48,534 bases of DNA from Streptomyces sp. NRRL S-337. Lineage in GTDB: Bacteria > Actinomycetota > Actinomycetes > Streptomycetales > Streptomycetaceae. Shown here piece by piece: positions 1 to 48,534 of this stretch. A program made the translations under genes and the position numbers. How positions within the stretch are numbered: position 1 is the stretch's first letter; every line of letters starts with the position of its first letter. The notes beneath the pieces were generated by a model, which was not told where the DNA came from, made no database searches, and worked only from the letters and a program-made list of their open reading frames with translations. Location of the stretch: the NCBI RefSeq assembly GCF_000720175.1, contig NZ_JOIX01000053.1, positions 1 to 48,534 on the forward strand, in the 5' to 3' direction.

Positions 1-40
1 GAGTCCGTCTCGTGGGCTCGGAGATGTGTATAAGAGACAG
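1..40 (+). other. Nextera adapter/index remnant (not genomic)
   Basis: Positions 22-40 read AGATGTGTATAAGAGACAG, the 19-bp Tn5 mosaic end used in Nextera libraries. Positions 7-21 are the rest of the Read-2 (i7 side) Nextera adapter. Positions 1-6 (GAGTCC) equal the last six bases of the N705 i7 index as written in the primer. The first 40 bases are therefore an untrimmed library artefact at a contig end, and genomic sequence starts at 41. Confidence 0.97.
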
Positions 41-3000
41 GACAAGGAGAGGGCCGGAGGAGTACCGCCGGAGGACCACGGGCCGCGGGCGGCCGACGGC
101 AGGCCGGGCGGCAGACATCTCGGGCGGGAGGAGGGCGCGGCGTCACTGGCGGCCGTGATCCGCGGGCCGGCGGACCGGCCCCTGCCGGCCGGCGCCCGGC
201 TGCGTATTCGCCGGCCGCGCCGCCTCCCGCGACCGCGCCCACCGCCCCGGCCGCCCGGCAGGCGGGCCCCCGTCCGACGGCCGGTCACAGTGGCGGCGAG
301 TCTGCCCGGAGTGCCGACGATCGCGATCGCACCATCGGTGTCGGTGCGCAGCACCCGGGCGCCCTGGGCCCGCAGCGCGGCGATCGTCCGCGGCGCCGGA
401 TGGCCGTAGGGGTTGTCGGCGCCGCACGAAATCAGCGCCAGGCGCGGCGCCAGCTGGTGCATCAGCGGCGGATCCTGGTGTGCGGAACCGTGGTGCGCCA
501 CCTTCAGGACGTCGACCCCGGCCAGCTCCGGATGTGCCGCCAGCAGCGCCTGCTGCGCAGGCGGTTCGAGATCACCGAGCAGCAGGAGCGTCAGTCCGCC
601 GGTCCGTACGAGCAGGGTCACGCTGGCGTCGTTGGGCCCGTCGAGCACGGGGGCGAACGGCACGACCGGAGGCCAGAGCACCTCCCAGCGGAGCGGGCCG
701 AGCCGCCGCTGCTCCCCCGGGACGGCGCGCACGAGCGGGATCCGGGCCCGGGCGGCCGTCTCTCGTACGAACTGGGCCTGGCCCGGCGGATCTTGGAGGG
801 TGGTGGTCTCGATCGCGCCGACCGACCGGCCACGGAGCACGCCGGGAAGTCCGTCCACGTGGTCGGCATGGAAGTGGGTGAGGACGAGCAGGGGGATCCG
901 GCGGATACCCAGTTCCGTGAGGCAGCGGTCGATCGCGCGTGGCTCGGGGCCGGTGTCCACCACCAGAGCCGTACCGTCGCCGGCGGCCAGCACCAGGCCG
1001 TCGCCCTGCCCCACGTCGCAGACCACGGCACGCCACCCGGGTGGCGGCCAGCCGGTGATGACACGGGTGAGAGGAGCGGGGCGGCACACCGCCAGCAACA
1101 GCGCGAACGCACACAGGACGCAGAGCCAGGGACGGCGCACCACGCGTCGCCCGACCGGCACCAGCGCCACCATGACGGCCGCCAGCGCCAGCGCACCCAC
1201 CCAGCCGCCGGGCCAGCCGATCTCAGCTCCGGGCAACGCCGCGCCCGTACGGGCGACACCGGCGATCCACTCGGTGGGCCAGCCGGCACACCACGCCAGC
1301 GCCTTGGCGACCGGCAGGACGAACGGGGCGGCGGCGAGCGCGGCGAACCCGAGGACCGTCGCCGGACCCACCGCCAGCTCGGCCAGCAGATTGCACGGCA
1401 CCGCCACCAGGCCCACGCGGGCGGCGAGCACCACGATGACGGGCGCACAGACCGCCTGTGCCGCGGCAGCGGCGGCGAGCACTTCGGCGAGCTGGGGTGG
1501 CACCCGGCGCCGCTGGAGGGCGGCGCTCCAGCGCGGTGCGAGCAACAACAGTGCGCCGGTGGCCAGTACGGAGAGCAGGAAGCCGTACCGTCGCGCGAGC
1601 CAAGGGTCGTAGAGCACCAGGAGCAGCACCGCGGCGGCCAGCGCGGGGAGCAGCGAACGACGGCGGCCGGTGCCGATCGCCAGCAGGGTGATCAGGCCGC
1701 AGGCAGCGGCCCGCAGCACGCTCGGATCCGGTCGGCACACGACCACGAAGCCCAGCGCGAGCACGCCGCCGATGACGGCGGTGCCGCGGAGCGACAGCCT
1801 CAGGCGGGGCGCCAGCCCACGCCGCTCGGCACGCGTGGCGAGGTGCGGCGGGCCGATCAGCAGGGCGAGCACGATCGTGAGATTGCTGCCGGAGACAGCG
1901 AGCAAGTGCGTCAGATCGGTGGCCCGGAAGGCCTCGTCCAGATCCGGCGGCACGCGCGAGGTATCCCCTACGACCAGACCGGGCAGCAGCGCACGGGCGT
2001 CGGGCCGGAGCCCGTCCGTGGCCTCCCGCAGCCCGGCCCGCACGCGTCCGGCCACCCGCTGCAACACGGACGGGCCACCGACCTTGACCGGCGGCGCGTC
2101 GGCGTCGACCCGCAACACCGCGGCGACCTGATCACCCGGCATGAGCGGCGGTACGGCCCGCGCCACGACCCGGATCCGCGTCGACGGCAACAGCCCGCGC
2201 CAAGCCTCCGACAGCGACGAGGCCGCTGACGCCGAGCGCCCACCGCGCCGGTCCCGCTCACCCCCGGAGCCCTCGCCGCCGGGGCTCGCGCCATCGGGGC
2301 CCTTGCCGTCGGGCGCCTCGCCGCCAGGGCCCGCACCGCCAGAGCCCTCGCCATCGGCACTGTCGGCCCCGGCACCGGTGCTCTTCCCCTCGCCTCCGCT
2401 GCCGCCGGACGGCGCACCTTCGTCCCTTCCGCCCTGCCGTACGAGGACCAGAACCGGGGTGCGCACGGCGGTGACCGCTCCGGACGGTGCGGTCACCCGC
2501 ACGGCATCGGCGTTGAACACCACGGCCGCAGGCGTCCGTTGGGAGCCGCGCACCCGGGGCCGGGTCAGCCGAGGATCATCCGTCACCTCCAGCTCCACCG
2601 TCACCCGTGCATAGCGGTCCGCCAGGTCAGGCAGCGGACCACGCCGGACGTCCGCTGCATGCAACGCCGCGGACGCCGCCCCTGCGACAGCACCCAGCAG
2701 CACGGCGGCCAGCGCCACCCACGCCCCGGAGGACCACCGACGGGAGAAGCCGGACCGGCGCATGCGACCCGCTCCGCCGCCCCGAGCACCCCCTGCCCCG
2801 CCCGCCGCCTCACCACCCGCACCCGCCCCGCTCTGCCCGCCCTCCTCGTACCGTTCGTCCTGCTCGTACTGTTCATCCTGCTCGTACTGTTCGTACTGCT
2901 TGCGCTCCTCAGTTCCCTCGCACTCCCCGCCTCCTCCGCGTTCCGCCCGGCGCCGTAGGACAGCCACTCGTAGCGCGACTGCCGCGAGCATCAGCCCCAC

Positions 3001-3174
3001 GGCGCAGGCCACCGCCACCCCGTCGCCGGATGCGCCCAATCCGATCGCCGCGGCGGCCCAGGCCGCCAGTGCCGGTCCGGCCAGGCGCAGATCGGGCGGC
3101 CCTTCCTGCTGCGGGTCCGAAGCGCCGCGCGGCGAGGGGGACGTGGCGTGCACCGAGGGCCGGGCGGCGGTCAT
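41..3174 (-). CDS. comEC: ComEC/Rec2 DNA-uptake channel protein, 3' end truncated by contig edge
   Basis: Polytopic membrane protein with a C-terminal metallo-beta-lactamase-like domain; in competent bacteria ComEC carries single-stranded DNA across the membrane. The ATG at 3174 overlaps the comEA stop (ATGA). Seen from the start: hydrophobic N-terminus; a charged repeat near residues 93-112; a Gly/Ser/Asp-rich insertion near residues 245-315; the ComEC core signature LTHLLAVSGSNLTIV near residue 415; several membrane segments; then the metal site HFHADH (767-772), LLLLGDLE near 866 and AHHGS near 892. The recognisable fold ends near residue 958 (position about 300). The frame then stays open, Arg-rich, through the adapter to base 1, so the true stop is not in the window or this tail is wrong. 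Natural competence is not established in Streptomyces, so the role here is inferred from the family. Confidence 0.93.
2839..2899 (-). repeat. 18-bp tandem repeat in comEC (EQYEQD units)
   Basis: Inside comEC two nearly identical 18-bp units (2857-2874 and 2875-2892) lie next to a third degenerate unit (about 2839-2856) and a partial one. They encode repeats of Glu-Gln-Tyr-Glu-Gln-Asp. The unit length is a multiple of three, so copy-number change would keep the frame. It forms an acidic linker between N-terminal hydrophobic segments. Confidence 0.8.
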
Positions 3175-4523
3175 GGCTCCACCAAGGGCCGCAGATCGGC
3201 GAAGCGGCGGTCGCCGATACCGGTCACCTGACGAAGCTGCTCCACCGAGGTGAAGCCGCCGTGCTGGGTACGGAATTCGATGATGTGGCGCGCCAGTACG
3301 GGGCCGACCCCCGGCAAGGCGTCGAGCTGCTGCTCCGTCGCCGTGCTGAGGCTCACCGGCCCGCTCGGACCGGTTCCGCCGCCCGCCGTCCCGCCGCCCG
3401 TACCACCGGTCCCGGCACCACCGATGCCGGCACCGCTCCCGGCTGCGGCGCCCGGCACGCCGACCGCGATCTGTTCACCGTCGGTCAGCAGCCGCGCCCG
3501 GTTGAGCCCGCTGATATCCGCCCCGTGCAGCACACCGCCCGCGGCCCGCAGCGCGTCGATCACCCGTGAGCCCGGCGGCATACGGTGGATGCCGGGATGC
3601 CGGACCTTGCCCGTGACATCAACGACCAACTGGCGCCCACCACCGCCCGGTGAACCACCCGATGAACCAGTCGCGCCCGTCAACGAGGTCGACGAGGATG
3701 CGGGTGACGGGAGCGCCGACGAGTGCCGGTCGGCGGCCACACCGGGCCCGTGGTGCTGGTCGTCCGAACCCGTTGCGGACCGTTCGACGGCCGGGGCGCG
3801 TACCGGTTCCGGGCGCCCGGTCCAGAAGTGGTGCACCGCGAACGCCACCGCCACGATCAGCACCAATGCCAGGGCGGCCAGTGCCCTGGGGTCGGTACCG
3901 CACCGTAACTGCAGCCACAGCGGGAGCCGTTCGCGCACCGCCAGCCAGGACCGCTCCGCCCGGCGCGGGGGTCGGGGCTGGGGCGGGGGATCGTGTCCGG
4001 GTGGCGGCGGTCCGGTCATCGCGGACGCCCGCTCCGTATCGCCGAAGATCGCCGCCACCCGGGCCCGTACCCGCTCACGCTCCCGCTCCTCACGCGCCCG
4101 CGCACGAGAGGGGACCGCGGGTTCGCGCACAGGTTCGGGCGAGGACGGCACAGCTTCGCCCACCAGCTCTGGCGAGGGCGCCAAGGATGCGCCCACCAAC
4201 TCGGGTGAGGGCGCCACAGATGCGCCCACCGACTCCGGAGGGGGTGACGAGCCAGAAAGAGATGACGACCCGGGACGAGACGGAGAGTCAGGACGAGGTG
4301 ACGTGTCAGGAGGAGCTGACGTGTCAGGACGAGGGGAACTATCAGGAGGAGATGGAGTATCAAACGGTACGTTTTGCTCGTACGGGGCTGTTGAGTCGGA
4401 CGCCCACGGCCAGCCGGATAGTTCGGCAGAGGCTTCCGGCGCCGAGGAGGGGCTGTCGGCCGGCGCGGCCCTCGTGGAAACGGATACGGACGAGTCGAGT
4501 CGAGCAGTCTGCGAGGAGTTCAT
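3171..4523 (-). CDS. comEA: ComEA-like DNA-binding membrane protein
   Basis: 450 residues. ComEA proteins are membrane-anchored receptors that bind double-stranded DNA outside the cell and pass it to ComEC, encoded directly downstream with a 4-base overlap. In order: a long low-complexity N-terminus (residues 1-145) rich in Pro, Ser and Asp with near-repeats of VGAS-APSPEL; an Arg/Glu-rich helix (141-156); a Pro-rich stretch; one membrane segment (about 212-234); an SLBB domain (about 299-356, VVDVTGKVRHPGIH); a Gly-rich linker; and a helix-hairpin-helix pair (about 390-450, LDALPGVGPVLARHII). The N-terminal 150 residues are far longer than in most ComEA proteins. The start is uncertain because the Shine-Dalgarno-like GAGGAG sits only 2 nt from the ATG inside a perfect inverted repeat. 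Met169 is an alternative start. Confidence 0.9.
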   Translation of the reverse strand: MNSSQTARLDSSVSVSTRAAPADSPSSAPEASAELSGWPWASDSTAPYEQNVPFDTPSPPDSSPRPDTSAPPDTSPRPDSPSRPGSSSLSGSSPPPESVGASVAPSPELVGASLAPSPELVGEAVPSSPEPVREPAVPSRARAREERERERVRARVAAIFGDTERASAMTGPPPPGHDPPPQPRPPRRAERSWLAVRERLPLWLQLRCGTDPRALAALALVLIVAVAFAVHHFWTGRPEPVRAPAVERSATGSDDQHHGPGVAADRHSSALPSPASSSTSLTGATGSSGGSPGGGGRQLVVDVTGKVRHPGIHRMPPGSRVIDALRAAGGVLHGADISGLNRARLLTDGEQIAVGVPGAAAGSGAGIGGAGTGGTGGGTAGGGTGPSGPVSLSTATEQQLDALPGVGPVLARHIIEFRTQHGGFTSVEQLRQVTGIGDRRFADLRPLVEP

Positions 4524-4575
4524 AACTCCTCACGCTAAGTGACCGATGCAAAGTCCGCTGAGCGGCGTCAAATCC

Positions 4576-4602
4576 CGTGGACAACCCCACAGTTGTGGAT
4601 AA
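4576..4602. promoter_or_regulatory. Pair of DnaA-box-like sites
   Basis: On the minus strand, 4602-4594 reads TTATCCACA, the classical DnaA box, and 4584-4576 reads TTGTCCACG, one base from the streptomycete-preferred TTGTCCACA. They have the same orientation and lie 18 bp apart in the comEA-degV gap (4524-4645). The sequence match is direct. A role in DnaA titration or control of comEA is inference. Confidence 0.5.
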
Positions 4603-4645
4603 CTTCGCCACCCACACGGGCCCTGCCGTGCCCCTCACGCCTCGC

Positions 4646-5491
4646 TCAGCGCGGCGACACCACGACCCCCAGCAGCCCCGGCCCGGTGTGTGCGCCGATC
4701 ACCGCGCCGACCTCGCTCACATGGAGCTCGTTCAGTCCCGGGATCCGCTCACGGAGCCGCTGGGCGAGCGCGTCGGCGCGTTCCGCGGCGGCGAGGTGGT
4801 GCACCGCGATGTCGATCTGGCCCTCGCCCGCCCGTTCCGCTGCGATCTCCTCCAGCCGCGCGATGGCCTTGGACGCCGTACGGACCTTCTCCAGCAGCTC
4901 GATCCGTCCGTCCGCCAGCTGGAGAAGCGGTTTGACGGCCAGCGCCGAGCCGAGCAGGGCCTGGGCCGCGCCGATCCGGCCGCCGCGCCGGAGGTAGTCC
5001 AGGGTGTCGACGTAGAAGTAGGCGGAGGTCCCCGCGGCCCGCTTCTCCGCCGCGGCGACCGCTTCGTCCATGTCGCCGCCGGCTTCCGCGGTCTCGGCGG
5101 CGGCGAGGGCACAGAACCCGAGGGCCATGGCGACCATCCCGGTGTCCACGACGTGTACCGGAACCGGGGCTTCCTTGGCGGCCATCACGGCCGCATCGTA
5201 GGTGCCGGAGAATTCCGAGGAGAGGTGGAGGGAGACGATGCCGGTCGCTCCGGCCGCCGCCACCTGGCGGTAGGTGTCCGCGAACGTGGCCGGGCTGGGC
5301 CGGGACGTCGTCACGCTGCGCCGCTTCTGCAGGGCCTGGGCGACGGATCTCGCGGAGATCTCGGTTCCCTCTTCGAGGGCCTGGTCCCCCAGGACGACGG
5401 TCAGCGGTACGGCCGTGATGCGGTGGCGCTCGACGGCCGTCCGCGGCAGGTAGGCCGTGGAATCGGTGACGATCGCGACATGGCGGGACAT
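4646..5491 (-). CDS. DegV family fatty-acid-binding protein
   Basis: 281 residues beginning MSRHVAIVTDSTAYLP. DegV/FakB proteins bind a fatty acid in a two-lobed fold; in Firmicutes they present it to the FakA kinase. Family motifs seen: VTDSTAYLP at the N-terminus, SLHLSSEFSGTYDAA in the middle, VDTGMVAMALGF, and the DTLDYLRRGGRIG signature before a conserved KPLL segment. The first in-frame start at 5545 would add 18 unlikely residues. The ATG at 5491 is supported by a TAATCT -10 hexamer seven bases upstream (5499-5504), which suggests a leaderless mRNA. No fakA-like kinase is visible nearby, so the ligand and pathway are not shown by context. Confidence 0.92.
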   Translation of the reverse strand: MSRHVAIVTDSTAYLPRTAVERHRITAVPLTVVLGDQALEEGTEISARSVAQALQKRRSVTTSRPSPATFADTYRQVAAAGATGIVSLHLSSEFSGTYDAAVMAAKEAPVPVHVVDTGMVAMALGFCALAAAETAEAGGDMDEAVAAAEKRAAGTSAYFYVDTLDYLRRGGRIGAAQALLGSALAVKPLLQLADGRIELLEKVRTASKAIARLEEIAAERAGEGQIDIAVHHLAAAERADALAQRLRERIPGLNELHVSEVGAVIGAHTGPGLLGVVVSPR

Positions 5492-5851
5492 GACTGGGAG
5501 ATTATCCGGGGATCGGGACGTCGCACAGTGCGGGTCCGTCCCCAAGATCTTCCAGGTTTCCCCAAGGCTCTGCCAAGTGCCCAGCGGGCAACGGAAGCAT
5601 CACCCCCGCGACGCCCTCGCGACGAATCTCGTGACGGTCCTCGTGACGGCCCCACGACGGCCACGGTCGCCCGGGGGCACTCCGGTGGGCGCACCCCGGC
5701 GGCGGAGTCCCAGTTGGCGTCACCTGGCAGCGGGCTCTCCCGGTTGGTGCCCCCTGAAGGCGGGCTCCCGGTGGGCCTCCCCTATGGCCACGGGTGGGAT
5801 GGGCCTTCCCCGGGGCCCCGCCCCCCACCCGCCTCCTCCACCTCGCCTCGC
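5492..5851. other. Intergenic region with degenerate tandem repeat
   Basis: Lies between the degV start and the end of the next minus-strand gene. It holds the likely degV -10 element (5499-5504) and the degenerate repeat at 5674-5789. Open frames across it are compositional; none has recognisable protein features or a convincing ribosome-binding site. Confidence 0.6.
5674..5789 (+). repeat. Four degenerate units of about 29 bp
   Basis: Units start near 5674, 5704, 5732 and 5762 and share a core resembling ctcCCGGTtGGcGccaCC followed by a G-rich end. The period is 28-30 bp and the copies differ at many places. The period is not a multiple of three throughout, which argues against a coding repeat. 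Confidence 0.55.
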
Positions 5852-6697
5852 TCAAGTCTTGGTCGTACCGGTGCCCCTGCCGGTACCGCTGCCTGCTCCC
5901 CTGTCCCCGCTCCCGCCCCTGCCCTCCGGCCGCGAAGTCGCCACGTCTTGCGCCCGCGGGGTCTTCTCCCACGGGTACGTCGGCCGGCTGCGGTCGTCGC
6001 GCGCGGTGATCGCCCGCTGCTGCTCTTCCTCATCCTCCGGCACCCCCGAGCGGTGACCGCCGGGCGACGTCCCCTGCCCCGTCCCTCGAACGTCCCCGGA
6101 GCGACCCCAGCCCCCACCCCGGCCGTCCCGATCTCTCGCCGGCTCGTCAGGAGCCTGGGTCCAGTGGCGCAAGGCGCCCGCCTCGACGTCGATCTGGTCG
6201 GTGAGTGCCGCGAGGTCGTCGTCGGCGAACTTGCGTGCCCGGTCGCGGGCGGCCCAGCGGAGCGACTCGGCGGAGTGCGTGATCCGCTCCATGCGCTCCC
6301 TCAGCTCCGGGAGGCGGGCGGCGATGGTGGCCCGGTCGGGCTCGCGCTCCAGGCGTTTGAGGTCGGCGTCCAGCTCGTGGCCATGGGCGCTCAGCCGCTC
6401 GAACAGGCCGATCGCCTCGCTCAGGGAGGCATCGTCCGGAGGGCCCCCGTACAGCACGTCCTGGGTGGCCCGCATGGACGTTCTGAGCGACAGCCGCAGC
6501 TGGGCCAGCTCGCCGACCACGCCGGGCTGGGCGAGCTGCCGGGCCCGGAGGGTGGTGTCCTCGACCGTTCTGCGCGCCTGGGCGACCGTACGGTCCACGC
6601 CGCGCTTGGTCGCCTTCACGGCCTTGACCGTCAGGAGCACGCCGGCCAGGACGAACAGCACGAAGAGCAGTCCGAGGATGGCGGCGGCGGCTTCCAT
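5852..6697 (-). CDS. Membrane-anchored coiled-coil protein, unknown function
   Basis: 281 residues. An N-terminal membrane segment (about residues 5-26, LGLLFVLFVLAGVLLTVKAV) is followed by a long Arg/Glu/Leu/Ala-rich helical region (about 30-180) likely to form a coiled coil. The tail (about 185-281) is Gly/Arg/Asp-rich and probably disordered. The ATG is preceded by GGGGGAGATCCC, a good ribosome-binding site. It lies downstream of leuS on the same strand, past the leuS terminator, so it is probably expressed on its own. I recognise the layout from other Streptomyces but know no function. Confidence 0.85.
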   Translation of the reverse strand: MEAAAAILGLLFVLFVLAGVLLTVKAVKATKRGVDRTVAQARRTVEDTTLRARQLAQPGVVGELAQLRLSLRTSMRATQDVLYGGPPDDASLSEAIGLFERLSAHGHELDADLKRLEREPDRATIAARLPELRERMERITHSAESLRWAARDRARKFADDDLAALTDQIDVEAGALRHWTQAPDEPARDRDGRGGGWGRSGDVRGTGQGTSPGGHRSGVPEDEEEQQRAITARDDRSRPTYPWEKTPRAQDVATSRPEGRGGSGDRGAGSGTGRGTGTTKT

Positions 6698-6768
6698 GGG
6701 ATCTCCCCCAGGCGTGTCGGTGGCGCCGGACTTTCGTCCGCGCCCTGTCCTTCCACCGTAAACGGAAA

Positions 6769-6807
6769 GGGCAGGTTGCGGGGTCCGGAAGAACCCCCAA
6801 CCTGCCC
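6769..6807 (-). terminator. Likely leuS terminator
   Basis: A ten-base stem (6769-6778 with 6798-6807, GGGCAGGTTG/CAACCTGCCC) continues after one mismatch into a G/C-rich inner stem. It starts about 140 bases after the leuS stop on the minus strand. A small AGGGG-AAA-CCCCT hairpin lies beside it. There is no strong U-tract, which is common in streptomycetes. Confidence 0.7.
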
Positions 6808-6872
6808 TTAGGGGAAACCCCCTATGCCGCGTTCAGCCGGCCGGCCTGCTGCCCGCCCGGCCGGCGCCCGCC

Positions 6873-6930
6873 GCTCATGTCCTCACGGACCGGCGGGCGC
6901 CGTCGATGGCTCACGTCCTCACGGACCGGC
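6873..6930. repeat. 22-bp direct repeat, 36-bp period, next to leuS stop
   Basis: Copies at 6873-6894 and 6909-6930 differ at one base (core CTCACGTCCTCACGGACCGG). A third, partial copy starts near 6943 and includes the leuS stop codon. The spacing is 36 then about 34 bp. Confidence 0.75.
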
Positions 6931-6944
6931 AGCCCCTCGGTGGC

Positions 6945-9851
<2,907 letters not shown>

Positions 9852-9935
9852 CGTCCTCAAAGCTCCATCGATCGTCTCTGCCTGCGGAAACGCGCCTTGT
9901 TCCGGAACTTGTCCCCGGAACTCCGGAAACAAAAA

Positions 9936-9957
9936 GACCCCTCGCACAGGAGGGGAC
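9936..9957 (-). terminator. Intrinsic terminator within leuS leader
   Basis: Stem CCCCTC/GAGGGG (9950-9955 with 9938-9943) with a six-base loop, followed on the minus strand by TCTTTTTGTTT. A clear U-tract of this kind is unusual for this genome and sits before the leuS start, so it should act as a conditional stop. Confidence 0.8.
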
Positions 9958-9998
9958 GCCGCGCCGATTCCGACGGGTCTGTCATCCGTCGGCACTGA

Positions 9999-10037
9999 TC
10001 AGCGCGGCCCGCTAAGCAGAAGGCGTACGGCACGCAT
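9999..10037 (-). CDS. Leader peptide MRAVRLLLSGPR (leuS leader)
   Basis: Twelve codons plus TGA. Codons 6-8 are CTT CTG CTT, three Leu codons in a row. CTT is a rare Leu codon in this G/C-biased genome, which would make translation sensitive to Leu-tRNA supply. The ATG lies exactly six bases after TACCCT, so the transcript probably starts at the ATG with no Shine-Dalgarno. The peptide itself is unlikely to have a function beyond sensing. Confidence 0.7.
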   Translation of the reverse strand: MRAVRLLLSGPR

Positions 10038-10067
10038 GGCGCCAGGGTACCGCAAGGGCGTGCGGGG

Positions 10068-10094
10068 CCCGCGCCGGGATTCCCCCGGCGCGGG
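10068..10094 (-). terminator. Terminator after S53 peptidase gene
   Basis: Perfect 11-bp stem CCCGCGCCGGG/CCCGGCGCGGG (10068-10078 with 10084-10094) with a five-base loop, 14 bases past the stop on the minus strand. It separates the peptidase transcript from the leuS leader promoter just downstream. Confidence 0.85.
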
Positions 10095-10107
10095 CCGCGC
10101 CGATCCG

Positions 10108-12066
10108 TCAGGGACGGTAGGAGCTCACGTAGCCGGCGCTGGGGCTGCCCACGCCGGTGACTTCGTCGTAGCCGACGACGGCGTGCAGGGAGCTGTCCTT
10201 GCCGAGGCTGCGCAGCGAGGTCGTGGTGCCAGCGCTGCTGTCGGTGCCGTTGACGTAGTCCACGCGGACGACGGCGAGGTCACGTCCGGCGCCCAGCGGG
10301 TGGTCGGTGACGTCGTGGTAGGCGGACGTTCCGTAGCGCTGGTAGATGCCGGGGTTGGCGAAGCCGATGGCCACACCGTGCCGGGCCTGCTGGGCGAGCG
10401 CCTGGACGCCGGCGATGACCGGGGCGGCCAGGGAGGTGCCGCCGATGCGGTACTCGTCGTAGCCGAGCTTGCCGCCGGGCAGGGTCTGGGTCTGTCCCAC
10501 CAGGAAGCCGGTGTTGGGGTCGGCGACCGCGGAAATGTCCGGAACGGTGCGCATCCGGCCCTTCAGGAGGGTGTTGGACAGCGAGTCCGGGACGACTCCG
10601 CGCTGGTAGAAGGGCTGCGCGACGGTCTTGCTGACGCCGCCGCCGGCCCCGCCGTTGAAGGCGCCGGGGAAGCCGGCCCAGCTGCTGCCGTCCTTGGAGA
10701 GCAGCGCCTTCTGGGTGCCCCAGCCGGTCTCCCACTGGTACTTGTCGTGCTTGCCGACGGCCAGGGAGGTGCCGCCGACGGCGGTCACCCAGGCGGAGTT
10801 CGCCGGGGTGTCGACCTGCTTGGTGCCGGTGTTGGCGACCTCGTCACCGTTGTCGCCGGAGGAGAAGTAGAAGCCAATGCCCTGGACGGCGCCCTGCTGG
10901 AAGAGCTGGTCGTAGGCGGCGGCCACGTCCGGGGTCTCATTCGCCTCGATGTCGCCCCAGGAGTTGGAGACGATGTCGGCGAGGTGCCCGTCGACGATCT
11001 TGCCGAGCGAGTCGATCAGATCGTCGTCCATGCAGGAGGAGGCGCCGACGTAGACCACGTCGGAGGCCGGGGCGACCGCGTGGACGGCCTCGACGTCGAG
11101 GGTCTCCTCGCCGTACCAGCCGGCCGCGCCGCACTCGTCGATGTGCGTGTACTTGTTGGGCAGCACCTGGGAGAGCTGGCCGCGGCGGTACGCGGCGTCG
11201 CCGTTGCGGGCGGCGTACGTGGCGGCGTCCTTGGAGATCGTCGGCGAGGCGAAGGCGTCGGTGATCGCGACGGTGACACCCTTGCCGGTCCACTTCTTCG
11301 CGCCGTAGGCGGCCCGCAGCTGCTTGCCGGTGTAGCCCTTGACCGCGTACGGCGCCTTGCTCCCGTAGGCGGACGGCAGGCTCTTGTTGGTGCGCGAGCC
11401 GTAGTACGAGGAGAACGGGCCGGAGTTCCGGAAGACGCCCTCCGGGGGCGGCAGTTCGCCGGAGTGGTGCTTGGCGAGCTTCGGCGCGTTGTCCAGGCCG
11501 GTGACCGTCAGCACCGCGTCGGCCAGCGTGGCGGGCGCGGAGGCGGTGGTCGACGGGGCGTGGTAAGTGTGCCCGCCCTTGCGGTAGTTGTGCAGGTCGG
11601 TGGCGAAGGCCTGCTCGGCGGCGGCCGCGTCGCCCTGGACCGTGAGGTAGCGGTGGGTGGAGCCGGTGACCTTCAGGCCGGACTTCGTCAGCCAGTCGGT
11701 CACCTTGGCTATCTGGTCACGGGTGGCGCCGAAGCGCGCCCGCGTCTGGGCGGGGCTCAGGTACTTCCCGTACGCGGCCGAGTGCGGGTCGGACACGGCC
11801 CGGGCGTAGGCGGCCAGGCCCTTGGCGTCGCGGCCGGCGAGGTAGACCCGGGCGGTGACGGCCGTGGAGTCCGCGGTGGCGCCCTGGTCGGCCTTCTGGG
11901 TGGCCCAGAGGGGCTTGGTGCCCAGCAGTGCGTGCCGGCCACCGTCGTGGCCCGCGGCGTCGGCGGCGGGCGCGCCGAGTGCGAGCGCGCCGGCGACCAG
12001 GGGCAGCGCGGCTGCCCAGGCCAGACCGGCGCGGACGCGCGGTGATCCGGTGTGGCTTGATCTCAT
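10108..12066 (-). CDS. Secreted S53 (sedolisin/kumamolisin-type) serine-carboxyl peptidase
   Basis: 652 residues, a preproprotein. A Sec signal peptide (residues 1-38, ending near APAADAAG) is followed by a pro-kumamolisin activation domain (about 40-200). The catalytic domain carries the S53 residues: Glu320 and Asp324 (GEETLDVE), the oxyanion Asp405 (SSGDNGD) and the nucleophile Ser545 in GGTSLAAP. The C-terminal calcium-site pattern is present: DVTD near 585 and GYDEVTGVGSP near 632-642. The enzyme should cut proteins outside the cell, usually at acidic pH. AGGGGG lies just before the ATG. It is monocistronic, bounded by its own terminator at 10068-10094. Substrate unknown. Confidence 0.95.
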   Translation of the reverse strand: MRSSHTGSPRVRAGLAWAAALPLVAGALALGAPAADAAGHDGGRHALLGTKPLWATQKADQGATADSTAVTARVYLAGRDAKGLAAYARAVSDPHSAAYGKYLSPAQTRARFGATRDQIAKVTDWLTKSGLKVTGSTHRYLTVQGDAAAAEQAFATDLHNYRKGGHTYHAPSTTASAPATLADAVLTVTGLDNAPKLAKHHSGELPPPEGVFRNSGPFSSYYGSRTNKSLPSAYGSKAPYAVKGYTGKQLRAAYGAKKWTGKGVTVAITDAFASPTISKDAATYAARNGDAAYRRGQLSQVLPNKYTHIDECGAAGWYGEETLDVEAVHAVAPASDVVYVGASSCMDDDLIDSLGKIVDGHLADIVSNSWGDIEANETPDVAAAYDQLFQQGAVQGIGFYFSSGDNGDEVANTGTKQVDTPANSAWVTAVGGTSLAVGKHDKYQWETGWGTQKALLSKDGSSWAGFPGAFNGGAGGGVSKTVAQPFYQRGVVPDSLSNTLLKGRMRTVPDISAVADPNTGFLVGQTQTLPGGKLGYDEYRIGGTSLAAPVIAGVQALAQQARHGVAIGFANPGIYQRYGTSAYHDVTDHPLGAGRDLAVVRVDYVNGTDSSAGTTTSLRSLGKDSSLHAVVGYDEVTGVGSPSAGYVSSYRP

Positions 12067-12407
12067 GTAACCCCCTGCTGTGGCGATGCGATGCGCTGCG
12101 GGGTGACGCGGTGCGCCGGTGCGCCGATGCGCGGCACCTCACGAGCGGTGCATGCGGTGGATGTGACGCTCACGCGATTCGCCACTCTTTCGGTGAACTG
12201 TTCATGTCAGGGGAATGTGATCACCAAGAAGAGGCCAAGGAATGACAAGGACTGGTCAGGAATGACCATCCGGCGAACAGTGAATCCGCCATAGCGGACA
12301 GGTACTTGACGGGGTGTCACTCCGCATGCCAAGCACTCACCCCACCCGGGAGCCGGGCGCACACAGCAGAGCAGGCCGTCCGCAATGGACGGCCTGCTCT
12401 GTTTTTG
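12067..12407. other. Intergenic region upstream of S53 gene
   Basis: No gene seen. It holds the peptidase ribosome-binding site (AGGGGG next to 12066), a G/C-rich simple repeat of gGTGCGCC-like units (about 12109-12134), two copies of AGGAATGAC (12238-12246 and 12258-12266, 20 bp apart), and the tRNA terminator hairpin (12367-12401). The paired 9-mers could be operator half-sites for the peptidase gene; that is a guess. Confidence 0.5.
12367..12401 (-). terminator. tRNA-Ala terminator hairpin (copy 1)
   Basis: Perfect 15-bp stem (12367-12381 with 12387-12401) with loop GCAAT, just beyond the 3' end of the tRNA on the minus strand. The T-run (12402-12406) is on the plus-strand side, so plus-strand transcripts heading towards the tRNA would also be stopped. 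Confidence 0.8.
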
Positions 12408-12480
12408 TGGAGCTAAGGAGAATTGAACTCCTGACCTCCTGCATGCCATGCAGGCGCTCTACCAACTGAGCTATAGCCCC
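12408..12480 (-). tRNA. tRNA-Ala (anticodon GGC), copy 1
   Basis: 73 bases from GGGGCTA to discriminator A. The acceptor arms GGGGCTA/TAGCTCC pair. The D-arm is GCTC-AGTTGGTA-GAGC. The anticodon stem CCTGC/GCAGG encloses ATGGCAT, giving anticodon GGC. The T-arm is AGGAG-TTCAATT-CTCCT. CCA is not encoded. It is identical to the copy at 14754-14826 and has its own promoter (12524-12552) and terminator. Confidence 0.97.
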
Positions 12481-12523
12481 AGATTTTGTTTTCCGCCCGG
12501 TTCCCCGCTGCGGCATCGCCTAC

Positions 12524-12552
12524 ATTACACGGACCTCCCCGCCTTCTGCCAA
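12524..12552 (-). promoter_or_regulatory. Promoter of tRNA-Ala copy 1
   Basis: Minus strand: -35 TTGGCA (12552-12547), 17-bp spacer, -10 TGTAAT (12529-12524). Each hexamer differs from the sigma-70 (HrdB) consensus at one position. Transcription would start about 37 bases before the mature tRNA 5' end. Confidence 0.7.
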
Positions 12553-12635
12553 ATCGTTCTCCCGAGGGCCCGTGGACGGGGCGCGCGGTACTGTCGGCAG
12601 GCCGTGCCCGATTCGTCCTGGGGGAGCCGTACGCC

Positions 12636-13970
12636 GTGACCGCGCTGGAGCTGGAACAGCCCACCGACCCCGGCGGCCCGCACCCCGACAGGGGCGTCCT
12701 GCGCCGCCATCCGACGGCCGCGGCGGCGCTGGCCTGCCTGGTCTCCTTCAGCGCTTTCTGGATCGCCCAGCGGCTCGCGCACGTCACGATGATCGACCTC
12801 ATGGTCTACCGGGCCGAGGGGCTGACCGTCCGCAACGGCGAGTCCCTCTACGACATGGTGGCCACCTCGGCCCACCTGCCCAACACCTACCCGCCCTTCG
12901 CCGCACTGCTCTTCACCCCGCTCACCCTCCTCGGCGTCCCGGCGATGCGCACCCTGGCCACCGCCGGGAACCTGCTGCTGCTCGTCGCGGTCGTCGGCCT
13001 CTCGCTGCGCCTGGCGGACCGGCCCCGCCGGCTGCCCCGGCCGGCCGCCGCCCTGGCGGTCTCGGCGCTGCTGGTGTGGTGCGAGCCGGTGTGGACGACG
13101 CTGCGCTACGGCCAGATCAACCTGCTGCTCGCCGCGCTCGTGCTGTGGGACCTGACCCGCAAGGACAGCCACCGGTTCGCGGGTATCGGCATCGGTATCG
13201 CGGCCGGCATCAAGCTCACACCGGCACTGTTCGCCGTCTTCCTGGCCGTGGCCGGCGCCGTCCGGGCCGGGCAGCGCCTGCGCTCCGGCGCCGGTCCGCG
13301 CGCCGCCTGGAACCCCTGGCTGCGGCAGGCCGCCGTCGCCACCGCGACCTTCCTCGCCACCGCCCTCCTCTCCGCCCTCGCGCTGCCCCGCGACTCGCAC
13401 CGCTTCTGGACGGAGATCGTGTTCGCCGCCGACCGGGTCGGTGAGGTGGAGATCACCGCGAACCAGTCGCTGCGCGGCGCACTCGCCCGGCTGCTGCACA
13501 CCCACGACCCCGGCGCCTCCTGGGCCGTACTGGCCGGGCTGACCGCGCTCGCGGGCCTGGCCCTGGCCGCCGGGGCACTGCTGCGCGGGTCACAGACCTC
13601 CCCGTCCGACGGCGGGCGCGCCTGGGCGGCCGTCGCCTGCGCCGCGACCGCCCTCCTCATCAGCCCGGTCTCCTGGTCCCACCACTGGGTGTGGTGCGTA
13701 CCGATGCTGATCCTGCTCGGATCCGAGGCGCTCGACCGGACCGGCACCGGCGCACGCCGCCGGTGGGTGACCACCGTCACGCTCGGCCTCCTCTTCTGCT
13801 CCTTCGCGCTGTGGTGGGTGCCGCACCGCTGGCACCAGCACCAGGAACTGCACCAGAACGGCCTCCAGATGCTGCTCTCCGACGTCTATCCGCTCGCCGG
13901 GCTGGCCGTGCTGGCACTGGCCGGGATCCGGCTGTGGCGGGCCAACCACTCCCCCGTCACCCGCGATTGA
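12636..13970 (+). CDS. GT87-family polyprenol-phosphate-mannose-dependent mannosyltransferase
   Basis: 444 residues, a polytopic membrane protein of the DUF2029/GT87 type. Such enzymes transfer mannose from polyprenol-phosphate-mannose to glycolipids or lipoglycans outside the membrane. Seen: an early loop with Asp in IDLMVYRAEG (the family's likely catalytic position) and SLYD, the TYPPFAALLFTPL segment, the LRYGQINLLLAALVLWDL motif typical of the family, KLTPALF, and about ten hydrophobic segments. I chose the GTG at 12636 because GGGGGAG precedes it. The frame extends upstream to 12486, into the tRNA promoter, which is implausible as coding. The gene stands alone between divergent tRNA-Ala copy 1 and convergent small genes; the 220-base gap after it (13971-14190) holds only short ACCGGAACCG-like repeats. 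Acceptor unknown. Confidence 0.88.
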   Translation: MTALELEQPTDPGGPHPDRGVLRRHPTAAAALACLVSFSAFWIAQRLAHVTMIDLMVYRAEGLTVRNGESLYDMVATSAHLPNTYPPFAALLFTPLTLLGVPAMRTLATAGNLLLLVAVVGLSLRLADRPRRLPRPAAALAVSALLVWCEPVWTTLRYGQINLLLAALVLWDLTRKDSHRFAGIGIGIAAGIKLTPALFAVFLAVAGAVRAGQRLRSGAGPRAAWNPWLRQAAVATATFLATALLSALALPRDSHRFWTEIVFAADRVGEVEITANQSLRGALARLLHTHDPGASWAVLAGLTALAGLALAAGALLRGSQTSPSDGGRAWAAVACAATALLISPVSWSHHWVWCVPMLILLGSEALDRTGTGARRRWVTTVTLGLLFCSFALWWVPHRWHQHQELHQNGLQMLLSDVYPLAGLAVLALAGIRLWRANHSPVTRD

Positions 13971-14190
13971 CACGGCGGACAGCCCGTCGAGGATCTGCCG
14001 GGGCACCGGTCCGCACGCCGTCGACCGGTCCAACGCCGGGCGGGCCCACGGCAGTTCCGTCCGACCGGAACCGACCGGAACCGTACGGAAGTGCCCGGAA
14101 GCCTCCGGAGATGACCGGGAGGGGGTCAGAACGGCGCGCTCATCCGTCCCAAGGTGTGCGGAACGGGCTCCAGTTGGCGGGCGGCGCCGG

Positions 14191-14424
14191 TCAGGCCGTG
14201 GCGAACGAGTAGAAGCGCTTGAGCGTGCAGTGCTCGTCGAGCAGCCGCCCGTAGATCGGCTCTCCGTCGAGCTCCCGGTAGGTCTCGATCGGGTCGCCCT
14301 TTATGACCAGGGCGCGGGCGCATTCCTCGCACCAGTACTGGTAGTCGGTGTTGACCGGTTCCATGTCGCGGACGATCGGCGTGCCGCTGCCGCACCAGTC
14401 ACATTTCCTGCTGTGGGCGCCCAT
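14191..14424 (-). CDS. Small CxxC/CxxC (zinc-ribbon-like) protein
   Basis: 77 residues with two cysteine pairs, CDWC near residues 8-11 and CEEC near 32-35, spaced as in a small zinc ribbon. The remainder (YRELDGEPIYGRLLDEH) is polar. GGAG lies about 11 bases before the ATG. It starts three bases after the stop of the next small gene upstream, so the two are probably co-transcribed. Function unknown; metal binding is inferred only from cysteine spacing. Confidence 0.75.
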   Translation of the reverse strand: MGAHSRKCDWCGSGTPIVRDMEPVNTDYQYWCEECARALVIKGDPIETYRELDGEPIYGRLLDEHCTLKRFYSFATA

Positions 14425-14427
14425 CCA

Positions 14428-14604
14428 TCAGCTCCAACTGTGGCCGCAGGCCGTACAAACGAAGGAGATGCCGCCGTTGTCGCCCAGCACCTGTGCGACG
14501 TGCGACGACCCGCACGAGGGGCACTGCAGGGCAGAGCCGTAGCAGGCGCCCGACTCAGCGGCGTCGAGCAGGTCGTCGACCTCCCCGAGGATGCTCGTGG
14601 GCAT
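14428..14604 (-). CDS. Small zinc-ribbon protein
   Basis: 58 residues from MPTSILGEVDDLL. The C-terminal half is a classic zinc ribbon: CPSCGS, about 20 residues, then CTACGHSW. A strong ribosome-binding site (GGGGAGGAG) lies about eight bases before the ATG at 14604, so I prefer it over the longer frame to 14646. It forms a two-gene unit with the other CxxC protein. Ribbons of this type often bind nucleic acid or a protein partner; the role here is unknown. Confidence 0.78.
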   Translation of the reverse strand: MPTSILGEVDDLLDAAESGACYGSALQCPSCGSSHVAQVLGDNGGISFVCTACGHSWS

Positions 14605-14713
14605 CGCTGTTTCTCCTCCCCTGGCGGCGCCGTCCGATTCTGCCACGGACGGCCCACCAGGTCAGGTCCGTCTTCACAGCGGGCCGGGCCCTGCGCGGGT
14701 CCGCACATACGCA

Positions 14714-14745
14714 ATGATCCCGCCTCCATCTGGAGGCGGGATCAT
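14714..14745 (-). terminator. tRNA-Ala terminator hairpin (copy 2)
   Basis: Near-perfect stem ATGATCCCGCCTCC/GGAGGCGGGATCAT (14714-14727 with 14732-14745) with a four-base loop, just past the 3' end of tRNA-Ala copy 2 on the minus strand. The stem sequence is unrelated to that after copy 1. Confidence 0.8.
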
Positions 14746-14753
14746 CCGGGTTG

Positions 14754-14826
14754 TGGAGCTAAGGAGAATTGAACTCCTGACCTCCTGCATGCCATGCAGG
14801 CGCTCTACCAACTGAGCTATAGCCCC
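14754..14826 (-). tRNA. tRNA-Ala (anticodon GGC), copy 2
   Basis: 73 bases, identical throughout to the tRNA at 12408-12480, with anticodon GGC. Flanking promoter, leader and terminator sequences differ, so only the mature tRNA is duplicated. The leader contains a CCGGGG-TTTT-CCCCGG hairpin (14845-14860). Confidence 0.97.
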
Positions 14827-14880
14827 GGGTCTTGTTCCGCTCCTCCGGGGTTTTCCCCGGCGGCGCCGCGAACAAGAAGA

Positions 14881-14910
14881 ACTTTAGCCTGCGACCTGCC
14901 CAGATGTGAA
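14881..14910 (-). promoter_or_regulatory. Promoter of tRNA-Ala copy 2
   Basis: Minus strand: -35 TTCACA (14910-14905), 18-bp spacer, -10 TAAAGT (14886-14881). The start would lie about 50 bases before the tRNA. Confidence 0.6.
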
Positions 14911-14939
14911 ATCCGGGTCCGCCGGGGCCACCGGCGGGG

Positions 14940-15575
14940 TCAGACGTCGTCGCCGAGCACCGGCTCCGGCAGGGTGCCGGCGTTGTGCTCCAACAGGCGC
15001 CAGCCGCGCGCGCCCTCGCCGAGCACGGACCAGCAGCAGTTCGACAGACCGCCCAGACCCTCCCAGTGGTGGGCCTCCAGGCCGAGCAGCCGCCCGATGG
15101 TGGTGCGGATCGTGCCGCCGTGGCTGACGACGACCAGGGTGCCGTTCTCGGGCAGCTTGTCGGCGTGGTTGAGCACCACGGGGGCGGCCCGGTCGGCCAC
15201 CTCGGTCTCCAGCTCGCCGCCGCCGCGCCGCACCGGCTCACCGCGCTTCCAGGCGGTGTACTCCTCGCCGTAGCGCGCGAGGATCTCCTCGTGGGTCAGG
15301 CCCTGCCAGGAACCCGCGTACGTCTCGCGCAGGGCCGCGTCATGGGTCACGTCGAGCCGGGTGAGCCCGGCGAGCTCCTTCGCCGTGGCGGCTGCGCGGC
15401 TGAGGTCGGAGGCGATGATCGCGTCCGGCCGGAGGGCGGCGAGCAGCCGGGCCGAGCGCCGGGCCTGGGCCAGCCCGGCGTCCGTCAGCTCGATGTCCGT
15501 GGAGCCCTGGAAGCGGCGCTCCAGATTCCAGGCCGTCTGGCCGTGCCGCCACAGGACGATGCGGCGGCTCGTCAC
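14940..15575 (-). CDS. Histidine phosphatase superfamily protein
   Basis: 211 residues from the GTG at 15575. The phosphohistidine motif is LWRHGQTAWN (His11). The second catalytic His is His152 in VVVSHGGTIRT, and FQGSTDIELTDAGLAQAR is also typical. These enzymes remove phosphate from sugar or nucleotide substrates through a phosphohistidine. Members next to rsfS are often annotated as phosphoglycerate mutase, but nothing here proves that substrate. The start lies 14 bases after the rsfS stop, so the two form an operon. The frame extends upstream into rsfS, but those residues have no family similarity. Confidence 0.92.
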   Translation of the reverse strand: MTSRRIVLWRHGQTAWNLERRFQGSTDIELTDAGLAQARRSARLLAALRPDAIIASDLSRAAATAKELAGLTRLDVTHDAALRETYAGSWQGLTHEEILARYGEEYTAWKRGEPVRRGGGELETEVADRAAPVVLNHADKLPENGTLVVVSHGGTIRTTIGRLLGLEAHHWEGLGGLSNCCWSVLGEGARGWRLLEHNAGTLPEPVLGDDV

Positions 15576-15589
15576 CCGCTTCGTGCCGT

Positions 15590-16024
15590 TCAGAGCAGCT
15601 CTCCGTCCTGTCCACCCGCGGCGGCCTCGGCGTGCGCGGCCGCCTTGCCACGGGTGGCCTTGGCGTCCTCGGGGAGGCCGATCTCCGGGCAGTCCTTCCA
15701 CAGCCGCTCGAGCGCGTAGAACACGCGCTCCTCGCTGTGCTGGATGTGCACGACGATGTCGACGTAGTCGAGCAGCACCCAGCGGGCCTCGCGGTCGCCC
15801 TCGCGGCGGACCGGCTTGGCGCCGAGGTCCTTGGAGAGCCGTTCCTCGATCTCGTCGACGATCGACTTCACCTGGCGGTCGCTGGGGGCCGAGGCCAGCA
15901 GGAAGGCATCGGTGATCGAGAGGACGTCACTGACGTCGTACGCGATGATGTCGTGCGCGAGCTTGTCGGCCGCGGCCTGGGCTGCGGCGTTGATGAGCTC
16001 GATGGAGCGGTCCGTGGCGGTCAC
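15590..16024 (-). CDS. rsfS: Ribosomal silencing factor RsfS
   Basis: 144 residues from the GTG at 16024. RsfS (Iojap family) binds ribosomal protein L14 and blocks joining of the 30S and 50S subunits, lowering translation in starved cells. Family features: DVSDVLSITDAFLLASAPSD near the N-terminus, the RREGDREARWVLLDYVDIVVHI block, and FYALERLWKD. The C-terminal tail (about 115-144) is Ala/Gly-rich and variable. The next gene is the histidine phosphatase. The LCP gene is upstream but separated by 270 bases and a terminator, so rsfS likely has its own promoter. Confidence 0.96.
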   Translation of the reverse strand: MTATDRSIELINAAAQAAADKLAHDIIAYDVSDVLSITDAFLLASAPSDRQVKSIVDEIEERLSKDLGAKPVRREGDREARWVLLDYVDIVVHIQHSEERVFYALERLWKDCPEIGLPEDAKATRGKAAAHAEAAAGGQDGELL

Positions 16025-16087
16025 AAGCGGCTTTCCGGGTCGAGGGCTGCTTCTCCGGCCGGTCACGGGGCGGGGGGCTCGGCCCCG

Positions 16088-16105
16088 CCGCGGCGCGCGC
16101 CGCGG
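16088..16105. repeat. Perfect 18-bp palindrome upstream of rsfS
   Basis: CCGCGGCGCGCGCCGCGG is self-complementary over 18 bases, flanked by CTCGG and CCGAG that could extend the stem. It lies between the LCP terminator and rsfS. It could be an mRNA hairpin or a protein site. Confidence 0.55.
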
Positions 16106-16257
16106 TCCCCGAGGGCAACCGGATCGGCGGTCAGGTACCCCTCAAGGGTCTCACGGACCACCGACACTCCCGGCAGGGTTTTCGAACCAGCGGGTCAGAT
16201 CACGCATCCGGGCTGGTCAGAGCGGCGCCGGTGGCTCCGGCCCACCGGTGACGTAGC

Positions 16258-16292
16258 GGGGCGGGCCGGTCCTGCGGCGGACCGCCCGCCCC
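16258..16292 (-). terminator. Terminator after LCP gene
   Basis: Stem GGGGCGGGCCGGTCC with GGACCGCCCGCCCC (one bulge), six bases after the stop on the minus strand. A second hairpin CCGGTGG/CCACCGG follows. Confidence 0.75.
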
Positions 16293-16297
16293 TCCCG

Positions 16298-18175
16298 TCA
16301 GCCCTTGTAGTCCTGGCCGAGGACCACGGTGATGTCGGCGTTCCCGGCGCCCTTGCCCTGCCGGACCCGGCCCGCCGGCAGGCCCAGCGTCTTGGCGACC
16401 TCGGTGGCCTTCGCCTTGGAGGCGGCGTCCGCGTACGTGACCTGGGAGGCGGCCCGGGCCGCGCCCTCCGTGCCGTCGTCGACGAAGGTGTAGCCGCCGT
16501 TGAGCAGGGCGACCTGCGCCTTTCCGGTCGCCGCCTTGTTGCCGGTGGCGTTGCGGACGGCCACCCGGGCGGTGGTGTCGGGGGCGGTCTTCTTGACCGT
16601 GCCGCCGAGCACGTCCTTGACGACGCCGGTCGCGGTGGTCTGGCTGAGCGTGCCATCGGCCTGTACGGGCAGCAGGGTCGTGCGGTAGGCCCCGGTCTTC
16701 GCCAGTTCTGCGCGCTGCGCCAGCGAGCTGCCCAGCTGGGCCTCGGTGAGCGGCGGGTCGAGGACCTGGAGGAGCGCCTTGACGGTGGCGGTGGCGCCGT
16801 CCGAATCGCTGGAGACCTTCTTCAGCGTCGCCTGCATGACCTGGCCGAAGCGTTGGAGCTGCCGGGTCTGCGGCTCGCCGGGCGCCTGGTAGGTGGCGTA
16901 GGCGACGGCCGCCTGGCCGCCCAGGTCCTGGGCGCGGCCCTGCTTGACCACCGGGGAGGCGCCCTTCTTGGCGCCGGGCACGGTGGCGTCGGTGTCGAGG
17001 GTGATCCCGCCGACCGTCTCGACGAGGTTCTCCAGATAGGGGGTGTCCAGCCGCCAGGTGGCCTTCAGGTCGGCGCCCAGGAGGCTGTTGAGGGCGTCCC
17101 GGGTGGGCTCGGCGCCGTCGGCCTTCACGGACTTGCCCAGCGTGGTGGCGCTGCCGTCGTCCTTGGGGACCACGAGGCTGTTGGGCAGCAGGACGGTGGT
17201 GCCCTTGTGGGTGGTCTCGTTGTCCACCAGGAGCGCGGTCGAGCTGTTGCCCGTCCTGGTGTCCCGCAGGTGCACGACGAGGACATCGCGCTTCTGGCCG
17301 CCGGCCGCGGCGGCCGGGCCGGTGCCCGGTCCGGCCAGTCCGGGCAGCTTGCCCGCCCACCACAGATAGCCGGCACCACCGGCCACCAGGAGGACCAGGA
17401 CGACCGACAGCGCGATGATCCGGCTGCGGCCGCGCCGCTTGGCCTCCTCGCGCCGCTCGGTGCGGCTCTCGGTGAACTTCAGCCAGTCGATGACGTCTTC
17501 GGAGTCCTCGTCGGGCTCCTCGATGAAGGAGAACTGTTCGGTGTGGTACTCCGGGTCGCCGGAGGAGGCACCGCCGGCCCGGTCGGCCGGGCCGTTGGCC
17601 GTCTCCGCCGCCGGACCGTCCAAGGGGGCGCGGCGCCCGCCGCCCGGCTGCCGGGTGTCCTCGCGGCCCCCGGGTGCCGGCGCGCCGTGGCGCTGCTCCT
17701 CGTAGGAGAGCTGCTCGTACGGCGACCGCTGGGCCTGCTGCGGGATCCACTCCTGCGGGGGGACCTGCTGCGGGGGTGCCTGCTGGGGGGCTGCCTGCTG
17801 CGGCCGGCCGTACGGGTCGTACTGCTGGGGGTAGCCGGGTTCGGCCTGGACCTGGCCGCGGCCGTACGGGTCGTAGCCGTACTCCCCGCCGGTCTGTTGT
17901 CCCTGGTGGCCCTGGTGACCTTGGTAGGCCTGCTGCGCCTGGTGGCCCTGTGCCGTGCCGTACGGGTCGTAGCCCTCGTAGGCGGGCGGGGCGGAGTGCC
18001 CGCCGTACACGTCGTGTTGCTGTTCGTACGGCGGCCGGGCGGCGTCGTGGTAGACCGGCTGCCCGTAGGCGTCGTAGGTGTAGCCCGGCTGTCCCTGCTG
18101 CCCTTGTTGCTCCTGGGCGTAAGGGTCGCGGGCATACGGGTCCTGCGGCCCGTACGGATCGTGTCGGTCGCTCAC
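16298..18175 (-). CDS. LytR-CpsA-Psr (LCP) family membrane protein with LytR_C domain
   Basis: 625 residues from GTG. LCP enzymes attach teichoic-acid-like polymers to peptidoglycan outside the membrane. Order: a Gln/Gly/Tyr-rich cytoplasmic N-terminus (1-200) with repeated YDPYG, an acidic segment (EEPDEDSEDVIDWLKF), one membrane segment (252-274), an LCP-like domain (about 296-452) and a LytR_C domain (about 535-625, ARVAVRNATG to DITVVLGQDY). In S. coelicolor the LCP gene at this place beside nadD is, from memory, the polydiglycosylphosphate transferase PdtA. Oddly, the usual catalytic Arg/Asp positions look lost: RSDT reads NSST, IPRD reads LPNS and the ARYR-like motif reads ATYQ. It may be degenerate or use other residues. 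nadD lies 24 bases upstream, so the two are likely co-transcribed. Confidence 0.85.
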   Translation of the reverse strand: MSDRHDPYGPQDPYARDPYAQEQQGQQGQPGYTYDAYGQPVYHDAARPPYEQQHDVYGGHSAPPAYEGYDPYGTAQGHQAQQAYQGHQGHQGQQTGGEYGYDPYGRGQVQAEPGYPQQYDPYGRPQQAAPQQAPPQQVPPQEWIPQQAQRSPYEQLSYEEQRHGAPAPGGREDTRQPGGGRRAPLDGPAAETANGPADRAGGASSGDPEYHTEQFSFIEEPDEDSEDVIDWLKFTESRTERREEAKRRGRSRIIALSVVLVLLVAGGAGYLWWAGKLPGLAGPGTGPAAAAGGQKRDVLVVHLRDTRTGNSSTALLVDNETTHKGTTVLLPNSLVVPKDDGSATTLGKSVKADGAEPTRDALNSLLGADLKATWRLDTPYLENLVETVGGITLDTDATVPGAKKGASPVVKQGRAQDLGGQAAVAYATYQAPGEPQTRQLQRFGQVMQATLKKVSSDSDGATATVKALLQVLDPPLTEAQLGSSLAQRAELAKTGAYRTTLLPVQADGTLSQTTATGVVKDVLGGTVKKTAPDTTARVAVRNATGNKAATGKAQVALLNGGYTFVDDGTEGAARAASQVTYADAASKAKATEVAKTLGLPAGRVRQGKGAGNADITVVLGQDYKG

Positions 18176-18199
18176 CGGTGCCCCTTTCCGTCAGCCCCG

Positions 18200-18811
18200 T
18201 CAGCGGTCGTTGCGGTACAGCTGCTTTTTGTCGATGTAGCGCACCACACCGTCCGGCACCAGGTACCAGACCGGATCCCCCTGGGCGACGCGCGCCCGGC
18301 AGTCGGTCGAGGAGATGGCCAGCGCGGGCACCTCGACCAGGGACACCGCCCCCTCGGGCAGCCCGGGGTCCGCGAGGACGTGGCCGGGCCTGGTCACCCC
18401 GATGAAGTGGGCGAGCGACACCAGCTCCGCGGCATCGTGCCAGGTCAGGATCTGACTGAGCGCGTCGGCGCCGGTGATGAAGAACAGATCCGCGTCACGG
18501 TGCTCCGCGCGCAGATCACGCAGCGTGTCTATCGTGTACGTCTTGCCGCCGCGGTCGATGTCGATGCGGCTGACGGAGAACTGCGGGTTCGACGCGGTCG
18601 CGATGACCGTCATCAGATACCGGTCCTCGGCCGGGGACACCTTCTTGTGGCTCTTCTGCCACGGCTGTCCGGTCGGCACGAAGATGACCTCGTCGAGGTG
18701 GAACTGGCTGGCCACCTCGCTGGCGGCGACCAGGTGTCCGTGGTGGATCGGGTCGAACGTCCCGCCCATCACTCCGAGTCGCCGCTTCACGGGCCCTGTG
18801 TGCTCTCCCAT
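18200..18811 (-). CDS. nadD: Nicotinate-nucleotide adenylyltransferase
   Basis: 203 residues. NadD joins ATP and nicotinate mononucleotide to make deamido-NAD. The nucleotidyltransferase signature [12 protein letters not shown] lies near the N-terminus. [26 protein letters not shown] and the C-terminal [10 protein letters not shown] motif are also present. The frame runs up to a GTG at 18925, but I prefer the ATG at 18811: the residues before it are not family-like and a TAGGGT -10 hexamer ends eight bases before it (18820-18825), suggesting a very short or absent 5' leader. The LCP gene follows at 24 bases. Confidence 0.96.
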
Positions 18812-18863
18812 GCGTGCAGACCCTACTGGGCGGCGCGCGATGCCGGGGTCCGGGTGCCGGGGC

Positions 18864-19025
18864 TCAGCGGTCCCGGTTGAAGCGGGTCGTGACCCACAGC
18901 AGGAGGAGCAGGACAAACAGGGCACCGCCGCCGGTCACGAAAGGGCTGAGGCTGGCGTGACCGCCCTCGTGGCCGGGTTCGGCGGCGAGGGAAACCAGGG
19001 ACTGTGCGGTGGTGTGCAGGCTCAT
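18864..19025 (-). CDS. Small membrane protein, unknown
   Basis: 53 residues from [19 protein letters not shown] polar, His/Gly-containing N-terminal half is followed by one membrane segment ([14 protein letters not shown]) and a basic tail RFNRDR, so the N-terminus is probably outside. There is no good ribosome-binding site; the frame extends to an ATG at 19076. It lies between nadD and another small membrane protein, all on the minus strand. Function unknown. Confidence 0.65.
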
Positions 19026-19167
19026 CGTCAGCAGGACCAATCCGGGCTCGGTTGCGGGCAGAGACTTCCACCACATCGTATGCGTCGGCCCACCGCGGGC
19101 TCACGGCGACTCCACCCGGATGCGCCCGGCCGCGTCCGCACGCCTGACGGGGCGCGGTCCCGGCCGG

Positions 19168-19317
19168 TCAGTCCTGGCCGTAGCCGCGCAGCAGGAACCA
19201 CGCGAGGAGGGCGGCGCCGAGCACGCCCACGATGATCACGGTGCGCAGGATCCATCCGGGGCCGCCGTCCCTGGCGGTCTCCTCGGCTGCGGCGAGCAGC
19301 AGGCTCGGATGCGGCAT
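19168..19317 (-). CDS. Small membrane protein, unknown
   Basis: 49 residues from MPHPSLLLAAAEETARDGG, with one C-terminal membrane segment (ILRTVIIVGVLGAALLAWFLL) and a short RGYGQD tail. GAGGAG lies eight bases before the ATG at 19317, which decides this start over the upstream frame. It is divergent from the M48 peptidase gene, 151 bases away. Function unknown. Confidence 0.72.
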   Translation of the reverse strand: MPHPSLLLAAAEETARDGGPGWILRTVIIVGVLGAALLAWFLLRGYGQD

Positions 19318-19468
19318 GGCGGCGCTCCTCGGGTACCGGCCCGGCGGGTCTTTTGTACGGGCCTGTGCGGTCATTGGTGCGATCGCCAGCGTACGCCCGA
19401 GCATCCATTCGCCTGTCGGTGGCGTCCTCTAGTCTGAAACTCACGCAGTCGAAGAGGGGGAGGCCCCA

Positions 19469-20557
19469 ATGACGGAGAGCCCAGACGGCAGCGCGCGTGT
19501 ACCGAGCCGGGACCGGCGGCGATTCCCCGGAATCTCCTCGCGGTCGTACGAGCACCCCGCGGACCGCTCGGCGCTGGTCGCCCTGCGCAAGCTCAGCGGG
19601 TTCGACACCGTCTTCAAGACGCTCAGCGGCCTGTTGCCGGAGCGCAGCCTCCGGCTGCTGTTCCTGTCGGATTCGGTGCGCGTCAGCGACCAGCAGTTCT
19701 CGCACCTGAACGACATGCTGCGCGACGCCTGCTACATCCTGGACCTGGAGAAGGTCCCGCCGATGTACGTCAATCAGGACCCGCAGCCCAACGCCATGTG
19801 CATCGGCCTGGACGAGCCGATCATCGTGGTGACGACCGGTCTGGTCGAGCTGCTCGACGAGGAGGAGATGCGGGCGGTCGTCGGCCACGAGGTCGGCCAC
19901 GCCCTCTCCGGGCACGCGGTCTACCGCACGATCCTGCTGTTCCTGACGAACCTCGCCATGAAGGTCGCCTGGATCCCGCTGGGCAACGTCGCGATCATGG
20001 CGATCGTGACGGCGCTGCGCGAGTGGTTCCGCAAGTCCGAGCTGTCGGCGGACCGCGCCGGACTGCTGGTCGGGCAGGACCTGCAGGCCTCGATGCGAGG
20101 CCTGATGAAGCTGGCCGGCGGCAATCATCTGCACGAGATGAACGTCGACGCCTTCCTCAAGCAGGCCGACGAGTACGAGTCGGGCGGCGATCTGCGCGAC
20201 TCCGTGCTGAAGATCCTCAACCTCCTGCCACGCAGCCACCCGTTCACGACCGTGCGGGCGGCCGAGCTGAAGAAGTGGGCGGCCAGCCGCGAATACCAGC
20301 GGATCATGGACGGCCACTACCCCCGCCGCGACGAGGACCAGGACGCCTCGGTGTCCGACTCGTTCCGGGACTCGGCGGCGCACTACGCCGAGTCGGTCCG
20401 CAACAGCAAGGACCCGCTGATGGGCCTGGTCCGCGATATCGCGGGCGGTGCGGGCGACTTGGGCGGCAAGCTGCGGGACACGGTCTTCGGCGGCGGCTCG
20501 CGCGGCGGCCAGGGCGGCGCCAACGGCACGGACCGGACCAACGGCTCGGAAGCCTGA
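19469..20557 (+). CDS. M48-family (HtpX-like) zinc metallopeptidase
   Basis: 362 residues. The zinc-binding HEVGH motif is at 140-144, followed by ALSGH. The third ligand is Glu191 in SELSADRAG, as in M48 peptidases. A hydrophobic region (about 153-183) may anchor it to the membrane. The C-terminus (about 295-362) is Gly/Asp-rich and disordered. Family members degrade damaged membrane proteins or prune other substrates; the target here is unknown. GGGGGAGG lies six bases before the ATG, and a TAGTCT -10-like element lies further up (19430-19435). Single gene. Confidence 0.93.
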   Translation: MTESPDGSARVPSRDRRRFPGISSRSYEHPADRSALVALRKLSGFDTVFKTLSGLLPERSLRLLFLSDSVRVSDQQFSHLNDMLRDACYILDLEKVPPMYVNQDPQPNAMCIGLDEPIIVVTTGLVELLDEEEMRAVVGHEVGHALSGHAVYRTILLFLTNLAMKVAWIPLGNVAIMAIVTALREWFRKSELSADRAGLLVGQDLQASMRGLMKLAGGNHLHEMNVDAFLKQADEYESGGDLRDSVLKILNLLPRSHPFTTVRAAELKKWAASREYQRIMDGHYPRRDEDQDASVSDSFRDSAAHYAESVRNSKDPLMGLVRDIAGGAGDLGGKLRDTVFGGGSRGGQGGANGTDRTNGSEA

Positions 20558-20617
20558 CGGAACGACGCGCACGACGCCCGTCGGAGCGGCTCGTCCGCCC
20601 GGCGGGCCCTCGGACGC

Positions 20618-21742
20618 CTAGCGGATCGGGTGGGCCGGCCTCGGCTCGGCGGACGGCGCCAGCTGACCGCACAGCGAGGGGTTGGCCCGGTCCCTGGCGT
20701 AGGGGTCGGTGCCGGCCGGGCGGTCGCTGCCGGCGTGCTGTCCCGCGAAGAGCGGGTGCAGCGCGTCGGCCGACTGCGAGGAGCAGGCCAGCGGCCCGGC
20801 CTGCAGGCTGCTCTGCAGCACCTCCAGGCGGTGGTCGGTCAGGTCGTCGCGGCCCAGCCGGAAGTGCATCTCGCGCCGCACGGTGACCAGCGAGGCGGCG
20901 CCCGGGGTGGCCTTGCCGGCGTCCTGGCCGGCCGCGGCCCGCTGTGCGCCGGGGGCGGGCCGGACGGCGTAGACGAAGGTGTAGTCCGCGGTGACCTCCA
21001 GCGCGTCCGGGCTCAGCTCCGCGGCGGACAGCGTGCCGTTGACCCGTACGTTCCGGTCGGCGAGCCGGGTCTGCTTCGGGTCGAAGCGGACCAGCCAGCC
21101 GGTGGCGGCGTTCCGGCCGTTGTCGTCCGGGTGCGCCAAGCTGCGGTCGAACTGGTCGAGTTGGCCGGTGTCGAGCAGCAGCCGCAGCGGCCGCACGGAA
21201 CCGCCGGTGAGGGCGTTCGGGTCCAGCGAGGAGCGGACGAGGTAGTCCTTGGCGATGGTCAGCGCGGAGACGATCTGGCCGTCGGAGAAGTGGTCGGTGC
21301 GGGAGACCGTGGGCAGGTTCACACCCGCGGCGCCGATCCGGTAATTCGCCGCGGGGCTGTGCGCGAAGAGGTCCTCGGGCGTGCCGCCGGGCACCTCCCC
21401 GCTCGGCGCGAGCGGCACGACGGCCGACCGCAACGGCTGCACCCGGGGCGGTTCCGGGGTCTTGTAGGGGTGCCGGATGCCCATGTAGACGGCGGTGCCG
21501 AAGGCCAGCACGATCAGCAGCACCAGGAGGATCGCCTGCCGGGAACCCCCCAGCCGCATCCAGGCGCGGCGGGTCTTCACCGCGGGTGCGTGGTGCTCAC
21601 CGAGCCGTTCGTCGGCGGAGAATTCCTGCAGCCGCGCAGCGCGCACGAACGATTCGTCGAAGACGACGGATCGGTACTCGTCCTCACCGCCTCCCGGGGC
21701 GCCGTTGGGCGTCCCTTCGGGAGGGTCACCAGGCCCGGTCAT
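20618..21742 (-). CDS. Single-pass membrane protein with N-terminal SVVFDE motif
   Basis: 374 residues. The N-terminus carries YRSVVFDESFVRAARLQEFS (residues 23-42). One membrane segment (about 69-89) leaves a large, probably extracellular domain (about 95-374) that I do not recognise. It ends in a stretch with two Cys (ACSS, SLCG) that could form a disulfide. A TACTCT -10-like hexamer lies six bases before the ATG (21749-21754), and no Shine-Dalgarno is present, so the mRNA may be leaderless. The neighbouring minus-strand gene at 21850-22482 shares the same N-terminal motif. Function unknown. Confidence 0.85.
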   Translation of the reverse strand: MTGPGDPPEGTPNGAPGGGEDEYRSVVFDESFVRAARLQEFSADERLGEHHAPAVKTRRAWMRLGGSRQAILLVLLIVLAFGTAVYMGIRHPYKTPEPPRVQPLRSAVVPLAPSGEVPGGTPEDLFAHSPAANYRIGAAGVNLPTVSRTDHFSDGQIVSALTIAKDYLVRSSLDPNALTGGSVRPLRLLLDTGQLDQFDRSLAHPDDNGRNAATGWLVRFDPKQTRLADRNVRVNGTLSAAELSPDALEVTADYTFVYAVRPAPGAQRAAAGQDAGKATPGAASLVTVRREMHFRLGRDDLTDHRLEVLQSSLQAGPLACSSQSADALHPLFAGQHAGSDRPAGTDPYARDRANPSLCGQLAPSAEPRPAHPIR

Positions 21743-21849
21743 ACAACAAGAGTAGGTCGGCCGGGGCGAAGGTAAACGCCGGGGCGGCGGGCAACTTCAG
21801 CGCACCGTTCCGTTTCGGGCGCCCCGGATGCGGGCAACGCGCGACGGGG

Positions 21850-22482
21850 TCATTGTGCCCGGGTGCCGGCGGAGAACGACGGGCGCACGGTCTCGGCGGA
21901 CGGCAGCGACGGCAGGCCCGGGCGGGCCGTGCGGACGCTGTCCGCGCCGCCGGTGGCCGGGGCGTCGACACCGCTGGACGTGGGAGCCGGCGCCGGGCTC
22001 TGGTTGCGCCCGGACGCACCGCGGAAGACGGCGCTGAAGGCCAGCGCGACCAGCCCGATGCCCATGACCACGGCCAGCACCCAGGCCACCGGCCGGTGCC
22101 AGCGGATACTGCCGCGGTAGGGCCGCAGCGAGCCGCCGTAGGGGCCGTACGGGCCGTGCGGCCGGTCGTCGTACTCGTCGTCCCCGTACCCGCCGTACGC
22201 ACCGTGGTGCCGCGGGTCGCCGTACGCGTCGTGGTCGTCCGGGCCGTCGCCGTCGGGACCGAAACCGGCGGTCGAGCGGGCCGCTTCGGCCTCGGCGCGC
22301 GCCTCGGCGGCGGCCAGCATCCGCTCGACCGCCGAGGGCTCGTGGATCCGCGCGGACCGGACGAATTCCTCGTCGAAGACCACGGAAGCGAATTCCTCAT
22401 CCGCTTTTCCGTGGCTCCCGTGGTGGTGCTCGTCGGGCTCTTCGCCGTCCGGGAACGGCGTGCCCCCCACGTCGTCCGGCAC
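21850..22482 (-). CDS. Single-pass membrane protein with the same SVVFDE motif
   Basis: 210 residues from GTG. Residues 31-49 (FASVVFDEEFVRSARIHEP) match the N-terminal motif of the next gene. A helical Glu/Ala-rich part (51-70), a Gly/Tyr/Asp-rich disordered part (73-125), one membrane segment (131-153) and a short Ser/Pro/Ala-rich outside tail follow. TAACCT lies six bases before the GTG (22489-22494), again suggesting a leaderless mRNA. It is separated from the downstream relative by 107 bases. Function unknown. Confidence 0.83.
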   Translation of the reverse strand: MPDDVGGTPFPDGEEPDEHHHGSHGKADEEFASVVFDEEFVRSARIHEPSAVERMLAAAEARAEAEAARSTAGFGPDGDGPDDHDAYGDPRHHGAYGGYGDDEYDDRPHGPYGPYGGSLRPYRGSIRWHRPVAWVLAVVMGIGLVALAFSAVFRGASGRNQSPAPAPTSSGVDAPATGGADSVRTARPGLPSLPSAETVRPSFSAGTRAQ

Positions 22483-22569
22483 CCGTCCAGGTTAGCCCCG
22501 GGGGACCATTTTGGGCAGGGAGAAAGCACAGAGAACGGGGCGGCGGGGGCGGGAAATCCGGGGTCGGTG

Positions 22570-23838
22570 TCAGCGGGTGTGGCCGTCGCCGGTGACGATG
22601 TATTTGGTGGAGGTCAGTTCCGGCAGGCCCATGGGGCCGCGGGCGTGCAGCTTCTGGGTGGAGATGCCGATCTCGGCGCCGAAACCGAACTGTCCGCCGT
22701 CCGTGAAGCGGGTCGAGGCGTTGACCGCGACGGTGGTGGAATCCACCAACTGGGTGAATCGGCGGGCCGCGGCCTGCGAGGTGGTGACGATCGCCTCGGT
22801 GTGCCCGGAGGTCCAGCGCCGGATGTGCGCGACCGCTGCGTCCAGGTCGGGCACCACGGCGGCCGCGATGTCGTACGAGAGGTACTCCGTGGCCCAGTCC
22901 TCGTCGGTGGCGGGGGCGACCAGCCCGGGTCCGGCCTGCTGCCAGGCGGCGTCGCCGTGCACGACCACCCCGGCCTCGGTGAGCGCCTCCAAGGCGCGCG
23001 GCAGGAACTTCTCGGCGATCCCGGCGTGCACCAGCACGGTCTCGGCGGCGTTGCAGACGCTGGGCCGCTGGGCCTTGGAGTTGATCAGGATGTCGATCGC
23101 CATGTCGAGGTCGGCGGCCTCGTCGACGTAGACGTGGCAGTTGCCGGTGCCGGTCTCGATCACCGGGACGGTGGACTCCTCGACGACCGTACGGATCAGC
23201 GAGGCGCCGCCGCGCGGGATCAGCACGTCGACCAGGCCGCGGGCGCGCATCAGCTCGCGCACCGAGTCGCGGCTCTCGCCGGGCACCAGCTGGACGGCGT
23301 CGGCGGGCAGCCCAGCGCTCCGGACGGCGTCGCGCAGCACGTCCACCAGGGCGCTGTTGGAGGCGTAGGCGGAGGACGAGCCGCGCAGCAGCACGGCGTT
23401 GCCGGACTTCAGGCACAGGGCGGCGGCGTCCACCGTCACATTGGGCCGGGCCTCGTAGATGATGCCGATCACGCCGAGCGGGACCCGGACCTGGCGCAGG
23501 TCGAGGCCGTTGGGCAGGGTCGAGCCGCGGACCACCTCGCCGACCGGGTCGGGCAGCGCCACGACCTGGCGGACGTCCGCGGCGATCGCCGCGATCCGCT
23601 CCGGGGTGAGGGTGAGCCGGTCCACGATCGACTCGGCGGTGCCGGCCTCCCGGGCCTTGGCGACGTCCCGGTCGTTGGCGGCGACGATCTCCCCGGTCCG
23701 CTCCACCAGGGCGTCGGCGATGGCGAGCAGCGCGGCGTCGCGGGCCGTCCGCGGCAGTGGCGCCAGGACGGCGGCCGCCTCCCGCGCACGGCGGGCGGTG
23801 TCGAGGACGGGCGAGGTCTGCGATGCGCTGCTGGTCAT
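22570..23838 (-). CDS. proA: Gamma-glutamyl phosphate reductase
   Basis: 422 residues. ProA reduces gamma-glutamyl phosphate with NADPH to glutamate semialdehyde, the second step of proline synthesis. The aldehyde-dehydrogenase-type fold is clear: [29 protein letters not shown], and the catalytic Cys262 in [14 protein letters not shown]. It ends [18 protein letters not shown] -10 hexamer lies exactly six bases before the ATG (23845-23850), so the mRNA is probably leaderless. proB lies upstream with one small gene between them. Confidence 0.97.
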
Positions 23839-23910
23839 GGCCGCAGCCTATCGGGCGGGCAGGCCGCGGCCAGGGGCCATCTCACAGCGCGGAACGCATC
23901 GGGCCGCCAG

Positions 23911-24408
23911 TCAGAAGGGGTGTACGCCTACGGGTGCGGCCGGTGGCGGCCCGTAACCCTCGGCGATGCGCTGGTGGTACGTCTCACGGTCGATGACCTC
24001 CAGGCCGACGATCTCCCACGGGGGCAGCTTGGCCGTCGAGCGGTGCTCGCCCCAGAGCCGCAGGGCGACCGCCGCGGCGTCGTGCAGGTCGCGGGCCTCC
24101 TCCCAGTAGCGGATCTCGGCGTGGTCGTTGGCGTAGCGGCTGGTCAGCAGGAAGGGATGGTCGTGCGCGAGCTGCTCCAGCGCCCGCCGGACCTCCCGCA
24201 GCGGGGCCTCGGCCCCCGAGACGCTGAGGGTGATGTGCCAGAGCCGGGACGCCTCTCCGCGGTCGCTCTCCGCGGTGCGCCGCGCGGTCCCGCTGCGCTC
24301 CTCCAGCTCCTCGTCCTCGGGCCGGCCGGCGGCCGGGCCGGGTCCGACGCTGGTCAGTGTGCGCTCCGCCGTCCCTCGGGGCGGTGCCCCTGGGCGCCCT
24401 CGTCTCAC
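23911..24408 (-). CDS. Conserved protein of unknown function between proA and proB
   Basis: 165 residues from the GTG at 24408, preceded by AGGAGG at ideal spacing. The open frame extends to an ATG at 24600, but that part is Pro/Arg-rich. The folded part (about residues 55-165) contains SRLWHITLSVSGAEAPLREVR, HDHPFLLTSRYANDHAEIRYWEEARDL and a C-terminal WEIVGLEVIDRETY. It is soluble with no membrane segment. I recognise it as something typical of this place in streptomycetes but know no function. The 248 bases before it hold a CGGCCCCG/CGGGGCCG hairpin (24435-24460) in the leader. Confidence 0.82.
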   Translation of the reverse strand: MRRGRPGAPPRGTAERTLTSVGPGPAAGRPEDEELEERSGTARRTAESDRGEASRLWHITLSVSGAEAPLREVRRALEQLAHDHPFLLTSRYANDHAEIRYWEEARDLHDAAAVALRLWGEHRSTAKLPPWEIVGLEVIDRETYHQRIAEGYGPPPAAPVGVHPF

Positions 24409-24656
24409 CGGCGGCCTCCTGTGTTGCGAATTGCTCGGCCCCGGGCGGTTGCGGGGCCGACTGGGTGGTACGTCGACGGGTGCGCTGGCGCGCGGTGGGC
24501 ACCCCTCCCCTGTGGCGCCCCGCAACAAAGTTGACCAGTCCGCGGGCCGTCGCGGGGGCGTTTTTGCGAAGCTCTCGCGGGAAAAGACCGGTCGGTGCAC
24601 CGCGGGCGGGGCGGTGTGCCGGTGCCATGACGGGCACCGGCGGGGGCCCGGCGGCG

Positions 24657-25775
24657 TCAGTGGTGCAGCAGCACCAGATCGTCGCGGTGCACGACCTCCC
24701 GCTCGTAGGCGGGGCCCAGCTCACGGGCGAGATCGCGGGTCGAACGGCCAATCAATCGGGGGATTTCCCGGGCGTCGAAATTGACGAGCCCGCGGGCGAT
24801 CGCCCGGCCCCCGCCGTCCCGCAGCTCGACCGGGTCGCCGGCCGAGAACTCGCCTTCCACCGCCGCGATACCGGCGGGCAGCAGCGAGGAGTGCCGCTCC
24901 ACGACGGCCCGGACCGCCCCGTCGTCGAGGACGAGCGCGCCGCGCGGCGTGGAGGCGTGCGCGAGCCACAGCAGCCGGTCGGCGGAGCGGCGCCCGGTCC
25001 GCAGGAAGTGCGTGCCCGTGGGCCCGCCGGCCAGCGCCTCCGCGGCGTGTACGGCGGAGGTCAGGATGACCGGGATGCCGGCCGCGGCGGCGATCCGGGC
25101 CGCCTCGACCTTGGTGACCATGCCGCCGGTGCCCACGCCGGCCTTGCCCGCGCTCCCGATGGAGACGCCTTCGAGGTCCTGGGGACCACGGACCTCGGCT
25201 ATCCGCGAGGTGCCCGGGGTGGCCGGGTCGCCGTCGTAGAGGCCGTCCACGTCGGACAGCAGGATCAGCAGGTCGGCGCGGACGAGGTGGGCGACCAGCG
25301 CGGCCAGCCGGTCGTTGTCGCCGAAGCGGATCTCGTCGGTGGCGACCGTGTCGTTCTCGTTGACGATCGGCACGGCGCCCATGGCCAGCAGCTGGTCCAG
25401 GGTCCGGTAGGCGTTGCGGTAGTGGGCCCGGCGGCTGGTGTCGTCGGAGGTCAGCAGGACCTGGCCGACGCGCCGGCCGTAGCGGGCGAAGGAAGCGGTG
25501 TAGCGGGCGACCAGCAGGCCCTGGCCGACGCTGGCGGCGGCCTGCTGGCGGGCCAGGTCGCGCGGCCGCCGGTCCAGGCCCAGGGGGGCCAGGCCGGCCG
25601 CGATGGCACCGGAGGAGACCAGCACGATCTCCTTGTCCTGGTGCTTGGCCAGCACGTCCACCAGCGCGTCGACCCGGTCCGCGTCCAGTCCGCCGGCGGC
25701 CGTGGTCAGTGAGGACGAGCCCACCTTCACCACGATCCGCCGGGCGTGAGCGACGTCCTGCCTTGCGCCTGCCAC
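24657..25775 (-). CDS. proB: Glutamate 5-kinase with PUA domain
   Basis: 372 residues from GTG. ProB phosphorylates glutamate, the committed and feedback-regulated step of proline synthesis. The amino-acid-kinase fold shows RIVVKVGSSSLT at the start, LVSSGAIAAG, VPIVNENDTVATDEIRFGDND and DVDGLYDGDP. A C-terminal PUA domain (about 285-365) is present, as in long bacterial ProB proteins. ObgE, the usual upstream neighbour in Streptomyces, is here separated from proB by the glycerophosphotransferase gene. Upstream of proB is a 545-base gap. Confidence 0.97.
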   Translation of the reverse strand: MAGARQDVAHARRIVVKVGSSSLTTAAGGLDADRVDALVDVLAKHQDKEIVLVSSGAIAAGLAPLGLDRRPRDLARQQAAASVGQGLLVARYTASFARYGRRVGQVLLTSDDTSRRAHYRNAYRTLDQLLAMGAVPIVNENDTVATDEIRFGDNDRLAALVAHLVRADLLILLSDVDGLYDGDPATPGTSRIAEVRGPQDLEGVSIGSAGKAGVGTGGMVTKVEAARIAAAAGIPVILTSAVHAAEALAGGPTGTHFLRTGRRSADRLLWLAHASTPRGALVLDDGAVRAVVERHSSLLPAGIAAVEGEFSAGDPVELRDGGGRAIARGLVNFDAREIPRLIGRSTRDLARELGPAYEREVVHRDDLVLLHH

Positions 25776-25938
25776 CTGCTGTACCCCTGTACTGCTCGCC
25801 TGTTTCCCGGCCGCCGTACGGGTGGTCCCCCGACCGTCCCGTACACGTCCCTACGGGCGCAATCTACGGCAGTGCGGCCCGCCGGCGCGTGCCGATATCG
25901 CCTGGCGGACGCCCGGTGGGACGGCGACCGGCCGGCCG

Positions 25939-25998
25939 GAGTGGCGAACGCCACCGTGAAGCGGCGGGGACGACGAGAGTGGCGAACACCACCGTCAA
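25939..25998. repeat. Two 22-bp direct repeats, 38 bp apart (candidate operators)
   Basis: Copies at 25939-25960 and 25977-25998 match at 20 of 22 bases (GAGTGGCGAACrCCACCGTsAA). The first contains the perfect dyad GTGGCG-AA-CGCCAC; in the second the dyad is reduced to GTGG...CCAC. Paired dyads in a divergent promoter region resemble binding sites for a dimeric regulator, but none is encoded beside it. Confidence 0.55.
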
Positions 25999-26181
25999 AT
26001 GGCTGGAACAATACGGAGGGACGCCCTCCGGTCCCCCTGCCGTGCACGGCCGAAAGGCTTCTTCCCGCGGCCGTATTTACTGCATTTACCGCCACTCACC
26101 TGGAATTCCTTAAGACGAGCGGAACGGCCAAGAGGTTGCGTTCGATTGGTCCGCTTTCGCGGTGATGAGAGCCACAGCAGA

Positions 26182-26211
26182 TTGTCACCAAGGCCAACAA
26201 GGTCATACGGT
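26182..26211 (+). promoter_or_regulatory. Promoter of glycerophosphotransferase gene
   Basis: -35 TTGTCA (26182-26187), 18-bp spacer, -10 TACGGT (26206-26211). The 5' leader to the GTG at 26321 would be about 100 bases. Confidence 0.55.
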
Positions 26212-26320
26212 CGGGTGTCCATCGGTCCCGTTTCGCCGCTCCGGCGGCGTCGCAGCGCGGGACCCGGCCGCCCCACTTCGGCCTCCCCCCTGACCTTCTT
26301 GCTGCCAGGAGCCCTCCCCC

Positions 26321-28417
26321 GTGCCTTCCGCCGGAATCGTTCCCCGCCGAGCCGTACAGCTCGCGGCACTCGTCGCGATGATGCTCGCGTTCACCGCCCA
26401 GCTCGTCGGTGCGCTGCTGCCCGTCATCCCGCTGTTCATCGCCGCCTCCGTGGTCAACCTGGGTCTCGACCTGGTCCTGCAGCACAAGCAGCCCGGCCTG
26501 CTCGCCGTGCTGGGCCGGATCCGGTTCGACGTCACGGTGCGCCAGCTGCTGCGCGACATGCTGATACTGGTCGGCCTGCTGCACATCGACGGCATCAACC
26601 CGCTGGAGGAGCAGGCGCCGCTCACCATCACGCTGCTCCTCTTCTACGGCACCCACTTCGTGTGCCAGGCGGTCGCGGTGCTGGTCCGCCGGACCCGCAG
26701 CCTGCCGTTCGTGACGCGCAACATCGACGCCGGCGAGCTGCGGCTGTGCGACGCGCCGCCGCGGATCCTGTCCCGCCAGACGGGCCGGCGGCTGCTGCGC
26801 TTCTCGGTGCCGACCACGATCGGCATGATGGTGACCGCGATCACGACCGACGCCTACTGGGGCGGCATCGGACTGGCCGTCTCCCTGGCCCTGTCGGCCG
26901 GCGGCACCCTCTACCTGGCCACCTGGCTGCTGCCCAAGAAGCGCGTGGTCGCCGAACAGCAGGCGCTGGAGTGGCTGGACAACTGGCTGGCCGAGTACCG
27001 GCCGACGGTCGGCATGTACTTCTCCGGCGGCGCCTCCTCGGCCTACCAGGCCAACATGTGGCTGAGCACGCTCGCCTCCCTGGACGGCAACCCGATCATC
27101 GTGCTCCGTGAGCGCTTCATGGTGCAGAAGATCGAGGCCACGGACATCCCGATCGTCTGCATCCCCAAGGTCGCCAACCTGATGCGCCTGGAGCACTCCA
27201 CGCTGAAGGTCCTGCTGCACCCGGCGAACTCCGGCAAGACCTCGCAGATCCTGCGGATCCCGTCGATCAAGCACGCGTTCATCAACCACGGCGAGAGCGA
27301 CAAGCTGTCCTCCTGCAACCCGTACGCCAAGGCGTACGACGAGGTCTGGGTGGCGGGTCCGGCGGCCCGCGACCGCTACCAGCTCGCCGACATCGGCGTG
27401 GAGGACAAGGACGTCGTCGAGGTCGGCCGCCCGCAGCTGTCCCCGATCCGCCCGATCCAGCGGCACGACAGTGCCCGGGCCGGCCGGCCGACCACCGTGC
27501 TGTACGCCCCGACCTGGGAGGGCTGGGACGGCAACCCGGGCAACACCTCGGTGATCCTGGCCGGCGAGAACATCGTCCGCGAGCTGCTCGCCGACGAGAA
27601 CGTGCGGCTGCTGTACAAGCCGCACCCGATGACCGGTTCCGTCGACCCCCGTGCGGGCGCTGCCAACGCCCGCATCCAGGCGATGATCGCGGAGGCCAAC
27701 GGCCGGCGCAGCGGTACGCGCCCCGGCCCGGAGGCCGCCGCCGAGCTGGCCCGCCGCGCCGAGGAGCTGAGTGCCCTGACCACCTCCGCGTTCCGCAAGA
27801 GCGCGGACGAGCTGGAGCGGATGCGGCTGCAGGGCACTCCCGAGGAGGGCCGCGCGGCCGCCGTCGCGGACGCGGTCACCGCCTGGGAGGAGGCGTACTG
27901 GAACTCCTTCCCCGAGTGGGAGCACCAGATCATCACCACCGCCCGCCCCGGCATCTTCAGCTGCTTCAACCAGGCCGACGTGCTGATCAGCGACGTCTCC
28001 AGCGTGGTGTCCGACTACCTGACCAGCGAGAAGCCGTACGCGGTCGCCAACACGTCGGGTATGAGCGAGGACGACTTCCGGGCGAACTTCCCGACCGTCC
28101 GGGCGGCGACGATCCTCACGCCGGACGCGGCCGGGGTGGCCGGTCTGCTCGACGCGGTCCGCGAGCCGGAGAAGGACACCCTCGTCGCGGCGCGGGCCGA
28201 GCTCAAGGAACACCTGCTGGGCCCGTCGGACCCGCCGTCGTCGGTCCGCTTCAACCGGGCGGCGATGGATCTGTGCACCAAGGCCGACGAGCGCCGCATC
28301 CGGATGGAGAACCGGCTCTCCGGCATCCCCGGCCAACGCTCGCAGGAGGGCGTGGACGGCCCGGAGACGGCCGAACACGAGGCCACCGGCACCTCGGACG
28401 CGACAGCCGGCGTCTAG
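26321..28417 (+). CDS. Membrane CDP-glycerol:poly(glycerophosphate) glycerophosphotransferase-like protein
   Basis: 698 residues from GTG, with AGGAG ten bases upstream. The N-terminal 205 residues hold several membrane segments (about 10-50, 75-95, 100-122 and 160-205). The cytoplasmic C-terminal part is a TagB/TagF-type domain: NHGESDK (322-328), YAPTWEG (395-401), YKPHP (432-436) and DVLISDVSSV (553-562). Such enzymes add glycerol-phosphate or similar units to wall teichoic acids. Between YKPHP and the SDVSS motif there is a roughly 95-residue Ala/Glu/Arg-rich helical insertion (about 440-535) not typical of TagF. Membrane fusion and insertion suggest a streptomycete branch with its own polymer substrate. 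A strong terminator follows. Monocistronic. Confidence 0.88.
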   Translation: MPSAGIVPRRAVQLAALVAMMLAFTAQLVGALLPVIPLFIAASVVNLGLDLVLQHKQPGLLAVLGRIRFDVTVRQLLRDMLILVGLLHIDGINPLEEQAPLTITLLLFYGTHFVCQAVAVLVRRTRSLPFVTRNIDAGELRLCDAPPRILSRQTGRRLLRFSVPTTIGMMVTAITTDAYWGGIGLAVSLALSAGGTLYLATWLLPKKRVVAEQQALEWLDNWLAEYRPTVGMYFSGGASSAYQANMWLSTLASLDGNPIIVLRERFMVQKIEATDIPIVCIPKVANLMRLEHSTLKVLLHPANSGKTSQILRIPSIKHAFINHGESDKLSSCNPYAKAYDEVWVAGPAARDRYQLADIGVEDKDVVEVGRPQLSPIRPIQRHDSARAGRPTTVLYAPTWEGWDGNPGNTSVILAGENIVRELLADENVRLLYKPHPMTGSVDPRAGAANARIQAMIAEANGRRSGTRPGPEAAAELARRAEELSALTTSAFRKSADELERMRLQGTPEEGRAAAVADAVTAWEEAYWNSFPEWEHQIITTARPGIFSCFNQADVLISDVSSVVSDYLTSEKPYAVANTSGMSEDDFRANFPTVRAATILTPDAAGVAGLLDAVREPEKDTLVAARAELKEHLLGPSDPPSSVRFNRAAMDLCTKADERRIRMENRLSGIPGQRSQEGVDGPETAEHEATGTSDATAGV

Positions 28418-28462
28418 CCCACAGAACGCCGTCTGCGGCCTCCGCGGACGACATTGAGCACC

Positions 28463-28502
28463 AGCGCAGGCCCCGGGAAGATCTCTTCCCGGGGCCTGCG
28501 CT
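28463..28502 (+). terminator. Terminator after glycerophosphotransferase gene
   Basis: A perfect 18-bp stem (28464-28481 with 28484-28501), extended by the A-T pair 28463/28502 and needing a loop of about four bases, followed by TTTGAG. It starts about 45 bases after the stop. Confidence 0.9.
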
Positions 28503-28552
28503 TTGAGTTGGGGCCGTCGGTCGGGTTGCTGCCGCTTGGTTTTTTCCCCGCC

Positions 28553-28610
28553 GCCCACCCCCCTTCGGGGGGGGGTGGGCGGGTACATGTGCGCGGGGTA
28601 CATGCGCGCG
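28553..28610. repeat. G/C-rich hairpin followed by 15-bp tandem repeat
   Basis: GCCCACCCCCC-TTCG-G(n)TGGGC (28553-28580) forms a hairpin with a stable TTCG tetraloop; the G-run is longer than the C-run. It is followed by two 15-bp units GGGTACATGyGCGCG (28581-28595, 28596-28610) and then two GCTGCGTCA units (28613-28630). It lies between the convergent glycerophosphotransferase and obgE genes and may terminate obgE. Confidence 0.6.
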
Positions 28611-28668
28611 GGGCTGCGTCAGCTGCGTCAGGCGGCCTTCCCCGTAGGCCCCCGAGCCGCCACCTCCC

Positions 28669-30105
28669 CTAGAACGGCCGGAAGCCGTCGTACTCCTGGG
28701 CGGCCTCGTCGCGTTCCGCGTCGCGGTCGCGGCGGCGCTGGGCGGCCGGGCGGGGCGCCTCGAAGCGGTGGTCCTCGCCGCGCCGGCCCAGCATCTCCGC
28801 GCCGGCCGTCACCGTCGGCTCCCAGTCGAAGACCACCGCGTTGTCCTCGGGGCCGATCGCCACGCCGTCCATGGCGCGGGCGCCCGCCTTGAGGAGCGCG
28901 TCCTCGACGCCGAGGCGGCTGAGCCGGTCCGCCAGATAGCCGACCGCCTCGTCGTTGTTGAAGTCGGTCTGGCGCACCCAGCGCTCCGGCTTCTCGCCCC
29001 GTACGCGGAAGAAGCCCTCGCCCTCCTGCGTGACCGTGAAGCCCGCGTCGTCCACCGCCTTGGGACGGATGACGATCCGCGTGGCCTCCTGGACGGGCTT
29101 GGCGGCGCGCGCCTTGGCGACGATGTCGGCCAGCGCGTACGACAGCTCCTTCAGGCCCTGATGGGCGACGGCGGAGACCTCGAAGACGCGGTAGCCGCGC
29201 TCCTCCAGGTCCGGCCGGATCATGTCGGCCAGGTCCTTGCCGTCCGGGATGTCGATCTTGTTGAGCACGACCACCCGCGGCCGGTTCTCCAGGCCGCCGT
29301 ACTGGGCGAGCTCCTCCTCGATGACGTCGAGGTCGGAGACCGGGTCCCGGTCGGACTCCAGGGTCGCGGTGTCCAGGACGTGCACCAGCACCTCGCAGCG
29401 CTCGACGTGCCGCAGGAACTCCAGGCCCAGGCCCTTGCCCTGACTGGCGCCCGGGATCAGCCCGGGGACGTCCGCGATGGTGTAGACCGTGGCGCCGGCG
29501 GTGACCACGCCGAGGTTGGGCACCAGCGTCGTGAAGGGGTAGTCCGCGATCTTCGGCCGGGCCGCGGAGAGCACCGAGATCAGCGACGACTTGCCCGCGC
29601 TCGGGTAGCCGACCAGCGCGACGTCCGCGACGGTCTTGAGCTCCAGGACGATGTCCCGGGCCTCTCCCGGCTCGCCGAGCAGCGCGAAACCGGGCGCCTT
29701 GCGGCGGGCGGAGGCCAGCGCGGCGTTGCCGAGGCCGCCGCGGCCGCCCTGGCCGGCGACGAAGGTGGTGCCCTGGCCCACCAGGTCGGCGAGCACCTCA
29801 CCGTTCTTGTCGAGCACGACCGTGCCGTCCGGGACCGGCAGGACCAGGTCCTTGCCGTTCTTGCCCTCGCGGTTGTCGCCGGCACCGGGCTGGCCGTTGG
29901 TGGCCTTGCGGTGCGGATGGTGGTGGTAGTCGAGGAGGGTGGTGACGTCCTGGTCGACGACCAGGATCACATCGCCGCCGCGGCCGCCGTTGCCGCCGTC
30001 GGGGCCGCCGAGCGGCTTGAACTTCTCCCGGTGTACGGAGGCACAGCCGTGGCCTCCGTTACCCGCGGCGACGTGCAGCTCGACGCGGTCCACGAAGGTG
30101 GTCAT
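28669..30105 (-). CDS. obgE: Obg-family GTPase
   Basis: 478 residues. ObgE binds the 50S subunit and GTP/GDP, supports ribosome assembly and links growth to nutrient state; in Streptomyces obg influences the onset of aerial growth. An N-terminal Obg glycine-rich fold (1-157, [14 protein letters not shown]) is followed by the G domain: P-loop GYPSAGKSS (166-174), DVPGLI (G3) and NKID (G4). A C-terminal OCT domain contains [16 protein letters not shown], and a basic disordered tail follows. GGAGG lies about nine bases before the ATG. It is downstream of rpmA but separated by 220 bases with a large hairpin, so it has at least partly separate expression. Confidence 0.97.
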
Positions 30106-30185
30106 GGTGGGGTGCCTCCAGATGAGCGGGGTGGTCTGGTACTGCGTACTACGGGGTCACTGCCCAGGCGCCGCGGAACTGCGGA

Positions 30186-30235
30186 GCAGTACGGCGCGTA
30201 CGGCAGTGAGGGCGCGTACGTCAGAGATGTCTCTG
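30186..30235. repeat. Direct repeat and palindrome upstream of obgE
   Basis: GCAGTACGGCGCGTACG (30186-30202) is followed at once by GCAGTGAGGGCGCGTACG (30203-30220), then the perfect palindrome CAGAGA-TG-TCTCTG (30222-30235). These fill the likely obgE promoter region and may be protein sites. Confidence 0.5.
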
Positions 30236-30248
30236 TCGTAACACGCCA

Positions 30249-30296
30249 AGGGCGGACCGGCCTTCCCGCTCACGCGGGAAAAGGCGGTCCGCCCCT
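30249..30296 (-). terminator. Hairpin after rpmA
   Basis: Long imperfect stem: GGCGGACCG/CGGTCCGCC outer part and CCCGC/GCGGG inner part around a TCAC loop. It starts about 30 bases past the rpmA stop on the minus strand. No U-tract, so read-through into obgE is possible. Confidence 0.75.
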
Positions 30297-30325
30297 GGTG
30301 GTGCTGTGTGACGTCCGGGCCCGTA

Positions 30326-30583
30326 TTACTGGGCGACCGGGACGATGTTCACGACCTTGCGGCCACGGTGGGTGCCGAACTGCACCGCACCGGCCTGCAG
30401 GGCGAACAGGGTGTCGTCGCCGCCGCGGCCGACGCCCGAGCCGGGGTGGAAGTGGGTGCCACGCTGGCGGACCAGGATCTCACCGGCGAGGACGGCCTGA
30501 CCGCCGAAGCGCTTCACGCCGAGCCGCTGAGCATTGGAGTCGCGACCGTTCCGGGTGGACGATGCGCCCTTCTTGTGTGCCAT
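30326..30583 (-). CDS. rpmA: 50S ribosomal protein L27
   Basis: 85 residues beginning [20 protein letters not shown], the L27 signature. L27 reaches the peptidyl-transferase centre with its N-terminus. No N-terminal cleavage extension of the Firmicutes type is present. GAGGAG lies at ideal spacing before the ATG. rplU ends 14 bases upstream, giving the usual rplU-rpmA operon, with obgE downstream. Confidence 0.99.
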
Positions 30584-30597
30584 GTCTCCTCAGTCCC

Positions 30598-30918
30598 TTA
30601 CTTCGCCGGAGCGTCGATGCCGGTGATCTTCAGCGCCGTGTGGAGCTGGCGGTGGCCGATCCGCTTCTTGTAACCGGTCTTGTTCTTGTACTTCTGGATC
30701 CGGATCTTGTTGCCCTTGTGGTGGTCCACGACCTCACCCTGGACCTTCACGCCGGCCAGGACCCACGGGTCGCTGGTGACCGCGTCACCGTCGACGACCA
30801 GCAGCGTGGAGAGCTCGACGGTGTCGCCGACCTTGCTGGTGGAAATGCGGTCAATCTCGATGACGTCGCCGACAGAAACCTTCTGCTGGCGTCCGCCGGT
30901 GCGCACGATCGCGTACAC
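30598..30918 (-). CDS. rplU: 50S ribosomal protein L21
   Basis: 106 residues from the GTG at 30918 ([14 protein letters not shown]), which fits the family N-terminus; the frame extends to 30969 but the extra 17 residues are not L21-like. The L21 signature [21 protein letters not shown] is at the C-terminal side. L21 binds 23S rRNA together with L20. It is first gene of the rplU-rpmA operon, with promoter at 31080-31108 and a 5' leader of about 155 bases that contains inverted repeats. Confidence 0.98.
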
Positions 30919-31079
30919 GCGGAACTCTCTTTCGCTTGAAACGGATCCTCTGATGCCAGCCGCTCTCACGGGCTCGGGACGTCCCGTGGAATCCGATCGG
31001 ACGAGCGGCCTCCCTCGGCGGACCGAGAGGTATTTGCTCAGAAGTGGTGGTGCCCTGAAGTCTCAGACACCGACGGTCA

Positions 31080-31108
31080 AGGTTACGGGGCCTTGACCAG
31101 GGGGTCAA
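31080..31108 (-). promoter_or_regulatory. Promoter of rplU-rpmA operon
   Basis: Minus strand: -35 TTGACC (31108-31103), 17-bp spacer, -10 TAACCT (31085-31080). The -35 hexamer is the left arm of a TTGACC-CCCT-GGTCAA dyad, so a regulator could bind over it. A second TTGACC lies at 31079-31074 with no matching -10. Confidence 0.65.
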
Positions 31109-31112
31109 ACCG

Positions 31113-31140
31113 GCCCCGGGCCGCCGTGACGGCCCGGGGC
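31113..31140 (-). terminator. Terminator after RNase E/G gene
   Basis: Perfect 11-bp stem GCCCCGGGCCG/CGGCCCGGGGC with a six-base loop, 14 bases after the stop on the minus strand and just before the rplU promoter. Confidence 0.88.
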
Positions 31141-31153
31141 GGGTTCGTGACGC

Positions 31154-34100
31154 TCAGTCCTCCGTCGAAACCGACACCGACGCGACCGAGGGCTGCTCGG
31201 CGGCTGCGGTCTTCTTGGCCGCGGCCTTCTTCGTCGTCGCCTTCTTCGTGGTGGTCTTCTTCGCCGTGGCCTTCTTGGCGGTGGTGGTCTTCTTCGCCGC
31301 CGCCTTCTTGGCCGTGGTCTTCTTCGCCGCGGCCTTCTTGGCGGTGGCCTTCTTGGCCGTCGCCTTCTTCGCGGTCTTCTTCGCCGCGGGCGCCGCCTCC
31401 GGCTCGGCCGCCTCGGCACCCTCGACGGGCTCCGCGGCCGGTGCCTCGGCCTGCTCCGTCACCGGCTCGGCGGCCGGCGTGGCGATCACCACGGTCGCCA
31501 CGGAATCGTCGGACACCTCGGGCGAGCCCGCCGGAGCGGTCACCTTACGTGTCACCCGACGGCGCGGACGGGCCGGCGCGGGTTCCGGGGCAGCGGCCTC
31601 GGCGGCCGGCTCCGGCGCCGCGGCCGGCTCCGGCTCGGCGGCCTGGGCGGGCGCCGGCTCGGCCGGCAGCACGATCGCGGCGGCCTCCTCGGCGGCGGCC
31701 CTGGGGGCGCCCGCCGGAGCGGACACCTTCCGGCTCACCCGGCGGCGGCCCCGGCCACGTCCGGCCGCGGCCTCGGCCTCGGCCGGGCTGCTGAACCACT
31801 CGTCGGTACCGGCCACCGTGGGCTGCAGCTCGGCCTCCGTCACGGCCACCGGCTCCAGCTCGGGCGCGCCACCGTCCGGGGTGGGCTCGGCGGCCTCGAC
31901 CTCGTGGACGTGCGGCTCGGCGGCCTCGACCGGCGCCGCCTTGCCCTTCTTCTTGCGCTTGCCGCCACCGCCGACCGTCGTCGGCTGGTCCATGTGGACG
32001 ATGACGCCCCGGCCGTTGCAGTGCACGCACGACTCGGAGAACGACTCCAGCAGGCCCTGGCCGACCCGCTTGCGGGTCATCTGGACCAGGCCGAGCGAGG
32101 TGACCTCGGCCACCTGGTGCTTCGTACGGTCACGGCCCAGGCACTCCAGCAGGCGCCGCAGCACCAGGTCGCGGTTGGACTCCAGCACCATGTCGATGAA
32201 GTCGATCACGATGATGCCGCCGAGGTCGCGCAGCCGCAGCTGGCGCACGATCTCCTCGGCCGCCTCCAGGTTGTTCCTGGTGACCGTCTCCTCCAGGTTG
32301 CCGCCCTGGCCGGTGAACTTGCCGGTGTTGACGTCGACCACGACCATCGCCTCGGTCCGGTCGATCACCAGCGAGCCGCCGCTGGGCAGCCAGACCTTGC
32401 GGTCCAGCGCCTTCATCAGCTGCTCGTCGATCCGGTACGTGGCGAAGACGTCGACGTCCGAGGTCCACTTCTGCAGCCGGTCGGTGAGGTCCGGCGCGAC
32501 GTGGGCGACGTAGCCGTGGATCGTCTCCCAGGCGTCGTCACCGCTGACGATGACCTTGGAGAAGTCCTCGTTGAAGATGTCCCGCACGACCCGGACGGTC
32601 ATGTCCGGCTCGCCGTACAGGAGCGTCGGCGCGCTGGAGCTGCTGCCCTTGGCCTTCTTCTGGATCTCTTCCCACTGGGCCTGCAGGCGCTGGACGTCGC
32701 GCGCCAGCTCCTCCTCGCTCGCGCCCTCCGCGGCGGTACGGACGATCACGCCCGCGTCCTCGGGGACGATCTTCTTGAGGATCTGCTTCAGCCGGGCCCG
32801 CTCGGTGTCCGGGAGCTTGCGGCTGATACCGGTCATCGAGCCCTCGGGCACGTAGACCAGGTAGCGGCCGGGCAGCGAGACCTGGCTGGTCAGGCGGGCG
32901 CCCTTGTGACCGATCGGGTCCTTGGTGACCTGCACCAGCACCGACTGGCCGGACTTCAGCGCGCTCTCGATCCGGCGCGGGCCGTTCGCCATGCCCAGCG
33001 CCTCGAAGTTGACCTCACCGGCGTACAGCACGGCGTTGCGGCCCTTGCCGATGTCGACGAAGGCGGCCTCCATCGACGGCAGGACGTTCTGCACCTTGCC
33101 GAGGTACACATTGCCGACGTACGAGGTGGCCTGTTCCTTGTTGACGAAGTGCTCCACGAGCACGTTGTCCTCGAGGACAGCGATCTGGGTGCGCTCGCCG
33201 CTCTGGCGGACGACCATCACCCGCTCGACGGCCTCACGGCGGGCGAGGAACTCCGCCTCGGTGATGATCGGCACCCGGCGGCGGCCCTGCTCACGCCCCT
33301 CGCGGCGGCGCTGCTTCTTGGCCTCCAGGCGCGTCGACCCCTTGATCGACTGCACCTCGTCCGCGCCGGTGCCCTCCTCCTTCTTGCGGGGCTCACGGAC
33401 CTTGACGACCGTGCGCTCGGGATCGTCGGCGTGCGAGGCCTCGACCTCGGCGGCGTCCCCGCTGCGACGGCGGCGGCGACGGCGACGGCGGCTGCTGCTG
33501 GAGCCGGCGCCCGACTGCTCGTCCTCGTGCTCCTCCGCCTCCTCGGCGGACTCCGCCTCGTGGCCGGGCTCCTCGGCCTCGGCCTCCTGGGCACCCTCCT
33601 CGGCAGCGGCCTCGGCCTGTTGCTCCTCGGGACCCTCGGCGGTCTCCCCGCGACGGCGGCGACGGCCACCACGGCGACGGCGGCGCGACGGGCGCTCGGC
33701 GAACTCGTCCTCGGCGTGGCCGGCCTCCTCGGCCTCGGCCTCCTCGGCGGCCTCCGGCTCCTCCACGGGAGCGGTGACGACCTGCTCGGCCTCGGCCGGG
33801 GCGCCCCGGCGGCGACGGCGCCGCGCACCGGCCGGCGGCTGCTCCTCGGCGACCGGCTCGGTCTCGGCGGCCTCCTGGCGCGCCGCGGCATGGGCGGCGG
33901 CGGCGGCGGTCTCGGGGGTCTGGAACATCGGCTCGGTGAAGACCGGCGCCTGGAAGACCGCGGTCGGCGGCCGCTGGGCACGACGGCGGCCGCGCACCGG
34001 CGCCTCCTGCGCGGGCTCCTCCTCGGCCCGCGGCGCCTCGGCGGCCGGCTCCCCGGCGCGCTCGGTACGGCGGCGGGACCGGCGGCGCGGGCCCTCGGTC

Positions 34101-34987
34101 TCCTCGGCGGGCGCCTCGGCCTGCGCCGCGGCTTCCGCGGCCGGGAGGGGCGCCTCGACGGGCTCCTCGGCGGCCTGCGGCGCACCCGCGGGAGCGGTGG
34201 CCTTACGGGTCGCACGGCGACGGGTACGGGCCGGCTTGGCCTCCTCGACGGCCTCCGCGGCCGCGGGCGCCTCCTCGGCGGCGGCCGGTGCGGCCGGGGC
34301 CTCGACGGGCTCCTCGGCACTCACCTGCGGGGCACCGGCCGGAGCGGTCGCCTTACGGGTCGCGCGGCGACGCGTACGGGCCGGCTTCGCGGGCTCCTCG
34401 GCGACCGGAGCGGTCTCCTCGGTCTCCTCGACTTCTTCGGCCTCCTCCGCCGGCTCGGCGGCGGGCGCCTCCGCGACGACCGGCTCCGGAGCGGCCTCGG
34501 GCTGCGGGGCCCCGGCGGGGGCGGTCGCCTTACGGGTCGCGCGGCGGCGGGTACGGCGCGGGGCGGCCTCCCCGGCCTGCGGCGCCTCGGCGGGCGTTTC
34601 GGCGGCGGCTGCGGCACCGGCTGCTGCCTCGGCAGGAGCCTCCACGGGCGTCTCTGCCGGCACCTCGGCGGCCGGCTGCGGGGCCCCGGCGGGGGCGGTG
34701 GCCTTACGGGTGGCCCGGCGGCGGGTACGGGCCGGTTTGGCCTCGTCGCCGCTGCTCACCGCGGACGCGGTGGACTCCTCGGCGGCGGCCCGGGCGGCCG
34801 TCGGCGCGGCGGGCTCGGTGCTCACCACGGTGGCCGCGGAGGCGTCGCCGGCGACCGGCGGGCCGGCCGGCCGGGACGCCGCCCGGCGCCGACGGCGCGG
34901 CGGCAGCGTGTCACTGGGTGAGTGGTTGTCGTCCGGACCGCGGTCCGGGGACGACGTCGATTCAGTGGGCTCAATGGGCTCGAGCAT
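31154..34987 (-). CDS. rne: Ribonuclease E/G with long basic repeat-rich extensions
   Basis: 1277 residues. RNase E/G is the main endonuclease starting mRNA decay and processing rRNA and tRNA. The catalytic core sits in the middle, as in Streptomyces RNase ES: an S1 domain (about 620-700, YVGNVYLGKVQNVLPSMEAAF), catalytic Asp885 (VVDVNTGKF) and Asp929 (VIDFIDM), and the zinc link CVHC (Cys987, Cys990). The N-terminal 560 residues are low-complexity Ala/Glu/Pro/Arg with four near-identical basic repeats (RTRRRATRKATAPAGAPQ), then Arg-rich patches. The C-terminal part has two related repeats (RRRVSRKVSAPAGAP, RRRVTRKVTAPAGSP) and ends in a Lys/Ala/Thr tail like histone H1. These regions likely bind RNA and partners such as PNPase. 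GGGAGA precedes the ATG. Confidence 0.96.
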   Translation of the reverse strand: MLEPIEPTESTSSPDRGPDDNHSPSDTLPPRRRRRAASRPAGPPVAGDASAATVVSTEPAAPTAARAAAEESTASAVSSGDEAKPARTRRRATRKATAPAGAPQPAAEVPAETPVEAPAEAAAGAAAAAETPAEAPQAGEAAPRRTRRRATRKATAPAGAPQPEAAPEPVVAEAPAAEPAEEAEEVEETEETAPVAEEPAKPARTRRRATRKATAPAGAPQVSAEEPVEAPAAPAAAEEAPAAAEAVEEAKPARTRRRATRKATAPAGAPQAAEEPVEAPLPAAEAAAQAEAPAEETEGPRRRSRRRTERAGEPAAEAPRAEEEPAQEAPVRGRRRAQRPPTAVFQAPVFTEPMFQTPETAAAAAHAAARQEAAETEPVAEEQPPAGARRRRRRGAPAEAEQVVTAPVEEPEAAEEAEAEEAGHAEDEFAERPSRRRRRGGRRRRRGETAEGPEEQQAEAAAEEGAQEAEAEEPGHEAESAEEAEEHEDEQSGAGSSSSRRRRRRRRRSGDAAEVEASHADDPERTVVKVREPRKKEEGTGADEVQSIKGSTRLEAKKQRRREGREQGRRRVPIITEAEFLARREAVERVMVVRQSGERTQIAVLEDNVLVEHFVNKEQATSYVGNVYLGKVQNVLPSMEAAFVDIGKGRNAVLYAGEVNFEALGMANGPRRIESALKSGQSVLVQVTKDPIGHKGARLTSQVSLPGRYLVYVPEGSMTGISRKLPDTERARLKQILKKIVPEDAGVIVRTAAEGASEEELARDVQRLQAQWEEIQKKAKGSSSSAPTLLYGEPDMTVRVVRDIFNEDFSKVIVSGDDAWETIHGYVAHVAPDLTDRLQKWTSDVDVFATYRIDEQLMKALDRKVWLPSGGSLVIDRTEAMVVVDVNTGKFTGQGGNLEETVTRNNLEAAEEIVRQLRLRDLGGIIVIDFIDMVLESNRDLVLRRLLECLGRDRTKHQVAEVTSLGLVQMTRKRVGQGLLESFSESCVHCNGRGVIVHMDQPTTVGGGGKRKKKGKAAPVEAAEPHVHEVEAAEPTPDGGAPELEPVAVTEAELQPTVAGTDEWFSSPAEAEAAAGRGRGRRRVSRKVSAPAGAPRAAAEEAAAIVLPAEPAPAQAAEPEPAAAPEPAAEAAAPEPAPARPRRRVTRKVTAPAGSPEVSDDSVATVVIATPAAEPVTEQAEAPAAEPVEGAEAAEPEAAPAAKKTAKKATAKKATAKKAAAKKTTAKKAAAKKTTTAKKATAKKTTTKKATTKKAAAKKTAAAEQPSVASVSVSTED
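31200..31385 (-). repeat. Lys/Ala/Thr (histone H1-like) repeat tract in rne 3' end
   Basis: Encodes about 60 residues made almost only of KKA, KKT and TAKK units, ending near EQPSVASVSVSTED. The DNA is a run of GCCTTCTTGG/CGCCTTCTTC-like 12-15-mers on the plus strand, prone to slippage and assembly errors. Confidence 0.85.
34186..34745 (-). repeat. Four in-frame repeats in rne N-terminal region
   Basis: Units near 34186-34245, 34329-34390, 34508-34560 and 34679-34740 each encode a copy of TRRRATRKATAPAGAPQ with a preceding Lys-Pro-Ala-Arg or Pro-Arg. They are separated by acidic Ala/Glu/Pro linkers of about 40-60 residues. Confidence 0.85.
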
Positions 34988-35208
34988 GCGGGCGGTTCTC
35001 CCGTCACGCTCCCGGGCGCCGCGCCTGATTCCGGTAGCGGTCCGCGTGATGAGCGCGGGCCCGCTGTCCGGGGCGTGGGCGCCGCACGGGAGCTGTCGTC
35101 TCGCTCGTCGGCCCCTTTTTGGGGTGGGACCGGCGAAAGTCTCCTGGTCAGTGCGTCTGCCGGACCGGGGTGGCGCCCTGGTTGATCGGCGACGCGACGA
35201 CGGCGGTC

Positions 35209-36009
35209 CTACGCAGTACCGTCCCCGGCTGCCGGGGAGGCCCCGCCCGGCGCCTTCGCGGCACTCTGCCCGGCGGCCGTGGGTGGGGCGGCCGTAGCAG
35301 CGTCGCGGTCGGGCGCAAGCGGGTCGGTCACCGCGCCGGTCTCCTCATCGAGCAGCCCCTGCGCCAGCCTGGTCACCGCAGCGGGGACCGGCGGCGCCAG
35401 GTCGGCCGTAGCTCGGAGGCCGGACAGGACGTCGTCGGGTCGAACGGCGGGTGTCACATGCCGAACAACCAGCCGCAGTATCGCACAGGCAGCGCCGTCG
35501 GGCCTATCGCCCTGACAACCGGCCGCCTCCAGATGCGCCACCGCGGCCCGGGCGTCGAAGGTCCGCATGCCGTTCTTCGTGCGGCGTTCGACCAGCACCT
35601 CTTCGGCCGCGAGGAACGCCTCGACGGCGTGGGCGGCGGCCTCGGGGGTGACCCCGTCGAGCCGGAGCTGCCACACCGACGCCTGCAGCCGGTCGGCGAG
35701 GCCGCTGGTGCGCGCCTCGACCGATTCGATCACATCGAGCCCGGCCGGCAGCGACTCGTCGAGGAGTTCGCGAAGCTTGTCCGGGTCGCGGCGCTCGGCG
35801 AGCTGGATCTCCAGATACTCGGCCTCACTGCCCGTACCGGTCGGGGCGGCGTTGGCATACGACACCTTGGGGTGCGGGGTGAAACCCGCCGAATAGGCCA
35901 TGGGGACCTCGGCGCGGCGCAGCGCCCGCTCGAAAGCGCGCTGGAAGTCGCGGTGGCTGGTGAACCGGAGGCGGCCGCGCTTGGTGTAGCGCAGTCGGAT
36001 GCGCTGCAC
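35209..36009 (-). CDS. TIGR03936 family protein (DUF2344)
   Basis: 266 residues from GTG. It starts QRIRLRYTKRGRLRFTSHRDFQRAFERALRRAEVPMAYSAGFTPHPKVSYA, the hallmark of this family, which is found next to or fused with TIGR03960 radical SAM proteins and near rne/rng. The function is unknown; the RYTKxG...SHRD and GFTPHPK motifs suggest RNA or ribosome contact, but that is inference. The last 60 residues are Ala/Pro/Asp-rich and probably disordered. In frame, the sequence stays open upstream to a TGA at 36058-36060 but only non-ATG/GTG codons are available. Confidence 0.9.
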   Translation of the reverse strand: MQRIRLRYTKRGRLRFTSHRDFQRAFERALRRAEVPMAYSAGFTPHPKVSYANAAPTGTGSEAEYLEIQLAERRDPDKLRELLDESLPAGLDVIESVEARTSGLADRLQASVWQLRLDGVTPEAAAHAVEAFLAAEEVLVERRTKNGMRTFDARAAVAHLEAAGCQGDRPDGAACAILRLVVRHVTPAVRPDDVLSGLRATADLAPPVPAAVTRLAQGLLDEETGAVTDPLAPDRDAATAAPPTAAGQSAAKAPGGASPAAGDGTA

Positions 36010-36142
36010 CGCCGGTGCGGGCGGCGGGCCTTCGGGCTGTCGCTTGCCCAGTGTCGTTCAGTCCTTCGTGAGTGCGGTCGTACTGCTACCTAGAGTACGT
36101 GTCTCACGGCCGCCAGGTTCCCCAAGGGCGGTCCGGCCACTC

Positions 36143-36742
36143 TCAGCGCTGCCCGGCGGACCCGCCGTCGACGCCGCCGGGGGGCACCGCCGCGGTGACC
36201 CAGTACCGCAGTTTCTCGTCCCGCTGATCCTCGAAGATCCCGCCGCAGGCCTCGATGACCTTGCGGGATCCGATGTTGTCCGCGTCGCAGGTGACCAGCA
36301 CCGGATCGATGCCCAGCTCGTCGTGGGCGACCGGCAGGGCGGCGCGCAGCATCGCCGTGGCGTGCCCCTGCCGGCGGGCACCGGGGCGTACCGCGTACCC
36401 GATGTGACCGCCCCAGGTACGGAGGGAGGGGGTGAGCCGGTGGCGGAAGGTGACGCGGCCCAGATAGCTGCCGTCCACCACCCACCACCGGGTGGACACC
36501 GGCACCCGGCCGTCGGCACGCTCGTCGTACGCGGTGCCGCCCACCGCGGCGACGTACGCGGCGAACCCCTCGGGGGTCGGCCAGCGGGTGCGCCAGGCGC
36601 GCAGTTCGCGCGCCAGGCTGGACCGTGGAGCGTGCTCGGCGCCGTCGGCGCGGAACTCGTCCATCGCGGCGAGGAACGAGTCGTGGAACGCGACGGAGGG
36701 GACGACCAGCCGCCCTGACGTCGGCGTGTGCGGTGCGGGCAT
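36143..36742 (-). CDS. GNAT-family N-acetyltransferase
   Basis: 199 residues from MPAPHTPTSGRLVV. The acetyl-CoA motif is IGYAVRPGARRQGHATAML (R/Q-x-x-G-x-A form), followed by VLVTCDADNIGSRKVIEACGG, the usual second half of a GNAT domain. It should transfer an acetyl group to an amine; the substrate is unknown. The longer frame to 36916 enters the radical SAM gene and is not family-like. The start has no Shine-Dalgarno; CACAAT lies six bases before it. It sits between the TIGR03960 and TIGR03936 genes, which are usually adjacent. Confidence 0.9.
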   Translation of the reverse strand: MPAPHTPTSGRLVVPSVAFHDSFLAAMDEFRADGAEHAPRSSLARELRAWRTRWPTPEGFAAYVAAVGGTAYDERADGRVPVSTRWWVVDGSYLGRVTFRHRLTPSLRTWGGHIGYAVRPGARRQGHATAMLRAALPVAHDELGIDPVLVTCDADNIGSRKVIEACGGIFEDQRDEKLRYWVTAAVPPGGVDGGSAGQR

Positions 36743-36822
36743 CGGATCATTGTGCCGAGCACACCGCGGCCCGGCCACCGCGGGGGGGGCGGAGGCCGGG
36801 CCGAACTGGCTTACGGGAAGCG

Positions 36823-38745
36823 CTACTTGACGACCGTCAGCGGCAGCAGCTTCTTGCCCGTGGGGCCGATCTGGATCTGGGTGTCCATCTGAGGACAGAC
36901 CCCGCAGTCGAAGCACGGGGTCCAGCGGCAGTCCTCGACCTCGGTCTCGTCGAGGGCGTCCTGCCAGTCCTCCCAGAGCCAGTCCTTGTCGAGGCCGGAG
37001 TCCAGGTGGTCCCAGGGCAGGACCTCCTCGTACTCGCGCTCACGGGTGGTGTACCAGGCGACGTCCACGCCGAACTCCGGCAGCGTCTTCTCGGCGGCCC
37101 GCATCCAGCGGTCGTAGGAGAAGTGCTCGCGCCAGCCGTCGAAGCGGCCGCCGTCCTCGTAGACGGCGCGGATGACGGCGCCCACGCGGCGGTCACCGCG
37201 CGAGAGCAGGCCCTCGACGATGCCGGGCTTGCCGTCGTGGTAGCGGAAGCCGATGGAACGGCCGTACTTCTTGTCGCCGCGGATCTTGTCGCGGAGCTTT
37301 TCGAGGCGGGCGTCCGTCTCCTCGGCGGAGAGCTGCGGGGCCCACTGGAAGGGGGTGTGCGGCTTGGGGACGAACCCGCCGATGGAGACCGTGCAGCGGA
37401 TGTCGTTCTGCCCGGAGACCTTGCGGCCCTCGGCGATGACCTTGACCGCCATGTCGCCGATCTGGAGGACGTCCTCGTCGGTCTCGGTCGGCAGACCGCA
37501 CATGAAGTACAGCTTCACCTGCCGCCAGCCGTTGCCGTAGGCCGTGGAGACGGTCCTGATCAGGTCCTCTTCGGAGACCATCTTGTTGATGACCTTGCGG
37601 ATCCGCTCCGAGCCGCCCTCGGGCGCGAAGGTCAGACCCGAGCGGCGGCCGTTGCGGGTCAGCTCGTTGGCGAGGTCGATGTTGAAGGCGTCGACCCGGG
37701 TCGAGGGCAGCGACAGGCCGATCTTGTCTTCCTCGTACCGGTCGGCGAGGCCCTTGGCGATGTCACCGATCTCGGTGTGGTCCGCGGAGGAGAGGGAGAG
37801 GAGGCCGACCTCCTCGAATCCGGTCGCCTTCAGACCCTTGTCCACCATCTCGCCGATGCCGGTGATGCTTCGCTCCCGCACGGGGCGCGTGATCATGCCG
37901 GCCTGGCAGAAACGGCAGCCGCGGGTGCAGCCGCGGAAGATCTCCACCGACATCCGTTCGTGGACGGTCTCGGCGAGCGGGACCAGCGGCTGCTTGGGGT
38001 ACGGCCACTCGTCCAGGTCCATGACGGTGTGCTTGGAGACCCGCCACGGGACGCCGGAACGGTTGGGCACGACGCGGGAGATCCGGCCGTCGGCCAGGTA
38101 TTCGACGTCGTAGAACTTGGGGACGTAGACGCTGCCGGTCTTCGCGAGGCGGAACAGCAGCTCGTCGCGGCCGCCCGGGCGCCCCTCGTTCTTCCAGGCG
38201 CGGATGATCTCGGTGATCTCCAGCACCGCCTGCTCGCCGTCGCCGACCACCGCGCAGTCGAGGAAGTCCGCGATCGGCTCGGGGTTGAAGGCGGCGTGGC
38301 CGCCCGCGAGGATCAGCGGGTGCTCGTCCGTGCGGTCCTTGGACTCGAACGGGATGCCGGCCAGGTCCAGGGCGGTGAGCAGGTTGGTGTAGCCCAGCTC
38401 GGTGGAGAAGGAGACACCGAGCACGTCGAAGGCGCCGACAGGGCGGTGCGCGTCGACCGTGAACTGCGGCACCTCGTGCTCACGCATCAGCGCTTCGAGG
38501 TCCGGCCAGACGCTGTAGGTGCGCTCGGCGAGCACGCCCTCCTGCTCGTTGAGGACCTCGTAGAGGATCATGACGCCCTGGTTGGGCAGCCCGACCTCGT
38601 AGGCGTCGGGGTACATGAGGGCCCAGCGGACGTCGCAGCTCTCCCACGGCTTGACCGTGGAGTTGAGCTCACCGCCGACGTACTGGATCGGCTTCTGCAC
38701 GTGTGGGAGCAGAGCTTCGAGTTGCGGGAAAACCGACTCGGACAT
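36823..38745 (-). CDS. TIGR03960 family B12-binding-like radical SAM protein
   Basis: 640 residues. The N-terminal part (about 20-200) resembles a cobalamin-binding domain (YPDAYEVGLPNQGVMILYEVLN, AGGHAAFNPEPIADFLDC). The radical SAM cluster motif is CTRGCRFC (Cys273, Cys277, Cys280), followed by a TIM-barrel part (LTFAPEGGSERIRKVINK). A C-terminal domain ends with CRWTPCFDCGVCP, a Cys-rich knot that may bind a second cluster. The reaction is unknown. The partner TIGR03936 gene and rne lie downstream on the same strand. Confidence 0.93.
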   Translation of the reverse strand: MSESVFPQLEALLPHVQKPIQYVGGELNSTVKPWESCDVRWALMYPDAYEVGLPNQGVMILYEVLNEQEGVLAERTYSVWPDLEALMREHEVPQFTVDAHRPVGAFDVLGVSFSTELGYTNLLTALDLAGIPFESKDRTDEHPLILAGGHAAFNPEPIADFLDCAVVGDGEQAVLEITEIIRAWKNEGRPGGRDELLFRLAKTGSVYVPKFYDVEYLADGRISRVVPNRSGVPWRVSKHTVMDLDEWPYPKQPLVPLAETVHERMSVEIFRGCTRGCRFCQAGMITRPVRERSITGIGEMVDKGLKATGFEEVGLLSLSSADHTEIGDIAKGLADRYEEDKIGLSLPSTRVDAFNIDLANELTRNGRRSGLTFAPEGGSERIRKVINKMVSEEDLIRTVSTAYGNGWRQVKLYFMCGLPTETDEDVLQIGDMAVKVIAEGRKVSGQNDIRCTVSIGGFVPKPHTPFQWAPQLSAEETDARLEKLRDKIRGDKKYGRSIGFRYHDGKPGIVEGLLSRGDRRVGAVIRAVYEDGGRFDGWREHFSYDRWMRAAEKTLPEFGVDVAWYTTREREYEEVLPWDHLDSGLDKDWLWEDWQDALDETEVEDCRWTPCFDCGVCPQMDTQIQIGPTGKKLLPLTVVK

Positions 38746-38836
38746 CTCGAACCTTCGTGGGCTGACAAGGGGCGACTCTCAAGCGTAACCCGCTCGGCGG
38801 CACCCAAAATCGCACGGCGAGCGCGGCCGCCCCCTC

Positions 38837-40474
38837 TCACGCCCCCAGCCGCGCCAGCAGCCGCTTGCGGGACGCCTTCGCCCAGGCGGCCGGGAGGTCG
38901 CGCTCCCGTTGGGCGGCCAGGGCCTCCTCGCGGCCGTGGAGGAGGCCGAAGGTGAAGCCGCCCTCGCCGGCGCGGTGGGCCTGGGTGGCCAGGTCACGGA
39001 GGGCGCCGCGGGCCACCACGCTGTCCTGGTGGTCGCCGAGCAGCTGCTGCACCTTCTTGATCCGCTTGGCGAACTTCTTCGCCGGCTTGCCGAGCGCCGG
39101 GCGGGCCGCCTCGGCCGCGTACCGGGCCCGCTTGGCGGCCTTGCGGGCGCTGTGCAGCGCCTCGTCCCGGCCCCGGCCGGCGGGGGCGTCCAGCGCGGCC
39201 GCCACGCGGCCGGCCAGCCGCCGGTAGTCCTTGAGGACGGCCCGGGCCGCGGCTTCGGAGGCGGGCCGTTGGGCGGCGGTGCGCAGCGGCGGCTCCTCCA
39301 GGAGGGCATGCAGCCGGTCGAGGAGGGCCAGGTAGCGGGGGTCGTCCAGGGCGGCGAGCAGCCGGTCGCGGGCGCCGGCCCGGTTGCGCTCGGACCACAG
39401 CCGCAGCCGGGCGGCCACCGGGCCGAGCCGGAGCGTCCGGGGCACCTCCGCCAGCGACGCGCGCAGCCGCTCGGCCAGCACCTCCTGGTCCCGGCCCACC
39501 CCCAACTCCCCCGCCAGCCACTTGAGTTCGGCGCCGATCGGGTCGGTGACGGCACGGTCGAGGACCTTGGCGTAGGACCGGAAGGTGCTGCGCAGGCGGC
39601 GGGTGGCGACCCGCATCTGGTGCACGGAATCGGGCAGGTCGCGGCGGACCGCCGGATCGAGGGCGGTGATCGCCCGCACCTGCGTGGCGGCGTAGTCCAG
39701 GACGAGGTCCGCGGCGGTGCGCGGCTTCCCGGCAAAGCGGGCGGTCGACGCGCCCGCGGCGTGCCGGTCGGCACCGTCGGGCCGCTCGGTGCGCAGGCCC
39801 GTCTCGGTCAGCGCGCGGGCCAGCTTGGAGGGTGCCGAGGCGGGCCGCACCCCGGCGTCGGCCAGCGCATGGCCGATCGCGTCCAGCAGCCCGGTGCCCC
39901 CGTCGCCGCCCGTACCGGCGCCGCCCTTGCCCGTACCGTCGCCGTCGTCGGCACCGGCCAGCTCGACCTCGATCTCGTGCCAGCGCGCCTCCATCGGGCC
40001 GGTGCCGCCGGACGCCGCCGCGGGCGGAGCGGCGAACGTCACCCGCCGCGCGGTCACCGCGTCCACCGCGACCTCGGCCAGCGGTGCGCCCGCGGCGTCG
40101 CGCAGCACCCGGACCGTCCGCCGGGTCCGCAGCCGCACCAGGGGGATCAGGTCCTGGCCGCGGGTCCGGGAGCGGACCAGGGCGGCAAGTTCGGGGGGTG
40201 GGGCGTCCGAGAGCGGTGCCCGGATCTCCTCGCGCACGCCGGGCTCGACCGGGAGTTTCAGGTGCCAGCCGGCGTCCGGGCCGCCGGTGCGCCGCCGGAG
40301 GGTGACGCCGTCCGCGGCGAGGCGCTGGTCGGCGGTGTCGTAGTAGAGGGCGTCCAGGTTTTCGGTGCCGCGCTCCTCCACCGTCGCGACCCGGTCGACG
40401 CCGGCCAGGTCGGGCAGGTGGGTGTCGTCGTCGGCCTCGTATTTCCGCTCGATCTCCCGCACGGTGTCCGCCAT
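38837..40474 (-). CDS. CYTH-CHAD domain protein
   Basis: 545 residues from MADTVREIERKYEADD. The N-terminal CYTH domain has the EIERK signature (ExExK, residues 7-11) and basic residues that coordinate triphosphate. The C-terminal CHAD domain has conserved His-rich helices (HQMRVATRRLRSTFR, HSARKAAKRARYAAE). CYTH enzymes hydrolyse inorganic triphosphate or bind polyphosphate, and CHAD domains bind polyphosphate, so a role in polyphosphate handling is likely. A Gly/Asp/Thr-rich linker lies between the first and second halves. TACATT lies exactly six bases before the ATG (40481-40486), so the mRNA may be leaderless. Divergent from the HATPase-like gene. Confidence 0.92.
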   Translation of the reverse strand: MADTVREIERKYEADDDTHLPDLAGVDRVATVEERGTENLDALYYDTADQRLAADGVTLRRRTGGPDAGWHLKLPVEPGVREEIRAPLSDAPPPELAALVRSRTRGQDLIPLVRLRTRRTVRVLRDAAGAPLAEVAVDAVTARRVTFAAPPAAASGGTGPMEARWHEIEVELAGADDGDGTGKGGAGTGGDGGTGLLDAIGHALADAGVRPASAPSKLARALTETGLRTERPDGADRHAAGASTARFAGKPRTAADLVLDYAATQVRAITALDPAVRRDLPDSVHQMRVATRRLRSTFRSYAKVLDRAVTDPIGAELKWLAGELGVGRDQEVLAERLRASLAEVPRTLRLGPVAARLRLWSERNRAGARDRLLAALDDPRYLALLDRLHALLEEPPLRTAAQRPASEAAARAVLKDYRRLAGRVAAALDAPAGRGRDEALHSARKAAKRARYAAEAARPALGKPAKKFAKRIKKVQQLLGDHQDSVVARGALRDLATQAHRAGEGGFTFGLLHGREEALAAQRERDLPAAWAKASRKRLLARLGA

Positions 40475-40659
40475 GCCTCGAATGTAGCCAGCAGCCATAA
40501 CGGGGACCACCCACCCGGACAGGATCGCTCTGCGTGGTGTGGGCCGGCATCGGAAGAGCGGGTGGCACACGTCAGGGAAGGTGGCTTACGGTGTGTCACT
40601 AGCCGCCCACTCAGGGTGGCGATCGGCGCTCACTCGACCCCTCGGGGAGGGAGACACCC

Positions 40660-41130
40660 GTGCATCCCCACAGCGCAGCCGTCGCCCGGTCACCCATCCG
40701 CTTCTCGGCGGGGGCCCGCCCGTTCCTGCTGACGGCGCCGAGCGAACCCACCAGCCCGAAGATCGCCCGGGATTTCGTCCGGGCCGTACTGCGGAGCAGC
40801 CCGCTCACCCCGCTGCTGGACACCGCGGTGCTGCTCACCTCGGAGGTGGTCACCAGCTCCCATCTGCGCACCCCGCGGTCGGCGGACATCCTGCTGCGGC
40901 TGCTGACGGCCGGACACGGCCTGCGGATCAGCGTGCACGACGGGGCCGCGGTCCGCCGCCCCCCGCCGGCCGTCCCGTCGCAGGCCCGGCCGCCGTACGA
41001 CCCGGTGGCCGAGGACGCCGATCACGGGCTGTGGCTGACCGGCGAGCTCGCCGACGAGTGGGGCACCACGCCGTACGCCGGCGGGCCGCGGTCCGCGTCG
41101 CTGTGGTTCGAGCTGTACACCGTGCGGTGA
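40660..41130 (+). CDS. Small HATPase-like (RsbW-type) protein with degenerate ATP site
   Basis: 156 residues from GTG, with GGGGAGGGAG at good spacing. It resembles the many streptomycete single-domain histidine-kinase-like ATPases related to anti-sigma factors. The N-box reads SEVVTSSH where the family usually has an Asn (SELVTNAV), the DxG loop reads VHDGAAV, and GLWLTGELADEWG and SLWFELYTVR follow as in the family. Loss of the magnesium-ligand Asn suggests weak or no ATP binding. It ends 24 bases before the convergent rodA stop. Confidence 0.82.
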   Translation: MHPHSAAVARSPIRFSAGARPFLLTAPSEPTSPKIARDFVRAVLRSSPLTPLLDTAVLLTSEVVTSSHLRTPRSADILLRLLTAGHGLRISVHDGAAVRRPPPAVPSQARPPYDPVAEDADHGLWLTGELADEWGTTPYAGGPRSASLWFELYTVR

Positions 41131-41154
41131 CCCGGCGCGGGCCGGTCCCCGCCG

Positions 41155-42369
41155 TCAGCGGGACGCGGACAGCGGGCGGCCGACCCGGATCGACTGGAGC
41201 AGCCCTATGGCGATCCAGACCGCGAACATCGACGTGCCTCCGTAGGAGACGAAGGGCAGCGGCAGGCCGGTCACCGGCATGATGCCGAGCGTCATGCCGA
41301 TGTTCTCGAAGGCCTGGAAGGCGAACCACGCGATGATGCCGGCGGCCACGATCGTGCCGTAGAGCTCGGTCGACTCGCGGGCGATCCGGCAGGCGCGCCA
41401 CAGCACGATGCCGAGCAGGACGATGATCAGGCCCGCGCCCAGGAAGCCCAGCTCCTCGCCGGCAACGGTGAAGATGAAGTCCGTCTGCTGCTCGGGCACG
41501 AACTGGCCGGTGGTCTGGCTGCCGTGGAAGAGCCCGGAGCCGGTCAGTCCGCCGCCGCCGATGGCGATCCGGGCCTGGTTGGTGTTGTAGCCGACGCCGG
41601 CCGGGTCCAGGCTCGGGTTGGCGAACGCGGCGAAGCGGGCGATCTGGTACGCGTCGAGCAGCCCGAGCTGCCAGATGGCGACGCAGCCGACGACGCCGGC
41701 GCTCACCAGTCCGAGGATCCAGCGGTTGGACGCGCCGGAGGCGAGCAGAACGCCGAGGATGACGGCACCGAGCACCATGACCGAACCGAGGTCGGGCATC
41801 AGCAGGATGATGCCGACGGGCACGGCGGCCAGCCCGAGGGCCTGGACGACGGTGCGGTGGCCGGGGTACGGGCGGTCGCCGGCGTCGACCCGGGAGGCAA
41901 GGATCATCGCCATGCCGAGCGAGATGGTGATCTTCGCGAACTCGGCGGGCTGGAGGGAGAATCCGCCGGGGATGGCCAGCCAGGAGCGCGAACCGTTGAT
42001 GGTGGCGCCGAGCGGGGTCAGCACCAGCAGGGCGAGCACCACCGACAGGGCGTACAGCACCGGGATCGCGCCGCGCAGGGTGCGGTGGCCGAGCCAGATC
42101 GTGCCGCCGGCCAGCGTCAGGCCGATGCCGAGGTTGAGCAGGTGGTGCAGGAAGAAGTAGTACTCGTCGCCCTTGTTGAGCTCGGTGCGGTTGCGGGTGG
42201 CGGAGAAGACGAGCAGCGAGCCGATGAGCGACAGCAGCAGGCAGGACACCAGCAGTATCCAGTCCAGCTTGCGCAGCACGGAGTCACGTGCCGTCAGCTT
42301 TCCCCAGGTACCGAGTTCCGGGGTGTAGCGGCGGACGGAGAAGGCCCGGGAGGTGTGGCTTGAGGTCAC
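41155..42369 (-). CDS. rodA: RodA/FtsW-type peptidoglycan polymerase (Sfr)
   Basis: 404 residues from the GTG at 42369, which overlaps the pbp2 stop by four bases (GTGA). SEDS proteins polymerise glycan strands from lipid II together with a class B PBP. About ten membrane segments are visible, with SEDS motifs GSRSWLAIPGGFSLQPAEFAKI, MPDLGSVMVLGAV and the final NIGMTLGIMPVTGLPLPFVSYGG. In S. coelicolor the gene here is called sfr and acts in spore-wall synthesis. The frame extends upstream inside pbp2 without family similarity. Last gene of the mre cluster. Confidence 0.96.
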   Translation of the reverse strand: MTSSHTSRAFSVRRYTPELGTWGKLTARDSVLRKLDWILLVSCLLLSLIGSLLVFSATRNRTELNKGDEYYFFLHHLLNLGIGLTLAGGTIWLGHRTLRGAIPVLYALSVVLALLVLTPLGATINGSRSWLAIPGGFSLQPAEFAKITISLGMAMILASRVDAGDRPYPGHRTVVQALGLAAVPVGIILLMPDLGSVMVLGAVILGVLLASGASNRWILGLVSAGVVGCVAIWQLGLLDAYQIARFAAFANPSLDPAGVGYNTNQARIAIGGGGLTGSGLFHGSQTTGQFVPEQQTDFIFTVAGEELGFLGAGLIIVLLGIVLWRACRIARESTELYGTIVAAGIIAWFAFQAFENIGMTLGIMPVTGLPLPFVSYGGTSMFAVWIAIGLLQSIRVGRPLSASR

Positions 42370-44516
42370 TGGGGGCTCCCCGAAGGTGAGGGCGACGGGG
42401 ACGGCGGGGCATAGGGCTTGATGGGCTGGGCCTCGATGGTGCCGTCGCTCTCGATCTTGGGCAGCTTGCCCTGCGGCCTGGGCAGCAGGGCGGCCTTCGG
42501 GTTGATGCCGCCCTTCTCGTCGACGCCGTACAGGGCGTTGTAGATGTTGCGCACGGCCGGGCCGGAGGCTCCGGATCCGGTACCACCCTGGGAGATCGTC
42601 ATGACGATCGTGTAGTCCTTGGTGTACGTCGCGAACCACGAGGTGGTCTGCTTGCCGTAGACCTCGGCGGTACCGGTCTTGGCGTGCATCGGGATCTTGT
42701 CCTGCGGCCAGCCCTGGAAGCGCCAGGCGGCGGTGCCGCGGGTGGCGACGCCGGCCAGCGCGGAGTCGATCTGCTTGAGGGTGTGGGGGCTGTCCGGCAG
42801 CTTGCCGTGCGAGCGCGGCACGATCTGCTGGATGTGCTTGCCGTCGGGGCTGACGATCGCCTTGCCGACGGTGGGGTTGTAGAGCGTGCCGCCGTTGCTG
42901 ATCGCGGCGTAGATGGTCGCCATCTGGATCGGGGTGACGAGGGTGTCGCCCTGGCCGATGGCGTAGTTGATCGAGTCGTAGGCGTGCAGCTTCATGCCTT
43001 CGAGGCAGCCCTCACGGGCGAGCTTGGTGGTGTAGTCCTTCTTCTTGGGCCAGGCCTTGGCCTGCTGGCACCAGCCGTCCTTGTTGGCCTTCCAGAAGTT
43101 GTGCTTCCACCGGCGGTCGGGGACCCGGCCGTTGACCTCGTTGGGGAGGTCGATGCCGGTCTCCTTGCCGAGCCCGAACTGGTGGGCGGTCCGGTAGAAC
43201 CAGTCGTTGGGGTCCTTCTTCGGCTTGTCGCCGCCGTCCTTCTTCCACTCCTCGTGCGAGAGCCGGTAGAAGACGGTGTCGCAGGAGACCTCCAGCGCCC
43301 GGCCCAGGCTGATGTCGCCGTGGCCCTCGCCCTCGAAGTTCCGGAAGACCTGGCCGCCGATGCTGTACGAGCTGGTGCAGGGGTAGTGGCCGTTGAAGTC
43401 GTAGCCCGCGTTGACCGCCGCGGTGGTCGAGATGACCTTGAAGATCGAGCCGGGGGCGGCCTGGCCCTGGATGGCGCGGTTCAGCAGCGGGTAGTTGGAG
43501 TCCTTGCCGGTGAGGCGGGCGTAGTCCTTGCCCGAGATGCCGCCGACCCAGGCGTTGGGGTCGTAGCTGGGGTTGGAGGCCATCGCCACCACCCGGCCGG
43601 TCTTCGCCTCCATGACGACCACGGCGCCGGAGTCCGCCTTGTAGTTGGTGCCGGTGTTCTTGTCGTGCACCTTACGGGCGTCCTTCATGGCCTGGTCCAG
43701 CTGCTTCTCCGCCAGCGCCTGCACCCGGGCGTCGATGCTGGTGACTATCGACGAACCGGACTGGCCCTTCTCGCTCTTGGCCTGGCCGATGACCCGGCCG
43801 AGGTTGTCGACCTCGTAGCGGGTGACGGCGGCCTTGCCGCGCAGGTACGTGTCGTAGGTGCGCTCCAGGCCGGAGCGGCCGATCTGGTCCGAGCGGAGCA
43901 GCGGCGAGTGGGTGTTCTTGGCCTTGTTGATCTCCTCGTCGGTGACCGGGGAGAGGTAGCCGAGCACCTGCGCGGTGTTGGCGCCGACGGGGGCCGGGTA
44001 GCGGCGGACGGCGGTGGGCTCGGCGGTGATGCCGGGGAAGTCCTCGGACCGCTCGCGGAGCTGCAGGGCCTGCTGGGTGGTGGCCTCGTCGGTGATCGGG
44101 ATCGGCTGGTACGGCGAGCCGTTCCAGCACGGCTGCGGGGTCTTGGAGTCGCAGAGCCGGACCTTGTTGCGGATCTCCTTCTCGGACATGCCGAGCACCT
44201 TGGCGAGCCGGCCGAGCACGGCCTTGCCGTCGTCCTTCATCTTCAGCAGGTCGGTGCGGCTGGCGGAGACGACCAGCCGGGTCTGGTTGTCGGCCAGCGG
44301 CACGCCGCGCGCGTCGAGGATGGAGCCGCGGGTGGCGGGGTCGACGACCTGCTGGACGTGGTTGTTGCGCGCCTCGGTGGCGTACTCCTGGCCGTTGCGG
44401 ATCTGCAGGTACCAGAGCCGGCCGCCGAGGGTGAGCAGCAGGGAGAAGACCAGGATCTGGATCGCGATGAGCCGGACGCTCACCCGCGAGGTCCGGGTTT
44501 CGGGGAGATGGGTCAC
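42366..44516 (-). CDS. mrdA: Penicillin-binding protein 2 (class B transpeptidase)
   Basis: 716 residues. One N-terminal membrane segment (about 15-32), then the PBP dimerisation domain (ATRGSILDARG, QVLGYLSPVTDEE), then the transpeptidase: Ser357 in SIFK, SCD at 411-413 and KTG at 613-615. It cross-links the glycan made by RodA and works with MreC. Compared with most PBP2, the region 420-510 holds a Lys/Trp-rich insertion with two Cys (WCQQAK, REGCLEG) that may form a disulfide. The tail is Pro/Ser-rich. The ATG overlaps the mreD stop (ATGA), and rodA overlaps its stop, so the three are translationally coupled. Confidence 0.97.
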   Translation of the reverse strand: MTHLPETRTSRVSVRLIAIQILVFSLLLTLGGRLWYLQIRNGQEYATEARNNHVQQVVDPATRGSILDARGVPLADNQTRLVVSASRTDLLKMKDDGKAVLGRLAKVLGMSEKEIRNKVRLCDSKTPQPCWNGSPYQPIPITDEATTQQALQLRERSEDFPGITAEPTAVRRYPAPVGANTAQVLGYLSPVTDEEINKAKNTHSPLLRSDQIGRSGLERTYDTYLRGKAAVTRYEVDNLGRVIGQAKSEKGQSGSSIVTSIDARVQALAEKQLDQAMKDARKVHDKNTGTNYKADSGAVVVMEAKTGRVVAMASNPSYDPNAWVGGISGKDYARLTGKDSNYPLLNRAIQGQAAPGSIFKVISTTAAVNAGYDFNGHYPCTSSYSIGGQVFRNFEGEGHGDISLGRALEVSCDTVFYRLSHEEWKKDGGDKPKKDPNDWFYRTAHQFGLGKETGIDLPNEVNGRVPDRRWKHNFWKANKDGWCQQAKAWPKKKDYTTKLAREGCLEGMKLHAYDSINYAIGQGDTLVTPIQMATIYAAISNGGTLYNPTVGKAIVSPDGKHIQQIVPRSHGKLPDSPHTLKQIDSALAGVATRGTAAWRFQGWPQDKIPMHAKTGTAEVYGKQTTSWFATYTKDYTIVMTISQGGTGSGASGPAVRNIYNALYGVDEKGGINPKAALLPRPQGKLPKIESDGTIEAQPIKPYAPPSPSPSPSGSPQ

Positions 44517-45229
44517 AGCCGCTTGACCCCCTTGATCCGGCCGGCCTTGTCGCGGGCCGACTTGCCGAGCAGTCCGCCGCGCTGGCTGCCGATGTGGGCC
44601 TTGGTGCGGGCCGACTTCATGGCGCCGCGGCTGGCCTTGAGTCCGGTGCCGGTGGTGAGCCAGCCGTACGCGGAGTCACGGGTGGCGGTGCCGCTCGGGC
44701 TCGGGGAACCGTCGCCGACCACGGAGTCGTGCTCGGTGCGGCGGGCCAGCGCCATCACCAGCGGGACCGTGAACGGCGCCAGCAGCAGGTCGTAGAGGGT
44801 GGCACTGAGCAGCAGCCCGACCAGGCCGACGTGGCGGGCGGCGGTGTCGCCGACGAGCGAGCCGACGCCGGCGTACATCAGGGTCGAGCCGATGGCGGCG
44901 CCGATGACGACCATCAGCGGCAGGGTCGCCGAGCGGTGCTGACCGGAGTCGGGCTTGGTCAGCCCGGCGATGTAGCCGATGACGCACAGCACCAGCGCAT
45001 AGCGCCCGATGGCGTGGTCGGACGGCGGGGCCAGGTCGGCCAGCAGCCCGGCGAAGAAGCCGACGAGCGAGCCGGCGACGTGGCCGTGGACCAGCGCCAG
45101 GCCGAGCACGACGAGCAGCAGCAGGTCCGGTACGGCGCCGGGAAGTTGGAGTCTGCCGAGGATGCTGACCTGGATGATGAGGGCGACGACCACCAGCGGG
45201 GCCGAGAGCAGGATCCGGTTGATACGCAT
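44513..45229 (-). CDS. mreD: Rod-shape determining protein MreD
   Basis: 238 residues, longer than the usual 160-170. The first 165 residues form about five membrane segments (RILLSAPLVVVALIIQV, VPDLLLLVVLGLALVHGH, FFAGLLADLAPPSDHAIG) in the MreD pattern. The C-terminal 70 residues are basic and unstructured (KASRGAMKSARTKAHIGS, ending KGVKRL), probably cytoplasmic. MreD links MreC to the elongation or spore-wall machinery. It starts three bases after the mreC stop and overlaps pbp2. Confidence 0.94.
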   Translation of the reverse strand: MRINRILLSAPLVVVALIIQVSILGRLQLPGAVPDLLLLVVLGLALVHGHVAGSLVGFFAGLLADLAPPSDHAIGRYALVLCVIGYIAGLTKPDSGQHRSATLPLMVVIGAAIGSTLMYAGVGSLVGDTAARHVGLVGLLLSATLYDLLLAPFTVPLVMALARRTEHDSVVGDGSPSPSGTATRDSAYGWLTTGTGLKASRGAMKSARTKAHIGSQRGGLLGKSARDKAGRIKGVKRL

Positions 45230-45232
45230 CGG

Positions 45233-46165
45233 TCAGCTCCTGGGGGAGGCGCTCGCGGAGGGCGTGGCCGTGACGGTGACCGTCGGCGTCGGCTTGGGCT
45301 TGGCCGGCGCGGGCGGCAGGACGGTGTCCCGCGGGTCCTGGCGGGGCGGCTGCACGACGACGCCGACGATGTCGAGCTGGGAGAACGAGACGAACGGCCG
45401 GACCTGGAGGGTGCGGGTCAGATCGCCGTTGGAGGGCTCGACCTTGACGACCCGGCCGACCGGCACACCGGGGACGAACGGCTTGTCCTTGCTGGAGCCG
45501 AAGGTGACCAGGCGGTCGCCCTTCTTGACGGTGGCCCGGCCGTTGAGCAGCTGGACGCGCAGCGAGCGGACGCCCTGCCCGTTGGCGAAGCCGATCTCGT
45601 TGGTCTTCTCCATGCGGGTGCCGACGGTGAAGTCGGGGTCGGCGGCCAGCAGGACGGTGGAGGTGTCGGGGCCGACGGTGGTGACCCGGCCGACCAGCCC
45701 GTCGCCGTTGAGGACGGTCATGTCGCGGGCGATACCGTCCCGGCTGCCGGCGTCGATGGTGATGGTCCAGGAGAAGCCCTGGGCCGAGCCGATGGCGATC
45801 ACCTGGGCGCCCTTGATGGCGTACTGGCCGGTGCCGGCGGTCTTGAGGATCTTGTCGAGTTCGGCGGCCCGGTTGCGGTTGCGGTCGGAGGAGCCGAGCT
45901 TGGCCTTCAGCGCCTCGTTCTCGTGCTGCAGCTGGGCGATCCTGCTGTGCCGCCGACCGGAGTCCCGTACGGCGCTGACGGCGTTGCCGACCGGGTCGAC
46001 GACGCGGGCGACACCGGCCTCCACCGGGCCGAAGGCGGCGGCCGCGGCCTGCCGGGCGCCATCGAGCGGGGACTGTTCGCCGCCGCGGATGTCGACCGTG
46101 ATCAGCGCGAACGCGATCGCGACCAGCAGCACCAGCAACAGCCGGCTCTCTCGTGTGTCCCTCAC
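45233..46165 (-). CDS. mreC: Rod-shape determining protein MreC
   Basis: 310 residues. An N-terminal membrane segment (RLLLVLLVAIAFALITVDI), a coiled coil (about 70-110, IAQLQHENEALKAKL), and the two-lobed MreC beta domain (VIAIGSAQGFSWTITIDAGSRDGI, LVGRVTTVGPDTSTVLLAADPDF, LVTFGSSKDKPFVPGVPVG). The tail is Pro/Thr/Ser-rich. MreC activates PBP2 outside the membrane. In S. coelicolor MreC and PBP2 are targets of Ser/Thr kinases; the sites are not shown here. A 290-base gap with a hairpin separates it from mreB, so mreCD-pbp2-rodA may have its own promoter. Confidence 0.96.
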   Translation of the reverse strand: MRDTRESRLLLVLLVAIAFALITVDIRGGEQSPLDGARQAAAAAFGPVEAGVARVVDPVGNAVSAVRDSGRRHSRIAQLQHENEALKAKLGSSDRNRNRAAELDKILKTAGTGQYAIKGAQVIAIGSAQGFSWTITIDAGSRDGIARDMTVLNGDGLVGRVTTVGPDTSTVLLAADPDFTVGTRMEKTNEIGFANGQGVRSLRVQLLNGRATVKKGDRLVTFGSSKDKPFVPGVPVGRVVKVEPSNGDLTRTLQVRPFVSFSQLDIVGVVVQPPRQDPRDTVLPPAPAKPKPTPTVTVTATPSASASPRS

Positions 46166-46347
46166 GTGCGGCGGCCGTGTCCTTCCTCGTAGGACCGGCC
46201 GGCTGCGGGCCCCGCCGGTCTCGTTCGGGAGTTGAGCGTTGTGCCTTGCTGTGACGGGCCCGGTGGTGAAGCGTCAGGGCACCGTGTCTGTCGGGAGGTT
46301 GTGCCTGTATATCAGCGATTCGCAGCAACGATCCGTATCAACGACCG

Positions 46348-46370
46348 GGACCGCCGGTATGTAGCGGTCC
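46348..46370 (-). terminator. Hairpin between mreB and mreC
   Basis: Perfect seven-base stem GGACCGC/GCGGTCC with a nine-base loop, about 85 bases after the mreB stop. Weak as a terminator; it could be attenuating. A TATACA hexamer (46306-46311, minus strand) beyond it is a possible -10 for mreC. Confidence 0.45.
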
Positions 46371-46455
46371 GCCGGACGGACGGGCCGCACTCGCCATGGT
46401 GCCCGACCGCCGCGGACGCCGCAGGACGGCCGCGGCGGGGCCGGGAACCGGGGTG

Positions 46456-47487
46456 TTACCTACGCGGCTGGGAGTCGAGGACCTGCTGCAGCGCCTCGAA
46501 CTCCTCCACGCACTTGCCGGAACCGAGGGCCACCGAGTCCAGCGGGTCCTCGGCGATGTGGATGGGCATACCGGTCTCGCGGCGCAGCCGCTCGTCGAGG
46601 CCGCGGAGCAGGGCGCCGCCTCCGGTGAGCACGATGCCGCGGTCCATGACGTCACCGGACAGCTCCGGCGGGCACTTGTCGAGGGTCGTCTTGACCGCGT
46701 CGACGATGGAGTTGACCGGCTCCTCGATGGCCTTGCGGACCTCGGCGGCCGAGATGACCACGGTCTTGGGCAGGCCGGAGACCAGGTCGCGGCCGCGGAT
46801 CTCGGTGTGCTCGTCCTGTTCCAGGTCGTACGCCGAGCCGATGGTGATCTTGATGCTCTCGGCGGTGCGCTCGCCCAGCAGGAGGCTGTACTCCTTCTTG
46901 ATGTGCTGGATGATCGCGTTGTCGAGCTCGTCGCCGGCCACCCGGATCGACTGGGCGGTGACGATCCCGCCGAGCGAGATGACGGCGACCTCGGTCGTAC
47001 CGCCGCCGATGTCCACCACCATGTTGCCGGTGGCCTCGTGGACCGGCAGGCCGGACCCGATGGCCGCGGCCATCGGCTCCTCGATGATGTGCACCTGGCG
47101 CGCGCCGGCCTGGGTCGACGCCTCGATGACCGCGCGGCGCTCAACTCCCGTGATACCGGAGGGAACGCACACCACGACCCGCGGGCGGGCCAGGTAGCGA
47201 CGCTTGTGGATCTTCAGGATGAAGTAGCGGAGCATCCGCTCGGTGATCTCGAAGTCGGCGATCACGCCGTCCTTCAGGGGCCGTACGGCAACGATGTTGC
47301 CGGGCGTGCGCCCGATCATCTTCTTGGCCTCGGCGCCCACCGCGAGGATGCCCCCGGTGTTGGTGTTGATGGCCACGACCGACGGTTCGTTGAGGACGAT
47401 TCCGCGGCCCCTGACGTACACCAGCGTGTTGGCGGTCCCGAGGTCGACAGCCATGTCACGGCCGATGAACGACATGTTGTTCCCCAT
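46456..47487 (-). CDS. mreB: Actin-like protein MreB
   Basis: 343 residues (339 if the second Met is used). The actin-fold ATPase motifs are present: [15 protein letters not shown] (phosphate 1), [15 protein letters not shown] (phosphate 2), [22 protein letters not shown] and [13 protein letters not shown]. In Streptomyces MreB is dispensable for vegetative growth and helps build the spore wall. The ATG at 47487 has no good ribosome-binding site; the ATG four codons later (47475) has GGGGA six bases before it and may be the true start. It is first in the mre cluster. Confidence 0.97.
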
Positions 47488-47709
47488 GAGGATACGTCTG
47501 GCCTTCCCAACTGGAGCGAATGCTTACTGGAGGTCGGCAGGAGGTGGTGCGCACTGCGGCGCGGAAGCCTCCATCGTAGTTCGTAGTGCACCCACTCGAA
47601 CACGTCGGGAGGCTGTTTCGCCATTGTCAGCCGTACACGTACCCGCCCCCCTCAATGGTGACGTCGTGTCGCGGTGATGCGTTCCCCCGATCGTGTCGCA
47701 TACACCAAA

Positions 47710-47737
47710 GGGCGACCGATGAATTTGTCGGTCGCCC
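47710..47737 (-). terminator. Terminator after ndk
   Basis: Perfect ten-base stem GGGCGACCGA/TCGGTCGCCC with an eight-base A/T-rich loop, followed by TTTGGTG on the minus strand, 33 bases past the ndk stop. Confidence 0.9.
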
Positions 47738-47769
47738 CTGGTCACGAGGGGTGCACAGCTGATGAAACG

Positions 47770-48183
47770 TCAGGAAATACCGGGGAAGAAAATCTTGATC
47801 TCGCGCTCGGCGGACTCTTCGGAATCCGAGGCATGGATCAGATTCTCCCGGGTGATCGTTCCGAAGTCCCCACGAATGGACCCACTCGGCGCGGCAATCG
47901 GGTCAGTCGGACCGGCCAGCGCACGCACGCCCTCGATCACCCGCTCCCCCCCGACGACCATCGCGACGACCGGGCCGGAGGACATGAACGCGACCAGTGG
48001 CTCGTAGAAGTCCCGGCCGACGTGCTCGGCGTAGTGCTGCTCCAGGATCGCCCGGTCGAGGGTACGCAGCTCCAGCGCGCTGATCGTCCAGCCGGCCTTC
48101 CGCTCGATCCGGCCGATGATCTCGCCGACCAGGCCGCGCTTGACGGCGTCGGGCTTGAGAAGGACGAGGGTGCGCTGGCTCAC
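47770..48183 (-). CDS. ndk: Nucleoside diphosphate kinase
   Basis: 137 residues from the GTG at 48183, with AAGGAG eight bases before it. It begins SQRTLVLLKPDAVKRGLVG as in the family. NDK moves the gamma phosphate from ATP to other nucleoside diphosphates through a phosphohistidine: the active His117 lies in NLIHASDS, and GSIRGDFG precedes it. The length is normal. It is single and ended by a strong terminator; mreB lies downstream on the same strand. Confidence 0.98.
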   Translation of the reverse strand: MSQRTLVLLKPDAVKRGLVGEIIGRIERKAGWTISALELRTLDRAILEQHYAEHVGRDFYEPLVAFMSSGPVVAMVVGGERVIEGVRALAGPTDPIAAPSGSIRGDFGTITRENLIHASDSEESAEREIKIFFPGIS

Positions 48184-48226
48184 GGTACGGCTCCTTGAGG
48201 GGTCGGGTGCAGTGCGCTTGAGGCTA

Positions 48227-48340
48227 CCTCCACGTACCCGTCTGTCCCGCCGTCGGGGTTGCTCGTTGTTGCGCTTTGCGGCGCCTCCCACGTACCCGTC
48301 TCTCCCGCCGCGGGGCTCGCTCGCCGTTGCGCCTGCGGCG
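48227..48340. repeat. 57-bp tandem direct repeat
   Basis: Units 48227-48283 and 48284-48340 share CACGTACCCGTCT, a CCCGCCG core, a GTTGCGC segment and a TGCGGCG end, with scattered differences and one compensated base shift. Both have the same orientation. Confidence 0.8.
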
Positions 48341-48364
48341 GGCTGGGTGGGTGTCGGGTGCGGT

Positions 48365-48436
48365 GACGGGCCTCCGGGGCCGGCGTTTGGGACTGCTGTC
48401 GCTTTACGTCCCAAACACCGGCCCCTCCGGCCCGTC
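48365..48436. repeat. 29-bp inverted repeat with 14-base loop
   Basis: Arms 48365-48393 and 48408-48436 are complementary at 25 of 29 positions (outer GACGGGCC/GGCCCGTC, inner GTTTGGGAC/GTCCCAAAC). The structure resembles dispersed intergenic hairpin elements found in many streptomycete genomes. Confidence 0.8.
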
Positions 48437-48451
48437 CCCTCCCGTGAGGGG
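48436..48451. terminator. Small hairpin CCCCTC/GAGGGG
   Basis: Stem of six with loop CCGT, followed by AAAAGGGGCGGGGC on the plus strand. It directly follows the inverted repeat and may end transcripts from either side. Confidence 0.4.
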
Positions 48452-48534
48452 AAAAGGGGCGGGGCGAGGTATTCCCGCTGACCAGCGACGTCAGGCGTAC
48501 GTGCCACAACGCGCGCCCCCACGCACCCGCACAC

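Follow-up and report, generated by a model that had tools for sequence, protein, structure and literature searches.

Ribosome-mediated attenuators of the kind known from E. coli trp, his and leu combine a leader rich in the sensed amino acid with a pause hairpin and a terminator that ends in a U-tract. In these systems, one strand is common to antiterminator and terminator, and a leader that is left untranslated terminates transcription.

In Streptomyces, candidate classical attenuators have been described before leuS of S. avermitilis and S. coelicolor by Seliverstov 2005 (PMC1262725), which, in the part drawn on here, names antiterminator and terminator hairpins and leaves aside whether the two have bases in common. 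A 2021 reannotation of S. lividans TK24 (PMC8079986) placed a leader peptide, LeuL2 (MRAVRLLLSEPR), together with a hairpin and a uridine stretch before leuS; LeuL2 is leaderless by RNA-seq, and the sections of that report used here name attenuation and give no further mechanism. In the same portions of both papers, leuS attenuation is reported for Streptomyces only.

This study concerns the region upstream of leuS in a 48,534-nt contig of Streptomyces sp. NRRL S-337 (hereafter the window), for which an earlier, sequence-only reading had proposed a candidate attenuator with competing hairpins. The leader found here, MRAVRLLLSGPR, is identical to LeuL2 at 11 of 12 residues, and both precede leuS (PMC8079986, as far as used here). 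The element is a further orthologue of the published leuL2/leuS leader, and its kind and place were already known; added here are its breadth, the covariation of three helices, the enrichment of CTT codons in the leader and the finding that the hairpins do not compete for bases in predicted folds.

Architecture of the leuS upstream region

The features of the region are collected in Table 1. The individual parts noticed in the sequence-only reading were all recovered, and in the order expected of an attenuator: a 12-residue leader beginning six bases after TACCCT, a CTT CTG CTT run, pairing of the last leader codons with a segment before the terminator, a perfect seven-base hairpin in between, and a U-tract terminator ahead of leuS. 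Transcription is predicted, from the position of the -10 element, to start at or beside the A of the leader ATG, which would make the leader leaderless. The 5' arm of helix 1:2 consists of the last base of codon 10, codons 11 and 12, the stop codon and one further base.

Table 1 Features of the leuS upstream region (positions in the window)
Feature	Position	Strand	Sequence or size	Remarks
-10 promoter element	10049-10044	(-)	TACCCT	6 nt upstream of ATG 10037
Leader ORF leuL	10037-9999	(-)	MRAVRLLLSGPR*, 12 codons + TGA	TGA at 10001-9999
Regulatory Leu codons	10022-10020, 10019-10017, 10016-10014	(-)	CTT, CTG, CTT
Helix 1:2, 5' arm	10008-9998	(-)	GCCGCGCTGAT	Fold and covariation
Inner hairpin	9992-9986/9976-9970	(-)	CCGACGG/CCGTCGG, 7 bp	Between the arms of helix 1:2
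Helix 1:2, 3' arm	9968-9958	(-)	ATCGGCGCGGC	11 bp with 10008-9998; fold and covariation
Spacer, helix 1:2 to terminator	9957-9956	(-)	GT	Minimum-energy fold pairs G9957 with C9936
Intrinsic terminator hairpin	9955-9938	(-)	CCCCTC-CTGTGC-GAGGGG	Stem 9955-9950/9943-9938; terminator scan and covariation
Candidate RNA polymerase pause	9948-9947	(-)	U|G	Terminator loop, 10 nt past the base of helix 1:2
U-tract	9937-9931	(-)	TCTTTTT	Directly after the terminator stem
Mini-ORF	9868-9857	(-)	ATGGAGCTTTGA, ATG GAG CTT TGA	Ends 5 nt before the leuS start
leuS, leucine--tRNA ligase	9851-6945	(-)	968 aa	TIGR00396 equivalog, 886 bits (cut-off 548.4)

A terminator scan of 9800-10200 returned two sites against 0.1 expected, one of them the terminator listed in Table 1. 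The 114-nt leader folds at -51.9 kcal/mol, compared with -42.2 (sd 3.3) for shuffled sequences (z = -2.97; 1 of 200 shuffles was equally good), and its minimum-energy fold comprises helix 1:2, the inner hairpin and the terminator. An Rfam scan of the whole window at the gathering threshold yielded two tRNAs and nothing else, with no riboswitch or T-box match, and a permissive scan of 9800-10150 gave no match at E ≤ 1. The window carries two tRNA-Ala genes, both with anticodon GGC, at 12407-12480 and 14753-14826 (-), about 2.3 kb apart and with equal Rfam scores.

Upstream of leuS, its frame is uninterrupted by stop codons across the terminator and as far as a GTG at 9995 (window 9995-6945, (-)), so that automatic annotation may extend LeuS to 1016 aa and give it a false N-terminus. 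Reinitiation at this GTG after the leader stop, with translation continuing through the terminator into leuS, was considered and rejected, as relatives do not consistently retain this codon. The mini-ORF was likewise rejected as a second leader, its stop codon not being kept throughout relatives. A stretch at the mini-ORF, CGATGGAGCTT, is well kept in the genus while the stop is not, and perhaps represents only a ribosome-binding site.

Conservation within the order and leader codon usage

Conservation was assessed in 60 genomes of the order, comprising 45 of the same genus (this one included) and 15 others. The element precedes leuS in all 60 (58 recovered by the first pattern, L047 and L049 by a looser one), and none of them lacks the leader, its -10 spacing, the Leu run, the helix or the terminator. 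A TAnnnT motif lies 6-7 nt upstream of the leader start, and an in-frame CTT closes the Leu run exactly 6 nt 5' of CCGCGC, in 60 of 60 in both cases. Loss of the leader or of its Leu codons in relatives, which the sequence-only reading had named as counting against attenuation, was thus not seen in this sample; the comparison it had suggested gave a Leu run in all 60 genomes and covariation in all three helices.

CTT accounts for 116 of the 180 leucine codons in the 60 leaders. For leuS itself, the stretches available from 30 Streptomyces loci contain no CTT among 1,077 leucine codons, and distant leuS stretches contain 5 among 947, the comparison having been drawn from leuS stretches of the fetched loci rather than from whole genomes. 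Since the leader is rich in CTT while leuS is nearly devoid of it, the leader appears to sense a little-used codon, which we take to be read by the leucine tRNA with anticodon GAG. Among 51 distant elements (described below), CTT was read in 43; the entries for the last Leu codon are void in four of the 51 (L227, L228, L237 and L280), to which a wrong leader start had been assigned.

One distant leuS leader counts against the attenuator reading: that of L079, MASQQQRLIGPR, contains CTT as its sole Leu codon, together with a Gln run, while in L081, a genome of the same family, the leader contains FLLL. In 14 elements (L052, L053, L055, L081, L082, L083, L236, L243, L244, L252, L257, L260, L265 and L282), a UAG stands directly 5' of helix 1:2, yet the arm that follows this stop codon has been retained. 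Because the arm is kept behind an early stop codon, it appears to be maintained as RNA. A ribosome at the early UAG would again cover much of the 5' arm.

Covariation of the three helices

The alignments comprised 48 of 60 elements (A1), 43 of the 45 genus members (A2) and 29 sources (A4). Within the genus, the leader shows little variation, eight of the ten pairs scored in helix 1:2 are invariant and none changes on both sides, and the six terminator pairs never vary. As both helices are nearly invariant in the genus, the within-genus covariation is that of the inner hairpin, in which five of seven pairs show two-sided changes among 43 Streptomyces. This hairpin varies in sequence and length, and it is missing in L048, L050 and L051.

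Among 29 diverse elements, two-sided changes with pairing retained were found at six of the ten helix 1:2 pairs, at three of the six terminator pairs and at all five pairs of the inner hairpin. In this alignment, which was fitted to the structure under test, 97.1% of cells are paired, and none of 500 shuffles reached any of the five measures.

Distribution beyond Streptomyces and associated genes

Two covariance models were used for wider searches: R1, built from the order, and R2, with distant members added. At E ≤ 0.001, R1 matched 24 of the 396 genomes that represented the phylum, of which 12 belong to the same genus; R2 matched 200 of 394 genomes of the class, in 85 of 137 genera. From the stronger matches, as listed outside the genus, 60 distant loci were picked for family spread. 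The following gene is leuS in 56 (50 identified by motif, six by reading) and citramalate synthase in three; the remaining match (L251) is followed by the contig end. One locus (L229) has masked letters after the U-tract. A leader-plus-helix pattern, applied irrespective of the gene that follows, matched at least 119 stretches; among the 80 listed, its carriers include Streptomyces, Kitasatospora, Streptantibioticus, Jiangella asiatica, Actinophytocola and Serinicoccus. The same pattern occurs in L157, a contig of a metagenome-assembled genome labelled Deltaproteobacteria, where either the label is wrong or the match is due to chance. Taken together, the model matches suggest that leuS attenuation is common well beyond Streptomyces. 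Lopatovskaya et al. (2010) reportedly treated attenuators of aminoacyl-tRNA synthetases, and a wider range for leuS may be in print there.

The genes downstream were not confined to leuS. In L267, L271 and L284, leaders reading MQSALIIT or MPSQVLIIVRRAG stand before citramalate synthase, followed by helix and terminator arranged as at leuS; Ile codons accompany or replace those for Leu. The enzyme was assigned by TIGR00977 on fragments of L271 and L267, below the full-length cut-off, and by reading in L284. Because Ile codons appear where the gene is citramalate synthase, the codon run seems to follow the pathway, and these three elements are candidate isoleucine attenuators on the strength of their sequences.

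R1 also matched leaders before leuC (L084) and leuA (L086), the genes being assigned from fragments; a short R1 match, L085, was taken for chance. Within the genome studied here, the second-best match of the leuS model is the leuA leader MRYGLLLLSCRGEGL (E = 0.11). The leaders of L084, L086 and L285 (leuA) all have CTTAGC..CCGCG at the start of the helix, which hints that one ancestral leucine leader was copied ahead of several leu genes.

A separate observation concerns TGTCCGGA, which recurs right after the U-tract in distant elements (e.g., L225, L227, L228 and L250) and in some genomes is complementary to leader codons three to five. Pairing of the first leader codons with the sequence after the U-tract amounted to -11.6 kcal/mol for an element's own partner and -11.0 for swapped partners; 180 of 5,000 permutations were as good and the median rank was 0.43, kinship being ignored in this calculation. 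The signal is weak, and the pairing is no more than a lead.

Predicted folding as a function of ribosome position

Constrained folding was performed in five ribosome states (no ribosome, Leu 1, Leu 2, Leu 3 and near the stop), the ribosome being represented by 13 blocked bases counted from the first A-site base. For the last state, the ribosome was placed a codon before the stop, and leaders with an early UAG were handled alike, the 5' arm of helix 1:2 being covered either way. The 60 order elements were folded together with 51 of the 60 distant loci, the three citramalate synthase leaders having been skipped and six loci unparsed (L259, L265, L266, L272, L277 and L283).

In the order elements, the median probability of the terminator was 1.00 without a ribosome and at Leu 1, 2 and 3, and 0.99 near the stop, with minima of 0.56, 0.49, 0.40, 0.37 and 0.26, respectively. 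In the distant elements, the median was 1.00 in all states, and values below 0.5 occurred in one of the 51 without a ribosome and in one near the stop. The best fold lacking the terminator was at least 10.0 kcal/mol worse in the 60 order elements and at least 6.7 worse in the 51 distant ones. An antiterminator sharing bases with the terminator was sought by eye and by pseudoknot-free thermodynamic folding in the five states across the 60 and 51 elements, and none was found.

Helix 1:2 behaved differently. Its median probability was 0.99-1.00 without a ribosome and at Leu 1 to 3, with a minimum of 0 at Leu 3, where one or more of the 60 order elements no longer formed it; with the ribosome near the stop it was lost in the thermodynamic model (median probability 0). 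The helix begins about 5 nt past the last Leu codon, and an A site at Leu 1, Leu 2 or Leu 3 costs it none, about two or about five of its eleven pairs. In this model, the position of the ribosome thus decides whether helix 1:2 forms or is lost.

These folds revise the sequence-only reading in two respects. The hairpins it had called competing share no bases in the predicted structures, and the terminator stays in the best folds in every ribosome state. Its statement that a stall at the Leu codons would cover 10002-10008 is roughly the reverse of what was obtained, in that a stall at Leu 1 or 2 leaves the helix with the 5' arm 10008-9998 nearly whole and a ribosome at the leader end removes it. 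The candidate attenuator is supported as a leucine-dependent, ribosome-mediated element, given the conserved and covarying leader, Leu codons and helices; the notion of competing hairpins is not supported by the folds of the 60 and 51 elements.

Predicted abutment of helix 1:2 on the terminator

The gap between helix 1:2 and the terminator in the predicted folds is 0 nt in 43, 1 nt in 7 and 2 nt in 10 of the 60 order elements, 57 of which have 5 bp or more at the helix base; in the distant elements it is 0 nt in 39, 1 nt in 10, 2 nt in one and 5 nt in one. When the C-run is taken as the end point, 59 of the 60 have a spacer of 1-3 nt; the value for L061 is -1, so that helix and C-run may have one base in common there. 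The distance between the arms of helix 1:2 ranges from 9 to 53 nt across the 60 order elements.

Control terminators were taken from 119 loci around leuS in related genomes and from the window, and are not independent. The set held 69 terminators; in 19 of them the terminator formed a stem of its own in the fold, and in 50 it did not. An upstream helix lay within 1 nt in 12 of the 19 terminators that fold with one. An adjoining helix of at least 5 bp was present in 4 of the 19 (4 of 69 overall), compared with 45 of the 51 distant leuS elements when these, too, were folded without constraints. A stricter first control of 28 terminators gave an adjoining helix in eight and one of at least 5 bp in a single case. 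In predicted folds, mere closeness of a helix to a terminator is common, and a long covarying adjoining helix is not.

A U|G step is located 10 nt past the base of helix 1:2 in 59 of the 60 order genomes and 11 nt past it in one, and 9-11 nt past it in 42 of the 51 distant elements. About 10 nt past the hairpin is the spacing of known hairpin pauses. The spacing is kept though the loop sequences differ (e.g., CUGUGC and AUGCGC), and the regularity is partly a reflection of shared descent.

Proposed mechanism and alternative explanations

From the sequence evidence as a whole, we consider it highly probable that leuS is controlled by leucine-responsive, ribosome-mediated transcription attenuation. 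The general statement is shared by two of the alternatives discussed below; readings differ in how the terminator would be disarmed. For intrinsic termination, the stem must form while within the exit channel of RNA polymerase. Helix 1:2 abuts the base of the terminator, so that it should be unable to enter the channel beside the terminator stem; and as a long covarying adjoining helix is rare in the controls and the stem must close in the channel, we propose helix 1:2 as an antiterminator that acts by abutment, without base sharing. With no base-sharing antiterminator found, the ON state rests on this steric argument, and we regard the abutment step taken by itself as plausible, with the balance leaning a little against it. 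A narrow literature search for a published abutment mechanism found none.

Under the proposed scheme, when Leu-tRNA is ample, the ribosome would reach the stop codon, cover the 5' arm and hold helix 1:2 open, whereupon the terminator would close in the exit channel and transcription would end. When Leu-tRNA is short, above all the CUU-reading isoacceptor, the ribosome would stall at Leu codon 1 or 2 and helix 1:2 would form ahead of it, placing a stiff helix at the terminator base that could not enter the exit channel. The terminator would then fail to close in time and leuS would be transcribed, so that the gene would be turned up on leucine shortage. Polymerase and ribosome may be kept synchronous by a hairpin-type pause about 10 nt past helix 1:2. 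Abutment is consistent with where the Leu codons lie, since a stall at Leu 1 spares helix 1:2 and a ribosome at the leader end removes it.

Helix 1:2 might instead be a pause hairpin only, synchronising polymerase and ribosome, with the ON/OFF decision made by a protein, by Rho/NusG or by kinetics. The U|G spacing described above speaks for such a role, and there is a precedent for an upstream hairpin in the E. coli S10 operon, where, in work by Zengel and Lindahl in 1996, such a hairpin was reportedly needed for attenuation at a terminator. A pause alone, however, does not explain how starvation would lead to read-through, and we judge this explanation unlikely, though worth keeping in view.

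We hold it to be rather improbable that the element is a classical trp-type attenuator, in which an antiterminator (2:3) sharing bases with the terminator forms upon ribosome stalling. The leuS leaders of S. avermitilis and S. coelicolor are called classical attenuators in the part of Seliverstov 2005 (PMC1262725) used here, a figure of which may show a pairing outside those considered in this study, and in the ilvB-II motif the P1-loop region is proposed to pair with the 3' side of the terminator (PMC10272879, in the portion drawn on), for which no counterpart was found here. Against these points, no terminator-free fold came within 6.7 kcal/mol of the best in the 60 and 51 elements (10.0 in the 60), and the sole upstream helix that is conserved stays clear of the terminator, with a possible one-base exception in L061.

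Touching helices can stack in free RNA, which would allow the opposite polarity, with flush stacking of helix 1:2 aiding termination and a stall lowering leuS expression; less synthetase when charged tRNA is short would make little physiological sense, however, and the identical layout stands before citramalate synthase, a biosynthetic gene, making this reading very improbable. A constitutive early terminator accompanied by a fortuitous short ORF, with leucine regulation absent, is scarcely credible in view of the Leu run and 6-nt spacing kept in 60 of 60 genomes, the enrichment of the rare CTT, the model matches in 200 of 394 class genomes and the covarying helices.

Extending the abutment mechanism to the wider set of matches, we tentatively, and with real doubt, put forward an old and common actinobacterial attenuator class, before leuS and, by model matches, leuA, leuC and citramalate synthase, in which antiterminator and terminator would not have to overlap: an abutting, covarying GC helix would hold the terminator outside the exit channel, and a ribosome finishing the leader, rather than a stalled one, would remove that helix. 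In contrast to trp, an untranslated leader would then be ON. Should a flush helix suffice to silence intrinsic termination, an antiterminator that shares bases would be dispensable for attenuation, and attenuators of this kind would escape any search that requires one.

Comparison with known systems

Compared with E. coli trp, his and leu, the leuS element differs in that its untranslated leader is predicted to read through. With the leuS attenuators of Seliverstov 2005 (PMC1262725), as far as that paper is used here, it agrees in gene, genus and parts; a base-sharing antiterminator was not found here. The LEU element, or LeuL1, before leuA in Actinobacteria has a leaderless run of Leu codons, as does the leuS leader here, but in the relevant portions of the literature the leuA leader is described as lacking a typical terminator (PMC8079986), unlike the leuS element, and as forming a pseudoknot whose base stem joins the Leu codons to the Shine-Dalgarno box of leuA (PMC1262725). 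The ilvB-II motif of Corynebacterium, a reporter fusion of which was high in minimal and low in rich medium in Bacillus subtilis, resembles the leuS element in carrying a uORF in P1 and a terminator as P2 (PMC10272879, in the part drawn on here).
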